Assembly (NCBI GenBank): GCA_025964675.1
Contig: JAOPYI010000223.1
Location: forward strand, 1-57,451
Direction of reading: 5' to 3'
Length of the DNA: 57,451 nt
DNA from: Sphaerisporangium sp.
GTDB lineage: Bacteria > Actinomycetota > Actinomycetes > Streptosporangiales > Streptosporangiaceae
Part shown: one piece after another, positions 1 through 57,451 of the stretch
Position numbering within the stretch: position 1 is the first letter of the stretch
How the letters are laid out: each line of letters begins with the position of its first letter
Notes under the pieces: model-generated
Told to the model about the DNA's origin: nothing
What the model saw: the letters and a program-made list of their open reading frames with translations, nothing else
Databases searched by the model: none
Made by a program: the position numbers and the translations under genes

Positions 1-146
1 TCGGGTTCCCGGCGCCGGTGCTCCTGCACAGCCGCTTGGACCGGGATGGCGGCGTAGCATTTCGGGCAGACCGTGATCTTCTGGTGATGGCGGCGGGCGG
101 ATGGTTTCAAGCGGCACCTCGTTTGCCGGCGGGGAGCCGCAACCAT
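1..146 (-). CDS. partial ORF with a CPKC zinc-knuckle-like motif, running off the left edge
   Basis: An open frame starts at an ATG (complement of 144-146) and leaves the window still open. It is basic and carries KITVCPKCYAAIPV followed by QEHRRRE, which looks like half of a zinc-binding CxxC protein. I recognise no family. From 147 to 407 both strands show only scattered coding-like fragments. On the minus strand a PVFLACPRSALRL stretch and a DRVDLGAWLAQHGDD stretch lie in different frames, which could be one frameshifted small gene. Support is weak because the partner CxxC, if any, is outside the window. Confidence 0.25.
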   Translation of the reverse strand, partial: MVAAPRRQTRCRLKPSARRHHQKITVCPKCYAAIPVQAAVQEHRRREP

Positions 147-407
147 GCGCTGGGCTACTGCACCTGATGTCGCCGACTCACTCGTCCCCTTCCGCCCCCT
201 GGCTCCCATTGTCGTCGCCGTGCTGCGCGAGCCACGCGCCGAGGTCGACGCGGTCTGCGGGGGTGAGGGGTACGGCGAGCGCCAGGAGGTGGAGCTCCCG
301 GGGCGGCAGCCGCAGTGCACTGCGGGGGCAGGCGAGGAAAACCGGGTGTTCGTCATCTTGTGTGGCCTTCCACGGGGGCCGTGTAGAGGGCCGTCCAACG
401 ATGCGTA

Positions 408-653
408 ATGTCGGACATCTCAGCAGATCAGTCCGGGTATACGTCCTGCATGGCTGAGGAGGGCGAGATTTTCCACCCCGGGATCAAGGTGACGCAGAGC
501 GGCATTTACCAGTGCGACGCTGGGTGTGGCCACCAGTGGTCGACGGACGTCCAGGGGAACGTCTTCCCGCCTCTGCCGAAGGGGTGCAAGGGCGGTGGGT
601 GGAGGCTGGCCACCAAGACGCCGAGAAGCGGCGAGGAGACCTACGGGTCTTGA
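408..653 (+). CDS. small Cys-rich protein, zinc-ribbon-like, function unknown
   Basis: An 81-residue frame; an internal ATG at 450 (MAEEGEIF) would give 67 residues and is an equally good start. The centre reads GIYQCDAGCGHQWSTD and then PLPKGCKGGGW, so Cys and His residues are spaced as in a compact zinc ribbon. The opening FHPGIKVTQSGIY resembles small proteins in which such a ribbon follows a short beta segment. I cannot name a family. It sits alone in the accessory region; 654-928 downstream holds nothing I can support. Confidence 0.45.
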   Translation: MSDISADQSGYTSCMAEEGEIFHPGIKVTQSGIYQCDAGCGHQWSTDVQGNVFPPLPKGCKGGGWRLATKTPRSGEETYGS

Positions 654-928
654 CGCGCGAGACCCGGGAGAGCCGCCGTCCGGAGGCGCGGGTCCTTCGC
701 CGAGTTACTGCAAGGCGCGGTTTGAGCTGTTAGGCGCCAAATGGATCGGGCGCTTTCCCTGTCCGCCAGGCCGACGGCAGAGCGCTGCTCATGCACGTCA
801 CTGCCGCTGGTGAGTCCTGCAAGGGCGGTGAACCGATCGCGGCGTCTGCAGCGCCGCTCTGGGGCGGCCGGTAACCGGTCCGGCCGCCCTCGAGCCCATG
901 GGTGGCGTAGTGGTGAGGTGGCTCGACT

Positions 929-1471
929 TCACCCTGTCTGCCCCGCGAGGTGCCCCTGAGCTCGGAGCAACCGATCCAAGTGCCCCTGAATGACCGGCGC
1001 GCTGGATTCGGCGACTCCCTTGACGTCCGGTGAGGATCCGGTCTGCAGCTCCTGTCTGCCCAGGCCCAAGGCCCCGCGATGGCCTTCTATCATCGCGGTG
1101 ATCCACGCCCGGTCGAAGGCCGAACCGGACAGCGAGGCCAGCCTTTCGTGCTCGGCCTTTTGCTCCGCTGACGGCTCCGAGGGCAGCGATACCCCCAGGC
1201 GGCGCGCGGTCCTTTTCAGCGAGGTGTCGAGCTTGGTGTGGTCGGCGACGAGTATGGCGCCGATCGAACGGACGGTATCTGATTCACCCTTGTCCTGGGC
1301 GGTCTTTCCGGCGGCGATCTCGGCAAGGTTGCCTTGATGCGCCTGCCTCAGGAAGTGTCTGTCCTGCTCCGATATCTCCATTTTCGCCGACGCCGGCAAT
1401 CCGCTCACCAACAGCAGCAGAACGACTACGGCGGCCGTTGCGATCCCCACGAACGGAACGCGCAGTGACAT
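929..1471 (-). CDS. DUF4142-type secreted or membrane-anchored protein
   Basis: The chosen ATG (complement of 1469-1471) is preceded by a GGGGGT ribosome-binding sequence and opens with MSLRVPFVG and a strongly hydrophobic segment ending in LPASAKM, a probable signal peptide. The remaining roughly 150 residues are helical and contain SEQDRHFLRQAHQGNLAEI, VADHTKLD and a second helix-rich half ending HLDRLLRAQGHL. This is the ferritin-like DUF4142 arrangement, a four-helix family usually exported in bacteria and of unclear function. Final length is 180 residues, normal for the family. No operon partner is visible. Confidence 0.7.
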   Translation of the reverse strand: MSLRVPFVGIATAAVVVLLLLVSGLPASAKMEISEQDRHFLRQAHQGNLAEIAAGKTAQDKGESDTVRSIGAILVADHTKLDTSLKRTARRLGVSLPSEPSAEQKAEHERLASLSGSAFDRAWITAMIEGHRGALGLGRQELQTGSSPDVKGVAESSAPVIQGHLDRLLRAQGHLAGQTG

Positions 1472-1709
1472 CGCTACCCCCTGAGGGCTTGGCGGTTGTT
1501 TCCCGTCTTTAGGCGCTTCCCGGTCGGGTGAGTACGTATGTGGGCGTACTCGGACATATAGGCGAATCACGACCATTTGATTGCAAGCCGCATTGCGGCC
1601 CCTCTTTCCACAGGACCAGGGCGAGCATGACGGTCTTCCACGCTGGATGCATGCGCGACTGGAAGCCTCGGGACGGTGGGGCTACTACGGTCGTCGAGGT
1701 CGGATGTCC

Positions 1710-1803
1710 TTCCCGACGGCTCGGAGACTTCTTTGCCGGTCCGGGAAGCCGAGGTGGGTTCGTCGTGCGAGCCAGACTCCCGTTCGATGGAGCAGCCAGA
1801 TGA
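1710..1803 (+). pseudogene. 3' end of a histidine kinase gene (remnant)
   Basis: The frame ending at the TGA at 1801-1803 reads AGPGSRGGFVVRARLPFDG, which is the usual C-terminal end of a HisKA_3/HATPase histidine kinase (G3 box then final beta strand). Upstream of about 1710 the frame no longer resembles a kinase and no catalytic boxes remain. Its stop overlaps the next ATG by four bases (ATGA), the normal coupling of kinase and regulator genes, so this is the preserved joint of a lost two-component operon. Confidence 0.5.
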
Positions 1804-1829
1804 TCCGCGTCCTGCTCGCCGATGCGTAA
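1800..1829 (+). pseudogene. first codons of a NarL-type response regulator, truncated
   Basis: The ATG at 1800 opens MIRVLLAD, the standard N-terminus of NarL/FixJ-type receiver domains, and then hits a stop three codons later. The break falls within a few bases of the end of the IS3-family remnant on the opposite strand, so the regulator was cut by that insertion. Only about eight codons survive. The call rests on the combination of the start motif, the ATGA overlap and the kinase-like end just upstream. Confidence 0.45.
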
Positions 1830-1998
1830 GGACCCGGCACAGGCGCTTCACCCCGAAGGCGTCCCGATGGTCGGTGACGAACTGGAAGCGACTCACCAGT
1901 TCGCCCAGGTCTCGGGCCATCGAGGCCACGGTCCGGTTCGGGTCCGACAGGTACAACGCGACGGCGTCGGCTTTGAACTCAGCCGATTAGGCCTTCAT
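1828..1998 (-). pseudogene. IS3-family transposase remnant (OrfA start joined to OrfB start)
   Basis: Read from the ATG at 1998: the third codon is followed by an in-frame TAA, then SAEFKADAVALYLSDPN and TVASMARDLG, the opening of an IS3-type OrfA helix-turn-helix. Directly after this comes SRFQFVTDHRDAF and VKRLCRVL, the opening of an IS3-type OrfB. The rest of OrfA and all of the DDE domain are missing. The element is therefore a deletion derivative with a nonsense codon, and it cannot make transposase. Its inner edge abuts the truncated response regulator at about 1826. Confidence 0.7.
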
Positions 1999-2035
1999 GG
2001 CCACGTGGAACTCCTTGGCCTGCGGATCTCCATGA

Positions 2036-2158
2036 CTCCAAGCCGCTCTGCCGCTCGGCTTGTCCACAGCGCTGGTCATTTTTGGCCTGGCCGCGCTGGC
2101 GGCCGCCATCCTCGCCGTGCCCTTGTTCTGCAGCGAACGACCCCGCCCGATGGATGCT
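2036..2158 (+). pseudogene. possible C-terminal membrane segment of a transporter (remnant)
   Basis: Between two stops, an open frame reads LQAALPLGLSTALVIFGLAAL and continues hydrophobically to LFCSERPRPMDAHGSA and a TGA. It looks like the last transmembrane helix and short cytoplasmic tail of a major-facilitator-type transporter. No start codon or earlier helices exist. Its stop overlaps the start region of the phosphatase-like remnant at 2154, as would be expected in an arsenic-resistance operon with an efflux gene before an arsC-like gene. The transporter class is a guess. Confidence 0.28.
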
Positions 2159-2525
2159 CACGGCTCGGCCTGACCGGTCAGAACAGTTGGCCGCCGCGCT
2201 CTGGGCCCGCAACAGCACGGTGCCGGCGGCATCGGCCGCCACTCAGCCGGCCACCATGGTCCACCCCACGGCCGTCGCCCGCCGCCATGGCTTGAACCTG
2301 GAGCAGGCTCAGCCCATCCATCTGGACGAGGTCGTACGCCCCGACGATGTGCTCGTGGCGGTCTGCGACAACGCCCACGAGCAGCTGCGGCGCGGTGACC
2401 ATCTGCACTGCTCGGTGCCCGACCGCGTCCGTGCCGGCACCGAGGACGCCCTCGTAAGCGCCTTTCACGACCTCGCCGACCGGATCGCCCGGCTGGCCCC
2501 CGCGGTCCACCCCCCACAGGAGTAA
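2154..2525 (+). pseudogene. low-molecular-weight phosphatase / ArsC-like protein lacking its P-loop
   Basis: From SEQLAAALWARNS onward the frame follows the actinobacterial LMW phosphatase/arsenate reductase family: VPAASAATQPATMVHP, LDEVVRPDDVLVAVCDNAHEQ, then HCSVPDRVRAGTEDA and a closing amphipathic helix. The N-terminal beta strand and CX5R catalytic loop that should precede the Arg/Ser-Gln-Leu-Ala helix are absent or scrambled. Without the P-loop Cys the protein cannot be a phosphatase or reductase. The 123 residues from the ATG at 2154 may still be expressed, but I treat it as a decayed gene. Confidence 0.5.
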
Positions 2526-3245
2526 GAGACATGCCTCAGACCTACCGACGCGATGATCTTAGCGTCGACCAGCCAAGCCGTCCGCCGACCTGCTCTCGGT
2601 GACGTGAAGGCTCAGCCATTGCTTTCCCGGAACCGAAAATCTTTAGTGGCCGGAGTAGACATCTGTGGCCGGTGGGGGTAGTGTTCCTGACATCGCAAGG
2701 AACGGATCCACCAGGGCAGAGCAGGACGTAGGCATCACGACGAACTGCCCGGACGAGTGTGGATAGTAGTAAAGAGGGCGCAGAAAGACGGGCAGAAGGT
2801 CGGACGTGCCAGGACCAAAGCAGTTGAAGGGTCCCGGCCGTGGACGCGCTGCCACAGCAGTAGCAGCGAACAAGAGGCAAGGTCGGACGTGCCAGGGCCA
2901 GCGCAGGTGAAGGGTCCCGGCCGTGGACGCGCAGCTGCGGCAAGTGGTGAATGGGCAGAAGGTCGGACGTGCCAGGACCGAAGCGGTTGAAGGGTCCCGG
3001 CCGTGGACGCGCAGCTGCTGCAGTGATGCATGAGGTCGAAGAAGCAGAGATAGTGAAAGGAGTGTTGAACGCCATCAGGATCGCCCGTTGTCGGCTGATG
3101 TTCGCCGCACGGGTACCGCGGCTCCACGGATTGGACGGTGGTCTACGGTCACGCATGCGCGATCCCCGCATCCCCGCCCGCATCGGGCGGCCAATGCGGA
3201 AGAAACAGATCGGCCCCAGGGCCGGTAGATGGTGTTGAACCTCGT
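2526..3245 (+). other. non-coding stretch containing three long direct repeats
   Basis: No frame here has convincing coding character. A 213-codon minus frame (2542-3183) is open only because the repeats lack stops in that frame. A plus-strand MHEVEEAEIVKGVLNAI stretch near 3024 is short and unmatched. The recognisable content is the repeat array listed separately. Confidence 0.5.
2796..3017 (+). repeat. three direct repeats of about 55-60 bp, spaced 80-83 bp
   Basis: Copies begin at 2796, 2879 and 2959, each with AAGGTCGGACGTGCCAGG followed by a variable ten bases and then GAAGGGTCCCGGCCGTGGAC. The copies differ at a handful of positions in the middle. The 20-25 bases between copies are unrelated. 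Repeats are too long and spacers too few and too short for a CRISPR array, and no cas gene is near. They may be a recombination product or a protein-binding array in the island. Confidence 0.75.
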
Positions 3246-3275
3246 GGGCCCCGGCGCATCATGGCGCCGGGGCCC
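3246..3275 (+). terminator. perfect 12-bp hairpin upstream of the MerR-type gene
   Basis: GGGCCCCGGCGC and GCGCCGGGGCCC pair across a six-base loop. There is no T-run, so it may be a weak terminator, a Rho-linked end or an operator. It ends 24 bases before the ATG at 3300. Confidence 0.5.
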
Positions 3276-3299
3276 CTGTTGGCATGGTGGGAAGGTTGT

Positions 3300-3770
3300 A
3301 TGGATCAAGCACCGATGGCGTCGGCCGTCCGCTCAGAGCCCAGGCTCCGCGACACCGCCGATAAGGCTGAAACGGCCGGCAAGGCCGACACCGCGGGAAG
3401 GGCCGATGGGCTCCCCGCCACGCCGAGTGACCTCTCCGGTCACCGGTTCGACGATGAGGACTACCCCGCCTACAGCATGGGCCGGGCCGCCGAGATCCTC
3501 GGCGTCACCCCGGCGTTCCTGCGCAACCTGGGCGCCGCCAAACTGATCGAGCCGCAGCGCTCCGAGGGCGGCCACCGCCGCTTCTCGCGCTACCAGCTGC
3601 GCCTGGCCGCCCGCGCCCGCGAACTGGTCGACCAGGGCACCGCCCTGGAGGCCGCCTGCCGCATCATCATCCTGGAAGACCAGCTCGCCGAAGCCCTGCG
3701 CATCAACACCGAACTCCAGCAGAGCCGCGACCACCACCAGCCCGACAACGCGAGCCGCCGCTCGGCCTGA
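3300..3770 (+). CDS. MerR-family-like transcriptional regulator (helix-turn-helix only)
   Basis: The ATG at 3300 follows GGGAAGG by four bases; a longer upstream frame lacks a site. After a low-complexity N-terminus rich in Ala/Asp/Lys, residues about 58-100 read YSMGRAAEILGVTPAFLRNL and SEGGHRRFSRYQLR, the winged helix-turn-helix of MerR proteins (tyrosine-leading first helix, GGHRR wing). A coiled-coil-like C-terminus with LEDQLAEALRINTEL follows. There is no Cys-based metal site, so no metal sensing can be claimed. In actinomycetes this short MerR type often stands alone. Target genes are unknown. Confidence 0.8.
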   Translation: MDQAPMASAVRSEPRLRDTADKAETAGKADTAGRADGLPATPSDLSGHRFDDEDYPAYSMGRAAEILGVTPAFLRNLGAAKLIEPQRSEGGHRRFSRYQLRLAARARELVDQGTALEAACRIIILEDQLAEALRINTELQQSRDHHQPDNASRRSA

Positions 3771-3833
3771 CGGTGGCCCCAAGGTTCCTGGCCGAAAAAC
3801 CAACGGATATAGCTCTGGCCTGCGGTGATGCGG

Positions 3834-3953
3834 TCAGGCGTCTGCCTTGAGCTCGGCGAACTCTGCGTGGGCTTGGGTGATGGCGTCGGGGTAGGCCTGG
3901 GCCTTGTCGTGTTCGGCGAGGGCGCGGTAGATGCTGGCCAGGCTCGGGCTGTG
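3834..3953 (-). pseudogene. C-terminal fragment of a TPR-type protein
   Basis: The last 39 codons before the stop read SLASIYRALAEHDKAQAYPD and AITQAHAEFAELKADA, the A/B helix pattern of tetratricopeptide repeats seen at the end of actinobacterial TPR regulators. The frame upstream is unrelated and has no plausible start. Fragmentary, so the parent gene cannot be named. 3954-4117 shows nothing else. Confidence 0.3.
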
Positions 3954-4117
3954 GCCTGGGAACGAGTTCGAGGAAATCAGGTCCCTCCGGAAATGGAACG
4001 GGCAGCGGTTGATCTTCCTCTGGCAATCGAGCGTTTGTGAGAGCATGCTGGCCTTGTCGAATAGGGTCGATCCTGCCGATAGCTCGCCAACGCCCGGCGG
4101 GGAGACTCGGGGGAGCC

Positions 4118-5338
4118 TGTAGGTGCCGAGAAAGGTGTCACGGTTGCTGAGCTGCGGTTTTGTCTGAGTGTTCGTGAGCGATTTGTCTGCGAGACGCTTG
4201 GTTGTCTGGCACCGTGAGTAGTCGTGGTCTTACGTTTGGTCTACCTGGTTCTGCTTCGCGTGTTCGGCTGGCTGGCCCTGCTGCCCCGTTCCGACGCGGC
4301 CAAGAACGCCGAGATTCTCGTGCTTCGTCATCAGGTCGCCGTCCTGCAGCGGCAGGTGAAGTCGCCGCGGCTGTCCTGGGCCGATCGGGCGCTGCTGTCC
4401 GGGCTGATCCGGCTGCTGCCCGCCGCTCATCGCCGGAGGCTGCGTCTGATCGTCTCGCCCCGGACGCTGCTGCGCTGGCACGCCGAGCTGGTCAAACGGC
4501 GTTGGACCTTCCCGCATCGGCGTCCGGGCCGGCCGCGCACCGTTGCCACGATCCGATCCCTGGTGCTGCAGATGGCCCGCGAGAATCCGTTGTGGGGGTA
4601 TCGCCGCATCGCGGGGGAGTTGGCCGGGCTCGGCCACCGGGTAGCACCCTCGACGGTATGGGCGATCCTCAAGGCCGCGGGCATCGATCCCGCACCGACC
4701 AGGGCGGGGCCGAGCTGGGCACAGTTCCTGACCGCGCAGGCCAAGACCATCGTGGCGGTCGATTTCTTCCACATTGACACCGCGTTCCTGCGCCGACTGT
4801 ACGTGCTGTTTCTGATCGAGCACGGCACCCGGAGAGTCCACCTGGCGGGCGTGACCGCACATCCCCACCGGCGCCTGGGCGGTGCAGCAGGCCCGCAACC
4901 TGCTCATGGACCTGCACGAACGGACCGGCGCCGACGCGTGGAGATTCCTGATACGCGATCGCGACGCCAAATACACGCCGGCGTTCGATGCGGTGTTCAC
5001 CGCGATCGGAGTACGCCTGATCCTCACCCCGATTCGGGCACCGAGGGCGAACGCGATCGCGGAAAGATGGATCTTGAGCGCACGGCGCGAGTGTCTGGAC
5101 AGAATGCTGATCGTCGGGCGGCGGCATCTGCAGCACGTCCTCGCCGACTACATCGACCACTACAACCGGCACAGACCGCACCGGACGCTGAATCAAATAC
5201 CGCCCGGCGGGCGAGCCGATCGCCCGCCGGCAACGGACTCGGCGGGCACCGCGCGGGTCATACGGCGCGACCGGCTCGGCGGGCTGATCCACGAGTATTC
5301 CCAGGTCGCATGATGTGACACAGTTTTCGGCACGCACA
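4118..5338. mobile_element. complete insertion sequence, about 1.22 kb, with imperfect terminal inverted repeats
   Basis: Left end at 4118 reads TGTAGGTGCCGAGAAAGGTG; the right end at 5314-5338 is, in reverse complement, TGTGCGTGCCGAAAACTGTG. They match at most positions, including GTGCCGA and TGTCAC. Between them lies a single transposase gene. I see no clean target duplication: left flank ends GGGGGAGCC and right flank begins GGCATGAAT. The IS sits at the 5' edge of a recombinase fragment, whose missing N-terminal part is not on the left side, so a deletion accompanied or followed insertion. Confidence 0.75.
4224..5313 (+). pseudogene. integrase-core (DDE) transposase with a +1 frameshift
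   Basis: Starting at GTG 4224, the protein has the actinobacterial IS layout: [50 protein letters not shown], then the catalytic domain with VAVDFFHID (first Asp). At a CCCC run at 4863-4866 one extra C throws the frame; deleting it restores [20 protein letters not shown]. The second frame (from about 4866, stop at 5313) supplies [11 protein letters not shown] (second Asp) and [10 protein letters not shown] (catalytic Glu), then [11 protein letters not shown]. All three acidic residues survive, so one base separates it from an intact enzyme. A sequencing error in the homopolymer is possible. Confidence 0.8.
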
Positions 5339-5563
5339 GGCATGAATCCGGGGGAGTGGACGCCCAGGGAACTCCGCCACAGCTTCGTCTCACTGCTCTC
5401 GGACAACGGCATACCGCTGGAAGAGATCTCTCGCCTTGTCGGTCACAGCAGCACAGCCACGACGGAAGCCGTCTACCGCAAGCAGATCCGCCCTGTACTG
5501 GAGACAGGTGCTCGGGCGATGGACCGGATCTTCGATCGCGAAGAGGGAAAATTTTCAGATTAA
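5339..5563 (+). pseudogene. tyrosine recombinase (integrase) C-terminal fragment
   Basis: Immediately after the IS right end the frame reads GMNPGEWTPRELRHSFVSLL, then ISRLVGHSSTATTEAVYRKQ. This contains the R-x-x-R/H box (RELRHSF), the H of LVGHSS and the nucleophilic Tyr of AVYRKQ, in the family's order. Catalytic Arg I and the whole N-terminal and core-binding domains are missing. The frame ends 9 bases inside the end of the convergent gene at 5555. It is what remains of the island's integrase. Confidence 0.75.
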
Positions 5564-6514
5564 ACCAAGAGCTTCTTCGGCAGAGGTGAAGCCGGTGCAA
5601 AAGCTTATGCAGCGGTGGCAATGAAGGACAGCGTCCGGGGAGTTGCGATTTGGTAGTTCGGTGAGCGTGTAATTGGGGATCTCGATCTTAGAGATTCGCG
5701 CGAGCGGGTCACGAGGGCGTGGTAGATACGAGATTTCATGAAGCTCTTCTACCTTGCGCACGACGGCATGTGCCGTAATGGGGTAAGTAGTTCCCGGGCT
5801 GTGGCGTTGACACTCCGTATCTCCGCAAATCGTGCAGCTATCGTCCGTATCAAGTTCCGCTGTCTTCTCGTAAACTTGGCCGGGCTGATGCTCGCACTCA
5901 GATAGATCGGAATCACAGACGGAGCAGTGCCGCTGAGCAGTGAAGCCAACCGACATCCCCATTCGAACATGCATTATGGACTGTCGGCATACATCGAACC
6001 AGGTGGTGCCATCTCGTTCGGCGACGCACCCAAATAGTCCCGCTGTAAGTTCGGCCAACCTATGCACGTAGTCATGGGCCTCGGACGCGTATGCGGTGTC
6101 CTCTAGATGATCAAAAGAGTTCACCGCAATGTTGAGAGCGGCTCGGGCACGTTGCTCTAGCCTGTCAAGATCGACTCCGGCGGCTGCCAGACACTTACGA
6201 AGCGCTGTCCATGCGCGTTGGCGAGCTCGCGTGATCGCCAAGCCTTCGTGCGGTATCCACGGCGCGGAAAGATCCAAGGGAGGTGGGACCTTGCAACGGC
6301 CAACTGAGAGTAGGTCCCGAAGGATCTGGCCGTACACGCGGCGCGCGTCGGAGAGAAGTTCTAGGCCGACGACTAACAAGATCTGGTTGCGAGCCGGGCC
6401 GCTGGGCGGAGGTAGCGAGACGCCGGTGCGGACAGCGTAACCCGCTGATCTTAGGCCGAGTAGAGAACGTGGAGGGCCGGTCCTGAACCAAATCGGATTC
6501 CGGGTCGGTTGCAT
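5555..6514 (-). CDS. unknown protein with three Cys/His clusters; second gene of a two-gene cassette
   Basis: I start it at the ATG at 6514, four bases after the stop of the upstream gene; a longer frame from 6556 would overlap that gene. It encodes 319 residues. The first half is helical (LLSDARRVYGQILRDLL, RARAALNIAVNSFDHLED). The second half has HCSVCDSDLSECEH, then CTICGDTECQRH and finally CHRCISFC, three metal-ligand-like clusters. The first two clusters are each followed by a G-x-x-Y turn, suggesting an internal duplication. Codon choice is AT-richer than in the core genes, consistent with transfer. I recognise no family; zinc binding is inferred only from the Cys/His pattern. Confidence 0.6.
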   Translation of the reverse strand: MQPTRNPIWFRTGPPRSLLGLRSAGYAVRTGVSLPPPSGPARNQILLVVGLELLSDARRVYGQILRDLLSVGRCKVPPPLDLSAPWIPHEGLAITRARQRAWTALRKCLAAAGVDLDRLEQRARAALNIAVNSFDHLEDTAYASEAHDYVHRLAELTAGLFGCVAERDGTTWFDVCRQSIMHVRMGMSVGFTAQRHCSVCDSDLSECEHQPGQVYEKTAELDTDDSCTICGDTECQRHSPGTTYPITAHAVVRKVEELHEISYLPRPRDPLARISKIEIPNYTLTELPNRNSPDAVLHCHRCISFCTGFTSAEEALGLI

Positions 6515-6518
6515 AATC

Positions 6519-7025
6519 TTAGGCTTGGCCGCCGCGCAGTAGCTCCCGAACCGCATCTACAACTTGCTCGCTAGGGCCGCTTATTTTTAGATTTTCAATT
6601 GTGCGGCCGTCTTCTAAAAGACGTCCCAAGCTTAGAGTCATGGTTGGCTCCTGTGCGTCATTTCCGCCACTCGCCCATGCGTTTCTAATGCGAGTGAGTA
6701 GTATTCGGGTAACTGAAACAACGCCTTCTTCGGCGAGGGCTTGGCCGATAAACATGGCTACTGCGAGTGCTATCTCTGAGCTGTACTCGCTGGCATAGGT
6801 GCGCTCAGAACTAGAGTGTGCCCACTCGGTGTTCACTCCAGCCTGGCGTAGAGCCTTCAGTGTTGATATATCCTCTGCCCGGTATTCGGCACGCCCATCA
6901 CGAACCCGCTGCGGGAGAATGAAGAGATCGGCTGGGTTCGGTGAGTCCAAGGGTAGATCGTGGAAGTAACCTGGGACCGGCAGTCGCTCTATCGTTACGC
7001 TTTCTGCAGCGCGGGAGTCAACCAT
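6519..7025 (-). CDS. unknown 168-residue protein; first gene of the cassette
   Basis: Starts at ATG 7025 after a GGAAGA site, 147 bases from the tRNA-Pro gene. The N-terminal third is polar (LPVPGYFHDLPLDSPNPADL, RVRDGRAEYRAEDISTLKAL). A hydrophobic helix, SEIALAVAMFIGQALAEEG, may be a core helix rather than a membrane span. The C-terminus reads MTLSLGRLLEDGRTIENLKI then GPSEQVVDAVRELL, a beta-beta-alpha pattern that could be a small ligand- or partner-binding domain. No catalytic motif is evident. It shares AT-rich codons with the gene behind it and the two are almost certainly one operon. Confidence 0.6.
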   Translation of the reverse strand: MVDSRAAESVTIERLPVPGYFHDLPLDSPNPADLFILPQRVRDGRAEYRAEDISTLKALRQAGVNTEWAHSSSERTYASEYSSEIALAVAMFIGQALAEEGVVSVTRILLTRIRNAWASGGNDAQEPTMTLSLGRLLEDGRTIENLKISGPSEQVVDAVRELLRGGQA

Positions 7026-7122
7026 GTCACCAGTCTTCCACGTAGAGTGCGCGGCAGCGGTCTAAACGGACCTTCGAACCAGACGGACGGCATAGTCACT
7101 CAGTTAGTCACCCAGAGAACGC

Positions 7123-7155
7123 AGAAGGCCGGTCCGAAGATCGGAACCGGCCTCT
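7123..7155 (-). terminator. hairpin 3' of tRNA-Pro
   Basis: AGGCCGGT and ACCGGCCT pair, extended by TCCGA/TCGGA with a one-base bulge, 17 bases beyond the 3' end of the tRNA on the minus strand. A likely tRNA transcript terminator. Confidence 0.6.
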
Positions 7156-7172
7156 GAGCTGGTACTGCTGGG

Positions 7173-7246
7173 TCGGGGTGGCGGGATTTGAACCCACGGC
7201 CTCTTCGTCCCGAACGAAGCGCGCTGCCAAGCTGCGCTACACCCCG
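7173..7246 (-). tRNA. tRNA-Pro (anticodon CGG)
   Basis: On the minus strand the acceptor arm CGGGGTG pairs with CACCCCG, the D arm is GCGC...GCGC, the anticodon stem CTTCG/CGAAG holds loop TTCGGGA (anticodon CGG), and the T arm is GTGGG TTCAAAT CCCGC. The discriminator base is A and CCA is not encoded. Length is 74 nt. It marks the border between the decayed region and the conserved core, as expected for an integration hot spot. Confidence 0.97.
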
Positions 7247-7348
7247 GTCGTGCTTGTGCTCGCATGAGTCTAGCGGACTTTGGTGGTGCTCGCGTCATCC
7301 GCTAGAGGCTGTAGGGGTTGCCGTGCCCGCCGATACGAAGCTCGTACG

Positions 7349-8254
7349 TCAGAGGCGGACGGGACGGCGGGGGACGAGGGTGAGCAGGGTGGCCTCGGGC
7401 GGGCAGGAGAAGCGTGCCGGGGCGTACGGAGAGGTGCCGAGGCCGGCGGAGACGTGGAGCCAGGCGGACTCGTGGCGGTGCAGACCCTTCACTCGGGCGC
7501 GGTCGATGCCGCAGTTGGTCACCAGGGCTCCGTAGAAGGGGATGCACAGCTGGCCGCCGTGGGTGTGGCCGGCGAGGAGCAGTTGGTAGCCGTCGGCGGC
7601 GAAACGGGACATGTTGCTGGGCTCGGGGGAGTGCATGACGCCCAGCCGGAGGTCGGCGTCGCTGGGAGCCGGGCCGGCGATGAGGTCGTACCGGTCGCGG
7701 TTGATGTGGGAGTCGTGAATGCCGCCCACGAAGACGTCGAGGTCTCCCACCTTGAGCCGGGCCGTGGTGTTGTTCATGTCGAGCCAGCCGGCGGCGGTCA
7801 TGCTCGCGCCGAGCTCGGTCCACGGGAGGTTGGGCATGTGCTGGCGTCTGTCGGTCTTGGACGAGCGCCAGAGGTAACGAGCGGGGTTCTTCGGCTTGGG
7901 GGCGTACAGGTCGTTCGACCCGTAGACGAACAGCCCGGGACGTGCGAGCAGGGGCTCCACCGCGTGGAGGTAGGCGGGCACGGCGTCCGGGTGGGCGAGG
8001 GTGTCGCCGGTGTTGACCACGAGATCGGGGTTGAGCGCGTCGAGGGAGCGAACCCAGTTGATCAGGCGGGTGCGCCCGGGTGTGAGGTGCAGGTCGGAGA
8101 TCTGGAGGATCCTGACCGGCCGCTGCCCGGGCGCAAGGACCGGCACGTCGAAACGGCGGAGCCGGAACCAGTTGCGCTCGATGACCGAGGCATAGCCGAG
8201 CCCGGCAACGCCGAGACCCAGCAGGGACAGGGGTATCGCAGCAGCTTTCCTCAC
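7349..8254 (-). CDS. membrane-anchored metallophosphoesterase
   Basis: A 301-residue protein with an N-terminal hydrophobic anchor (IPLSLLGLGVAGLGYASV) followed by the calcineurin-like phosphoesterase motifs in order: QISDLHL, NTGDTLAH, GSND (Asn-Asp in place of the usual Asn-His), GVMHSPEP and LLAGHTHGGQ. These supply the two-metal site. Relatives (YkuE-like, and the Mycobacterium gene I recall beside ponA2) act at the membrane on phosphoesters whose identity is mostly unknown. Start is a GTG. It lies just past the tRNA and is the first gene of the conserved core. Confidence 0.88.
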   Translation of the reverse strand: MRKAAAIPLSLLGLGVAGLGYASVIERNWFRLRRFDVPVLAPGQRPVRILQISDLHLTPGRTRLINWVRSLDALNPDLVVNTGDTLAHPDAVPAYLHAVEPLLARPGLFVYGSNDLYAPKPKNPARYLWRSSKTDRRQHMPNLPWTELGASMTAAGWLDMNNTTARLKVGDLDVFVGGIHDSHINRDRYDLIAGPAPSDADLRLGVMHSPEPSNMSRFAADGYQLLLAGHTHGGQLCIPFYGALVTNCGIDRARVKGLHRHESAWLHVSAGLGTSPYAPARFSCPPEATLLTLVPRRPVRL

Positions 8255-8433
8255 CTCTTCATGATGCCTGAGGCCACGGCATGCTGCCTCCCAACGCCGA
8301 AACGGGCGGTCCGTCCATCTTCGGCGCCGTAGACCAGGTTCCGGGATGCGAGGGTTCGACGGAAACGAGAAAGCAGCTGATCGCGACGTGGCTGGGTCAA
8401 ATGAAGGCGATCGGGCTGCGGTGACACGGCAAG

Positions 8434-8898
8434 ATGGTGACCATGAGTGCTTTGAAGGACAAGCTGAAGGCCGACCTCACGACGTCGATGAAGGCGCGTG
8501 ACGAGGTACGGACCCGGACGCTGCGCATGGCCCTGGCCGCTGTCAGCACCGAGGAGGTGGCGGGCAAGGAAGCCCGCGAGCTCTCCGACGACGAGATCGT
8601 CAAGGTGCTGGCGAGGGAGGCCAAGAAGCGCCGCGAGGCGTCCGAGGCGTTCGCCGGCGCGGGACGCGCTGAGCAGGCGCAGGCGGAGCAGGACGAGCAC
8701 GCCGTGCTGGAGGAGTACCTCCCGGCGCAGTTGAGCGATGAGGAGCTGAACAGGCTCGTCCAGGAGGCCGTCGCGGAGAGCGGTGCGGAAGGCCCTCGGG
8801 CGATGGGTCAGGTGATGAAGGTCCTCAACCCCAAGGTGGCCGGACGGGCGGAGGGCGGCAGGGTGGCACAGGCCGTCCGCGCCCACCTCGCCGGCTGA
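8434..8898 (+). CDS. GatB/YqeY-domain protein
   Basis: The frame opens MVTMSALKDKLKADLTTSMK; either ATG 8434 or ATG 8443 may be used and neither has a strong site. The body shows the YqeY pattern: RTRTLRMALAAVSTEEV, AKKRREASEAF, EEYLPAQLSDEEL, GPRAMGQVMKVLNPK and a closing GRVAQAVRAHLAG. The family is related to the tRNA-binding tail domain of GatB, and its role in the cell is not settled. About 152 residues, normal length. It converges on the PBP gene with a shared terminator between them. Confidence 0.88.
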   Translation: MVTMSALKDKLKADLTTSMKARDEVRTRTLRMALAAVSTEEVAGKEARELSDDEIVKVLAREAKKRREASEAFAGAGRAEQAQAEQDEHAVLEEYLPAQLSDEELNRLVQEAVAESGAEGPRAMGQVMKVLNPKVAGRAEGGRVAQAVRAHLAG

Positions 8899-8980
8899 AC
8901 GGGCCCTCCCGTTAAGCCGAAGGCCTTCTGGGAGGCCTGTGTCGCCGACTGAGCGGTCTTGTGGCGTGTCCACGGAGTTT

Positions 8981-9017
8981 CAAAGGTGCCCTCCGCGTTC
9001 CGCGGAGGGCACCTTTG
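8981..9017. terminator. perfect 17-bp bidirectional terminator hairpin
   Basis: CAAAGGTGCCCTCCGCG pairs fully with CGCGGAGGGCACCTTTG across a TTC loop. It lies between two convergent genes (YqeY and the PBP) and ends 6 bases from the PBP stop, so it can serve both. TTTG/CAAA ends give short T-runs either way. Confidence 0.85.
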
Positions 9018-9022
9018 ATCGG

Positions 9023-11302
9023 TCAGCGGGTCGGTGTGTTCGGGGTGACGGGGATCGGGTCGGCTCCGGTGGTGGGACCCACGGGGACGGGATCGGTTCC
9101 GGTATTCCCGTTGCCGTTGCCGTTGCCGTGGCCGTTGCCATTCCCGTTGCCGTTCCCGTTCGGGACGGGGTAGGCGTTGCCGTTCGGGTTCTTCGCCTTC
9201 GGCGGGGGCTTGGGGGCGCAGCCGCCGCTACAGCCTCCGAAGCGGCTCATGTCCGGCGGTGTGAAGGACGAGGGGCTGATGTCCTTCAGGGCGCTGATCA
9301 TCGTGGCCTTCCAGATCTGGCCGGAGATGGTGGCGCCGAAGACTTCGCCGTAGTAGTTGCCGCCGATGGTGATGTTGCGCAGCGGGTGGGTGTACGAGCC
9401 GCGCGGGTCTCCGAGGCTCACAGCGCCGGCGAGGTCGGGGGTGTATCCGGCGAACCAGGCGGTCATGGAGCCATCGGTGGTTCCGGTCTTGCCCGCCGCG
9501 TCCCGGCCGATGCCGCCGACCCCCCTCATCGTGCCCTTGGTGAACACTCCGGAAAGGATGCCGCTGACCGCGTCGGCGACCTTCTCGTCGAGCGTCTGCT
9601 TGCAGGCGGGCGTGAAGTCGGTCGTCTTGCCGTTGCGGTCGGTGATGGCGGTGATCGCCATCGGCGCGCAGTACTTGCCGCGGGCGGCGAAGGTGGCGTA
9701 GGCGCTGGCCACGGTGATCGGGTCCATCTCGTTGACGCCGAGGGTGAAGGTCTCGACCTCCTGCAGCTTGCCGCCGTCGGCGCGTTTGATGCCGAGATCC
9801 TTGGCGGTCTTGACGACGTTGCAGAGCCCGACCTTCTTCTCAAGGCCGAGGAAGAAGGTGTTGACCGATCCCCAGGTGCCGGTCTGCAGGGTCTTGAAGC
9901 CGCCACCGCCCTCGGAGTTGTGCGCGACGTGGGTGGGGTCGCCGACGTTCTCGCCCTTGCAGTTCTTGAAGTCGCTGTAACCGTTCGCCTGAAAGCTGAT
10001 GCCGGAGTAGATCCCGTCGCTGTACAGCAGGCCTTCCTTCAACGCCGTGGCCAGTGTGAACGCCTTGAATGTCGAACCCGCCTGGAAGCCCGTGCCGCCG
10101 CCGTGCGCCACATCGGCGACCAGGTTGTAGTTGGACTCGTTCTTCTTCTTGCTGCTGCCGAACTTCCGGCTGGCGGCCATGGCCTTGATGGCGCCGGTGC
10201 CCGGCTCGACCAGCGCTTCCGCTGCGACCGGCTTGTCGGAGCCGTAGACCCACTTCTTGATCGACTGGTCGGCGGACTTCTGCATCTTGGTGTCGAGGGT
10301 GGTCTTGATGACCAGGCCGCCCCGGTTGAGGAACTCCTTGCGGGCCTTCTCGGTCTTGCCGAACTGCTTGTCGTTCAGGATCTCGTGCTGGACGTACATG
10401 CAGAAGTACGGGTAGTCGCTCTGCTCGCAGCCGCCCGGGATCGCGATGTCCTTGTAGACCAGTTTCTTGGCCTTCGCGGTCGCGGCCTCCTGGGGTGTGA
10501 TCTTGCGCAGCTCGGCCATTCGGTCGAGGACGATGTTGCGCCGCGCCAGCAGGGCCGCCTTGTGCTGCTTGCCGAGGTTCGGGTCGGTCGCGTTGGGGTT
10601 CTGGACGGCCCCCGCCAGCGTGGCCGCCTCCTCGAGGGTCAGCTTGGAGGCGGGCTTGTCGAAGAACCGCTTGGACGCCGCTTGGATGCCGTACGCGCTG
10701 GCGCCGAAGTAGGCGATGTTGAGGTAGCGCTCAAGGATCTGGTCCTTGGTGTACTTCTGCTCGATCGCCATGGCGTACCGGAGCTCGTTGAGCTTGCGGG
10801 AGACGGTCGGCGCGATGGCCGCGAGCTTGTCCTGGTTGGTCTCGGCCCTGTTGAGCAGCACCTGCTTGACATACTGCTGGGTGATCGAGGATCCGCCCTG
10901 CGCGACGCCGCCCGACTGGAAGTTCTTCATCAAGGCACGGGCGGAGCCCTCAAGGTCGAGGGCGCCGTGCTGGTAGAAGCGGAAGTCCTCGATGGAGATG
11001 ATCGCGTCCCGCATGATGGGGGCGACCTTCGCCAGTGGCACAGATTCGCGGTTCTGGTAGTAGAACTGTGCGATCAGCTTGCCGCCGGCGTCGCGGATCT
11101 CGGTCTTCTCCGGCAGGTCTGGCTCGTTGAGGTTCTCGGGCTTGAGGTTGAGCACGTCCGAGGCGGTCTTGACCCCCATGCCCGCTCCACCCACTGCGGG
11201 TAGGCCGATGGCCGCGGCCAGCACTCCCGCCGCGACAGCGGCTCCGATGAGCCGCAGGAGGTTCCCGACTACGGACCCGTGGGCTTTGCCTTGAGCTTGC
11301 AC
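9023..11302 (-). CDS. ponA2: class A penicillin-binding protein (bifunctional transglycosylase/transpeptidase)
   Basis: A 759-residue protein that polymerises and cross-links peptidoglycan on the outer face of the membrane. After one N-terminal membrane helix, the GT51 domain carries EDFRFYQHG near residue 104 and GGSSITQQYVKQ. The transpeptidase domain has AGSTFK (active Ser, about 410), SVN (about 479) and KTGT (about 605). The tail is Pro/Gly/Asn-rich with NGNGNGNGHGNGNGNGN, encoded by a short DNA repeat. No PASTA domain is present. Adjacency to wblA is the gene order I recall for ponA2/whiB4. The GTG start has TACGCT seven bases upstream and no Shine-Dalgarno sequence, suggesting leaderless transcription. 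Confidence 0.92.
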   Translation of the reverse strand: MQAQGKAHGSVVGNLLRLIGAAVAAGVLAAAIGLPAVGGAGMGVKTASDVLNLKPENLNEPDLPEKTEIRDAGGKLIAQFYYQNRESVPLAKVAPIMRDAIISIEDFRFYQHGALDLEGSARALMKNFQSGGVAQGGSSITQQYVKQVLLNRAETNQDKLAAIAPTVSRKLNELRYAMAIEQKYTKDQILERYLNIAYFGASAYGIQAASKRFFDKPASKLTLEEAATLAGAVQNPNATDPNLGKQHKAALLARRNIVLDRMAELRKITPQEAATAKAKKLVYKDIAIPGGCEQSDYPYFCMYVQHEILNDKQFGKTEKARKEFLNRGGLVIKTTLDTKMQKSADQSIKKWVYGSDKPVAAEALVEPGTGAIKAMAASRKFGSSKKKNESNYNLVADVAHGGGTGFQAGSTFKAFTLATALKEGLLYSDGIYSGISFQANGYSDFKNCKGENVGDPTHVAHNSEGGGGFKTLQTGTWGSVNTFFLGLEKKVGLCNVVKTAKDLGIKRADGGKLQEVETFTLGVNEMDPITVASAYATFAARGKYCAPMAITAITDRNGKTTDFTPACKQTLDEKVADAVSGILSGVFTKGTMRGVGGIGRDAAGKTGTTDGSMTAWFAGYTPDLAGAVSLGDPRGSYTHPLRNITIGGNYYGEVFGATISGQIWKATMISALKDISPSSFTPPDMSRFGGCSGGCAPKPPPKAKNPNGNAYPVPNGNGNGNGNGHGNGNGNGNTGTDPVPVGPTTGADPIPVTPNTPTR

Positions 11303-11403
11303 GAGTCCAAGCGTATGCCGAACCGATGACTCAATAGGTACTCAAAGTCCATTTCGCATTGACTCGCGCGCGACTCCGCGCGGGGAGGACTAGTCATTCC
11401 CGG

Positions 11404-11429
11404 CCACATGGCCTGACATGACCATGTGG
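11404..11429. promoter_or_regulatory. 8-bp inverted repeat CCACATGG/CCATGTGG in the ponA2-wblA divergent region
   Basis: The arms are separated by ten bases and lie about 100 bases from ponA2 and 145 bases from wblA. The only long intergenic region in this part of the core, it is the natural place for a shared operator; the protein is unknown. Confidence 0.4.
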
Positions 11430-11573
11430 GAAATTGACCCGGCCGGGGTCTGTCGGTCCGAACGTCTGGTTGCGTACGTTCTCCTCTGCGGCAACTGAAA
11501 AAAAGGAGGCTCGACGCCCGCGCCCGTCGGCCGCCAAGTGACGACTGACCACCTATAGGGGAGTGGGGTCGAA

Positions 11574-11870
11574 ATGTGGATCACGGATTGGACCTCCCGT
11601 GCCGCCTGTCGGGGCGCGGATCCTGATGCGTTGTTCGTCCAGGGTGCCGCCCAGAACAGGGCGAAGCTGATCTGCCGAGGATGCCCGGTCCGTACCGAGT
11701 GCCTCGCGGATTCACTGGACAATCGCATCGAGTTCGGGGTATGGGGCGGGATGACCGAGCGGGAGCGGCGAGCGCTGCTCCGGCGGCGGCCGGATGTCAC
11801 GTCATGGCGTGACCTCCTGGAGGTCGCCAAGGAAGAGTACGAGCGGACCAACGAGCTGATTGCCGGCTGA
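11574..11870 (+). CDS. wblA: WhiB-family iron-sulfur regulator, WblA/WhiB4 type
   Basis: A 98-residue protein with the four cluster ligands Cys12, Cys34, Cys37 and Cys43 (ACRGAD, ICRGCPVRTEC), then the turn GVWGGMT and the basic stretch ERERRALLRRRP. It binds a redox- and NO-sensitive [4Fe-4S] cluster and acts on transcription, probably with the primary sigma factor. FVQGAAQNRAK and the neighbours (PBP1A, two ArsA-like ATPases) identify it as the WblA/WhiB4 orthologue rather than another WhiB. Streptomyces wblA affects sporulation and antibiotic output; Mycobacterium whiB4 senses oxidants. GGGGAGTGGGG precedes the ATG. Confidence 0.92.
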   Translation: MWITDWTSRAACRGADPDALFVQGAAQNRAKLICRGCPVRTECLADSLDNRIEFGVWGGMTERERRALLRRRPDVTSWRDLLEVAKEEYERTNELIAG

Positions 11871-11970
11871 GTTCATGGGCGGGGGCTGTGGGGCCTCGCC
11901 GCCCGGCACCACGACGTGAGGGGCTGTGCTTCGGCCCTCGATCGCGTCATCGAATTGGTTTTACCGTTGA

Positions 11971-13158
11971 CTACGACGCGAGGAGTTCGCCGATCTTGCG
12001 CAAGCCCGCGAGATCATGGACGTCCTCCGGCATCGCGAGCACCTGAGAGATCGGCACTGTGGGGTGGGCCGAGGTGAAGTGCTCCTGCTCGCGATGCTCC
12101 CTCGCGGCGAGCTGCATGCGTCCGGCGTGAAGCCGCAACACGGCGGCCGTCAGCTCATGTTCGCCACGCGACTCCAGATCCTCGGCGGCGGCCGCGCTGC
12201 GGGCCGCGGACAGCGCCGGTGCCGGGGACCTGTGAACCCGGTTGACCACCAGACCGGCCAGGGGCATGCTCTCTTCGGCCAGTCGCTCCACGAAGTACGA
12301 GGCCTCTCGCATCGCGTCCCGTTCCGGCGCGGCCACGACGAGGAACGCGGTGCCGGGAGCCTGGAGCAGCCTGTACGTCTGGTCCGCGCGCTGCCTGAAC
12401 CCGCCGAAGACGGCGTCGAGGGCGGCGACGAAGGTCTGGATGTCCTTGAGGAACTGCGCCCCCAGGATCTTCGTCAGCACGCCCGCCACCAGGCCGAAGC
12501 CCGCGTTGAGCAGCTTGAAGGCGCTGCGGCCTCCCGCCTTGGCCGGGGCCATCATGATCCTGATGAGCCGCCCGTCGAGGAAGCGGCCCAGCCGTTCCGG
12601 CGCGTCGAGGAAGTCCAGCGCCGACCGTGACGGTGGTGTGTCGACGATGATGAGATCCCACTCGTCCGAGCGGCGGAGCTGGCCGAGCTTCTCCATCGCC
12701 ATGTACTCCTGCGTGCCGGAGAAGCTGGACGACAGCGACTCGTAGAACGGGTTCGTCAGGATCTGCTTGGCGCGCTCCGGGTCGGCGTGCGCCTCGATGA
12801 TCTCGTCGAACGTCCGCTTCATGTCGAGCATCATCGCGTGCAGCTCGCCGGATCCCCCGACCCCTTCGACCAGGCGGGGGGTGTTGTCCAGCTCGCTGAG
12901 CCCCATCGACTGCGCGAGGCGCCGTGCGGGGTCCACCGTGAGCACGACCACGCGCCGGCCCCGTTCGGCCGCGCGCAGCCCGAGCGCAGCCGCGGTGGTG
13001 GTCTTGCCGACGCCGCCCGAGCCGCAGCACACGACGATGCGCGTGTGCGGGTCGTCGAGCACGGCGTCCATGTCCAGGACCGGGGAGACCCTGCGAGCGC
13101 CGTCGCCAGGCTCAGCGGTCGACCGCGTGTGGGGGGTGCCCCCCGGATGAGTCTTCAC
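11971..13158 (-). CDS. ArsA-like ATPase, second gene of the pair
   Basis: A 395-residue SIMIBI-class ATPase. Walker A is CCGSGGVGKTTTAAALG (deviant, with the signature Lys), followed by switch I VLTVDPARRLAQSMG and Walker B-like IIVDTPPSRSALDFLD. It overlaps the preceding ATPase gene by four bases. In mycobacteria the paired genes (Rv3679/Rv3680) form a complex; the established part is only that they are Get3/ArsA-like and no arsenite pump is linked here. Arsenic Cys ligands of true ArsA are not in the expected places, so anion or protein targeting roles remain open. Confidence 0.88.
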   Translation of the reverse strand: MKTHPGGTPHTRSTAEPGDGARRVSPVLDMDAVLDDPHTRIVVCCGSGGVGKTTTAAALGLRAAERGRRVVVLTVDPARRLAQSMGLSELDNTPRLVEGVGGSGELHAMMLDMKRTFDEIIEAHADPERAKQILTNPFYESLSSSFSGTQEYMAMEKLGQLRRSDEWDLIIVDTPPSRSALDFLDAPERLGRFLDGRLIRIMMAPAKAGGRSAFKLLNAGFGLVAGVLTKILGAQFLKDIQTFVAALDAVFGGFRQRADQTYRLLQAPGTAFLVVAAPERDAMREASYFVERLAEESMPLAGLVVNRVHRSPAPALSAARSAAAAEDLESRGEHELTAAVLRLHAGRMQLAAREHREQEHFTSAHPTVPISQVLAMPEDVHDLAGLRKIGELLAS

Positions 13159-14159
13159 GCTGCTCCCTGGGAACGGATCTCTTCCGCCAACTCGTACAGA
13201 CCGGCCAGATCGGCGCCGTCGGGCAGCAACGGCAGCTCGTAGCGCTGGGCCTTCGCCTCCTTGAGCGACTGCTTCTCGCGCTGCTCCAGCCGTGTGCGGT
13301 GCGCGTGCTCGGAGATCTCGTCCGCGAGTGCCTCGGCGATCAAGGACGCGTCGCCCGCGCCGTCGGCGAGGCCGGCGGCCTTCAGGCCGAGCACGAGCTC
13401 CCCGGGGTCGAAGCTGTCCTTCATGGCGGCGTCGATGGCCGCCGCGGGCAGCAGCTCGGGGCGGACCATGTTGATGAAGATGCCGCCGACGGGCAGCTTG
13501 GCGGCACGGAGGTTCTGTACGCCGTCCAACGTCTCCTGGACGGGCATCTCCTCCAGGAGTGTGACGAAGTGCACAGCGGTCTCCGGGGAGGCGACCACCC
13601 CGCGGACCAGGTCGGCGTGGTTCTTGACCGGGCCGATCCGGGCGAGACCGGCCACCTCGGACGTCACGTTGAGGAACCTGGTTATCCGGCCGGTGGGCGG
13701 CGCGTCCATGACGACGGCGTCGTACACCCGCCTGCCGGACTTGTCGCGCCGTCGTACGGCTTCGCTTGTCTTACCGGTTACGAGCACGTCGCGCAGCCCG
13801 GGGGCGATCGTCGTCGCGAAGTCCACCAGGCCGATCTTGTTGAGGGCCTTGCCGGCGCGCTTCATCCCGTAGAACATCTCGACGTATTCCAGCATGGCCT
13901 GTTCGGGGTCGATGGCGAGCGCGTAAACGTCGCCGCCGCCCGGGGCCACGGCGATCTTCCGCTCCTCGTACGGCAGGGGCGGGATGTCGAAGACCTGGGC
14001 GATGCCCTGACGGCCTTCCACCTCCACGAGCAGCACCTTGCGGCCGCCTGCCGCCAGGGCGAGCGCCAGCGCGGCCGCCACCGTCGTCTTTCCGGTGCCA
14101 CCCTTGCCGGTCACGACATGAAGTCGTACGCCGTCCCAATCGGTGTCGCGAGCGCTCAC
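13155..14159 (-). CDS. ArsA-like ATPase, first gene of the pair
   Basis: 334 residues with LHVVTGKGGTGKTTVAAAL (deviant Walker A), LLVEVEGRQGIAQVF, and VVMDAPPTGRITRFL. The C-terminus ends in a helical LYELAEEIRSQGAA. It is co-transcribed with the longer ATPase, overlapping by ATGA-type coupling, and the two probably form a heteromer. The start is GTG; TAGCCT ends seven bases before it and there is no Shine-Dalgarno sequence, so the operon appears leaderless. It diverges from the DUF4177 gene. Confidence 0.88.
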   Translation of the reverse strand: MSARDTDWDGVRLHVVTGKGGTGKTTVAAALALALAAGGRKVLLVEVEGRQGIAQVFDIPPLPYEERKIAVAPGGGDVYALAIDPEQAMLEYVEMFYGMKRAGKALNKIGLVDFATTIAPGLRDVLVTGKTSEAVRRRDKSGRRVYDAVVMDAPPTGRITRFLNVTSEVAGLARIGPVKNHADLVRGVVASPETAVHFVTLLEEMPVQETLDGVQNLRAAKLPVGGIFINMVRPELLPAAAIDAAMKDSFDPGELVLGLKAAGLADGAGDASLIAEALADEISEHAHRTRLEQREKQSLKEAKAQRYELPLLPDGADLAGLYELAEEIRSQGAA

Positions 14160-14402
14160 GTTCCGAGGCTACCCAACGGTCACTTCGCGATTCACCGCCA
14201 CCGCCCTTTCGGCACACGCTTGCGACGGAGCTCACACCCAGGGATTGCGTTTTCCAGGTTTCCTGACTTCCACGTATATGTCCTGTTACGGCGTTTGGGT
14301 GCGCGCAGACACGCTGCTCGGTAAAGCCTGTGACCTATGGGACGGCAGGGAACAGAGGTGGCCGCGCCACCTGAGGGCCCGTCTCCCGTCTAAAGTGCCA
14401 CC

Positions 14403-14558
14403 ATGAAGCGCTACGAATATTCGACGGTTCCCCTGCTCACCCATGCAACCAAGCAGATTCTCGACAACTGGGGTCAGGACGGCTGGGAGCTCGTCACGGT
14501 CATCCCGGGCCCGAATCCCGAGCAGCTCGTCGCCTACATGAAGCGGGAGAAGGAGTGA
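14403..14558 (+). CDS. DUF4177 small protein
   Basis: A 51-residue protein, MKRYEYSTVPLLTHATKQ, then NWGQDGWELVTVIPGP and a basic end. This is the DUF4177 pattern (KYEY...GWELV), a small beta-rich family of unknown role. It is conserved at this spot between the ATPases and RidA in relatives. TAAAGT lies six bases before the ATG with no ribosome-binding site, pointing to a leaderless mRNA. Its stop overlaps the GTG of the RidA gene (GTGA). Confidence 0.85.
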   Translation: MKRYEYSTVPLLTHATKQILDNWGQDGWELVTVIPGPNPEQLVAYMKREKE

Positions 14559-15016
14559 GCACGCCCGAGGAGCGCCTGGCCGAGCTGGGGCTGACCCTTC
14601 CCGAGGTCGTCAAGCCCCTGGCCGCGTACGTGCCGGCCGTGCGCACCGGCGACTACGTCTACACCTCCGGCCAGCTTCCGATGGTCGACGGCAAGCTAGG
14701 CGTCACCGGCAAGGTCGGCGCCGAGGTGGACCCCGAGCAGGCCAAGGAACAGGCCCGCGTCTGCGCGCTGAACGCGCTGGCGGCGGTGGCGTCGATCGCC
14801 GGTGACCTGTCGCATATCGTGCGGATCGTCAAGGTCGTCGGGTTCGTCGCGAGCGCGCCGGGCTTCACCGGCCAGCCGGGCGTCGTCAACGGTGCCAGCG
14901 AGCTGCTCGGCGAGGTCCTCGGAGACGCGGGCCGGCATGCCCGCAGCGCAGTCGGCGTCGCATCTCTGCCACTGGACGCCCCCGTCGAGGTCGAGCTCAT
15001 CGCCGAAGTGCGGTGA
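14555..15016 (+). CDS. RidA-family enamine/imine deaminase
   Basis: 153 residues of the Rid/YjgF/L-PSP type: YVYTSGQLPMVDGKL, ALNALAAVASIAGDLSHIV, KVVGFVASAPGF and GRHARSAVGVASLPLDAPVE. The conserved Arg of family RidA (here GRHARSAVG) is the residue that binds the substrate carboxylate, so hydrolysis of reactive 2-aminoacrylate-like imines is possible, although this longer actinobacterial subgroup is not well tested. The GTG overlaps the DUF4177 stop, giving translational coupling. Confidence 0.85.
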   Translation: MSTPEERLAELGLTLPEVVKPLAAYVPAVRTGDYVYTSGQLPMVDGKLGVTGKVGAEVDPEQAKEQARVCALNALAAVASIAGDLSHIVRIVKVVGFVASAPGFTGQPGVVNGASELLGEVLGDAGRHARSAVGVASLPLDAPVEVELIAEVR

Positions 15017-15025
15017 GCCGTGACA

Positions 15026-15062
15026 CCATGGTCCAGCCGAGCACTGTTCGGTTGGATCATGG
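15026..15062 (+). promoter_or_regulatory. 15-bp hairpin whose 3' arm runs into the ribosome-binding site of the NUDIX gene
   Basis: CCATGGTCCAGCCGA pairs with TCGGTTGGATCATGG (two G-T wobbles) around a seven-base loop. The last two Gs belong to GGAGGTGGC, the ribosome-binding site for the ATG at 15070. There is no T-run. Folding would partly mask that site, so it may tune NUDIX translation or act as a processing/stability stem. Confidence 0.6.
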
Positions 15063-15069
15063 AGGTGGC

Positions 15070-15912
15070 ATGAACGGTATCCCGCTGCCTGGCGAGTTGG
15101 GTGAGCGTGCCAGAGCCATCCTTACGGGCGAGATCGCCCCCGTCCCCACCAGGGACGCCGCCACCGTGGTGCTGCTGCGGCACACCTGCCACCTGCCCAA
15201 TGGCATCGAGGTCTACATGCTCCGGCGCGCGGCGAGCATGGAGTTCGCGGCGGGCGCGTACGTCTTCCCGGGTGGCTCGGTGGATCCGCGTGACGCCGAC
15301 CAGACGGTCGCCTGGGCCGGGCCGTCGCCCGAGGCATGGGGCCGGGTCTTCCGCGCCGACGTGGACATCGCCCGTGGGCTCGTCTGCGCGGCCGTGCGTG
15401 AGACGTTCGAGGAGTCCGGGGTCCTGCTCGCCGGGCCGAGCGCGGACACGGTCGTCGCGGACACCACCGGCGACGACTGGGAGGCCGACCGTGAGGCGCT
15501 GATCGACCGACACCTGTCGCTCGCGGAGTTCCTGAACAAGCGAGGCCTGGTCCTCCGGGCCGACCTGCTCAGGCCCTGGGCCCACTGGATCACGCCGGCG
15601 GTCGAACGCAAGCGGTTCGACACCAGATTTTTCGTGGCAGCCATGCCGCCCGGCCAGCGCACCCGTGACGTGGGCGGCGAGGCCGACGAGGTCGCGTGGC
15701 TGCGTCCGGCGCAGGCGCTCGGCCGGGGGAAGGGCGGGCACATCTTTCTCCTGCCGCCGACGGTTCGCACCTTGACCGAGCTGTCGGCGTTCGACGAGGT
15801 GGGCGCCGCGCTGGCGTGCGAACGAGAGATCGTGACCTTCCAGCCCCGCGTCGCCGAGGTCGACGGCGAGATGTGGCTGGTCATACCGGACGAGGACCAC
15901 CGAATGCCATGA
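15070..15912 (+). CDS. NUDIX hydrolase
   Basis: I choose the ATG at 15070 because GGAGGTGGC precedes it; a longer GTG frame from 15013 would overlap RidA and run through the hairpin. It encodes 280 residues. The Nudix fold is shown by VLLRHT, MEFAAGAYVFPGGSVDPRD and, after an inserted segment, AAVRETFEESGVLL (the REx2EExG core). The long gap between GG and REx2EE resembles the NUDT19-type subgroup that acts on CoA derivatives; substrate here is not known. Its stop overlaps the MBL start (ATGA). Confidence 0.85.
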   Translation: MNGIPLPGELGERARAILTGEIAPVPTRDAATVVLLRHTCHLPNGIEVYMLRRAASMEFAAGAYVFPGGSVDPRDADQTVAWAGPSPEAWGRVFRADVDIARGLVCAAVRETFEESGVLLAGPSADTVVADTTGDDWEADREALIDRHLSLAEFLNKRGLVLRADLLRPWAHWITPAVERKRFDTRFFVAAMPPGQRTRDVGGEADEVAWLRPAQALGRGKGGHIFLLPPTVRTLTELSAFDEVGAALACEREIVTFQPRVAEVDGEMWLVIPDEDHRMP

Positions 15913-16706
15913 GCGGTCTCCGAATACCCCTGGAGGGCCCGGACGGATCCGGCACGGATCGGGCGATCAGCCTGCTGGCGCCGAACGCGTCACCCATGAC
16001 CCTGGACGGTACGAACACCTGGGTCATCGGCGAGCCCGGCGCTCGGGCCGTACTGGTGGTGGACCCCGGCCCCGAGGACGAGGGACACCTGCGAAGGGTG
16101 GCCGGCCACCTCGCCGGCCGGCGGGTCGAGGCCATCCTCCTCACGCACGGGCACCCCGACCACAGCGGCGGTGCCAAGAGGTTCGCCGAGATCGTCGGTT
16201 CCCGGGTACGGGCGCTGGACCCGCGGCACATGCTCGGGGACGAGGGACTGGCGGACGGTGACGTGGTGACGGCGGGCGATCTGGAGCTCCGGGTTGTCGG
16301 AACGCCCGGGCACTCGTTCGACTCCCTGTGCTTCTGGCTGCCGAGCGACAAGGCCATGCTGACCGGGGACACGGTCCTCGGCCGGGGTACGACGGTGATC
16401 GCGCCCGATGGAGACCTGGCCGACTACCTGCGAAGCCTCGACCGGTTGCGGGCGAGCGCCGAGATCATGGCGGCCGAGGCTCTGCTGCCCGGACACGGGC
16501 CTGTGCTCCTGGAGCCGATCGAGGCGCTGGACGGGTACATCTCCCACCGGCGAGAGCGCCTTGACCAGATCAGGCGGGCTCAGCAGGAGGGGGCGAGGAC
16601 TCCGCGGGAGATCGTGGAGGTCGTCTACGCGGGGCTCGCGGAGGAGCTGTGGCCCGCGGCGGAGATGTCCGTACGAGCGCAGCTGGCCTATCTCGAACGC
16701 CCGTGA
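15909..16706 (+). CDS. MBL-fold metallohydrolase (LACTB2-like)
   Basis: 265 residues, started at the ATG overlapping the NUDIX stop. It has LTHGHPDHSGG (HxHxDH), a GTPGHSFDSLCF histidine, LTGDTVLGRG and LLPGHGPV, completing the two-zinc site. A C-terminal winged-helix-like part (ISHRRERLDQIRRAQQ, RTPREIVEVVYAG) matches the LACTB2 subfamily, some members of which are ribonucleases. In this setting, RidA-NUDIX-MBL, a role in clearing damaged metabolites or RNA is possible; no direct evidence. Confidence 0.87.
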   Translation: MSGLRIPLEGPDGSGTDRAISLLAPNASPMTLDGTNTWVIGEPGARAVLVVDPGPEDEGHLRRVAGHLAGRRVEAILLTHGHPDHSGGAKRFAEIVGSRVRALDPRHMLGDEGLADGDVVTAGDLELRVVGTPGHSFDSLCFWLPSDKAMLTGDTVLGRGTTVIAPDGDLADYLRSLDRLRASAEIMAAEALLPGHGPVLLEPIEALDGYISHRRERLDQIRRAQQEGARTPREIVEVVYAGLAEELWPAAEMSVRAQLAYLERP

Positions 16707-16744
16707 CGGGGGGCAGGGGGATGCTCTTGAAGCGTTCCAGGGGG

Positions 16745-17425
16745 TTACCTCGAGCGGTTGTACAGGCGGTCAGAGTCCATGATGACCACGGCCTTGGCCT
16801 CGATGCGGAGCCAGCCGCGCTGGGCGAAGTCGGCGAGGGCCTTGTTGACGGTCTCCCGCGAGGCGCCGACGTACTGGGCGAGCTCCTCCTGGGTGAGATC
16901 GTGATGGACCCGGATGCCTTCCTCGGTCCGCTGGCCGAAACGCTCGGCGAGGTCGAGCAGCGCCTTGCCGACCCGGCCGGGCACGTCGGTGAAGACGAGG
17001 TCCGCCATCACATCGTTGGTGCGGCGCAGCCGCTGCGCGAGCGCCCGGAGCAGATGGAGGGCCACCTCGGGACGCCCGGTCAGCCAGGGACGCAGGTCGT
17101 CGTGGCCTAAACCGGCGAGGCGCACGTCCGTCAGAGCGATGGCGCTGGCCGTACGGGGGCGGGGGTCGAACAGGGACAGCTCGCCGAACATCTCGCTGGG
17201 GCCGAGCACGCTGAGCAGGTTCTCGCGGCCGTCGGGCGCCGTGCGGATCAACTTGATCTTGCCGTCCAGCACGACGTAGAGCCTGTCGCCGGTCTCCCCC
17301 TCGCTGAACAAGGTCTGCCCCTTGTGGAGCTCGACCTCGGAGATGCCCGTACGGAGCGCGGCCGCGCTCTCCCTGTCGAGCGCGGAGAACAAAGGGGCCT
17401 TACCCAGCACGTCGTCGGTACTCAC
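16745..17425 (-). CDS. crp: Crp/Fnr-family cAMP-responsive regulator
   Basis: 226 residues from a GTG that has GAGGAGG six bases upstream; longer frames are less likely. The cyclic-nucleotide domain shows LFSEGETGDRLYVVLDGKIK and EMFGELSLFDPRPRTASA (the phosphate-binding cassette GELSLFDxxPRTA), and the helix-turn-helix is LTQEELAQYVGASRETVNKA. These residues indicate cAMP binding and TGTGA-N6-TCACA-type DNA recognition. It is the orthologue of mycobacterial Crp (Rv3676) and of GlxR/Crp in other actinobacteria, global regulators of carbon and respiratory genes. It diverges from nth. Confidence 0.92.
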   Translation of the reverse strand: MSTDDVLGKAPLFSALDRESAAALRTGISEVELHKGQTLFSEGETGDRLYVVLDGKIKLIRTAPDGRENLLSVLGPSEMFGELSLFDPRPRTASAIALTDVRLAGLGHDDLRPWLTGRPEVALHLLRALAQRLRRTNDVMADLVFTDVPGRVGKALLDLAERFGQRTEEGIRVHHDLTQEELAQYVGASRETVNKALADFAQRGWLRIEAKAVVIMDSDRLYNRSR

Positions 17426-17500
17426 GGTGCCTCCTCGTTCAGTAGTCGCGTCAAGACACGACAGTGCGCCACGCCTGGGATCGCGCTCGCTGCTAGACAT

Positions 17501-17516
17501 TGTGACGTACCGCACC
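17501..17516. promoter_or_regulatory. weak Crp-like site between crp and nth
   Basis: TGTGA-CGTACC-GCACC has one perfect half-site and a poor second half. It lies about 75 bases upstream of the crp start, where autoregulation would act. Confidence 0.25.
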
Positions 17517-17555
17517 AAGCGGGTCTCATGGAGCCCGTCCGCGTAGGCTGTCGGG

Positions 17556-18275
17556 GTGCCCCGCAAAGTGACCTCCGCTGGGGAGTCCCGGCTCGCCTTG
17601 GTGCGCCGAGCTCGACGAATGATCAGAATCCTGGCGGAAACCTATCCCGACGCCCATTGCGAACTCGACTTCGGCAACCCGCTTGAGCTGCTGGTCGCAA
17701 CGATCCTCTCCGCGCAGTGTACGGACAAAAGGGTAAATCTGGTTACTCCAGTACTTTTTGCCAAATACCGGACACCTGCCGACTATGCCGGCGCAGACAG
17801 GGCCGAGCTCGAAGAGATCATCCGTTCGACCGGGTTCTTCCGGGCGAAGGCGAACAGCGTCATGGGAATGGCCCAGGCCCTGTGCGACCGCTACGGCGGT
17901 GAGGTGCCCGGCAAGCTGAAGGAGCTCGTCACCCTGCCCGGAGTCGGCAGGAAGACCGCCAACGTGGTGCTCGGCAACGCGTTCGACGTTCCGGGGATCA
18001 CGGTGGACACCCACTTCCAGCGGCTCACCCGTCGCTTCGGATGGACGACCGAGACCGACCCCGTCAAGATCGAGCACGCGGTCGGCGACCTGATCCCCAA
18101 GAGCGAGTGGACCCAGATGTCCCACTACCTCATCTGGCACGGCCGTCGCATCTGCCACGCGCGCAAGCCCGCCTGCGGTGTGTGCCCGCTCGCGAGCCTC
18201 TGCCCGTCGTACGGCGAAGGCCCGACGGACCCCGCCCAGGCCGCGAAGCTCGTCCGGAGCGGCCCGTTCTCGTGA
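17556..18275 (+). CDS. nth: endonuclease III (DNA glycosylase/AP lyase)
   Basis: 239 residues. The helix-hairpin-helix is [14 protein letters not shown] with catalytic Lys133, followed by [11 protein letters not shown] with catalytic Asp151. The [4Fe-4S] ligands are [17 protein letters not shown] (C-x6-C-x2-C-x5-C). It removes oxidised pyrimidines and nicks the abasic strand in base excision repair. The GTG start lies six bases after TAGGCT, without a Shine-Dalgarno sequence, so translation is probably leaderless. Confidence 0.95.
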
Positions 18276-18409
18276 CAGGCGGGCCCCTCGCCGTGGAGCC
18301 GCGTACGAGGGCCGCCTGATCTCCGGCGCCTGCCCGTCTGCCGGAGAGGGCGGTACTTCACGGGAAGCAGCCGGATACCGCTGATGTTGCTCCCCGCAGG
18401 AGGTACCGC

Positions 18410-19060
18410 ATGACCGCTTCCGTTCCCGGCTGGCTGAACCACCTCGCGGCGAACGCCGTCGATCACCCTGTGCCCGCCCCGCTGCGGCCCCCCGGCGACG
18501 GCGGGCGCCGCGCGGCGGTCCTGCTGCTGTTCGGCGAGTCCCCCGAGGGGCCCGACATCCTGCTCATCCAGCGCAGCGCGAAAGGGCGCAACCACGCCGG
18601 CCAGCCCGCTTTTCCGGGCGGAGGAGTGGATCCCGGCGACGGCGGCCCCGTGGGAGCGGCTCTGCGCGAGGCCGAGGAGGAGACGGGCCTCGATCCCCGC
18701 GGGGTCCAGGTGGTCGGCACGATGCCGGAGCTGTACGTCTCGCGCAGCGACAACCGGGTGACGCCCGTGCTGGGCTGGTGGCACACGCCGTGCGCCGTAC
18801 ACGCCGCGTCGCCCGACGAGGTGGACGCGGTGGCGCGCGTACCCGTCGCCGAGCTGGTCGACCCCGGCAACCGCCTGCGGCTGCGCTTCCCCGGCGGCCG
18901 CGTCGCCGGGCCCGCCTTCCGGGTGCGCGGCATGCTCGTCTGGGGCTTCACCGCGGGCGTGCTCGACGGCGTGCTCGCCGCCACGGGCTTCGAACGCCCC
19001 TGGGACGATGATCGGGTCGAGGACCTTCCGCCCGAGGTCATCAGGCTGGCCCGCCGCTGA
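18410..19060 (+). CDS. NUDIX hydrolase, CoA-pyrophosphatase type
   Basis: 216 residues with AGGAGGTACCGC ahead of the ATG. The box is PGGGVDPGDGGPVGAALREA then EEETGL, a standard Gx5Ex7REUxEExGU, and upstream LIQRSAKGRNHAGQPAFPGG matches the UPF0035/NudL signature of CoA pyrophosphatases. Likely reaction: hydrolysis of CoA or acyl-CoA to 4'-phosphopantetheine and adenosine 3',5'-bisphosphate. It occupies the place of Rv3672c in the conserved order. Confidence 0.87.
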   Translation: MTASVPGWLNHLAANAVDHPVPAPLRPPGDGGRRAAVLLLFGESPEGPDILLIQRSAKGRNHAGQPAFPGGGVDPGDGGPVGAALREAEEETGLDPRGVQVVGTMPELYVSRSDNRVTPVLGWWHTPCAVHAASPDEVDAVARVPVAELVDPGNRLRLRFPGGRVAGPAFRVRGMLVWGFTAGVLDGVLAATGFERPWDDDRVEDLPPEVIRLARR

Positions 19061-19070
19061 GCGGACCGCC

Positions 19071-19709
19071 TTACGGCAGGATCAGCCCGAGTGCCGCCCA
19101 GTCGGCCACGTCGTCGTCGGGGTCCTTGGCCAGCCGCCGTAGGGCCGCGAGCCCGGACGGGTCCGGCGGGCGGCCCAAGACGTGCGACAGCGCGTACGCC
19201 GCGCCGTAGCGCACCGTCGGATCCTGGTGCGTGGCCAGCTCGATCACCGACGGAAGAGCCCTCTGGTCACGCAGATGCCCGAACGCGATCAGCACCGCGT
19301 GGAGCACCCGCACGTCGTCGTCGACGGCGGCAAGGTAGCGGAGCACGGACAGGGTCTTGTCGATGAAGGGCCGCTGTGGCGTGCCCAGCTCGCCGAGGAT
19401 GTCGACCCCGAGCACCCGCTCGGCACGGGAGTCGTTCGCGCAGAGCCTCCTGGCCTCGGTGAAGCTCTCCAGATCGCCCCGCGCGTGAAGGACCCCCACG
19501 GCCTTCCACCTGACAGGGCCGTCCGGGTCTTCGTCCGCCAGCGCCATCGCGATCAGCTCGCCGACGCTGCGCGTCGCCATGGTGTGGGTCATGGCGGCGT
19601 TCACGCCCGCCCTGCGCGGGTTCGCCGTAGCCGGATCGCCCGCGTTTTCCGAGGCGGGTTCGTGTGCCCTCGCTAAGCTCCTCACGGTCTCCGGCGTTGG
19701 TTCGCGCAC
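19071..19709 (-). CDS. HEAT-repeat protein
   Basis: The C-terminal 170 residues form helical pairs typical of HEAT repeats: VRWKAVGVLHARGD, RAERVLGVDILGELG, DDDVRVLHAVLIAFGHLRD, DPTVRYGAAYALSHVLG and DDDVADWAALGLIL. Such proteins are scaffolds; no enzyme activity is implied. The start is unsettled: I prefer the GTG at 19709, which follows GGGGAG, but ATGs at 19592 and 19826 are possible. It diverges from marP. Confidence 0.75.
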   Translation of the reverse strand: MREPTPETVRSLARAHEPASENAGDPATANPRRAGVNAAMTHTMATRSVGELIAMALADEDPDGPVRWKAVGVLHARGDLESFTEARRLCANDSRAERVLGVDILGELGTPQRPFIDKTLSVLRYLAAVDDDVRVLHAVLIAFGHLRDQRALPSVIELATHQDPTVRYGAAYALSHVLGRPPDPSGLAALRRLAKDPDDDVADWAALGLILP

Positions 19710-19887
19710 GTCTCCCCACCCCTGTCGCTCTCCGACGTCTCGAGGCCCCATTGGCCCGATGGCGCGTGTGCCCGTGCCGGGGTGCCCTTCCGTACGCCCG
19801 TCGCTCGACCCCCCGATCGATACCATGAGGCAACGATATCGAGCCAACGGGTGCACGGCGTGTGGCCGCGCTGGATACCGTTGAAGC

Positions 19888-21078
19888 GTGAGCGGCGATC
19901 TCCTAGACTTCATCCTGATTGTTCTCGTGATTGCCTTTGCCGTTTCCGGCTATCGGCAGGGGTTCATCATCGGGGCATTCAGCTTCCTCGGCTTCGTCGG
20001 GGGAGGTTTCCTTGGAGTTCTCATCGCTCCACCGATCGCCCACGCGGTCGTCAGCGCCTCCACAGAGCAGGCGCTGCTGGCCATCGTGATCGTGTTCCTC
20101 GCGGCGGTCGTCGGCCAGTTCGCGTCCTCCACGATCGGCGCCGTCGTCCGCAGTCACGTCACGTGGGAGCCCGCGCGCACGGTGGACGCCGTCGGCGGCA
20201 CCTTCACCAGCGCGCTGTCCGTCCTCGTGATCGCCTGGCTGATCGGCTCGCTGCTGTCGGTGGCCCCCTTTCCATGGCTGCGCCAGCAGACCAACGGGTC
20301 GCTGCTGCTGCAGACCGTCGACGCCGCGATGCCAGAGAAGGCCAAGGACTGGCGGCTCACCTTCAAGAAGTTCGTGGACACCTCGGAGTTCCCGCAGGTG
20401 TTCAACGCCATCGGCGGAGGGCAGTTCGTCGACGTCCCGCCGCCGGACGCCAGCGTGGTCAAGGGGCCCCAGCTCGAGCGGGCCCGCCGGGCGATCGTCA
20501 AGGTGCAGGGCACGGCGCCCGCCTGCCGCAAGCGCATCGAGGGCACCGGGTTCGTGTTCGCACCGCATCGCATCATGACCAACGCGCACGTCGTCGCCGG
20601 GGTCACCCAGGGGCTCACGGTCACCGATGACCAGCGGATCGGCCACGACGCCCAGGTCGTTCTCTACAATCCCGACAGGGACATCGCGATCCTGTACGTC
20701 CCCGACCTCAACGTGACGCCGCTGAAGTTCGACTACACCGCCGAGGGCCAGGACAGCGCGATCATCGCGGGGTTCCCCAAGGGGAAGGGCTTCACCACCA
20801 AGCCGGCCCGCATCCGCATCAAGCAGCCGGCCAAGGCGTCCGACATCTACTCGCGCAAGACCGTCACGCGTGAGGTCTACGCGATTCGCGGTCTCGTCCA
20901 GCCCGGAAACTCGGGCGGACCTCTGCTCACGCCCACGGGCCAGGTGTACGGCGTGATCTTCGCCGCGGCGACGGACCAGCCGGACACCGGCTACGCGCTC
21001 ACCGCCGCCGAGGTGCAGCCCGACGCCGACGAAGGCAGCGGTGCCATCGCCCGCGTCGACACCCAGGACTGCGACTGA
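19888..21078 (+). CDS. marP: MarP-family membrane serine protease
   Basis: 396 residues. The N-terminal third is a CvpA-type domain with four hydrophobic segments (LLDFILIVLVIAFAVSG, FSFLGFVGGGFLGVLI and two more). The periplasmic part is trypsin-like: TNAHVV (His234), DRDIAIL (Asp265) and GNSGGPL (Ser342); two Cys near residues 212 and 395 could form a disulfide. In mycobacteria MarP is needed for acid resistance and cleaves the peptidoglycan hydrolase RipA; here that role is by homology. TACCGT ends six bases before the GTG, again with no Shine-Dalgarno sequence. Confidence 0.92.
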   Translation: MSGDLLDFILIVLVIAFAVSGYRQGFIIGAFSFLGFVGGGFLGVLIAPPIAHAVVSASTEQALLAIVIVFLAAVVGQFASSTIGAVVRSHVTWEPARTVDAVGGTFTSALSVLVIAWLIGSLLSVAPFPWLRQQTNGSLLLQTVDAAMPEKAKDWRLTFKKFVDTSEFPQVFNAIGGGQFVDVPPPDASVVKGPQLERARRAIVKVQGTAPACRKRIEGTGFVFAPHRIMTNAHVVAGVTQGLTVTDDQRIGHDAQVVLYNPDRDIAILYVPDLNVTPLKFDYTAEGQDSAIIAGFPKGKGFTTKPARIRIKQPAKASDIYSRKTVTREVYAIRGLVQPGNSGGPLLTPTGQVYGVIFAAATDQPDTGYALTAAEVQPDADEGSGAIARVDTQDCD

Positions 21079-21090
21079 GCCGCCGCTTGG

Positions 21091-21636
21091 TCAGCCCGTC
21101 TTGAGGATGTCGGCTACGCGGGTGATCGCGGTGGCGGGGTCGGTGGCCGGGTGTTCCGCCAGGTCGCGTGCCACCCGTACCGTCTCGTCGAGGTCGATGG
21201 GCTGTGCCGCGCTGGTGCCTTGGGGTTCCCCCTCGTAGGACTCCGGTGGCCCCTGGGGCCCAGAGGTGCGGGAGCCGTACTGGGCGATCCTGTCCGCGCC
21301 CCGGCTGAGCAGGGTGGCCGCCCCTCGGGTGTTGCCTCGCTGGATGTGGGTCAGCCCGACGCAGATCTGCGCCAGCCCCTGCCAGAGCTCGCGCTCCTCC
21401 GGCGGGCAGGCCTTCCAGCGGCCCTCCAGTACCTCGTGGGCGTGGAACGGGCGTGCCTCGGCGAGGTAGCGGACGGCGTCGGCCAGAGCCTGGCCGGCGC
21501 TGGGCGCGTAGTCGTCGGGGACGCGCTCCACGCCCGCCGCCCCCTTGGGGAGGGGACGGCCCAGCGCGTCACGTGGCCGGGCGTTGCGCGGCCGCCCGGC
21601 AGGGTCCCTGTCGCGGCCCACCGGCTGCCCGGTCAC
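21091..21636 (-). CDS. DUF309 protein
   Basis: 181 residues from a GTG preceded by AAGGAGGACCA. After a charged N-terminal tail the DUF309 core reads ALADAVRYLAEARPFHAHEV then LEGRWKACPPEERELWQGLA, with the conserved HEVLE.W motif. The family is a small helical bundle of unknown function. The gene follows the epoxide hydrolase by about 37 bases on the same strand and converges on marP. Confidence 0.82.
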   Translation of the reverse strand: MTGQPVGRDRDPAGRPRNARPRDALGRPLPKGAAGVERVPDDYAPSAGQALADAVRYLAEARPFHAHEVLEGRWKACPPEERELWQGLAQICVGLTHIQRGNTRGAATLLSRGADRIAQYGSRTSGPQGPPESYEGEPQGTSAAQPIDLDETVRVARDLAEHPATDPATAITRVADILKTG

Positions 21637-21673
21637 TGGTCCTCCTTGTTCAAGGAACTTCCCGGCTTCGCCG

Positions 21674-22600
21674 TCACCGGTCGGGTTCGGGGTCGTCGAG
21701 CCAGCCGAGCAGCTCCGCGTCGAACGCCTCGGGACGCTCCTCGTGCGGAAAGTGCCCGGCGCCGTCGATGAGCCGCCAGCGGTACGGCGCGGCGACGTAC
21801 CTGCTGGACCCCTGCGCCGTACGCGGCAGCGTGCACGAGTCGAGCGAGCCGTGCATCTGCAGCGTCGGCATCTCGATCTCGGTGCGCATGAGCTTGCGGT
21901 ACCGGATGCCGTCCGGGCGGAGCTGGGAGCGTACGAACCAGCGGTGGTACTCAAGCGCGCAGTGGGCGACGGTGGGGATGCGGAAGACGTCGCGGTAGGT
22001 GCCGGCGACGTCCTCCTCCGGCCACTCGGGCCCCGACCAGGTGTCCAGGAGCTGCCCGACCCGTGAGGCGCCGTCCTTGGTCAGCCGCCGCTCGGGAAGC
22101 CAGGGAAGCTGGAAGCCCAGAAAGTGTCCGCTGGCCTTGAGCTGCCCGAACGGCTGGGTCAGCATGGCTTGGCCGAGCCGCAGGGGGTGCGGGGCCGCCA
22201 CGGTGACCAGGCGGCGCACCGCCTTCGGGTCCAAGGCCCCCATCGTCCACGCGACCAGGCCGCCCCAGTCATGGCCGACCACGACCGCGCACGTCTCGCC
22301 GAGCGCGCGGATCAGCCCCGCCATGTTGCCGGCGATGGCCGGAAGGTCGTACCCCCGGGGCGGCTTGTCGCTCGCCCCGTACCCCCGCAGGTCCACCGCG
22401 ACGGCCCGGTATCCGGCCTCCGACAGCGACACGAGCTGGTGGCGCCAGGTCCACCAGAACTGTGGGAAACCGTGCAGCAGCAGCACCAATGGCCCTTCGC
22501 CGGCCTCCGCGACGTGGAACATGCTGTTCCCGGCGTGCACGGAACGATGGGTCCAGGGCCCGGGGATCTGGGCCAGCGACTCGTCGGGGCGCGTGCTCAT
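21674..22600 (-). CDS. alpha/beta hydrolase, epoxide-hydrolase type
   Basis: 308 residues from ATG 22600; a GTG at 22612 would overlap the stop of the upstream gene by four bases and is an equally plausible start. The fold has LLLHGFPQFWWTWRHQ (oxyanion loop HGFP), VVGHDWGGLVAW (nucleophile Asp in GHDWGG) and GAGHFPHEE (catalytic His). An Asp nucleophile and the HGxP loop are those of epoxide hydrolases and haloalkane dehalogenases; position matches ephE of mycobacteria. Substrate is unknown. Confidence 0.85.
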   Translation of the reverse strand: MSTRPDESLAQIPGPWTHRSVHAGNSMFHVAEAGEGPLVLLLHGFPQFWWTWRHQLVSLSEAGYRAVAVDLRGYGASDKPPRGYDLPAIAGNMAGLIRALGETCAVVVGHDWGGLVAWTMGALDPKAVRRLVTVAAPHPLRLGQAMLTQPFGQLKASGHFLGFQLPWLPERRLTKDGASRVGQLLDTWSGPEWPEEDVAGTYRDVFRIPTVAHCALEYHRWFVRSQLRPDGIRYRKLMRTEIEMPTLQMHGSLDSCTLPRTAQGSSRYVAAPYRWRLIDGAGHFPHEERPEAFDAELLGWLDDPEPDR

Positions 22601-22608
22601 GGCGTAGC

Positions 22609-23151
22609 TCACGGGCGAGGGCTCGTGTGCCCAGGGTCGAGGTCGCCGGCGTGCGACAGGTTCTTGTCGGTGCTGACCGGCACGCGGTGGTCGCCCACCT
22701 GCCCCGCCGTGGGGCCGGGGTACGGCCTCGGGCTCGCCGAGGCCACCAGGGCGGTGGGCTCGTCCTCGTCGTGCCTGGCGACGTCCTTGAGGTTCTTCAG
22801 GCTCCGGGTGGTGCGCTTCATCCCGGCGAGGCCTTTGAGACGGCGGTAGCCGACCAGCGCGAGCAGCAGCGCCACGACGAAGTAGAACGCGGTCACGATC
22901 GTGAACGCGACCCACGGCATCATGCCGAGCTGGATCAGGCCGTAGGCGATGGCGAAGGACGCCAGGATGAGGCACAGGTGGAGCATGAACGCGGCCACGC
23001 CGAAAAGCCCGGCTGCGGTGCCGACCCGTTTGGCGTCGAACTTCAGCTCGGCCTTCGCCAGCTCGAGCTCCGAGCGGACCAGGGTGGAAATGTGGTGGCT
23101 CGCCTGGGCGACGAGGGCGCCGAGCGATTCCTCCTCGGGCGGAGCGGCCAT
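22609..23151 (-). CDS. holin-superfamily (DUF1469-type) membrane protein
   Basis: 180 residues with AGGAGAG before the ATG. An N-terminal amphipathic part (SLGALVAQASHHISTLVRSE, LELAKAELK) leads to two membrane helices (FGVAAFMLHLCLILASFAIA and a second ending VVALLLALVG) and a soluble tail. This is the actinobacterial 'phage holin family' protein of the Rv3669 position; it is a chromosomal housekeeping gene, not a phage remnant. Role unknown, possibly envelope-linked. Confidence 0.82.
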   Translation of the reverse strand: MAAPPEEESLGALVAQASHHISTLVRSELELAKAELKFDAKRVGTAAGLFGVAAFMLHLCLILASFAIAYGLIQLGMMPWVAFTIVTAFYFVVALLLALVGYRRLKGLAGMKRTTRSLKNLKDVARHDEDEPTALVASASPRPYPGPTAGQVGDHRVPVSTDKNLSHAGDLDPGHTSPRP

Positions 23152-23182
23152 GTCTGCTCTCCTATCGGAAACTGCGGACAAA

Positions 23183-23335
23183 TCATCCTGCGTGATGCTG
23201 CTTGCCGTCGCGCCTCTTCGCGGGTTCGGAGGCGTACGCCTCGGCCCGCGTCGGAACCGCCGCCGTTCGAGCGGCCTGCACGCGATCGACGGTGAAGCCG
23301 GTCGCCCGTGCGGCGAGCCCCCAGCCAGGTGCCAC
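23183..23335 (-). CDS. 50-residue basic protein, unknown
   Basis: Opens MAPGWGLAARATGFTVDRVQ from a GTG (or the TTG three bases earlier); GGAGGAG lies at ideal distance. The rest is Ala/Arg-rich and ends RRDGKQHHAG. It precedes the holin-like gene by 31 bases on the same strand, so it may lead that operon. Codon use is normal for the genome. No family recognised; 23336-23509 between it and acs shows no further gene. Confidence 0.5.
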   Translation of the reverse strand: MAPGWGLAARATGFTVDRVQAARTAAVPTRAEAYASEPAKRRDGKQHHAG

Positions 23336-23509
23336 CAATGCGACTCCTCCGACAGTCTGGCCAGACCTAGCCGTACGGACAACCAAGCGCCACCGAATAT
23401 GCCCAGGAACTTCCCAATCACGAGGCGGGCTATCACCCCGGCACCATCTGATCGCCGGACATCCGGCCGAGATGGGTTGGATCTCGGCCGTTCTCTCGTC
23501 CTGGAGGTC

Positions 23510-25486
<1,977 letters not shown>

Positions 25487-25789
25487 AACGTACTCCTTCA
25501 CATGGCCTGGCTCGATTGGGCTGGGTCCCACTTCACCAGGCTGGGGTGGCGGGGACAAGGGGGTCCGCACCGGCGGTGCCGGTCGGTGATCAGGTCTGAA
25601 GTCGTTCACAAGCGGCTTAACAGACAGTCACAAAAGCTGCGGATTCGTTGTGGGAATGATATCCAACAATAAATGCGACCGTCACGGAGGGGCCGATTTC
25701 ACAGGTCTTCGTTCAACGGTATGAACCGCGCGCCGAACGGTCCTCCTCAATGGCCGCTTGACCGGCTTTTGACTCTACGCGGAATCCGA

Positions 25790-25805
25790 TGTGACTTTGC
25801 TTACA
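25790..25805. promoter_or_regulatory. Crp-like binding site upstream of acs
   Basis: TGTGA-CTTTGC-TTACA matches the actinobacterial Crp/GlxR palindrome TGTGA-N6-TCACA at nine of ten half-site bases. It lies 304 bases before the acs start and 80 bases before the Fic-like gene, so it could serve either. Confidence 0.5.
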
Positions 25806-25884
25806 CTCTCCGGCCTTCCCCTTGACCTGGCATTGACCTGCCTCCCGTCCGGCCGCATCGTACTCGCGGGTAGGGTCGGGAGGC

Positions 25885-26670
25885 GTGAGCGACCCACTGG
25901 CTGTCATCGCCGGGTTTTCCGGCGTCCCTGAGGCCGTCCAGGACGCCCGTACGGCGGTCGACCGGCTCTACGGGCACCGTATGCTACGCCGCCGCGGCCC
26001 GGAGGTGTCGGCCGAGTCCGCCCTCCGTGGAGCGCGGGCCTCGTCGGCGCTGGAAGGCGCCCACATCTCGCTGGAGTCCCTGCGGTCCGGGGAGGCGCAG
26101 TCCGCCGTCGCCCAAGGCGCTCTGCGCGTGTCTTCCGAGGTGGGAAGGCTGGGCAAGACCTGGCGTACGGCACCGCGACAGGTCCTCGCGCGCCTGCACG
26201 CCTTGGCCGCTGCAGGGCTGGCCGAGGATGACCTGCTGGGAAGGCCGCGCACCGGCCCGGCCGCGTCCGACCTGCTCGGCCTCGGTCCCGCGCCCGGAGC
26301 GGAGGCGGCAGCCACACGTATCGCCACGCTCGTCACGCTGGTCACGACCCCGACGAAGGCTCCCGCGCTGGTGCTCGCCGCAGTGGTCCACGCCGAGTTG
26401 GCCGTGCTCCGCCCGTTCGGAACGGCTGACGGCCTGGTGGCGAGGGCCGCCGAACGTCTCACGCTCGTCGAGTTCGGACTGGATCCCAAGTCCCTGGTCG
26501 CGGTCGAGGTCGGCCACGCCGACCTGGGGGAGGGATACGCGGAGAGCCTTCGGGGCTACCTCAAGGGGACCGGCGAGGGTGTCGCCGGCTGGGTGCGGCA
26601 TTGCGCGGCCGCTGTGGCGCTGGGCGCCCGCGAGTCCACCGCCATCTGCGAGGCGCTCCAGCGGGGCTGA
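25885..26670 (+). CDS. degenerate Fic-fold protein
   Basis: 261 residues starting at a GTG after GGGAGG. Near residue 55 SSALEG fits the Fic inhibitory-helix pattern [ST]xxxE[GN]. Further on, HAELAVLRPFGTADGLVARA aligns with the Fic loop HPFxxGNGRxxR, but the catalytic His is Arg and the GNGR is DGLV. So AMP transfer is not expected; it may be a pseudoenzyme. It is a conserved neighbour of acs and the Tad locus in related genomes as I recall. The remaining sequence is helical, with Ala-rich segments. Confidence 0.65.
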   Translation: MSDPLAVIAGFSGVPEAVQDARTAVDRLYGHRMLRRRGPEVSAESALRGARASSALEGAHISLESLRSGEAQSAVAQGALRVSSEVGRLGKTWRTAPRQVLARLHALAAAGLAEDDLLGRPRTGPAASDLLGLGPAPGAEAAATRIATLVTLVTTPTKAPALVLAAVVHAELAVLRPFGTADGLVARAAERLTLVEFGLDPKSLVAVEVGHADLGEGYAESLRGYLKGTGEGVAGWVRHCAAAVALGARESTAICEALQRG

Positions 26671-27349
26671 GCCCGGCTCCCGGGGCCATTACAGGCACTC
26701 CAGCAGGGATTCCATCCAATGCTGCTTGCCGGCGCCCGGGGGTTTCGGTCATCTGTGACCGGCATCGTGGGAAGCTGGAAATTGTGAGGACCCTGACGCT
26801 GGGCGCGGAGATTTCTGCGCTGGAACGCCATGCTGAAGCGAAGATTTATGCTTTCAGGGCTGGGGGACGAAATCTCTTGCACGCAAGCGAACGGCGTCCC
26901 TGGTCTTGGGACGCCGTCGCCAGTACGCCTCGCCGGGTTACCAAGCGTGCACCTCAAATCGTCAGAGCGGGACAAGCCCGTCTCGACGCGCCTCCCGCGG
27001 CTGGTCGCGCGTGGGTGCCCGGCGGTCGTACCCGGACACTAGGTCCGTGCCACCTTTCTACGTCCGATCCGGCCTGATGGGAACCCCCCGCAGCAAGACC
27101 TTTACTGAGACGTGGACAGGTGTGTCCACCCTCATGTTGAGCCTCAGACCTTGCCGCACGTCGCCATGCCGACGTTCCTGACATCAGAGTGTGAAACGAC
27201 TCTGATCACCGTGGGTGATCGGCGTCCGGGTGGCCGTTTTTCGCATACTTCCAGTAGCCGCTCCGCTACGGCGAAAAAAAACTAGTGAAAATCAGAGTTT
27301 GCTTCTCGACGAAACTCGAGTTCATCGGGCACCATACGTTGGAGTCCCT
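26671..27349. other. long intergenic region with three hairpins and no supportable gene
   Basis: Hairpins: 26891-26917 (ACGGCGTCCC/GGGACGCCGT, a likely terminator of the Fic-like gene), 27184-27205 (TCAGAGT/ACTCTGA) and 27204-27220 (GATCACC/GGTGATC, loop GTG), the last two directly adjoining. Frames that cross the region lack coding character. The base composition falls near 27250-27310 (an A-run), as expected for a promoter. Confidence 0.5.
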
Positions 27350-27415
27350 ATGACAGAGGCGAACGTGCAAGGGTTGACATTTGTCACTCCCTTGCGAGGC
27401 CCCGGTCGACGATGA
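27350..27415 (+). CDS. possible 21-residue leader peptide upstream of the Tad locus
   Basis: ATG with GGAG six bases upstream, opening MTEANVQGLTFVTPL and ending in a basic RR before TGA. A GCAAGGG/CCCTTGC inverted repeat (27367-27395) lies inside it. About 50 bases after its stop comes a strong terminator. The layout resembles an attenuator or a short independent transcript. Expression is not shown by sequence alone. Confidence 0.4.
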   Translation: MTEANVQGLTFVTPLRGPGRR

Positions 27416-27435
27416 AAGCTTTCTTCTAAACGGGA

Positions 27436-27508
27436 CCGGCTCTACCCCCCCGGAGCCGGACCGGTTGGCGACCCCCGCTCTCCCCCCCCGGCGGGGGTCG
27501 CCCCTTTT
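27436..27508 (+). terminator. tandem hairpins with a strong intrinsic terminator
   Basis: CCGGCTC/GAGCCGG (27436-27459) is followed by GGCGACCCCCGC/GCGGGGGTCGCC (27467-27502, 12-bp stem) and CCTTTTT. This is the best Rho-independent terminator in the window. It ends the leader-ORF transcript about 345 bases before ssd/tadZ. Confidence 0.8.
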
Positions 27509-27560
27509 TCCCCGGGCCACCCGAAGTCCCGTGTTTCGCGCTCCTCGCGCGCACCGGCGA

Positions 27561-27779
27561 TCGTCCACAGACCCAGCCGACCGCTTTTCGAATCCGTACG
27601 CCCCTTGACCCGCGGAAACCTGCGCGTAGGACGGCTCCGGTTCCCGGTCCACAGGACCGGCTCATCTGCACAGCGACGTTCTTCTGAGCCCGATGATCCC
27701 CCTGACCTGCGGAAACTTGTGCGGGCGGTGCTTCCCGGCTCCGCGTACAGCCCGGTAGTCCTTGCTGGGCTTGTCCACA
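27561..27779 (+). promoter_or_regulatory. DnaA-box-like cluster and a duplicated 21-base element before the Tad operon
   Basis: TTGTCCACA at 27771 is a perfect actinobacterial DnaA-box, with near matches TCGTCCACA at 27561 and CGGTCCACA around 27645. A 21-base element TGACCYGCGGAAACYTGYGC occurs at 27606 and 27703. No gene lies between the terminator and 27855. Function is not known; it could be an operator array for the Tad operon or a DnaA titration site. Confidence 0.4.
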
Positions 27780-27854
27780 GAACGCGGTTCGACGGCGCGG
27801 ATGCGGCACGGGTTCTCACAAGGTGGGTCTCCCAACGGACAGGGAGGCCATCAC

Positions 27855-28898
27855 GTGAACCGCCCCTTGGTGATCACTGAAGACCAGGATCTACTCGATG
27901 ATCTTCTCCGGGTCGCGGCCGCCGCCGGTGTCGAGATCGACGTCGCCCATGCGCCCACCCATGCCCGGCCCTACTGGAAGAGGGCCCCGCTGGTCGTCGT
28001 GGGCTCCGACGCGGCGGACGCGCTGGCCGCCTCCGGGCCGCCACCACGGCAAGGGGTGCTCCTCGTGACACGCACCCCGGAGGATCCCGTGGTCTGGCGA
28101 AGATGCGTGGCCGTCGGCGCGCAAGCCGTTCTGGAGCTGCCGGCGGCGGAGAGGCGGCTCGTCGACGAGTTCGCCGAGGCATCCGAGCCCATGGTCAGGG
28201 CGGGGGACACCGTCTGTGTCATCGGAGGCAGAGGCGGCGCGGGCGCCAGCGTGCTCGCCTCCTCCCTCGCGCTCGCGGGTTCCCGCCGTGGGCTGCGGAC
28301 ACTGCTCGTGGACGCCGACCCGCTCGGCGGCGGCATCGATGTCGTCCTCGGCCAGGAGCAGGCCACGGGCGCGCGATGGCCTGACATCGTCGAGAGAGAA
28401 GGCCGGGTGAGCTTCGCCGCCCTTCAGGAGGCCCTGCCGACGATCGGCGAGCTCACTGTGCTGTCGTGGCACCGCGGCGAGTCACCGCCCATCCCTCCTG
28501 AAGCGATGCGGGCCGTGCTCGAGGCGGCCCACAGAGGATGCGATCTGGTCGTCGTCGACATCCCTCGGCACGTGGGTCCGGCCGCGGCGGAGGCGCTCTC
28601 CCGGGCGGCCTCCACCCTGCTTCTCGTGCCGGCGGATGTCAGGGGCGTGCTCGCGGCCTCCCAGGTGTTGATCGAGGTCCGCAGGCACACCTCCGCCCTT
28701 GGGCTGGTGATCCGCGACGGTGCGCTGCATCCCGATGTGATCGCCACGTCCCTCGGCGTGCCGTGCGCCGGAGTTCTGGCCGATCAGCGCGGCCTCGCGG
28801 AGGCGCTGAACCGAGGAGACGCGCCGCCGCTCGGCGACCGCACGCCTCTCGGCCGTTTCTGCGCCGAGTTCCTCGGCACGCTTGGGGAGGTTCGGTGA
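27855..28898 (+). CDS. TadZ/Ssd-like MinD-family protein
   Basis: 347 residues from a GTG preceded by GGGAGG. An N-terminal receiver-like domain (VITEDQDLLDDLLRVAAAAG) is followed by a MinD/ParA-type domain with VIGGRGGAGASVLASSLA, a deviant Walker A lacking the usual Lys-Thr pair, and LLVDADPLGGGIDVVLG. It corresponds to Ssd (septum site determining protein, Rv3660c) and TadZ, which place the Tad machine at the cell pole; the altered Walker A suggests weak or no ATP turnover. First gene of the Tad operon, its stop overlaps tadA by GTGA. Confidence 0.85.
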   Translation: MNRPLVITEDQDLLDDLLRVAAAAGVEIDVAHAPTHARPYWKRAPLVVVGSDAADALAASGPPPRQGVLLVTRTPEDPVVWRRCVAVGAQAVLELPAAERRLVDEFAEASEPMVRAGDTVCVIGGRGGAGASVLASSLALAGSRRGLRTLLVDADPLGGGIDVVLGQEQATGARWPDIVEREGRVSFAALQEALPTIGELTVLSWHRGESPPIPPEAMRAVLEAAHRGCDLVVVDIPRHVGPAAAEALSRAASTLLLVPADVRGVLAASQVLIEVRRHTSALGLVIRDGALHPDVIATSLGVPCAGVLADQRGLAEALNRGDAPPLGDRTPLGRFCAEFLGTLGEVR

Positions 28899-30052
28899 GC
28901 CGTGTGACGGTGTCACCGGAGCTCGTCGAGGCCGTCAGGGTGCGTCTCGCACGGGCCGGGGCGGAGCCTTCGGCCTCCCAGGTCGCCGCCGCACTCCGCG
29001 CCGAGCGGGCTGTCCTTGGCGACGCAGAGATCCTCGCGGTCGCCCGTGCTCTGCGTGCCGACCTGATAGGTGCTGGGCCGCTGGAGCCGTTGCTCGCCTG
29101 GCCTGAGGTCACCGATGTGCTGGTCAACGGTCCTCGCGAGGTGTGGATCGACGACGGCCAGGGCCTGCGGCGCACTTCGGTGGTGTTCTCCGATGACGAC
29201 GAGGTTCGGAGGCTCGCCCAGAGACTCGCCGCGGCTGCGGGGAGACGCCTCGACGATGCCTGCCCGTACGTCGACGCGCGGCTGTCCGGTGGTGTGCGGC
29301 TTCACGCGGTCCTGCCGCCCGTCGCCCCCGAGGGCACATGTCTGTCGCTGAGGCTCCCGCCACGCAGGTCCTTCACCCTGGAGGAGCTGGTTCCAGGCCA
29401 GGGCGCCGTCGCGGTTCGCGCGATGATCGCTGCGCGTCTGGCCTTCCTGGTGACGGGTGGCACAGGCACTGGGAAGACCACTTTGCTGTCCGCGTTGCTT
29501 TCGCTGGCAGATCCCGGTGAGCGGTTGCTCCTCGTGGAGGATTCCTCCGAGCTCCGCCCGATCCATCCGCACGTCGTCCGTCTGGAGACCAGGCCGTCCA
29601 ATCTTGAGGGCGCCGGTGGAGTGGGCCTGCGTGACCTTGTTCGGCAGGCTCTGCGCATGCGGCCTGACCGGCTGGTCGTGGGAGAGGTGCGAGGAGCCGA
29701 GGTCGTCGATCTACTGGCCGCCTTGAACACCGGCCACGAAGGCGGTTGCGGCACCCTGCACGCGAACAATCCCGCCGACGTGCCCGCCCGGCTGGAAGCA
29801 CTGGCCTGCGCCGCCGGGCTGACCCGGGAAGCCGTCCACAGCCAGATCGCCGCCGCGCTCGACGCGGTGATCCACGTGGTCCGCGATCCCGGAGGTGGAC
29901 GCCGCAGGGTCGCCGAGATCTGCCTCATGGAGCGCGAGCCATCCGGCCTGGTCCGGGTGATCCCGGCGCTGACATTCCCCACCCAAGGCGATCCCCGACC
30001 CGGCCCCGCGCTCCCCTCCCTCCTGACGAGAGCCCCCGGAGCACTCAAGTAA
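28895..30052 (+). CDS. tadA: TadA secretion ATPase (CpaF-type)
   Basis: 385 residues from a GTG overlapping the previous stop. Motifs: VTDVLVNGPREVWID (N-terminal domain), FLVTGGTGTGKTTLLSALL (Walker A), LLVEDSSELRPIHPHVV (Asp box), LRMRPDRLVVGEVRGAEVVD (Walker B) and TGHEGGCGTLHANNP (His box). It powers assembly of Flp pili at the inner face of the membrane. It is the complete hexameric ATPase, in operon with tadB/C. Confidence 0.94.
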   Translation: MSRVTVSPELVEAVRVRLARAGAEPSASQVAAALRAERAVLGDAEILAVARALRADLIGAGPLEPLLAWPEVTDVLVNGPREVWIDDGQGLRRTSVVFSDDDEVRRLAQRLAAAAGRRLDDACPYVDARLSGGVRLHAVLPPVAPEGTCLSLRLPPRRSFTLEELVPGQGAVAVRAMIAARLAFLVTGGTGTGKTTLLSALLSLADPGERLLLVEDSSELRPIHPHVVRLETRPSNLEGAGGVGLRDLVRQALRMRPDRLVVGEVRGAEVVDLLAALNTGHEGGCGTLHANNPADVPARLEALACAAGLTREAVHSQIAAALDAVIHVVRDPGGGRRRVAEICLMEREPSGLVRVIPALTFPTQGDPRPGPALPSLLTRAPGALK

Positions 30053-30073
30053 CCCTCTGGAAGGAGTTGTCGC

Positions 30074-30793
30074 GTGCTGGTGGTCGCTGTGTTGCTGGCC
30101 GTGGCTGCGCCGCTGGTGTGGATGGGGCCTGATCTGGAAACCGTCAGGCTGGTCTCACTGGTCGGCTCCCGCGACGAGATGCGATGGCGGTTGATGGCGC
30201 GTCTCGTGACGTTCGCCCGTCGCCCGAACCAGGCACGCCAGGCCGCGGCCTGGCGCATGGCATCCATCGAGTTGTGTCAGGGCGTCGTCGCTGAGCTGGC
30301 GACCGGCCGCACCCCTGGAGAAGCATTGGCCCGGGCAGTCTCCTGCTTGGAACCTCCCGATCCCAGTGTTCTTCGTCCGGTGGTCGCCATCGCGCGCGAC
30401 GGCGGAGATGTGGCCTCGGCCCTGGAACAAGCCGCCCCTGACCACGGAGGGGAAGGGCTGCTGAGGCTCGCCGCCTGCTGGCGCGTCAGCCTCACCGTGG
30501 GTGGAGGGTTGGCCGCGTTGATAGAGCGGGTCGGTGGCTCCCTCAGGGAGGCGGAGGCTCACCGCTCCGAGGTGGCCGCCCAGTTGGCCGGTCCTCGCTC
30601 CACCGCGACGCTGCTCGCGGGCCTGCCGGTGCTCGGGCTGCTGCTGGCGGCGGGTCTGGGCCTGCGCCCCCTTTCGTTCTTGTTCGGTAGCCCAGCGGGG
30701 TTCGCCTGCCTCGCCGCCGGCGTGCTGCTGGACCTGGCAGGTGTGTGGTGGACCAACCGGCTGGTGATCCGGGCACAACGGGTAGGCCTGTGA
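30074..30793 (+). CDS. TadB-like type II/IV secretion F-domain membrane protein
   Basis: 239 residues from a GTG 21 bases after tadA, with GGAAGGAG before it. The GspF-type domain contains ELATGRTPGEALARAVSCL and EQAAPDHGGEGLLRLAACW, with a C-terminal pair of membrane helices (TLLAGLPVLGLLLAAGLG and FACLAAGVLLDLAGVWW). It forms the inner-membrane platform with TadC. Confidence 0.87.
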   Translation: MLVVAVLLAVAAPLVWMGPDLETVRLVSLVGSRDEMRWRLMARLVTFARRPNQARQAAAWRMASIELCQGVVAELATGRTPGEALARAVSCLEPPDPSVLRPVVAIARDGGDVASALEQAAPDHGGEGLLRLAACWRVSLTVGGGLAALIERVGGSLREAEAHRSEVAAQLAGPRSTATLLAGLPVLGLLLAAGLGLRPLSFLFGSPAGFACLAAGVLLDLAGVWWTNRLVIRAQRVGL

Positions 30794-30947
30794 CTCGATG
30801 GCCACAAGCCGTCCACGGTCATGAGTCGCCGACACCCTCGCCCGGAGGACGCCGGTGAAAGAACGCCCGTCATGAGAGGAACCGTCACGAGGACAACGGG
30901 CGCTGGACCGGTCAGACGCCACCAGCTCAACGATCGGATGGCCACCT

Positions 30948-31730
30948 GTGAGCGTTCTTCTTGCTGCCGGCCTTGCGGCACTCTCGACATGGCTTTGGAT
31001 GACCCCGTGGGATCCCACCGAGCGGCTCGTGCGACTGCGAGCGGATAGCCGGACGCCCGATCGGCCGGAGCTCCTAGAGAGGCAGCGGCCGCATCGACCT
31101 GGGAGGTCCACAAAGGAAGGGCAGGGCGGGCATGCCCCTCGCGAGGCCGTTTCCGTGCTGGCGGCCGCGCTGGGCGGCTTTCTCTTCATCGGTGGCCTAC
31201 CTGGCCTGATCGGCGGTGCCGGCATCGGCGTGGCCCTCGTGGTCAGTGGCCGACGCCGGGAGCCCGGCGAGGTACGCCGGAGGCAGGCGCGTATCACCGC
31301 TGATCTCCCTTTCGCGATCGACCTCATGGTGGCCTGTCTCCGCGCGGGTCAGCCTGTCAGCGGTGCGGTGCAGGCGGCCGCGGAGGCGATGGGAGGCCCC
31401 CTCGGCGACCGTCTGGCTTGGGTGAACGGGCAGTTGCGGCTCGGGGCACGCCCTGAAGCGGCCTGGTCGGCACTGCAATCCGACCGCCCGCTTGCCCCTC
31501 TGGCGCGAGGCATGACCCGTGCCGCCCTCAGCGGGGCACCTGTCGCCGACGTGCTGTCAAGGCTTGCCGATGACGCTCGTCGCGAGGTCCGGGCCTCCTC
31601 TACCGCCGCCGCGCGACGGGTGGGAGTGCAGGCGGTCGCACCTCTCGGGCTGTGCTTTCTCCCCGCGTTCGTGTTTCTGGGGATCATCCCGGTGGTCGCT
31701 GGACTGGCGGGCCAGGTCTTCGGTGACTGA
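30948..31730 (+). CDS. TadC-like F-domain membrane protein
   Basis: 260 residues. An N-terminal membrane helix, a Pro/Arg-rich linker, two helices (VSVLAAALGGFLFIGGLPG, GGAGIGVALVVSG), the F-domain ITADLPFAIDLMVACLRAGQ and a final hydrophobic hairpin ending VVAGLAGQVFG. A 154-base gap separates it from tadB, with no gene visible in it. A second DnaA-box-like TTGTCCACA at 31769 lies just downstream. Confidence 0.87.
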   Translation: MSVLLAAGLAALSTWLWMTPWDPTERLVRLRADSRTPDRPELLERQRPHRPGRSTKEGQGGHAPREAVSVLAAALGGFLFIGGLPGLIGGAGIGVALVVSGRRREPGEVRRRQARITADLPFAIDLMVACLRAGQPVSGAVQAAAEAMGGPLGDRLAWVNGQLRLGARPEAAWSALQSDRPLAPLARGMTRAALSGAPVADVLSRLADDARREVRASSTAAARRVGVQAVAPLGLCFLPAFVFLGIIPVVAGLAGQVFGD

Positions 31731-31920
31731 TCGTCCGATCCGTTGGCTTGCGGTGGCTTCAAGCCGCGTTGTCCACAGGATCAGAGGACGGAACAGAAAC
31801 TATCCCCAGAACGCCGTTCGGCCCCGGGTTGGAAACGCCGTCTGAGCCACTCTGAACTTGCCTGTTGAGGCCGGTGCGGGTCATCCACACGGCCACGATG
31901 ACGACTCAAGGGGAGGTCCG

Positions 31921-32217
31921 ATGCGCAGGTGGATCGGCGAGTGTGGTCGGCAGACGCTGCGAGCGAGGCTGATCAGGAAGGGCCTCGTGGTCGAGCATCG
32001 ACTGCGGGCCTGGCAGGACCGAGTCCGCGCTTCGGCGCGCGGGCTCGCCATCGTGGCGCGGTCGCGATCGGAGGCGGGCATGTCCACGGCAGAGTACGCG
32101 GTGGGCACCATCGCCGCGTGCGCGTTCGCCGGCCTCCTTTTCAAGATCGTAAGCAGCCCCGAAGTGCGAAAAATGCTCTCCGACATCATCAGCCGAGCTC
32201 TGAAGCTCGCTGGGTGA
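31921..32217 (+). CDS. DUF4244 Flp-type pilin subunit
   Basis: 98 residues with GGGGAGG before the ATG. A basic N-terminal half leads to AGMSTAEYAVGTIAACAFAG, the actinobacterial version of the class IVb pilin site (cleavage before or after Met/Ser with Glu at +5), then one hydrophobic helix and a short polar end. The leader is unusually long (about 50 residues) for a pilin. It is expected to be the pilus subunit of this Tad system. Confidence 0.85.
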   Translation: MRRWIGECGRQTLRARLIRKGLVVEHRLRAWQDRVRASARGLAIVARSRSEAGMSTAEYAVGTIAACAFAGLLFKIVSSPEVRKMLSDIISRALKLAG

Positions 32218-32228
32218 GAGCCGGGAGC

Positions 32229-32463
32229 TCAAACCATCGGGGGTGAGTGCCGGGTCTGAGGTCCGTTGGCGGCAGCCAGGCTGTCGAGCTCGTTGTGGTG
32301 GAGCTGGAAGCGTTCGACGGTGGAGGACAGTGCTCTGCCGCAGGCGCGCCGTAGCCAGAGGTCGCCGGTGGCTGGCACCGATCCTCGGGCTGCTGTCCAG
32401 AACCCGGCCAGCTTGACTGAGCGGACCCAGCGGACCCAGCGGACCCAGCGGACCCTCGGATAC
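32229..32463. repeat. anomalous segment in the Tad operon with a 9-bp tandem repeat
   Basis: Four copies of GCGGACCCA lie at 32421-32456 (last base of the fourth differs). The rest is unlike the flanking genes; a minus frame reads FQLHHNELDSLAAANGP and GDLWLRRACGRALSS, which has coding character but matches no family I know. It separates the pilin from the TadE-like gene and looks like inserted foreign DNA. Confidence 0.5.
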
Positions 32464-32997
32464 ATGCGAGAAATTGCCGAACTGAAGGAAGGAGGAAGAG
32501 CCCTGAGCAGCTACTGGAGGCTTCATTTCAGCACCTCGGCGGCTGTTGGGTCGGGCTTCTGGGGTGCGATACATCGGCGTGTCAAGCGTCGCGGGTACGC
32601 GCGATGGGACATGGGATCGGCCACGGCCGAGATGGCGGTGGCGCTTCCGTCGCTGGCGTTGGTGCTGGGAGCGGCTTTGTGGGCGGTCGCGGCCGTGGTG
32701 GCCCAGTTGGAGTGCGTCGACGCCGCTCGTTCGGGGGCCAGGGCGGCCGCCAGAGGGGAGTCACTCGAAGCGGTGCGGCAGGCAGCCGGTCGTGCGGCGC
32801 CGGCCGGGGCCGCCGTCTCGGTGACACGTGATTCGGAGTTCAGCCGGGTGACCGTCTCGGCCTCGATCCGGCCGACCTGGGTGATCGCAGGACCAGCGGT
32901 TCCGGTAGGCGCCTCGGCTGCGTCCGCTACGGAGCCGGGAGCGGACACTTCCCCTGTTCAAGCCGGCGATCTCGACGGCCTCACCTCTACGCGGTGA
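32464..32997 (+). CDS. TadE-like minor pilin
   Basis: The core is [20 protein letters not shown], a TadE signature in which G precedes the cleavage site and Glu is fifth, then [21 protein letters not shown] and a secreted tail. The basic run [12 protein letters not shown] before the cleavage site must be the leader, so the start is upstream of ATG 32611. The ATG at 32464 is the only upstream ATG but lacks a site; an in-frame CTG at 32503 follows GGAGG by seven bases and could be a non-canonical start. I give the longest form. Confidence 0.7.
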
Positions 32998-33042
32998 TCT
33001 TGAAGTGGGCGAACCGTCGGGCATGGACCCCCGATCCCGGAC

Positions 33043-33162
33043 CGACTCGATCTCGCGCGGCTCGACGCGATGCCCGCGGATCTTCACCTGGCGGTCCGCC
33101 CGCTCGAGGAACTCGATGTTCCCGTCGGTCCGCCACCTGCCGTGCGGCTCGGGTCGGTCGTA
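33043..33162 (-). pseudogene. NRPS adenylation-domain fragment embedded in the Tad operon
   Basis: On the minus strand, 40 codons read [20 protein letters not shown] and [12 protein letters not shown]. This covers adenylation core motifs A7 (degraded Y-x-x-x-x, here YDRPEPHG in place of YRTGD) and A8 (RxDxQVKIRGxRVExxEIE). The reading frame loses similarity at both ends and no other domain is present. It lies between the TadE-like and TadG-like genes. It is a transposed or recombined scrap of an NRPS gene. Confidence 0.75.
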
Positions 33163-33197
33163 GTGGCTGCGATGAGCGTGGGATCTGGGGGTTTGCT

Positions 33198-33536
33198 GTG
33201 CGCGATCGGGGGGCCGGCACGATTTGGGTTCTTGCCGTTATGGCGCTCATCTGGTTCCTGGCGGCCGTGGTGCTGCTCGTAGGGTCGGCTCGAATAGCGC
33301 GCCACCGCGCTCAGACGGCGGCTGACCTCAGCGCTCTGGCCGGGGCCGCCCAGGCTCTTGCCGCACCGGAGAAGGCATGTAGGCGCGCTCGTGACCTCGC
33401 TGCGGCCAACCACGCCTCGATCACAAGGTGCGTGGTCGGGGAGGGAGTGGTGGACGTGCGGGTCACCGTGCGACTTGTGCTTCCTTGGTTCGGCGAGCGT
33501 TCCGCCGTCGCCGACTCCCGCGCGGGTCCGCGGTAG
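33198..33536 (+). CDS. TadG-like secreted/anchored protein (Rv3654c type)
   Basis: 112 residues from a GTG. The opening [20 protein letters not shown] with a hydrophobic helix, then [20 protein letters not shown], is typical of the actinobacterial 'TadE-like helicase/secretion' family at the end of Tad operons. A Cys pair ([18 protein letters not shown]) may form a disulfide. Last gene of the operon, in the Rv3654c position. Confidence 0.78.
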
Positions 33537-33651
33537 CCGGATGTCCACCCCTCCACGGTGGCATGTCAGGGATACCGGCCTGAAGTAGCTGCGCCGCCGG
33601 CGTGTCACCGAGACGGCGGCCCCGGCCGGCCCGCACCGCGGGTGTGGTGGG

Positions 33652-35973
33652 TCAGGTGGGGTTCAGGAGGGTGGCGAGGAGGTGGAGGGCGCCTTGTTTG
33701 TCCAGGGGTTCGTTTCCGTTGCCGCACTTGGGCGACTGGATGCATGACGGGCAGCCTCGCTCGCATTCGCAGGAGGCGATGGCCTCGCGCGTGGCGGTGA
33801 GCCAGTCGAGGGCGCGCGCGTAGCCGCGTTCCGCGAACCCCGCTCCGCCTTCGTGGCCGTCGTACACGAACACCGTGAGAAGCCCGGTGTCGGGGTGCCT
33901 CTCCGTGGAGACGCCGCCGATGTCCCAGCGGTCACAGGTGGCGAACAGCGGGAGCAGGCCGATCGAGGCGTGCTCGGCGGCGTGTGCGGCGCCGCCGAGA
34001 TCCAGGCCTTCGGCGACGAGGGGCGCCACGGCGGTGTCGGGCAAGGTGTACCAGACGGCCCGCGTACGAAGGGTGCGCGGCGGCAGGTCGAGGGGCTCGT
34101 CTCCCAGGACCTCGCCGGTCTGGACGCGGCGTTTCAGGAAGGAGACGACCTGCCGGGTCACCTCCACGGTGCCGAAATGCAGCTCGCCCGGCCCCAGAGG
34201 ATGGGATCGCAGCGACTCCATCACTGAGATGTCGGTCAGGTCTCTGGCGAAGGTGGAGTAGTCCGGGTCGGCGGCCGAGACCAGGGCGACTCCGGCATCC
34301 AGGTCCAGCTGTTCCACAAGGTAGGTGTCCCCCTGGTGGAGGTGGACCGCGCCGGTGTGGACGGCGGTGTGGGAGGAGGGCTCGTCGACGGTGCCGAGCA
34401 GCCGTCCCGTGGAGGACTCCACGACATGTACGGGATGGCCGCCCGAGCCCCTGATGTCGGCCAGGTTCGCGGCACGCTCCCGGCGCGTCCAGAACCACCC
34501 CTGGGGCCGCCGGCGAAGCATGCCGCGCCGTACGAGGTCGTCGAGCACCTCTTCCGAGGAGGGGCCGAAGACAGGCAGGTCGGCCTCGGTCAGGGGGATC
34601 TCGGCCGCCGCCGCGCACAGGTGTGGGCCGAGGACGTAGGGGTTGTCGGGGTCGAGCACGATCGCCTCGACCGGCTGGCCGAAGAGTGCTTCCGGATGGT
34701 GGACGATGTAGGTGTCCAGGGGGTCGTCCCGCGCGATCAGGATCGTGAGGGCGTCCTGGCCGTCGCGGCCGGCCCGCCCGGCCTGCTGCCACAGGGAGGC
34801 CCGGGTGCCGGGCCATCCCGCGATGAGCACGGCGTCCAGGCCGGACACGTCGATGCCGAGCTCCAGGGCGTTGGTGGTCGCCAGACCCATGATGGCGCCG
34901 GATCGCAGCGCCTTCTCGAGCACGCGCCTGTCCTCGGCGAGGTAGCCCGCCCGGTACGCGGCCACACGAGCCGGAAGCTCGGGGGAGATCTCCTCCAGGT
35001 TGCCTCGGGCGATCAGCGAGACCGTCTCCGCGGCCCGGCGGGACCGTACGAAGGCCAAAGTCCTCACGTCGTCGATCACCAGATCGGACAGCAGATCGGC
35101 GGTCTCGGCCGTCACCGTGCGCCTTACGGGCGCGCCGCCCTCGCCCCGCAGGTCCGTCAGAGGCGGCTCCCACAGCGCGAAGGTGGTCGAACCCCGGGGA
35201 GACGTGTCCGTGGTCACCTCGGCCATCTCAAGGCCCGTGAGGCGCATCGCCGCAGCCGCTGGGTCGCTCACGGTAGCCGAGACGAGGATGAAGACAGGAT
35301 GAGAGCCGTACTTGGCGCAGATCCGGCGCAGCCGGCGCACGATCTGGGCCACATGCGAGCCGAAGACGCCGCGGTACCCGTGGCACTCGTCCACGACCAC
35401 CACCCTCAGGCGGCGCCAGAAGGACGACCACGCCGCGTGGTGGGGCAGCATCGACCGGTGGAGCATGTCCGGGTTCGTCAACACGTAGTTGGCATGGCGG
35501 CGTACCCAGTGGCGCTCTTCCGGTGGGGTGTCCCCGTCGTAGGTCGCCGGCCGAACCTGGGCGAGCTTGAGATCTCTCACCGTTCGCAACTGGTCGGCCG
35601 CGAGCGCCTTGGTCGGCGTGAGGTAGAGGACGGAACCCCCGGAGAGTATCTCCGACACGGCCGGCACCTGGTAGGCGAGAGATTTTCCCGAGGCGGTCCC
35701 TGTGGCAATGATCACGTTTTGGCCACGATGAGCCAGCTCAGCCGCGGTTACCTGGTGCTCCCAGAGGCCGTCGACACCCTGATTTCGCAGACGGCTGACA
35801 AGAAGCTCGTCGACCCAGTCCGGCCAATGCGCTTGACCCGCTTGACGTGCAGGAACATGCTCGACATGAGTGACACGCTCCCGGCGCGCGGGTGTGGCGA
35901 GCAGGCGCGCGAGGATCGGGCCCGCTCGCCGAGAAGGTGATGTAGTCGGAGTCACTGGTTTCCAGTTTGGCAT
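33652..35973 (-). CDS. DEAD/DEAH-box helicase with DUF1998 (YprA/MrfA type)
   Basis: 773 residues from ATG 35973. Motif I ATGTASGKSLAYQVP, Ia LTPTKALAADQL, II VVVDECHGYRG (DECH), III VSATVSDP, V GLATTNALELGIDVSGLD and VI QQAGRAGRDGQDAL. The C-terminal DUF1998 part ends with CECERGCPSCIQSPKCGNG, a four-Cys zinc site. Relatives such as MrfA act in repair of mitomycin-type lesions. Orthologue position is Rv3649. Confidence 0.93.
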   Translation of the reverse strand: MPNWKPVTPTTSPSRRAGPILARLLATPARRERVTHVEHVPARQAGQAHWPDWVDELLVSRLRNQGVDGLWEHQVTAAELAHRGQNVIIATGTASGKSLAYQVPAVSEILSGGSVLYLTPTKALAADQLRTVRDLKLAQVRPATYDGDTPPEERHWVRRHANYVLTNPDMLHRSMLPHHAAWSSFWRRLRVVVVDECHGYRGVFGSHVAQIVRRLRRICAKYGSHPVFILVSATVSDPAAAAMRLTGLEMAEVTTDTSPRGSTTFALWEPPLTDLRGEGGAPVRRTVTAETADLLSDLVIDDVRTLAFVRSRRAAETVSLIARGNLEEISPELPARVAAYRAGYLAEDRRVLEKALRSGAIMGLATTNALELGIDVSGLDAVLIAGWPGTRASLWQQAGRAGRDGQDALTILIARDDPLDTYIVHHPEALFGQPVEAIVLDPDNPYVLGPHLCAAAAEIPLTEADLPVFGPSSEEVLDDLVRRGMLRRRPQGWFWTRRERAANLADIRGSGGHPVHVVESSTGRLLGTVDEPSSHTAVHTGAVHLHQGDTYLVEQLDLDAGVALVSAADPDYSTFARDLTDISVMESLRSHPLGPGELHFGTVEVTRQVVSFLKRRVQTGEVLGDEPLDLPPRTLRTRAVWYTLPDTAVAPLVAEGLDLGGAAHAAEHASIGLLPLFATCDRWDIGGVSTERHPDTGLLTVFVYDGHEGGAGFAERGYARALDWLTATREAIASCECERGCPSCIQSPKCGNGNEPLDKQGALHLLATLLNPT

Positions 35974-36128
35974 CTTGGGGGAGAGTCGCCCGGAGTCGTG
36001 ATTTCGTATAGACACGAAGACGGGGCGTGGTTGAATGCCGCGCGTCAGGGTATTGCGCGCTGGGACTTGGGGTCCCAGCATGTCAGACCCCTCGTCGTGG
36101 ACTCAGCAGGCAAGGCGCTGGAGGATCT

Positions 36129-36479
36129 GTGGATCTGAAGTTGGACCACCACACTGAAGACCGACTCACCATCGTGGAGGTCGAGGGTGAGATCGATGTC
36201 TATACCGCGCCGAGGCTGCGTGAGCTGCTGATCGACCTGGTCAACAAGGGTAACTTCCACCTCCTCGTGAACATGGAGAAGGTGGACTTCCTGGACTCCA
36301 CTGGACTTGGTGTCCTGGTCGGCGGGCTCAAGCGCGTTCGGGCGCACGACGGCTCCCTGGAGCTCGTCTGTACGCAGGAGCGCATCCTGAAGATCTTCCG
36401 GATCACCGGTCTGACGAAGGTCTTCGGGATTTACGCCTCGGTCGAAGAGGCCAAGGAAGCTCACGGCCGAGACAAGTAG
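36129..36479 (+). CDS. bldG: anti-anti-sigma factor BldG
   Basis: 116 residues from a GTG with GGAGG six bases before it. STAS domain: [20 protein letters not shown], then [20 protein letters not shown] with the phosphorylatable Ser57. [20 protein letters not shown] is nearly identical to Streptomyces BldG, which controls differentiation and stress sigma factors through phosphorylation. It is two bases from the partner ATPase gene. Confidence 0.95.
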
Positions 36480-36481
36480 TC

Positions 36482-36952
36482 ATGGCCACCGTTGAGCTTA
36501 CGTTCAGCGCACTTCCGGCTCACGTGCGCACGGCACGGTTGGTCGCCACGGCGATCGCCCGCCGCACTGGAGTCGCCGAGGCGTTGCTGGACGAAGTACG
36601 GCTCGCTGTGGGTGAGGCCTGTTCGCGGGCAGTGGAGGCACATCGCGTTCACTGCCCCGGCGAGCCGATCCGCATCGAGCTGTGCGACGAATCGGGGCGC
36701 TTCGAGGTCACTGTCACGGACTTGGCGCCAAGCGACGATCTGGAGCAGGCGTACGAGGACGAGGACGGGGAGCCGACCGCCGTCAACGGCACCGCGCTGG
36801 CCAGCCTTCTCCCGGCTGACACGCTGATGTCCGGGTTCGGGATCGCCGTCATCGCCGCCTTGGCGGACGACGTCGAGGTGTATCCGAGCGCCAAAGGGTT
36901 GCGGATCAGGATGAGCTGGCCCGCGGCCCCCACCGGCCTCGCCACCGCCTGA
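36482..36952 (+). CDS. BldG-associated ATP-binding anti-sigma-like protein
   Basis: 156 residues, starting two bases after bldG. A HATPase_c fold with LLDEVRLAVGEACSRAVEAH (N box; the usual Asn is Arg) and SGFGIAVIAALADDVEV. It corresponds to the gene next to bldG in Streptomyces (SCO3548 as I recall), thought to be a partner kinase-like anti-sigma protein. The missing N-box Asn, a Mg-ATP ligand, makes kinase activity uncertain. Confidence 0.85.
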   Translation: MATVELTFSALPAHVRTARLVATAIARRTGVAEALLDEVRLAVGEACSRAVEAHRVHCPGEPIRIELCDESGRFEVTVTDLAPSDDLEQAYEDEDGEPTAVNGTALASLLPADTLMSGFGIAVIAALADDVEVYPSAKGLRIRMSWPAAPTGLATA

Positions 36953-37677
36953 CGCGACCGCCTTAAGCGACCGTCCAAGGCGACCGCCTCGGATTGATTC
37001 GCCTGGAGCGTCCGCATCAGGCTTCCCCCGGACCCCCGAACCGCTCGAACCGGCCTCACGGGCTGAACGGCTTGGTGGATGCGGGTGTCGCTCTGCCGGC
37101 TTGCCGGCGGCCGGACCTCAGATCATCTTCCTGTACGGGCGGTCACGCCCGTACAGGTCAGGTGGGAGGACGGCCCAGAGCGTTTTCGTTGATCGAGTGC
37201 TGGGCCGGCCCAGGACTCGGTTCGGCATGCTCCTGTACAGGTCAGGTGATCTCCTGGGCGGGGGGTGCCGACGGATATGGGCCGTCCGAGGCATCCGATC
37301 GCTGCGGCGGTCCAGCGGGTTTCGGTGTGGCCGCAGAGGTATCGGACATAATAATTTGGCAATAAACATCTGTCCGTAACACGGGCGTCGACGCGGGTGG
37401 GCCTGCGAAAACCGCGTTGTTACAGGGCAAAGCCGCACGGCTTACTGGACGGGTCCCTAATTAGCTGGCTGAAGAGGCTTCATATCTAGGGCGTGCCTGC
37501 GTAGACTCCCGGCACCGGCCAAGGTTTTGTCCCCGCAGATCGATGTCGCCCTGCGGGAAGGTCTGCGGACGTTACCGGAAGCGGCACCGCCAATCCAGCT
37601 CGGATGCGCGCCGCCCCCTTACTGAGTTCGCAGCGCGGTCCGGGCTTGGACCTACCCCGTCTGGCCGAGGAGGACGG
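36953..37677. other. 725-base intergenic region with palindromes and paired CTGTAC elements
   Basis: CTGTACGGGCG/CGCCCGTACAG (37131-37156) is a perfect 11-bp palindrome with a four-base spacer. The motif GTACAGGTCAGGTG recurs at 37151 and 37235, the second beginning with palindrome CTGTACAG, and TGGGCCGGCCCA lies at 37201. A minus-strand TTG frame (37123-37362) with CGHTE and repeated HLTCTG is open across it but has no ribosome-binding site. The rest of the region up to the hppA start has no gene I can support. Confidence 0.5.
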
Positions 37678-40014
37678 ATGTCTAGGCTCTATCTCGCCGC
37701 TGACGACGCCGCAGTGGTATCCCTTAGTGGTTCCCATCTCACGATCGTTATCGTGGTTGCCGCGGTGGCGCTGCTCGCGCTCGCCGTCGCGGGTGGTCTC
37801 GTACGAGAGGTGCTCGCTGCCGGTCAAGGCACCGAGCGCATGCAGAACATCTCGCGAGCCGTACAGGAAGGCGCCGCGGCGTATCTCACGCGGCAGTTCC
37901 GAACACTTGCTGTCTTTGTCGTGCTCATCCCGTTCCTACTGTTCCTACTTCCCGCCGAGTCGACCGGCGTCGCGGTCGGCCGCTCGGTCTTCTTCGTGGT
38001 CGGTGCGGTCTTCTCCGCCTTGACCGGATTCATCGGCATGTGGCTGGCCGTGCGCGGGAACGTCCGCGTCGCAGCCGCCGCCCGTGAGTCGGGGGAGAAG
38101 ACCGCGATGCGGATCGCGTTCCGTACCGGCGGCGTGGCGGGAATGTTCACCGTCGGGCTTGGCCTGCTGGGCGCCGCGATCGTGGTGTTCGTCTACAAGG
38201 GCGACGCTCCGAGCGTCCTGGAAGGCTTCGGCTTCGGTGCCGCGCTCCTCGCGATGTTCATGCGAGTCGGCGGCGGCATCTTCACCAAGGCGGCCGACGT
38301 GGGCGCCGACCTGGTCGGCAAGGTCGAGCAGGGCATCCCTGAGGACGACCCGCGCAACGCCGCCACCATCGCCGACAACGTGGGCGACAACGTCGGCGAC
38401 TGCGCCGGCATGGCGGCCGACCTGTTCGAGTCGTACGCGGTCATGCTGGTCGCCAGCCTGATCCTGGGCAAGGCCGCCTTCGGCACCGAGGGCCTGGTCT
38501 TCCCGCTGATCGTTCCCATGATCGGTGTGCTGACCGCCATCGTCGGTATCTTCGCCACCGCTCCCCGGAGCGGCGACCGCAACGGCATGGCCGCCATCAA
38601 CCGCGGGTTCTTCATCTCGGCGGCGATCTCCGCCGTCCTGGTGGCCGTGGCGGCCTTCGCCTACCTGCCGAGCTCCTTCGCGGGGCTCACCGGGGTCAGC
38701 GCCGGCATCGCCAAGCTGGACTCCGACCCGCGCCTGATCGCGATCGGCGCGGTGCTCATCGGCCTGGTGCTGGCGAGCGCGATCCAGGTGCTCACCGGCT
38801 ACTTCACCGAGACCAACCGCCGCCCGGTCAAGGACATCGTGGAGAGCTCTCTGACCGGTCCGGCGACCGTCATCCTGTCCGGCATCGCCGTCGGACTGGA
38901 GTCGGCGGTCTACTCCGCGCTGCTCATCGGTGGTGCGGTGTACGGCGCGTTCCTGCTGGGCTTCGGCAACGTGACCGTGGCGCTGTTCGCGGTCGCCCTC
39001 GCCGGCACCGGCCTCCTCACCACCGTCGGCGTGATCGTGTCCATGGACACGTTCGGCCCGGTCTCCGACAACGCTCAGGGCATCGCCGAGATGTCCGGTG
39101 ACGTCGAGGGCGAGGGTGCCCGCATCCTCACCTCCCTCGACGCGGTGGGCAACACGACCAAGGCGATCACTAAGGGCATCGCGATCGCGACGGCCGTGCT
39201 GGCGGCGACCGCGCTGTTCGGCTCGTTCCGTACGGCGGTCGAGCTCGAGCTGGCCAAGGCCAGCGCGGGGGTGAAGGACGCACTGGGCCCGTTCAGCTCG
39301 TTCAGCCTCAGCGTCGACTCGCCTAACGTGCTCGTCGGTCTGATCGTCGGCGCCGCGGTGGTGTTCCTGTTCTCCGGTCTGGCGATCAGCGCCGTGGGCC
39401 GTGCGGCCGGGCGGGTGGTCTTCGAGGTCCGCGAGCAGTTCCGCACCAAGCCGGGCATCATGGCGGGCACCGAGCTGCCCGACTACGGCCGCGTGGTCGA
39501 CATCTGCACCCGTGACTCGCTGCGCGAGCTGGCCACGCCCGGCCTGCTCGCCGTCATGACGCCGATCGCGGTCGGCTTCGCCCTCGGGTACGCGCCCCTC
39601 GGGGCCTACCTCGCGGGCGCGATCGCGTGCGGCACGCTGATGGCGGTGTTCCTGGCCAACTCCGGTGGTGCCTGGGACAACGCCAAGAAGCTGGTCGAGG
39701 ACGGACAGCACGGAGGCAAGGGTTCGCCCGCCCACGAGGCCACGATCATCGGTGACACCGTCGGCGACCCCTTCAAGGACACCGCGGGCCCGGCGATCAA
39801 CCCGCTGATCAAGGTCATGAACCTCGTGGCCCTGCTCATCGCCCCCGCCGTCGTGACGTACGCCGACAACCCCGCGCTGCGCGCGGGAGTCACGGTGGTC
39901 ACGGTGGGGATCGTCGTCGCGGCCATCGTCATCTCCAAGCGGCGCTCGACGAGCATCGCCCCGGCGAACGGCGACGCGAGCGCGGAGATCGAGACAGAGA
40001 AGGTGTCAAGCTGA
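37678..40014 (+). CDS. hppA: membrane-bound proton-translocating pyrophosphatase (K+-independent type)
   Basis: 778 residues, about 16 membrane helices, with GAGGAGG before the ATG. The PPi/Mg site is DVGADLVGKVEQGIPEDDPR then NAATIADNVGDNVGDCAGM; DTFGPVSDNAQGIAEMS and DTVGDPFKDTAGPAINPL complete it. GNTTKAITKG carries Lys495 at the residue that is Lys in K+-independent H+-pumps and Ala in K+-dependent ones. The enzyme couples PPi hydrolysis to proton export. It occupies the same place next to bldG as in Streptomyces. Confidence 0.96.
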   Translation: MSRLYLAADDAAVVSLSGSHLTIVIVVAAVALLALAVAGGLVREVLAAGQGTERMQNISRAVQEGAAAYLTRQFRTLAVFVVLIPFLLFLLPAESTGVAVGRSVFFVVGAVFSALTGFIGMWLAVRGNVRVAAAARESGEKTAMRIAFRTGGVAGMFTVGLGLLGAAIVVFVYKGDAPSVLEGFGFGAALLAMFMRVGGGIFTKAADVGADLVGKVEQGIPEDDPRNAATIADNVGDNVGDCAGMAADLFESYAVMLVASLILGKAAFGTEGLVFPLIVPMIGVLTAIVGIFATAPRSGDRNGMAAINRGFFISAAISAVLVAVAAFAYLPSSFAGLTGVSAGIAKLDSDPRLIAIGAVLIGLVLASAIQVLTGYFTETNRRPVKDIVESSLTGPATVILSGIAVGLESAVYSALLIGGAVYGAFLLGFGNVTVALFAVALAGTGLLTTVGVIVSMDTFGPVSDNAQGIAEMSGDVEGEGARILTSLDAVGNTTKAITKGIAIATAVLAATALFGSFRTAVELELAKASAGVKDALGPFSSFSLSVDSPNVLVGLIVGAAVVFLFSGLAISAVGRAAGRVVFEVREQFRTKPGIMAGTELPDYGRVVDICTRDSLRELATPGLLAVMTPIAVGFALGYAPLGAYLAGAIACGTLMAVFLANSGGAWDNAKKLVEDGQHGGKGSPAHEATIIGDTVGDPFKDTAGPAINPLIKVMNLVALLIAPAVVTYADNPALRAGVTVVTVGIVVAAIVISKRRSTSIAPANGDASAEIETEKVSS

Positions 40015-40022
40015 CGACAGGC

Positions 40023-40093
40023 GGCAAGCGGCCTCGTTGAGGCCCGTTTGCCAACGATGTACGGCTACCGTCCGACAGGGACGGTAGCCGTAC
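40023..40093 (+). terminator. double hairpin ending hppA
   Basis: GGCAAGCGGCCTC/GAGGCCCGTTTGCC (40023-40052) is followed by a perfect 15-bp stem, GTACGGCTACCGTCC/GGACGGTAGCCGTAC (40059-40093) with a five-base loop. No T-run. Confidence 0.75.
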
Positions 40094-40117
40094 GCGCGTA
40101 ATGCGATAGTTGGGGAA

Positions 40118-40600
40118 GTGAACACGCTCATCGTTCTGAGACACGCCAAGGCCGCGCACATCCCCGGCCTGGCCGACCGCGAACGCCCCCTGACCGATCG
40201 CGGTGAGCGGGACGCCGGGCGGGCAGGAAAGACCTTGAAACAGATGGGCCTGTCTCCCGACCTCGTGCTGTGCTCGCCGTCCACCAGGACGAGGCAGACG
40301 GCCGAGCTGGCGCTCGAGAGCCTCGCCCCGGACGCTGCCCTCCACATCGAGGGAGAGATCTACGAGGCGTATGCCGACGAGCTGCTCGAGCTCATAGGCC
40401 GGACCGGTGACGAGGTGGCGACGCTGCTGCTGGTCGGCCACAACCCGGGCGTACACGAACTGATCATGAACCTCACCCTCCAGCGCGAGGACGAGGGCTT
40501 CCCGCCCGGGGCGTTCGCCGTGCTGGAGACGGGGAGCTGGGCCGGCCTCGGCCCCGGCGACGGGCGCATGCTCAGCCGCTGGAACCCCAAGGACCGATGA
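40118..40600 (+). CDS. SixA-type histidine phosphatase
   Basis: 160 residues from a GTG. The branch-1 histidine phosphatase motif is VLRHAKAAH, followed by RPLTDRGERDA, SPSTRTRQTAEL and LLVGHNPGVHEL (second catalytic His). Short single-domain members of this type (SixA) dephosphorylate phosphohistidine; that activity is inferred. Independent of hppA. Confidence 0.86.
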   Translation: MNTLIVLRHAKAAHIPGLADRERPLTDRGERDAGRAGKTLKQMGLSPDLVLCSPSTRTRQTAELALESLAPDAALHIEGEIYEAYADELLELIGRTGDEVATLLLVGHNPGVHELIMNLTLQREDEGFPPGAFAVLETGSWAGLGPGDGRMLSRWNPKDR

Positions 40601-40653
40601 CCGCTGGGAGCGGTGGTCCCCGGCGTACGCGAAGGCGCCGAGGACCGGCGAGC

Positions 40654-41892
40654 TCACTCCGGCGGTGAGCCGAGGCTGAGCGGTGTCAGGCCGTCCTCGG
40701 CGTCGGCGGCCTCGACCTCGTCACGTGAGATGCCGAGCAGGTAGAGGATCGCGTCGAGGTAGGGGACGTTCACGGCCGCGTCGGCGGCCTGCCGCAGGAC
40801 CGGCTTCGCGTTGAAGGCGATGCCGAGACCCGCCGCGGTGATCATGTCGAGGTCGTTGGCGCCGTCGCCGATGGCCACGGTCTGGCTGATGGGGATGCCC
40901 GCCTGCTGGGCGAACCGCTCCAGGGCGCGCGCCTTGCCGGGCCGGTCGACGATCTCGCCGACCACCCGGCCGGTGAGCTTGCCGTTCACCACCTCGAGGG
41001 TGTTGGCGGCGGAGTAGTCGATGCCGAGGTCGGCGACCAGTGAGTCGGTGATCTGCGTGAAGCCGCCGCTGACGATGGCGAAGCGGTAGTCGAGCCGCTT
41101 CAGCGTGCGTACGAGGGTGCGGGCACCCGGGGTGAGCACGACCTCCTTGCGCACGCGGTCGAAGACGTCCTCGGGGAGCCCTTCGAGCAGCGCGACGCGC
41201 TCGCGCAGGGACGCCGCGAAGTCGAGCTCGCCGCGCATGGCCGCGGTCGTGATCTTCTCGACCTCGTCCATGCAGCCCGCGTGGCGGGCCAGCAGCTCGA
41301 TCACCTCCCCCTGGATGAGCGTGGAGTCGACGTCCATGACGATCAGCCGTTTGGCCCTGCGGTGCAGGCCGGAGCGCTGCACAGCGACGTCGACCTGCTG
41401 GAGCACGGCCTCGGCGGTCAGCGCGGTGCGCAGAGCGTCGGGGTCGGCCCCGGAGATCGCGAGTTCGATGCAGGTGATCGGCAGGTGCGCCAGCCGCTCC
41501 ATGCGATCGATGTTGGCCCCGGCCGCGGCGATACGGCCCGCGATGCCGGCCAGGGCGGCGGGTTGTAGTGGATCGCCGAGGACGGTCACGTGGAGGCGCC
41601 CTCTGCGGCGCTTCTCCTTGAGGTCGGTCGAGGTGGCCAGCTCGACCTCCATGCCGAGGTCCTCCGCGACGCGCTCCACGGCGGCCCACATGGCGCCGAG
41701 GGTGCCGCCGGTGCCGGTCGGAGGGCCGCCGGCATACGCGACCAGCACGCCGAGGATCAGACGGCCGCGGATCACGATCTGCTCGACGTCGGCGACGTTG
41801 ACGGGAAAGGAGGCCAGCACTGTGAACAACCTGGATGTCACCCCAGGTCGGTCGGGGCCGGTCAGCGTGATCAAAAGCGTGCGCTGCTTCAT
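40654..41892 (-). CDS. serB: phosphoserine phosphatase with ACT domains
   Basis: 412 residues from ATG 41892. Two N-terminal ACT-like units (LLITLTGPDRPGVTSRLF; HVTVLGDPLQPAALAGIA) bind effector serine. The HAD domain has VMDVDSTLIQGE near residue 186, SGGFTQITDSL and GDGANDLDMI. It completes serine synthesis. The tandem-ACT form is the mycobacterial/actinobacterial type. Confidence 0.94.
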   Translation of the reverse strand: MKQRTLLITLTGPDRPGVTSRLFTVLASFPVNVADVEQIVIRGRLILGVLVAYAGGPPTGTGGTLGAMWAAVERVAEDLGMEVELATSTDLKEKRRRGRLHVTVLGDPLQPAALAGIAGRIAAAGANIDRMERLAHLPITCIELAISGADPDALRTALTAEAVLQQVDVAVQRSGLHRRAKRLIVMDVDSTLIQGEVIELLARHAGCMDEVEKITTAAMRGELDFAASLRERVALLEGLPEDVFDRVRKEVVLTPGARTLVRTLKRLDYRFAIVSGGFTQITDSLVADLGIDYSAANTLEVVNGKLTGRVVGEIVDRPGKARALERFAQQAGIPISQTVAIGDGANDLDMITAAGLGIAFNAKPVLRQAADAAVNVPYLDAILYLLGISRDEVEAADAEDGLTPLSLGSPPE

Positions 41893-42004
41893 CGCGCACA
41901 ACGCTACCGACCGCTCAGAGTCAGCGTGCAAGCGGTTCACCATACGGACGGCAGATGGCCATCTGCCCATGTCTTCATGGGTGTGCCACATGAGGAGGCA
42001 TGCC

Positions 42005-42817
42005 ATGACCCAGGCCTTTGCCAATGATGTCCAAGGCGTCAGCGCGGGAACGGGCCCGTATCCGGGCGCCGGCGCCGATGCCCGTGTCCGTCCCGACGAA
42101 CGGGTTCTGGCCGACGCGCGCGGCCGCTACACCGTGGGATTGGCCAGGAACGGCGCCGACATGCGGGCCGCCCAGCGACTTCGCTACGAGGTGTTCGCCG
42201 AGGAGATGGGGGCCCACCTGGACTCGCCGATCTCCGGGCTGGACGCGGACCGGCTCGACGCCTACTGCGACCACCTGCTGGTGCGCTCCGGTGACACGGT
42301 CGTCGGCACGTACCGGATGCTCGCCCCGGGCCGGGCCGACCGGCTCTACTCCGACGGCGAGTTCGACCTGTCGGCGCTGGCCGGCATCCGTGGCGGCATG
42401 GTCGAGGTGGGGCGTACGTGCGTCCACCCCGACCATCGCGGCGGCGCGGTGGTCGGGCTGATGTGGGCGGGGATCGCGCACTACATGATCAGCGGTGGCT
42501 ACAGCTGGCTCGGGGGATGCTGTTCCATCCCGCTGGACGACGGAGGGGTGACGGCCGCGGGCGTGCTCGACCAGATCGGTCTCGGGCCGGCGGAGTACCG
42601 CGTCACGCCGCGCAAGCCCTGGTCGGGCGAGGGTGTGCCGCGTCCGGAGAGCTTCGTGACCCCGCCGCTGCTGCGCGGCTACCTGCGGCTCGGTTCCTGG
42701 ATCTGCGGCGCGCCCGCCCACGATCCCGACTTCGGCACGGCCGACTTCTTCGTCCTGCTGTCGATGGCGAACGTCGACACCCGGTACCTGCGGCACTTCC
42801 TCGGGGTGACGGGATGA
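42005..42817 (+). CDS. GNAT-fold acyltransferase, OlsB-like
   Basis: 270 residues with GAGGAGG before the ATG. After a disordered start: YTVGLARNGADMRAAQRLRY, EVFAEEMGAHLDSPISGLDA, DAYCDHLLVRSGDTVVGTYRM and GGMVEVGRTCVHPDHRGG. This is the OlsB family, which N-acylates ornithine with 3-hydroxyacyl-ACP, the first step of ornithine lipid synthesis. Linked by ATGA overlap to an OlsA-like gene, which strongly favours that pathway. Confidence 0.82.
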   Translation: MTQAFANDVQGVSAGTGPYPGAGADARVRPDERVLADARGRYTVGLARNGADMRAAQRLRYEVFAEEMGAHLDSPISGLDADRLDAYCDHLLVRSGDTVVGTYRMLAPGRADRLYSDGEFDLSALAGIRGGMVEVGRTCVHPDHRGGAVVGLMWAGIAHYMISGGYSWLGGCCSIPLDDGGVTAAGVLDQIGLGPAEYRVTPRKPWSGEGVPRPESFVTPPLLRGYLRLGSWICGAPAHDPDFGTADFFVLLSMANVDTRYLRHFLGVTG

Positions 42818-43719
42818 GCGCCTGGCTACCCCTGGCGCCGTGCACCGTCGCGAAGTGCGTGTCCGCCCCGGACGAGACCGTCGGACCGGCACGGCGGGTG
42901 CTCCGCCTGCTCGGAGTGATCGTGGTGATTCTTGGGGGTCTTCCGTGTGCACTGGTCGCGCGGCGGTTCGGCGGCGCCCGGCGTTCTGTCATGGCGATGT
43001 CCTGGGCGCGGGCCTTCCTGTGGGTGCTGGGGATACGCCTGGAGGTCCGGCAGGGGTTCACCGTGCTGGGCGGCTCCGCGGTCCCCCAGGGGATGTCTCA
43101 GATGGTGCGCCAGGGGATGCCACAGGTCGTGCCCTCCGGGCCCGGCGGTGAGCTTCTCGTCGCCAACCACGTCTCCTGGCTGGACCCCTTGGTGATCGCG
43201 GCGACGACGCCATGCCGGGCTCTGGCCAAGAGCGAGATCGCGGGATGGCCGATGATCCACTCGCTCGCGGTGGGCGGTGGCGCGATCTTCATCGATCGGG
43301 AGCGGCTCTCGAAGCTTCCCGGGACCGTACGGGAGATCGCGGACGCGCTGCGCGCCGGTCAGTCGGTGGCGGCCTTCCCGGAGGGCACGACGTGGTGCGG
43401 CCGGGGAACCGGGCCGTTCCGCCCGGCGGTGTTCCAGGCCGCCATCGACGCCGGCGCCCAGGTCAGGCCCGTCGCCCTGCGGTTCCGGGACAGGAAGGGA
43501 GGTCTGGCCACCGGCCCCGCCTTCGTCGGCGACGACACGCTGCTCGCGTCCTTGGGCCGGGTGATCGCTGCGAGAGGCCTCGTGGCCGAGGTCACGGTGT
43601 TCCCCGTCATCACCCACGCGTACGGGCTCGGCCTCAGCAGACGTTCTCTCGCCGGGCTCGCCCAGGCCACGGTGTCGGGGGAGGCCCTACGGCTGCACGA
43701 CATCCCCGCCGCCGCTTGA
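42814..43719 (+). CDS. PlsC/OlsA-like lysophospholipid acyltransferase
   Basis: 301 residues, overlapping the previous gene by ATGA. A membrane helix (LRLLGVIVVILGGLPCALVA) precedes the acyltransferase motifs LVANHVSWLDPLVIA (HX4D), GAIFIDRERLSKLP and FPEGTTWCG, then VALRFRD. OlsA adds the second fatty acid to lyso-ornithine lipid. A local duplication, PQGMSQMVRQGMPQVV, lies before the first motif and looks like slippage. Confidence 0.82.
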   Translation: MSAWLPLAPCTVAKCVSAPDETVGPARRVLRLLGVIVVILGGLPCALVARRFGGARRSVMAMSWARAFLWVLGIRLEVRQGFTVLGGSAVPQGMSQMVRQGMPQVVPSGPGGELLVANHVSWLDPLVIAATTPCRALAKSEIAGWPMIHSLAVGGGAIFIDRERLSKLPGTVREIADALRAGQSVAAFPEGTTWCGRGTGPFRPAVFQAAIDAGAQVRPVALRFRDRKGGLATGPAFVGDDTLLASLGRVIAARGLVAEVTVFPVITHAYGLGLSRRSLAGLAQATVSGEALRLHDIPAAA

Positions 43720-43722
43720 GCA

Positions 43723-43758
43723 CACAGGGCCGCCCGCGTGCCGGCGGGCGGCCCTGTG
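43723..43758. terminator. perfect 15-bp terminator between convergent genes
   Basis: CACAGGGCCGCCCGC and GCGGGCGGCCCTGTG pair around a six-base loop, between the OlsA-like gene and the secreted protein gene. Confidence 0.85.
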
Positions 43759-43768
43759 ATGGGTACGG

Positions 43769-44344
43769 CTAGCGTACGATCTTGGTCTTGACCGACTTGA
43801 GGAAGTACCAGCCCTTGATGCCGAGGCGCTCGAACTCATCCCTGTTGAGGTCCTCGGCGCCTTGCGGGTAGTCGTAGGTGTCGACGCCCAGCTTGGCCAC
43901 TGCGGAGCCCTTGGTGGACTTCTTGAGCTTGACCTCGATGGTCAGGAAGGCCTTCTCACCCTTTTCGACGGTGTACGGCGGCAGGCACCAGAAGCCGTCG
44001 GGGAAGAAGCCGCACTCCGTTCCCTTGTCACCGCGGAAATACACCTTGTCGACGATGCCCTTGGGCAGTTTGCCGCCGAGGTAGTAGGCGTTGGCCTCCC
44101 ACGGGCCCGTGTTGACTGCCGAGATCCGGTAGGTGATCGTCCCTCCGGCCTTGACCTTCTTGGGTGCGGTGATCTTGACGCTGAAGCTCGAGTCCGGTTC
44201 GGCCGCGGCCTTGGTCGCGGTCACGGTGGTGGTCGCGGACGTTTTCGCCGGAGCCGCGGACGCCGGGGTGGCGGCGAAGAGCAGGGCGCCCGCGAGTGGG
44301 GCGGCCACGGCCGTGGTAGCGATTCTGGCTAGGGGGTGGCGCAT
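43769..44344 (-). CDS. secreted protein with DUF11-like beta domain
   Basis: 191 residues from ATG 44344, preceded by GGGAGA. Signal peptide MRHPLARIATTAVAAPLAGA ending ATPASAAPA, then a Thr/Ala linker and a beta-rich domain (SFSVKITAPKKVKAGGTITY, RISAVNTGPWEA) typical of DUF11/CARDB folds, with a Cys pair in ECGFFPDGFWC. Exported; role unknown. Confidence 0.75.
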   Translation of the reverse strand: MRHPLARIATTAVAAPLAGALLFAATPASAAPAKTSATTTVTATKAAAEPDSSFSVKITAPKKVKAGGTITYRISAVNTGPWEANAYYLGGKLPKGIVDKVYFRGDKGTECGFFPDGFWCLPPYTVEKGEKAFLTIEVKLKKSTKGSAVAKLGVDTYDYPQGAEDLNRDEFERLGIKGWYFLKSVKTKIVR

Positions 44345-44644
44345 GCACGTCTCCCAGGAGTTAGGGAACACGGAGTTCCCCGGGGTACGGGAACACGGAG
44401 TGAGGAACTCCGCGACTAAACGCCAGCGTTTCTATCATGATCGACTGCGACATGCCTACTTATTTGTTCTTTAGTCGGCATTGTTACTTATATGCGGACG
44501 ATTCGTGTCTGATGGTGAGTCAACCGTTCTGGCTTGCGAAGCGTCCGAGCTCCTAAGGTGCGTTCCCGGCAACGACGCCCTGGGAAAAGGCATGAATGGC
44601 GTCCGGTCACCGGAGGGTCCTGGTTTTGGAGGAGTGCTTGCGCC
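44345..44644. other. intergenic region, AT-richer, no gene seen
   Basis: Promoter region of the secreted protein (minus strand) and, beyond 44500, the 3' flank of the queA-like gene. A TATATG stretch near 44490 may be a -10 element. No reading frame looks coding. Confidence 0.4.
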
Positions 44645-45658
44645 TCACTTGATCCGGAGGCCGTCCGGCATGATCAGGTGCAGGTCGCCGAACTCGTGCC
44701 ACAGGTAGCCCTCGCGCAGCGCCTCCTCGTACGACCGGGAGAGAAGCTCCTCGCCCGCGATGGCCGAGAGCATCATGAGGTGGCTGGAGCGGGGCTCGTG
44801 CAGGCCGGTGATCAGCCCGTCGACCACCCTCACGCCTTCGGCCGGGGTGATGACGCGCGAGGTCCAGCCTTCGGCCGCGCGCACCTCGCCCGTACCGGCC
44901 GGCACGGCCGTCTCCAGCGCCCGTACGACCGTCGTGCCGACCGCGATGACGCGGCCCTCGGCCAGGTTGACCAGACGGGCCGTCTGCGGTGACACGGCGA
45001 AGCGCTCCGGGTAGGGCGGCTCGTCCTTCTCTGGCGAGGCGACGCCGGTGTGCAGGGTGATCGGGGCGATCAGGATGCCGCGGCTGACGAGCGCGGTCAC
45101 CAGCTCGTGGCTGAACGGCCGCCCGGCGCTCGGCATCTCGGCGCTGCCCGGACGCAGGCCGAAGACAGTCTGGTAGTCCGACAGCGGCCAGTCCTGCTCC
45201 ACGTAGGAGTACCTGATCGGCCTCCCGTGCTTCCGCAGGTAGCTCGGGACGTCCCGGTCCACGCTGGCCCGCCACAGCCGGGACGTCTCGCGCTCCAGCA
45301 GGCGCAGCGTGGCGCCCCCGGGGAGCGGCAGCCACTCCCCGGGCCGGCCGCCTGAGTACGGCCCGGTCGTGCCAGCCGTACGGCGCCGCAGCTCCACGAG
45401 CCACGAGCCGTCCTCGCGCTCGGTGGAGAAGTGGACGGCGAGCCGGTCCAGCGGTACGGCCGCGGGCAGGGTCGCCGAGTCGTTGACCACCAGGACGTCG
45501 CCGGGGCGGAGCAGGCGGGGCAGGTCGGTGAAGGCGTGGTGGGTGACGGATCCGGAGTCCTTGCCGCTCACCATGAGACGCACGCCGTCGCGCGCCAGCC
45601 CGCGCGCCTCGGGGGGTTCGTGCGCCTCGCGGACACGGGGAAGGTCGAAGGCGATCAC
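44645..45658 (-). CDS. queA: QueA-family S-adenosylmethionine:tRNA ribosyltransferase-isomerase-like
   Basis: 337 residues from a GTG overlapping the SDR stop. Motifs: LPRLLRPGDVLVVNDSATLP, VELRRRTAG, RPIRYSYVEQDWPLSDYQTV, PSAGRPFSHELVTALVSRG, ITLHTGV and EGVRVVDGLITGLHEPRSSH. QueA adds the epoxycyclopentanediol ring to tRNA queuosine. Filamentous actinomycetes are not generally known for a full queuosine pathway and no tgt or other que gene is here, so this may be a QueA-like enzyme in another role. Confidence 0.82.
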   Translation of the reverse strand: MIAFDLPRVREAHEPPEARGLARDGVRLMVSGKDSGSVTHHAFTDLPRLLRPGDVLVVNDSATLPAAVPLDRLAVHFSTEREDGSWLVELRRRTAGTTGPYSGGRPGEWLPLPGGATLRLLERETSRLWRASVDRDVPSYLRKHGRPIRYSYVEQDWPLSDYQTVFGLRPGSAEMPSAGRPFSHELVTALVSRGILIAPITLHTGVASPEKDEPPYPERFAVSPQTARLVNLAEGRVIAVGTTVVRALETAVPAGTGEVRAAEGWTSRVITPAEGVRVVDGLITGLHEPRSSHLMMLSAIAGEELLSRSYEEALREGYLWHEFGDLHLIMPDGLRIK

Positions 45659-46437
45659 CGGGTCACCCGGCCGCTGTGGGGACGCCTCTTGACCAGGTCC
45701 ACCAGGAACGGGGCCACCGTGTCCGGATCGGCCCCGTTCGCGGCCTCCTCCTCGCCGAGGGCGTCCACGAGCATGCGGGTGCGCATCTCCCCGGGGTCGA
45801 CCCACCAGACGGCGATGTCCGGCTCCTCGACGGCCAGCACGTGGGAGAGCTGGTCGAGCGCCGCCTTCGTCGCGCCGTAGCCGCCCCAGCCCTCGTACGC
45901 CTCGACGGCCGCGTCGGACGAGATGTTGATCACGGCGCCCCTGCGCTCGCGAAGCCCCCGCAGCGTCGCCTGGATCAGCGCGAGCGGGGCCACCACGTTG
46001 CTCTCCAAGGCTCCGGTGAACGCGTCCAGCGGGTACGCCCCCAGCGGGGTCAGCGGGACGGCTCCGAGCGTGCTCGCGTTGTTGACGAGCAGGTCCAGGC
46101 CACCGAGCCGGTGCGCGGCCTCGGCCAGGCGAGCCCGGTGCGCCGGATCGGCCACGTCGCCGGCCAGTGCCGTCGCGCCGGTCTCCCCTGCGGCCTTCTC
46201 CAGGTCGGCGGCGCCGCGCGCGGTGATGACCAGCTGCCAGCCGTCGGTGGCGAGTGCCCGTGCCAGGGCGAGGCCGAGGCCCCGGGAGGCCCCGGTGACG
46301 AGCGCCGTGGGCCGGGACCCCTCAACGGGCCGCGTGCCCGCCACCGATCGCGTGCCCGTCCCGGCTCCTGTGCCCCCCACGGCCCCCGTGCTCGTGGCGG
46401 ACCGCGTTTCTGTCGTGGATCGGATGTCTTCTGCCAT
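45655..46437 (-). CDS. short-chain dehydrogenase/reductase
   Basis: 260 residues from ATG 46437. An N-terminal Thr/Gly/Arg-rich extension is followed by TALVTGASRGLGLALARALA (NAD(P) site TGxxxGxG), LLVNNASTLG, INISSDAAVEAYEGWGGYGA and the YGATK catalytic pair (Tyr/Lys). The extension of about 40 residues is unusual. The gene is coupled to the queA-like gene. Substrate unknown. Confidence 0.85.
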   Translation of the reverse strand: MAEDIRSTTETRSATSTGAVGGTGAGTGTRSVAGTRPVEGSRPTALVTGASRGLGLALARALATDGWQLVITARGAADLEKAAGETGATALAGDVADPAHRARLAEAAHRLGGLDLLVNNASTLGAVPLTPLGAYPLDAFTGALESNVVAPLALIQATLRGLRERRGAVINISSDAAVEAYEGWGGYGATKAALDQLSHVLAVEEPDIAVWWVDPGEMRTRMLVDALGEEEAANGADPDTVAPFLVDLVKRRPHSGRVTR

Positions 46438-46561
46438 GGCGTCGACGCTACGAGCCGGGCGTCTGCGGGGCATCGGGCCTGCGACCGGCTCCTGTCTGGG
46501 CTCATGGACCTAGGACCATCGCCCGAGCCTCTCCGGTCACCGCCGCGCCTACAGTGTGGGC

Positions 46562-47695
46562 GTGACCACGGAACCGGCCATCGAGCGTGACGCCGTGCTG
46601 CACGCGGTCAGCTCCGCGGTGCTGGCCGTCACGCGGCATCTCTCGGTCCGCGAGGTGCTCCAGGTGATCGTGCGCTCGGCGCGTGCGCTGATCAACGCCA
46701 GGTACGCCGCCCTGGGCGTGCCCGACGACGACGGCTCGTTCGCGGAGTTCGTGGCCGAGGGCGTCAGCGACAAGCAGTGGGACGCCATCGGCCCTCTCCC
46801 TCGCCAGCACGGCATGCTGGCCGCCTTGCTCCAGGACGCCACGCCCGTACGCCTGCCCGACATCCGGGAGGACCCGAGGTTCGGATGGTGGCCCAGCGCG
46901 CATCCGGTGCTCAAGGACTTCATCGGGGTGCCGATCCGCGACGCCGACCAGGTCCTCGGCATCATCTTCCTTTCCAACAAGCGCGCCCCCGGCGGGTTCA
47001 CGCAGGAGGACCAGGAGCTTCTCACCCTCTTCGCCGCGCACGCGGCCATCGCGCTCACCAACGCCCGGCTGTACGAGCGGGGCCGCGAGCTGACGGTCGT
47101 CGAGGAGCGGACGCGCATGGCCCGTGAGTTGCACGACGCCGTGACCCAGAAGCTCTTCTCGCTGCGGCTCACCGCCCAGGCGGCGGCCTCCCTGGTCACC
47201 TCGGATCCGGCGAGGGCCATGGCCGAGATCGACCGGGTCCAGCGGCTGGCGGGGGAGGCGCTCGCCGAGCTGAGAGCCGTGATCGTCGAGCTGCGCCCGG
47301 CCGAGCTGGACCGGCACGGCCTGGCCGAGACGCTGCGCAAGCACGTCGCCGTGCTCGACCGGCTGTACCCCGCCGCGATCTCGTTCGAGTGCGCCTCCCT
47401 GGGCGACCTGCCTCCCGCGACGGAGGTGACGGTGCTGCGAGTGGCTCAGGAAGCCGTGCACAATGCCCTCAGGCACGCGAACGCGACATCCATCGAGGTA
47501 TGCCTCAGGACGTCCGGATCATGTCTCAGGCTGGAGGTCAGGGACGACGGGGACGGTTTCGACGCGGAGCCGCTCGCGTCCCGGGGCCTCGGGCTCGTCT
47601 CGATGAGAGATCGGGCGGAGGCGGCAGGCGGCTCGCTGCTGGTGACGTCGGAGCCGGAAGCCGGGACGACCGTCCGCCTGGAGGTGCCCGCGTGA
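46562..47695 (+). CDS. GAF-domain sensor histidine kinase (NarL-type system)
   Basis: 377 residues from a GTG that has TACAGT six bases before it and no Shine-Dalgarno sequence (a GTG six bases earlier is also in frame). No membrane segment: it is cytosolic. A GAF domain ([20 protein letters not shown] ... [16 protein letters not shown]) is followed by HisKA_3 [17 protein letters not shown] (His) and a HATPase with [12 protein letters not shown] and [11 protein letters not shown]. Layout resembles DevS/DosT-type kinases; GAF ligand unknown. Confidence 0.88.
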
Positions 47696-47723
47696 GCCGC
47701 GGTGCGGCCGCCGGGGCACAGCC

Positions 47724-48356
47724 GTGATCCGGGTTCTGATCGCGGACGACCACCCCGTCGTGCGCCAGGGGCTGCGTACCTTCCTCGACCTGCAGGACGA
47801 CCTGGAGATCGTGGGGGAGGCGGCGGACGGGGCCGAGGCGGTGGACCTGGTCGCGTCGCTGGCCCCCGACGTGCTGCTGCTCGACCTCAAGATGCCCGTG
47901 CTGGACGGTCTCGGTGCCCTGCGCGAGCTGTCAGGGCGAGGGCTGCGCGTACAGGTGATCGTGCTGACCTCGGTCAGCGACAGGGCGGACGTGGCCCCCG
48001 CCATGCGCTCGGGGGCGTCCGGTTTCCTCTACAAGGACGTGGACCCGGCCGCGCTCGTGCAGGCGATCCGCTCGGTGCACGGCGGTCAGGTGCTGCTGGC
48101 GCCCGAGGCGGCCGAGGCCATGCTGGCCGGTCCCTACCAGGCGGCGGCCGGGCACGCGCCCATCGCCGTGCTCACCGAGCGGGAACGCGAGGTGCTCGCG
48201 CTGATCGCCTCCGGCCGGTCGAACCGCGAGATCGCCAGAGAGCTCGTCGTCGCCGAGAAGACCGTCAAGACCCACGTCTCCAACGTGCTGATGAAGCTCG
48301 GGGTCCAGGACCGCACCCAGGCAGCGCTGTACGCGGTGCGTCACGGCCTGGCATGA
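47724..48356 (+). CDS. NarL-family response regulator
   Basis: 210 residues from a GTG. Receiver: [27 protein letters not shown] (phospho-Asp), [14 protein letters not shown] (Lys). [23 protein letters not shown] and [18 protein letters not shown]. It is the cognate regulator of the kinase just upstream. Confidence 0.93.
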
Positions 48357-48389
48357 GACGGGACGGGCCGGCACACAGCGCCTGTGCGG

Positions 48390-49154
48390 TTACGGCCGGG
48401 AGCCACCGGGAGGGGTCCTGATCGCGTCCGGCGAGTGGCGGGTCTCGATGATCGCGTTGTGGGCGGCCACGCGGGCTCGCCGTACGGCGCGGTCGAGGTC
48501 GCGCAGCGCCTGGCTCCGCACGGCGATCTGCTCGGAGGTGAGCCCCCGCTCGTCGGCGAGGCGCAGCACCGAGGCGAGCCGCGCCGTGAGGGCGGCAACC
48601 CGATGGGCGCGGGCGGGGTACCCAGGCGCGAGACCGTCGTCGGTGGTCCTGAACGAGGGATGGCCCGTGCCCGGACCGTCCACCGAGAGCAGCGCGTCGG
48701 TGGCCGAGCGCATGGCGGCGGTGAGGGCGTGCTCGGCCTCGGCAAGACCAGGGACGTCGGGCCGGGCGGTCTCGGCCTCCATCACGGTCCAGCGGATGCC
48801 GGAGTAGGACGACCCTCGGCGGTCGAGGGAGGGAAGGAGACCCAGGCACCTGCCTGGGAGCACCGCCGTCGCCGCCTGCCCGGCGTCGACGGCGGCCACG
48901 GTGAAGGGCGGAGGGCCTGTCAGGCCGAGCGGGTCGCCCGCCGCGGGAAGGGCCAGGCGCAGGGCGCTCAGGCCCTCGACCCGCAGGTCGGGGAGGAACC
49001 CGCGCAGAGGGGTCTCGGTCACCTCGCTCGAGACGACCTGTGGTCCCGCCGCGCGCTCCAGCCGGTCGACAGCCTCATCAAGACCGACATGTCCGGCAAG
49101 CCAAGCGTTGCCCCATGCGACCAAGGTGGCGGAGATCGGTGAATCGGGGTGCAC
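48390..49154 (-). CDS. unknown protein
   Basis: 254 residues from a GTG at 49154. It has an Ala/Gly/Leu-rich N-terminal half (SATLVAWGNAWLAGHVGLDE) and a helical, Arg-rich C-terminal half (RVAALTARLASVLRLADERG, LRDLDRAVRRARVAAHNAII). No motif recognised. It diverges from the ABC ATPase. A longer frame to 49271 is open but lacks a site. Confidence 0.6.
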   Translation of the reverse strand: MHPDSPISATLVAWGNAWLAGHVGLDEAVDRLERAAGPQVVSSEVTETPLRGFLPDLRVEGLSALRLALPAAGDPLGLTGPPPFTVAAVDAGQAATAVLPGRCLGLLPSLDRRGSSYSGIRWTVMEAETARPDVPGLAEAEHALTAAMRSATDALLSVDGPGTGHPSFRTTDDGLAPGYPARAHRVAALTARLASVLRLADERGLTSEQIAVRSQALRDLDRAVRRARVAAHNAIIETRHSPDAIRTPPGGSRP

Positions 49155-49235
49155 CGATCCACGATATGCGCTGATGCTGCAATAGGTTTGGTCCGGAGGG
49201 ACACTGGGCGGGGCGACTCGCCCGGTGGCGCCGGA

Positions 49236-49269
49236 TTGATCCGGATGAACCGGGTTGATCCGGATGAAC
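49236..49269 (+). repeat. direct repeat TTGATCCGGATGAAC, two copies, 19-base period
   Basis: Copies at 49236-49250 and 49255-49269 end 19 bases before the ATG of the ABC ATPase. Period close to two helix turns suits a dimeric operator. Confidence 0.5.
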
Positions 49270-49288
49270 ATGTCAGGAGGTATACGGG

Positions 49289-50083
49289 ATGGGTGGTCAG
49301 GTGCTTCGGCTCCAGGACGTCGCCGTCCGCAGAGATGGCGCGGCCCTGCTGCGGGGCATCGACTGGACCGTCGAGGAGGACGAGCGCTGGGTCGTGATCG
49401 GCCCCAACGGCGCGGGGAAGACGACGCTGCTGCAGGTCGCGGCGGCTCTTCTGTACCCCAGCGAGGGCTCGGTGGAGATCCTCGGCGAGCGGCTCGGCCA
49501 GACGGACGTCTTCGACCTGCGGCCTCGTATCGGCCTCGCGAGCGCGGCGCTGGCCGAGAAGGTGCCGCCCGAGGAGAAGGTCATCGACCTCGTGCTCACG
49601 GCGTCGTACGCCATCGTGGGCCGCTGGAACGAGGAGTACGACTCCGGTGACGTCACCCGTGCGGTGGAGCTCATCGACCAGCTGGGATGCGCTCATCTGA
49701 TCAGGCGGAAGTTCGGCACACTGTCGGAGGGCGAGCGGAAGCGCGTGCAGATCGCGCGGGCGCTCATGCCCGACCCCGAGCTACTGCTGCTCGACGAGCC
49801 CGCGGCCGGGCTCGACCTCGGCGGCCGTGAGGACCTCGTGCGCCGCCTGTCCACGCTGGCGTACGACGCCAAGGCGCCCACCATGGTGCTGGTCACCCAC
49901 CACGTGGAGGAGGTGCCGAGCGGTTTCACTCACGTGCTGCTGCTCCGGCACGGATCGGTGGTCGCCCAGGGCCCCATCGAGTACATCATGACCGCCGACA
50001 ACCTCTCCCGCACCTTCGGCGTCCCCCTGAGCCTCGAGCGCAGCGCCGACGGCCGGTGGTACGCCCGTGCCCTTCCAGGCTGA
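49289..50083 (+). CDS. ABC-type ATPase
   Basis: 264 residues with AGGAGGTATACGGG before the ATG. VVIGPNGAGKTTLLQVAAAL (Walker A), GTLSEGERKRVQIARALM (signature LSEGE), LLLLDEPAAGLDL (Walker B) and VLVTHHVEEV (switch His). No permease gene is nearby, so it may act alone or with a distant partner; relatives of this type (YlmA-like) stand alone. Confidence 0.87.
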   Translation: MGGQVLRLQDVAVRRDGAALLRGIDWTVEEDERWVVIGPNGAGKTTLLQVAAALLYPSEGSVEILGERLGQTDVFDLRPRIGLASAALAEKVPPEEKVIDLVLTASYAIVGRWNEEYDSGDVTRAVELIDQLGCAHLIRRKFGTLSEGERKRVQIARALMPDPELLLLDEPAAGLDLGGREDLVRRLSTLAYDAKAPTMVLVTHHVEEVPSGFTHVLLLRHGSVVAQGPIEYIMTADNLSRTFGVPLSLERSADGRWYARALPG

Positions 50084-50201
50084 TCGGAGAATCGGGCGAT
50101 TTGTGATTCAGACGATTCACCTGTGCGGTTAACGAACGGCTAAAGCCAAAACCAAATATCATTCCGGCCGGGGCTCATCGGATTCTCGGGTCGGAGTGCT
50201 C

Positions 50202-51122
50202 ATGACACAGCTTGTCGTGGCCATGATCGTGGTGGCAATCGCTGGTTTCGCGTTATACCGCACCATTCGCATCGTTCCGCAGGCACAGGCGTTCATCATT
50301 GAGCGGCTGGGGCGCTACCACCGCACGCTGACCCCCGGGCTCAATATCGTCGTGCCTTTCATCGACGCGGTGAAGACGACCGTGGACCTGCGCGAACAGG
50401 TCGTGTCCTTCCCTCCGCAGCCTGTCATCACCTCCGACAACCTCGTCGTGTCGATCGACACGGTGATCTATTTCCAGGTGACCGACCCGAAGGCCGCCAC
50501 CTACGAGATCGCCAACTTTCTCACCGGCGTCGAGCAACTGACGGTCACCACTCTGCGCAACGTCGTCGGCGGCATGGATCTCGAGCGCACGCTGACCTCC
50601 CGTGAAGAGATCAACTCCGAGCTTCGCAGTGTGCTCGACCAGGCCACCGGCAAGTGGGGCATCCGGGTCAACCGCGTCGAGCTGAAGGCCATCGACCCGC
50701 CCGCCTCCATCCAGGACTCGATGGAGAAGCAGATGCGCGCCGACCGAGACAAGCGCGCCTCCATCCTGTCGGCCGAGGGCCAGAAGCAGTCGGCGATCCT
50801 CACGGCCGAGGGCGAGCGGCAGGCGGCCGTCCTCAGGGCCCGAGGCGAGGCGGAGGCGGCCGTGTTGCGCGCCCAGGCCGACGCGGAGGCGCAGGCCATG
50901 CGGGCCAAGGGCCAGGCCGACGCCATCGCGATGGTGTTCCGCGCCATCCACGAGGGCAACCCCGACCAGCAGCTGCTCGCCTACCAGTACCTCCAGACGC
51001 TCCCCGAGATCGCCAAGGGCGACTCCAACAAGCTTTGGATCGTGCCGTCGGAGCTCGGCAAGGCCCTGGAGGGCCTGGGCGGCCTCTTCACCCCGCCCAA
51101 GGAGGGCCCTCCCATCCCCTGA
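50202..51122 (+). CDS. SPFH/band-7 (stomatin-like) membrane protein
   Basis: 306 residues from ATG 50202 with GGAG before it. One N-terminal membrane helix, the band-7 domain (VPQAQAFIIERLGRYHRTLT ... PGLNIVVPFID), then a coiled coil with repeated AEGQKQSAILTAEGERQAAV and ALRARGEAEA-type heptads. Such proteins form membrane microdomains and chaperone membrane proteases (QmcA-like). No NfeD partner is adjacent. Confidence 0.9.
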   Translation: MTQLVVAMIVVAIAGFALYRTIRIVPQAQAFIIERLGRYHRTLTPGLNIVVPFIDAVKTTVDLREQVVSFPPQPVITSDNLVVSIDTVIYFQVTDPKAATYEIANFLTGVEQLTVTTLRNVVGGMDLERTLTSREEINSELRSVLDQATGKWGIRVNRVELKAIDPPASIQDSMEKQMRADRDKRASILSAEGQKQSAILTAEGERQAAVLRARGEAEAAVLRAQADAEAQAMRAKGQADAIAMVFRAIHEGNPDQQLLAYQYLQTLPEIAKGDSNKLWIVPSELGKALEGLGGLFTPPKEGPPIP

Positions 51123-51273
51123 GGCGGGGCGTCCACTGTTCCCGGCGGCCGTCCCCAGCCCGGTAGCGTGGACCGGCCGTTCCCGCCCCTGAGAGCCGTT
51201 CGGTGAGACCCCACCACTCGCTGGGTACGGTTGCCGCCTACTATCGGGCGAAGTCGTACGAAAGGTGGGCAAT

Positions 51274-52029
51274 TTGACGCCGTGGGAGGTTGTCGCGGTC
51301 CTCGCGGCCGGGGTCGCGGCGGGGGGCATCAACGCCGTCGTCGGGTCGGGTTCGCTGATCACGTTCCCGACACTGCTCGCGCTCGGGTACCCGCCGATCG
51401 TCGCCAACGTGTCCAACAACGTCGGGATCGTGGCCGGCAACGTGACCGGAGTGCTCGGCTACCGCGACGAGCTCAAGGGCCAGCGCGAGCGGCTGCTGCG
51501 GCTCGGCGCCGGCTCGGTGCTCGGCTCGCTGGTGGGCGGCCTGCTGCTGCTCTCCCTGCCCGCCAAGGCCTTCCAGGTGATCGTCCCCGTGCTGATCGCC
51601 CTCGCCTGCGTGCTCGTCGTCGCGCAGCCCCGGCTCAACGCCTGGCTCTCCAAGCGGCAGGACAACCCTCACCCGCACGGCGGGCCGTGGCTGTGGCTCG
51701 GGGTGTTCGGCGCCGGGATCTACGGCGGTTACTTCGGCGCCGCGCAAGGTGTGGTGCTGATCGGGCTGCTCGGCATCTTCCTCGACGACCACCTGCAACG
51801 GGTCAACGCGACCAAGAACATGCTCTCGCTGCTGGTCAACTCCACGGCGGCCGTGCTCTTCGCGTTCTTCGCGCCGGTCGACTGGTGGGCCGTGCTGTTG
51901 ATCGCTCTGGGCTCGATGGTCGGTGGGTTCCTCGGGGCGAGGGTCGGGCGCAGGCTGCCGGCCCGGGTCCTGCGTGCGTTGATCGTGTGCGTCGGAATCG
52001 TCGCGATTATCAAACTGGTGTACGGCTAA
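51274..52029 (+). CDS. TauE/SafE-family exporter
   Basis: 251 residues with about eight membrane helices. I use the TTG at 51274, which follows AAAGGTGGG; a GTG at 51265 is in frame too. GGINAVVGSGSLITFPTLLA and its repeat GGYFGAAQGVVLIGLLGIF form the family's two halves, with the N-x-x-x-G-x-G motif of putative sulfur-anion or sulfonate exporters. Substrate unknown. Confidence 0.85.
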   Translation: MTPWEVVAVLAAGVAAGGINAVVGSGSLITFPTLLALGYPPIVANVSNNVGIVAGNVTGVLGYRDELKGQRERLLRLGAGSVLGSLVGGLLLLSLPAKAFQVIVPVLIALACVLVVAQPRLNAWLSKRQDNPHPHGGPWLWLGVFGAGIYGGYFGAAQGVVLIGLLGIFLDDHLQRVNATKNMLSLLVNSTAAVLFAFFAPVDWWAVLLIALGSMVGGFLGARVGRRLPARVLRALIVCVGIVAIIKLVYG

Positions 52030-52041
52030 CGACCCCCACAA

Positions 52042-52287
52042 GTGGGTATTTATCTGGACATGAAGGGTGACCGGGTCGAGATCGTCATAGACGCGGGAGA
52101 TGCTCCGCGCACGTACGAGGTCGTGGCGACGAAGGCCGGTCGGCGCGTCGACATCGCCACCCGGAGAGGGCTCGTCGAGGTCAGCGAGGTGACCAGGAGC
52201 GGCACCGCCGTGCGCACCGCCCGCTTCATGGCCAGCCGCATCCTCGCCCTCGTCGAGTACCCGGCCGCCGACCGGGCGGAAGAGTGA
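52042..52287 (+). CDS. small conserved-looking protein, unknown
   Basis: 81 residues from a GTG (ATG at 52060 is an alternative). Short beta-rich sequence: GDRVEIVIDAGDAPRTYEVV, RRVDIATRRGLVEV, then a helix with TARFMASRILALVEY. No family recognised. It follows the TauE gene by 12 bases and is probably co-transcribed. Confidence 0.55.
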   Translation: MGIYLDMKGDRVEIVIDAGDAPRTYEVVATKAGRRVDIATRRGLVEVSEVTRSGTAVRTARFMASRILALVEYPAADRAEE

Positions 52288-52293
52288 CGTCCG

Positions 52294-53235
52294 TCAGGCC
52301 TGCCGGGGGCGGACCTGCACGATGCCGTCGCCTCGCACGTTGACCTCGAACGCGGGCTGGGGCGCCGTGGCGGGGCCGTGGACCACCGCACCGTCCTCCA
52401 GGCGAAACGTGCTGCCGTGCCATGGGCACACCACGCACGCCTCGCCGTTCTCGAGCTTCAGCCGCCCCTGGTGCAGGGGGCCGGCCAGATGCGAGCAGCG
52501 GTCGGCGAGGACCTTCACCTGGGACCCGTGGCGCAGGACGAAGAGGTTGATGTAGCCGAGCCGCCGCGAGACGGGACGCCCGTCGGGCAGGTCCCACAGC
52601 CGGCACAGGTCGTGCCAGCCGAGCGGTACGAGGTGCGTCGTCGGCTCGGCGTGGGTGGGCCCGGCAGCCATGCGATAGGCCAGGTGCCCGCCGAGGTAGC
52701 CGCCGATCCCCGCTGCGCCCAGACCCAAGAACGCGAGCGCGCGCCCCGCCTGGTGCCTCCCGGACAGCCGCAGCACGAGCGACCCCGAGTAGAGCCCGAG
52801 CGCGGTCAGGTTGACGAGCGCGTGGACGAATCCCACGCGCTGCTGCTCAAGGTGGAGCACCGACCAGTCCGTGATCCCGGCGGCGGCGGCCGGAATGGCA
52901 CCGGCGATCCCCGTGGCGAGCACTGCGCGCGACGCGCGGGGATCCACGTCGATGAGGTCGAGGATCGCCGTCGCCGTCCAGCAGCCCAGGCTGATCGTCG
53001 CCAGCGGAGGGTGGAGAGGATGTCCGGTCGGCACGCCGTGGAGCATGTCCCTGAGGGGGCTCCCCGACGGCAGCCTGCGGCGGACCTCCTTCGCCAGCGG
53101 GAGGACCACCCGGTCGATGGCCTTCATGTGCTCGAGGCGATCGGTCATGCCCACCGGCAGTGACATGCGCGCAAAACCCAGGGACTCCCGGAGCGTGCGG
53201 CGTCGCGAGTTGATGGACTTCGAAGTTTCCTCCAC
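52294..53235 (-). CDS. DUF2231 membrane protein fused to a Rieske [2Fe-2S] domain
   Basis: 313 residues from a GTG with GAGGGGG before it. The N-terminal part has HGVPTGHPLHPPLATISLGC and four membrane helices (DUF2231). The C-terminal Rieske domain has CSHLAGPLH (C-x-H) and CVVCPWHGSTF (C-x2-H), ligating [2Fe-2S]. The fusion suggests membrane redox chemistry; an electron partner is not visible. Confidence 0.88.
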   Translation of the reverse strand: MEETSKSINSRRRTLRESLGFARMSLPVGMTDRLEHMKAIDRVVLPLAKEVRRRLPSGSPLRDMLHGVPTGHPLHPPLATISLGCWTATAILDLIDVDPRASRAVLATGIAGAIPAAAAGITDWSVLHLEQQRVGFVHALVNLTALGLYSGSLVLRLSGRHQAGRALAFLGLGAAGIGGYLGGHLAYRMAAGPTHAEPTTHLVPLGWHDLCRLWDLPDGRPVSRRLGYINLFVLRHGSQVKVLADRCSHLAGPLHQGRLKLENGEACVVCPWHGSTFRLEDGAVVHGPATAPQPAFEVNVRGDGIVQVRPRQA

Positions 53236-53298
53236 TTTCGCCCCCTCTCGCCCTAGGGGACGTACCCCTAAGAGCCGGAGAGAACACCGCGCAGGCGG

Positions 53299-53910
53299 CT
53301 ACGCGCGGCGCCGGGCCAGATGGCCGCGGGCCACCGACAGCTCGACGATCTCGGTGGCGTAGTCTCCCAAGGCCGGTGAGCCCTCCTGGATGATCTTGAC
53401 TTTATCCATTACCTGGTCCGCCGTCACCTGGTGGCGTACCCAGCTTCCGCCCTCGTTGTGATGGTTGGCCATCATCGGGGCGAGCCGGTCCAGAGCCTTC
53501 GCGAACCTCGCCTCGGGTGTTCTCCGCTCCTCGAACTCGTCCCACAGGGCTCGCAGGGTGGCGGTCTGGTCCTCGGGGAGCAGGCCGAAGATGCGGTCGG
53601 CCGCGGCGCGCTCGGCCTTCTCCTGCAGTTCTACCGCCGCGAGGTCGTAGATGAAGGTGTCGCCCGCGTCGATCTCGACGATGTCGTGCACGAGCAGCAT
53701 GGCCGAAACGCGGTCGAGGTCGGTGCCGGGTGGAGCGTGCTCCCCGAGGACCATGGCCAGCATCCCGAGGTACCACGAGTGCTCGGCGTCGTTCTCCCTG
53801 CGGGAGCCGTCCATCAAGGTGTTGCGGCGGAGCACGCGCTTCAATTTGTCGATTTCCACGGCGAAACCGACCTGGGCCAGCAGACGTTCCTTATCGGGCA
53901 CGGTGGTCAC
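53299..53910 (-). CDS. HD-domain hydrolase (YfbR/HDDC2-like)
   Basis: 203 residues from a GTG; TAGGCT lies seven bases before it with no Shine-Dalgarno sequence. RRENDAEHSWYLGMLAMVL and LLVHDIVEIDAGDTF supply the H...HD...D metal site, RAAADRIFGLLPEDQT completes the fold. Relatives are 5'-deoxynucleotidases. Substrate inferred only. Confidence 0.88.
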   Translation of the reverse strand: MTTVPDKERLLAQVGFAVEIDKLKRVLRRNTLMDGSRRENDAEHSWYLGMLAMVLGEHAPPGTDLDRVSAMLLVHDIVEIDAGDTFIYDLAAVELQEKAERAAADRIFGLLPEDQTATLRALWDEFEERRTPEARFAKALDRLAPMMANHHNEGGSWVRHQVTADQVMDKVKIIQEGSPALGDYATEIVELSVARGHLARRRA

Positions 53911-53970
53911 GCGCCACAGCCTATTACCGGAAGCGCCCGGATTTGCCCAGGCCCGCGCCTTGAGATGTTC

Positions 53971-56172
53971 TCAGGCGGGGGTGAGCGTGACCGGGACGCC
54001 GTTGAACACCGCGTTTCCCGACAGCGGGTCGACGATCGACTCGTCCGTCAGCGTGTTGGCGCTGACCCCGGCGTTCTTGGCCGCGACCAGCTGCGTGGTG
54101 CCGGCGTGACCCCAGCCGTGCGGCAGGCTCACCACCCCTCGCATGATCGTGTCCGTCGGTTCGAGCCGTACGGTCAGCTCGCCGGCCGCCGACCGTATGA
54201 CCGCCTGCTCGGCCAGCCCGAGCTCGGCGGCGTCCTCGGGGTTGATCTGCAGCGTGCATCGGTTGGTGCCTCCGACCAGCGGCGCCACGTTGTGCATCCA
54301 GCTGTTGTTCGAGCGCAGGTGCCGCCGCCCGATGAGCAGGAAGCCGTCCGTACGGCGCCCCAGCGCCTCGCGCAGCCGTACGACGTCGGCGAGGATCGGC
54401 TCGGGGGCCAGCTCGACGGTCCCCGAGGCCGTGCTGAGGATGTCAGGGATGCGGGGCCTGAGCGGCCCGAGGTCGATGCCGTGCGGGCTCTCCAGCAGCC
54501 GTGCCAGCGACAGGCCCCCGCCGTCCCGGTGCTCGCCGTACGCCTCCCGCCCGCCCCAGTCGCCGTACGGGCCGAGGCGAAGCATCGCGTCGAGGCGGAG
54601 CTCGGCCCCGGTGGAGCCGGTGAGCATCGCCCGCAGCTCCGCGGGGTCGCGCCCTTCGACCGGCGATCCCGGGGTGTCCGACGCCTTGCGGAGCATCTGG
54701 TCGAGGATGAGCTCGTCCAGCGTGGCGGGATCGGCGCTCGCCCCCTGGCCTGAGGCGATCATGGCAAGACGCGCGAGGATCTCGGCTTCGGAGGGCCGTC
54801 CCGGCTCCAGGGCGAACACAGGCGGCGAGTACCGCGTGTAGTCGCGCACGGCGAAGCCGAGGAGCGCGAAGTCGTAGTGCCCCGCATCCATGACCCGGGG
54901 CGGCGGGAGGATGACGTTCGCGTGCTTCGTCGTCTCGTTGAGGTAGGGATCGACGCTGACCATGAACTCAAGGCCGGGAAGGGCCTGGTCCAGCCGCGAG
55001 CCGTTCGGCGCCGACAACACGGGGTTGCCCGCGACCGTTATGAGGGCTCTGATCCGACCCTCGCCGGGCGTCTCGATCTCGTCGGCCAGCGTCGCGACCG
55101 GCAGCTCGCCGCCCGCCTCCGGCAGGTTCCGCACGCGACTGTGCCAGCGTCCCATGGCGTACGGCTTGCGCCGGCGCGGGCCCTCGGTGGCCGGGCGGGA
55201 GAACATCGCGCCCCCGGGACGGTCGAGGTTGCCGGTCAGCACGTTCACCACCTCGACCAGCCACTGCGCGAGCGTCCCGAACTCCACAGTGCAGGTGCCG
55301 ATGCGGCCGTAGACGGCGGCCGTGGGGGCGGCGGCCAGCTCGCGCGCCAGCCGCACGATCAGCCCGGCGGGCATCCCGCAGGCGGCGGCGCAGGCCTCCG
55401 GGGTGAACCCGGCGACCGCCGCCTCGACCTCGGCGAGCCCGCTCACCGGCACGCGGACGTTCGTCAGCTTCTCGGCGAAGAGCGTGTGCACGATGCCCAT
55501 CAGGAGGTAGGCGTCCGTGCCCGGGCGGATGAAGACGTGCTCGTCCGCGAGCGCGGCCGTGCGCGTCCGGCGCGGGTCGACGACGACCAGCCGCCCGCCC
55601 CGCCCGCGCAGCGCCTTGAGGCGTCCGGGGAAGTCGGGGGCGGTGCAGAGGGAGCCGTTCGACTCCAGGGGGTTGGCGCCGAGCATGAGCAGGTAACCGG
55701 TGCGATCGAGATCGGGCACCGGGATCGCGAGGGGGTGGCCGAACATCAGGCCCGCCGCCACGTGCTTCGGCATCTGGTCGGCGGTGCTCGCGGAGTAGAC
55801 CTGCCGGGTCCCCAGGCTGCGGGTCAGCGGAGCCCCGTACAGCATGCCGGCCATCGTGTGGGCGCTCGGGTTGCCGAGATAGATCGCGCGAGCGGGGCCG
55901 GGTACGGCCGCCAGACCTCGTTCGACGGCCTCGAAGGCCTCCTGCCAGCTCGCCTCGCGCCACCCGCCGTGCTCGCGTATCAGCGGCCTGCTCAGGCGGT
56001 CCGGGTCCTCGTCGAGGCGGCCGAGGCTCGCACCCTTGGGGCAGATGAAACCCTTGCTGAAGGGGTCGGCGGCGTCCCCTCGCACTCCCACCACCCTGTC
56101 GTCATCGTCCAGCGTGATCCTGAGGCCGCAGACGGCCTCGCACAGCGGGCAGGTTCGGTGCGCCGTACGCAT
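53971..56172 (-). CDS. molybdopterin-dependent oxidoreductase (formate dehydrogenase/nitrate reductase superfamily)
   Basis: 733 residues from ATG 56172 with CAGGAGG before it. The [4Fe-4S] site CPLCEAVCGLR ... GFICPKG is followed by the molybdopterin-binding domain: YLLMLGANPLESNG, VVVDPRRTRTAALADEHVFI, LTGNLDRPGGAM, VSVDPYLNETTKHANVILPP and the C-terminal dinucleotide-binding LPHGWGHAG. No Cys/Sec Mo ligand is obvious at the usual place (STADQMPKH), so the ligand may be Ser or Asp. No partner subunits are adjacent. Confidence 0.9.
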   Translation of the reverse strand: MRTAHRTCPLCEAVCGLRITLDDDDRVVGVRGDAADPFSKGFICPKGASLGRLDEDPDRLSRPLIREHGGWREASWQEAFEAVERGLAAVPGPARAIYLGNPSAHTMAGMLYGAPLTRSLGTRQVYSASTADQMPKHVAAGLMFGHPLAIPVPDLDRTGYLLMLGANPLESNGSLCTAPDFPGRLKALRGRGGRLVVVDPRRTRTAALADEHVFIRPGTDAYLLMGIVHTLFAEKLTNVRVPVSGLAEVEAAVAGFTPEACAAACGMPAGLIVRLARELAAAPTAAVYGRIGTCTVEFGTLAQWLVEVVNVLTGNLDRPGGAMFSRPATEGPRRRKPYAMGRWHSRVRNLPEAGGELPVATLADEIETPGEGRIRALITVAGNPVLSAPNGSRLDQALPGLEFMVSVDPYLNETTKHANVILPPPRVMDAGHYDFALLGFAVRDYTRYSPPVFALEPGRPSEAEILARLAMIASGQGASADPATLDELILDQMLRKASDTPGSPVEGRDPAELRAMLTGSTGAELRLDAMLRLGPYGDWGGREAYGEHRDGGGLSLARLLESPHGIDLGPLRPRIPDILSTASGTVELAPEPILADVVRLREALGRRTDGFLLIGRRHLRSNNSWMHNVAPLVGGTNRCTLQINPEDAAELGLAEQAVIRSAAGELTVRLEPTDTIMRGVVSLPHGWGHAGTTQLVAAKNAGVSANTLTDESIVDPLSGNAVFNGVPVTLTPA

Positions 56173-56475
56173 GGCCGGCCTCCTGAGTTCAAGGGATGAA
56201 CTCATCTTTACCGCCGAAGCGGGTCGCGGGGAAGGGGAGGACGGAGGGCTGTGGGCCGCAAACCCTGAGAATCCGGGACCGGCTTGGTACGGTGGTGGCG
56301 CGATCGAAGACGCCCTTTGAAGGTTGCGAGAAGTCGTTCTCAACCCCCCGCCGGGCCGTGAGGTGGCAGCCTTCGGCCCGGCTCTTCGCGTGCCGGTGAT
56401 CCACGGTGCCTTGCAAGACCGGTTCACCACGCCCATTCTTGAAGGACCTTTACATATTCCTGAGAAGGAGGGCGG
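56173..56475. other. intergenic region between oxidoreductase and DUF397 gene
   Basis: Contains the inverted repeat above and a bulged hairpin, GGTTGCGAGAA/TTCTCAACC (56322-56345). No helix-turn-helix gene, the usual DUF397 partner, is found here. No other coding frame is convincing. Confidence 0.4.
56185..56203. promoter_or_regulatory. inverted repeat GAGTTCA/TGAACTC just upstream of the oxidoreductase
   Basis: A 7-bp perfect repeat with a five-base spacer ends 13 bases before the start codon and lies next to the ribosome-binding site, so a bound protein would block initiation or elongation. Confidence 0.5.
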
Positions 56476-56682
56476 ATGGCATCCCTGGTGGATCTGTCTG
56501 GCGTCGTCTGGAGGAAGAGCAGTCACAGTTCGGTGGGCAACTGCGTCGAGCTGGCGCACCTGCCCGGAGGGCGAGTCGGCCTCCGGGACAGCAAGAACCA
56601 CTCCGGTCCGGTCCTCGTTCTCGCGCAAGGGCAGTGGGACGCCTTCATCGCAGGCCTCAAAGACGGGAAGATGACCGGCTGA
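56476..56682 (+). CDS. DUF397 protein
   Basis: 68 residues with GAAGGAGGGCGG before the ATG. VWRKSSHSSVGNCVELAHLP ... GLRDSKNHSGPVLVLAQGQW is the standard DUF397 pattern. In streptomycetes such proteins pair with an XRE-family helix-turn-helix gene (BldB/WhiJ type) that is missing here. Its terminator is the hairpin at 56696. Confidence 0.9.
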   Translation: MASLVDLSGVVWRKSSHSSVGNCVELAHLPGGRVGLRDSKNHSGPVLVLAQGQWDAFIAGLKDGKMTG

Positions 56683-56695
56683 TCCCGCATACAAA

Positions 56696-56725
56696 GGCCC
56701 GCCGCCACGAACGTGGCGGCGGGCC
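56696..56725. terminator. 14-bp terminator shared by DUF397 gene and catalase
   Basis: GGCCCGCCGCCACG pairs with CGTGGCGGCGGGCC (two-base loop), then TTTC on the plus side. It sits between convergent genes. Confidence 0.85.
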
Positions 56726-56765
56726 GTTTCACGTCTCAGGCATGTGATCGGCGATCGTCACCGGA

Positions 56766-57451
56766 TCAGGCGACGCCCAGACCGGTGGCGACACCCTCGC
56801 CGAGGTCCTTGTGGACGTTCGTCCAGTACTCCACGACGCGCTTCTTCATGTCGCCCGTGACCTCCGGAGCGGAGGCGTGGCCGACGATGTTGCTCACGAG
56901 GTGCTCGCGGTCGGTCGCGGACAGGACGTTCTCCCAGAGGGCGCGCGGCTGGCTGAAGTCGTCGTCCTCCGCGTGCTTCTGGTAGGCGCTACGGATGATC
57001 TCGCCCGCGATGTGGTAGCTCTCGCCGGCGAAGATCGCCGGGTCGGCCGCCGGGCCGCCGACGGTGTTCGGCGCGTAGACCGGGTCGCCGGGGTTGCTGT
57101 AGCGCATCGCGCCGTCCTTGTTGTAGCTGTGGACGGGCGACTTCGGCTGGTTCACCGGGAGCTGCAGGTAGTTGGCCCCGATGCGGTAGCGGTGGGTGTC
57201 GGGGTAGGAGAACAGCCGGCCCTGGAGCATCTTGTCCGGGGACGCTCCGATGCCCGGCACCAGGTTGGCGGGCTCGAAGGCGGCCTGCTCCACCTCGGCG
57301 AAGTAGTTCGCCGGGTTCCGGTTCAGGGTGAACTTGCCGATCGTGATCTCGGGGTAGTCGCCGTGCGGCCACACCTTGGTCAGGTCGAACGGGTTGAAGC
57401 GGTAGTCGGCCGCCTGCTCGAACGGCATGACCTGCACGTTGACCGTCCAGG
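56766..57451 (-). CDS. catalase, C-terminal part (gene continues past the window)
   Basis: The visible 228 residues read WTVNVQVMPFEQAADYRFNP at the edge, ITIGKFTLNRNPANYFAEVE, then RLFSYPDTHRYRIG with the proximal haem-ligand Tyr, and the helical C-terminal region ending EGVATGLGVA. It is a monofunctional haem catalase, clade 3 by the short tail; the distal His and Asn lie outside the window. No Fur-type regulator is visible on this side. Confidence 0.93.
   Translation of the reverse strand, partial: WTVNVQVMPFEQAADYRFNPFDLTKVWPHGDYPEITIGKFTLNRNPANYFAEVEQAAFEPANLVPGIGASPDKMLQGRLFSYPDTHRYRIGANYLQLPVNQPKSPVHSYNKDGAMRYSNPGDPVYAPNTVGGPAADPAIFAGESYHIAGEIIRSAYQKHAEDDDFSQPRALWENVLSATDREHLVSNIVGHASAPEVTGDMKKRVVEYWTNVHKDLGEGVATGLGVA

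Follow-up and report, generated by a model that had tools for sequence, protein, structure and literature searches.

A mobile gene pair of bacteria and archaea whose second protein has a core related to the zinc-bearing half of phage prohead proteases, and its possible role in anti-phage defence

We have analyzed two adjacent genes, here called A and B, in a stretch of 57,451 nucleotides from Sphaerisporangium sp. (contig JAOPYI010000223.1; hereafter the window). The two genes form a mobile pair that is conserved across domains of life, infrequent within each single group yet broadly distributed. Sequence and profile comparisons trace the core of protein B to a zinc-bearing phage prohead protease, of which it represents the C-terminal half. 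Our leading reading, held tentatively and at somewhat less than an even chance, is that A and B are one mobile two-protein unit serving as an anti-phage module, in which B would be the sensor or blocker and A the effector or its partner.

Results and Discussion

The gene pair in the window

The features of the pair are listed in Table 1. B starts at the ATG at 6514, four bases from the end of A; an alternative start at the ATG at 6556 would give a protein of 333 aa overlapping A. The original prediction, made from the sequence alone, had described two tightly coupled genes of 168 and 319 residues separated by four bases, between a tRNA-Pro(CGG) gene and a truncated integrase. Both ORFs were confirmed on the minus strand, and both flanking features are where it placed them. 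The integrase remnant corresponds to positions 119-167 of a 172-position Pfam profile and overlaps the last 9 bases of B. It adjoins an IS481/IS3-like transposase region (4224-5318, plus strand), split over two frames, which is probably the insertion that truncated the integrase. Codons had been described as richer in AT than those of core genes, and GC3 is indeed 0.515 in A and 0.594 in B versus 0.904, 0.897 and 0.922 in three neighbouring core genes; these values, far below those of the core neighbours, mark the pair as foreign. Since both A and B have homologues, adjacent or fused, in 18 further loci, they are true genes and not chance ORFs. The possibility that the pair is absent from any other genome, raised at the outset, is false for the same reason.

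Two repeats were also observed in the window. A stretch of 66 bases (7148-7213), which spans the tRNA-Pro(CGG) gene from its 3' half to the adjoining downstream edge, recurs with 92% identity at G000:C188:21631-21696 (L077:7632-7697), on a contig where no tRNA was called; this second copy is perhaps an old attachment-site remnant. At 2790-3024 a 72-base repeat occurs three times, 79-92% identical to the reference copy, with a spacing of about 80.

Table 1. Features of the A-B pair in the window, and neighbours of the pair at other loci that matched PADLOC
Feature	Position	Strand	Remark
Gene A, 168 aa	6519..7025	-	ORF; alpha/beta with central hydrophobic segment; 5' of B in every locus read
A residues 34-38, ILP-motif strand	6912..6926	-	L37 and P38 nearly invariant in 16 A proteins
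A residues 83-120, hydrophobic segment and following helix	6666..6779	-	Kyte-Doolittle, model
A residues 128-167, strand-strand-helix C-terminus	6525..6644	-	G150 invariant in 16 A proteins
Gene B, 319 aa	5555..6514	-	Helical N-terminal half, prohead-protease-like zinc core, C-terminal Cys cluster
B Ser188, position of prohead protease serine (S-x-G)	5951..5953	-	Ser in 17/17 B proteins
B zinc knuckle 1, residues 197-215	5870..5926	-	C197, C200, C207, H209, Y215
B zinc knuckle 2, residues 227-238	5801..5836	-	C227, C230, H238; apparent tandem copy of knuckle 1
B EIS..PRDPLAR strand motif, residues 260-273	5696..5737	-	Matches EvSfV..PadqdA of prohead proteases; P267 invariant
B C-x2-C-x3-C cluster, residues 299-306	5597..5620	-	C-terminal
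tRNA-Pro(CGG), probable integration site	7171..7246	-	Upstream of A
Tyrosine integrase C-terminal remnant	5315..5563	+	Convergent with B
Neighbour, locus L010			HNH gene related to SAVED/CBASS effectors (PADLOC)
Neighbour, locus L018			ZorE-like HNH (PADLOC)
Neighbour, locus L022			DruM-like cytosine methyltransferase (PADLOC)
Neighbour, locus L032			ThsB-like TIR (PADLOC)
Neighbour, locus L033			E1-E2 protein, about 2 kb from nearest B (PADLOC)
Neighbour, locus L058			FRG protein, PDC-S15 candidate (PADLOC)

Distribution of the pair

A lies directly 5' of B, or is fused to it, in all 19 B loci read. Besides actinobacteria, the carriers are a pleolipovirus and a plasmid of haloarchaea, Rhizobium, Acinetobacter and Pseudoalteromonas, enterobacterial plasmids and a viral contig. 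Over 17 tabulated loci the spacing runs from a 65-base overlap to a 92-base gap, and the genes mostly overlap. The count of 19 leaves out G097, an Aeromonas hit, a Rhodococcus-phage hit and five loci with the protease itself, and four E. coli loci with near-identical copies are not among them. Of these four, AW1.7 has a short annotated B beside an IS3 element, and AH04 has remnants of phage tail genes at a distance of about 10 kb from the locus.

Few B matches were obtained among actinobacterial genomes: 6 of 297 in the order (E <= 0.001), 2 of 394 in the class and 3 of 396 in the phylum (both E <= 0.01), the own genome being counted each time, and the pair is therefore rare in these samples. 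The B match of G097 in the order search was judged spurious. Carriers include Herbidospora sakaeratensis, Planotetraspora mira, Actinomadura atramentaria and Planosporangium thailandense, all with A directly 5' of B, and Streptosporangiaceae NEAU-GS5, where a single ORF encodes A and B as one polypeptide. The actinobacteria G329 and G909 have the plain pair, and in G1013 A is followed by two short B genes.

Searches with A gave the same picture. The A profile matches 5 of 341 genomes of the family, and B is present in all five. A profile of 16 A proteins matched four of the 396 phylum genomes, namely the own genome, G909, G1013 and a new one, G716 (E 3.8e-9), in which the next gene is B, overlapping by 8 bases. 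In the G716 B the S-x-G, CSxCG...CxH and Y motifs are all present and the tail is SecC-like, and one gene beyond it an integrase-like fragment was recognised by eye. A match to A thus led to an adjacent B, as predicted. The earlier B search of the phylum, which did not report G716 although this genome was presumably in the sample, used a narrower profile of five actinobacterial B proteins.

Spread beyond actinobacteria, and mobility

A tblastn search with the G1013 B matched a protein of the pleolipovirus Humcor2 at E 1e-3, and the gene that precedes it is A. Among plasmids, the Humcor2 B in turn matched one of Haloterrigena (60.2% identity), one of Rhizobium jaguaris (38.5%) and, at reduced coverage, others from Acinetobacter and one from Pseudoalteromonas; an A-type gene overlaps the start of B at all four of the loci read from these genera. 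Profile-profile comparison of 9 actinobacterial with 7 other A proteins gave a probability of 72.6%, an E-value of 3.2e-5 and a score of 37.3, against at most 15.0 for 60 column-shuffled profiles; for 10 actinobacterial and 7 other B proteins the values were 97.6% and 4.7e-12. PMC7911831 reports a tRNA-Pro gene as the integration site of Humcor2 (L050), which may coincide by chance with the tRNA-Pro of the window.

The Humcor2 record names B merely as a 'CxxC motif protein', and CxxC proteins are described in PMC7911831 as common in haloviruses. B might accordingly be a zinc-finger regulator of a mobile element, with no consequence for phages. This is very improbable in our judgement, given that the zinc element matches a protease half-barrel and that the carriers are unrelated elements.

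Plasmid records with a match to the Acinetobacter B number 211, of which 198 cover at least 80% of the query. Of the 211, 182 are typed conjugative, and the main sources are Enterobacter (89), Citrobacter (40), Klebsiella (32), Escherichia (24) and Salmonella (11). All six enterobacterial loci that were read have an FRG-domain gene followed by A-B. In five of them a TPR-type gene and an ISNCY/ISLad2-like transposase precede the FRG gene; both are missing from the sixth, which is also one of the two loci with a short FRG gene. TPR-type and FRG genes before A-B (for example L058 3164-5342 and L059 3094-5272) occur on enterobacterial plasmids and E. coli chromosomes. The four-gene stretch matches 422 plasmid records, of which 204 hold at least 80% of it, and TPR-FRG-A-B behind an ISLad2-type transposase is possibly a four-gene transposon cargo. 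In a set of 5,426 complete E. coli genomes, some match to the A-B DNA occurs in 24, and in 21 at least 80% of it is present. On an IMG/VR viral contig (two contigs with identical ORFs) the order is integrase, A, B. The record of the A. baumannii pair (L060, NZ_CP077849.1) is titled plasmid yet measures 3.66 Mb and so is probably a chromosome, and an Aeromonas record of 4.9 Mb may likewise be one.

Protein B and its protease ancestry

The first pointers to phage heads were weak matches of B to two PHROG families, 16951 (unknown) and 80 (head maturation protease); below-threshold matches to Peptidase_S78 pointed in the same direction. When a profile of 17 B sequences (including that of the viral contig and omitting those of Citrobacter, Acinetobacter baumannii and G716) was compared by hhalign with four zinc-bearing proteases, the probability was 98.05%, the E-value 1.4e-13 and the score 94.5 over 75 columns, against a score of at most 17.0 for 60 column-shuffled profiles. 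The part in common is the second half of the protease, consisting of the Ser strand, the zinc knuckle and the E-x-S strand. Across the 17 B proteins S188, C197, C200, C207, H209, C230 and P267 are invariant and Y215 nearly so.

The four proteases are Moorella phage MTATph1 CDS0006, an XkdF-like protein of a Tepidibacter plasmid, Bacillus phage KLEB27-3 gp014 and a B. licheniformis plasmid protein. At all three loci with annotated neighbours (two phages and one phage-bearing plasmid) the gene is found in the interval from the portal or minor capsid gene to that of the major capsid protein. The Moorella protein, called a protease from its gene position and PHROG matches and not from annotation, matches PHROG 16951 at 3.4e-16, the head maturation protease 18299 at 5.1e-4 and PHROG 80 at 1.5e-3. 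A fifth protease-type gene, on an IMG/VR contig (L069), has a terminase-like gene nearby. With PF04586, whose cut-off is 21 bits, the best B scores were 14.8 (L013) and 16.4 (L022) and the window B gave no match; this model is insensitive here, the Moorella phage protein also being without it among the 25 families listed.

B thus has the S-x-G strand, the CSxCG...CxH..G..Y knuckle and the E-x-S-x-V..P strand of the zinc-bearing prohead proteases (PHROG 16951, PHROG 80, Peptidase_S78), but it is without their conserved upstream His and their N-terminal half, in place of which helices are predicted, as the original prediction had it for this half of B. Unlike them, it lies outside capsid genes and, at every locus read, after A: the pair is among capsid genes at none of the seven annotated loci, the other 12 being judged by eye. 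Ser and His are the conserved catalytic residues of prohead proteases according to PMC7411985. A His is found 60-62 residues before the first Cys (CxxC) in all four phage-type proteins and is presumably the catalytic one; only two of the 17 B proteins (window and A. atramentaria) have a His at this offset, which is not a conserved column. We therefore regard B as a relative put to other use, not a stray capsid gene. Similarity to a capsid family had been foreseen as an objection to a defence role; the relationship is real for the B core, but the annotated loci show no capsid neighbourhood and the His is not conserved.

Judged from the sequence, B is unlikely to be a working protease of the ordinary type, because the His is not kept, even though the Ser is present throughout. 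An active enzyme is still conceivable, since the Ser is invariant and in all ten actinobacterial B proteins a His stands six or seven residues before it, that is 15-16 before the first Cys. Such an enzyme might pair the Ser with another general base and cleave A, or some other protein, to activate it; the gene order is that of EACC1 and caspase systems, whose caspase is proposed in PMC7159879 to act so. This reading is improbable nonetheless: only Haloterrigena among the seven other B proteins has a His near -15, the Acinetobacter B has none in the 125 residues before the knuckle, and the phage offset is scarcely represented.

Three Cys/His clusters had been reported for B, two of them as apparent duplicates, and all three are present. 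For the first two, residues 187-216 (E 0.013) and 226-284 (E 0.003) each align with the single knuckle of the Moorella phage protein, weakly and in a small set, in agreement with duplication. The knuckle is doubled in most actinobacterial B proteins, and knuckle 2 is absent from G1013 and from non-actinobacterial B. In gammaproteobacterial B a SecC-like Cys motif replaces the C-terminal cluster; haloarchaeal and Rhizobium B have neither.

Protein A

The window A has no Pfam match even at E 10. Its best 19-residue Kyte-Doolittle mean is 1.66 (residues 85-103), and across 16 A proteins this value runs from 0.76 to 2.14, with a hydrophobic segment in most; membrane insertion is therefore possible for some A proteins and doubtful for others. 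Structure models of A and B, which had been called for at the outset, were obtained, with no significant fold match for either; the A model ends strand-strand-helix, as proposed from the sequence.

The arrangement resembles that of the EACC1-caspase systems (PF19953; Kaur et al. 2020, PMC7159879), which, as described there, likewise have a 5' alpha/beta gene with one hydrophobic helix and a larger multi-domain 3' gene and also occur in actinobacteria. However, A is without a PF19953 match, and profile-profile probabilities of 0.4-2.8% are not significant; scores of 14.3-19.7 compare with up to 13.6 for 60 shuffled controls, run for one of the three comparisons, and hydrophobicity is similar. 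No caspase or cyclase domain was found by Pfam in 12 B proteins scanned.

The hydrophobic segment of most A proteins, the small and mostly overlapping genes and the frequency of the pair on plasmids would also suit a toxin-antitoxin or plasmid-maintenance pair without phage sensing, in which A would be a putative membrane-active toxin and B its neutraliser, stabilising mobile DNA. Two of the plasmids, of 8.8 and 10.1 kb, carry other toxin-antitoxin genes as well. We consider this unlikely: for an antitoxin B is large and multi-domain and has ancestry in common with a phage enzyme, the two are fused in NEAU-GS5, and G1013 has two B genes per A.

Defence context

Both proteins had been assigned to no recognised family, and neither has a significant match in Pfam or NCBIfam; in PADLOC-DB 2.0.0 the ten A and B proteins of five pairs (window, Humcor2, Rhizobium, Acinetobacter and Pseudoalteromonas) gave only a chance Cas8 match at E 0.44. 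Ten neighbour genes picked by eye were also scanned against PADLOC at E <= 0.001, and six of the proteins matched (Table 1). No match was obtained for the other four, which are two genes of L011, one of L012 and the 8xMP gene of L032. Several of the six matches extend over no more than a generic domain (HNH, methylase) and so fail to establish a system. On the Acinetobacter plasmid (L055) an OLD/GajA-like ATPase adjoins the pair, and an AbiEii-type gene is also present. No defence gene is named in the annotation surrounding the pairs of Pseudoalteromonas and Haloterrigena. In G909 (L032 3683-6232) the TIR (ThsB-like) gene, the 8xMP membrane gene, a gene for a 97-aa protein, A and B form a tight run in one direction, possibly a larger operon.

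The defence-like neighbours are suggestive of defence, but the sample was selected. Recurrence at variable, defence-rich loci had been put forward as support for a system. The recurrence holds, with A and B paired at every locus read, six of these on plasmids and several beside integrases or transposases; several loci also adjoin defence-like genes, among neighbours picked by hand. The pair was not found described in the open-licence PMC literature, among the matches listed, and may sit unnamed in supplementary tables of defence screens; the words SecC, prohead and FRG are absent from the main text of PMC13092281.

Proposed function

We favour a module that senses or poisons phage heads because a half-protease protein would be well placed to meet phage head parts. 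The helical domain of B together with its zinc-stabilised protease half barrel would form the sensor or blocker. Late in infection B would dock on parts of phage head assembly (prohead protease, scaffold or procapsid), and A, an effector or a partner that holds one, would be released or assembled once B engages. We infer the defence function, the head-assembly trigger and the action of A, at the membrane or by oligomerisation. Doubtful, in our estimate, is the more specific proposal of a cross-domain immunity in which a domesticated half of a head-maturation protease is the bait, and the phage protease or procapsid, by completing it or competing with it, switches the partner on. The pleolipovirus carrier is without a tailed-phage head, so the target there would have to be a competitor. 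The half-barrel of B might also be only a structural module.

The trigger proposed here, a head-assembly protein, is of the kind known from capsid-sensing defence (Thoeris ThsB with the major head protein, the CBASS cyclase with the prohead protease, and CapRel). According to PMC11312562 a capsid protein triggers Thoeris and a prohead protease the CBASS cyclase, the latter citing Richmond-Buccola et al. 2024. A and B differ from these systems in that no such domain was found in them, and their trigger is conjectural.

B could also interfere directly, as a form of piracy: a decoy protease half would join and poison the phage prohead protease, provided that zinc-type prohead proteases pair through this half, with A as a scaffold partner and without cell death. 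B keeps the half with Ser and zinc knuckle and has helices in exchange for the part that bears the His, the carriers include an integrase-bearing viral contig and a pleolipovirus provirus, and defence by blocking virion assembly has a precedent, as reported in PMC10884400. As this leaves A unexplained, we think it rather unlikely.

If the proposed sensing or poisoning of phage heads by A-B is right, the pair puts a conserved phage enzyme to use for sensing or poisoning phages, and such a module sits on enterobacterial conjugative plasmids, many of them from patients, and in an archaeal virus. The pair is compact and is found in some E. coli. Even without a defence function, the analysis names a pair of protein families currently annotated as hypothetical or as SecC-motif zinc proteins, and gives an origin for the core of B.
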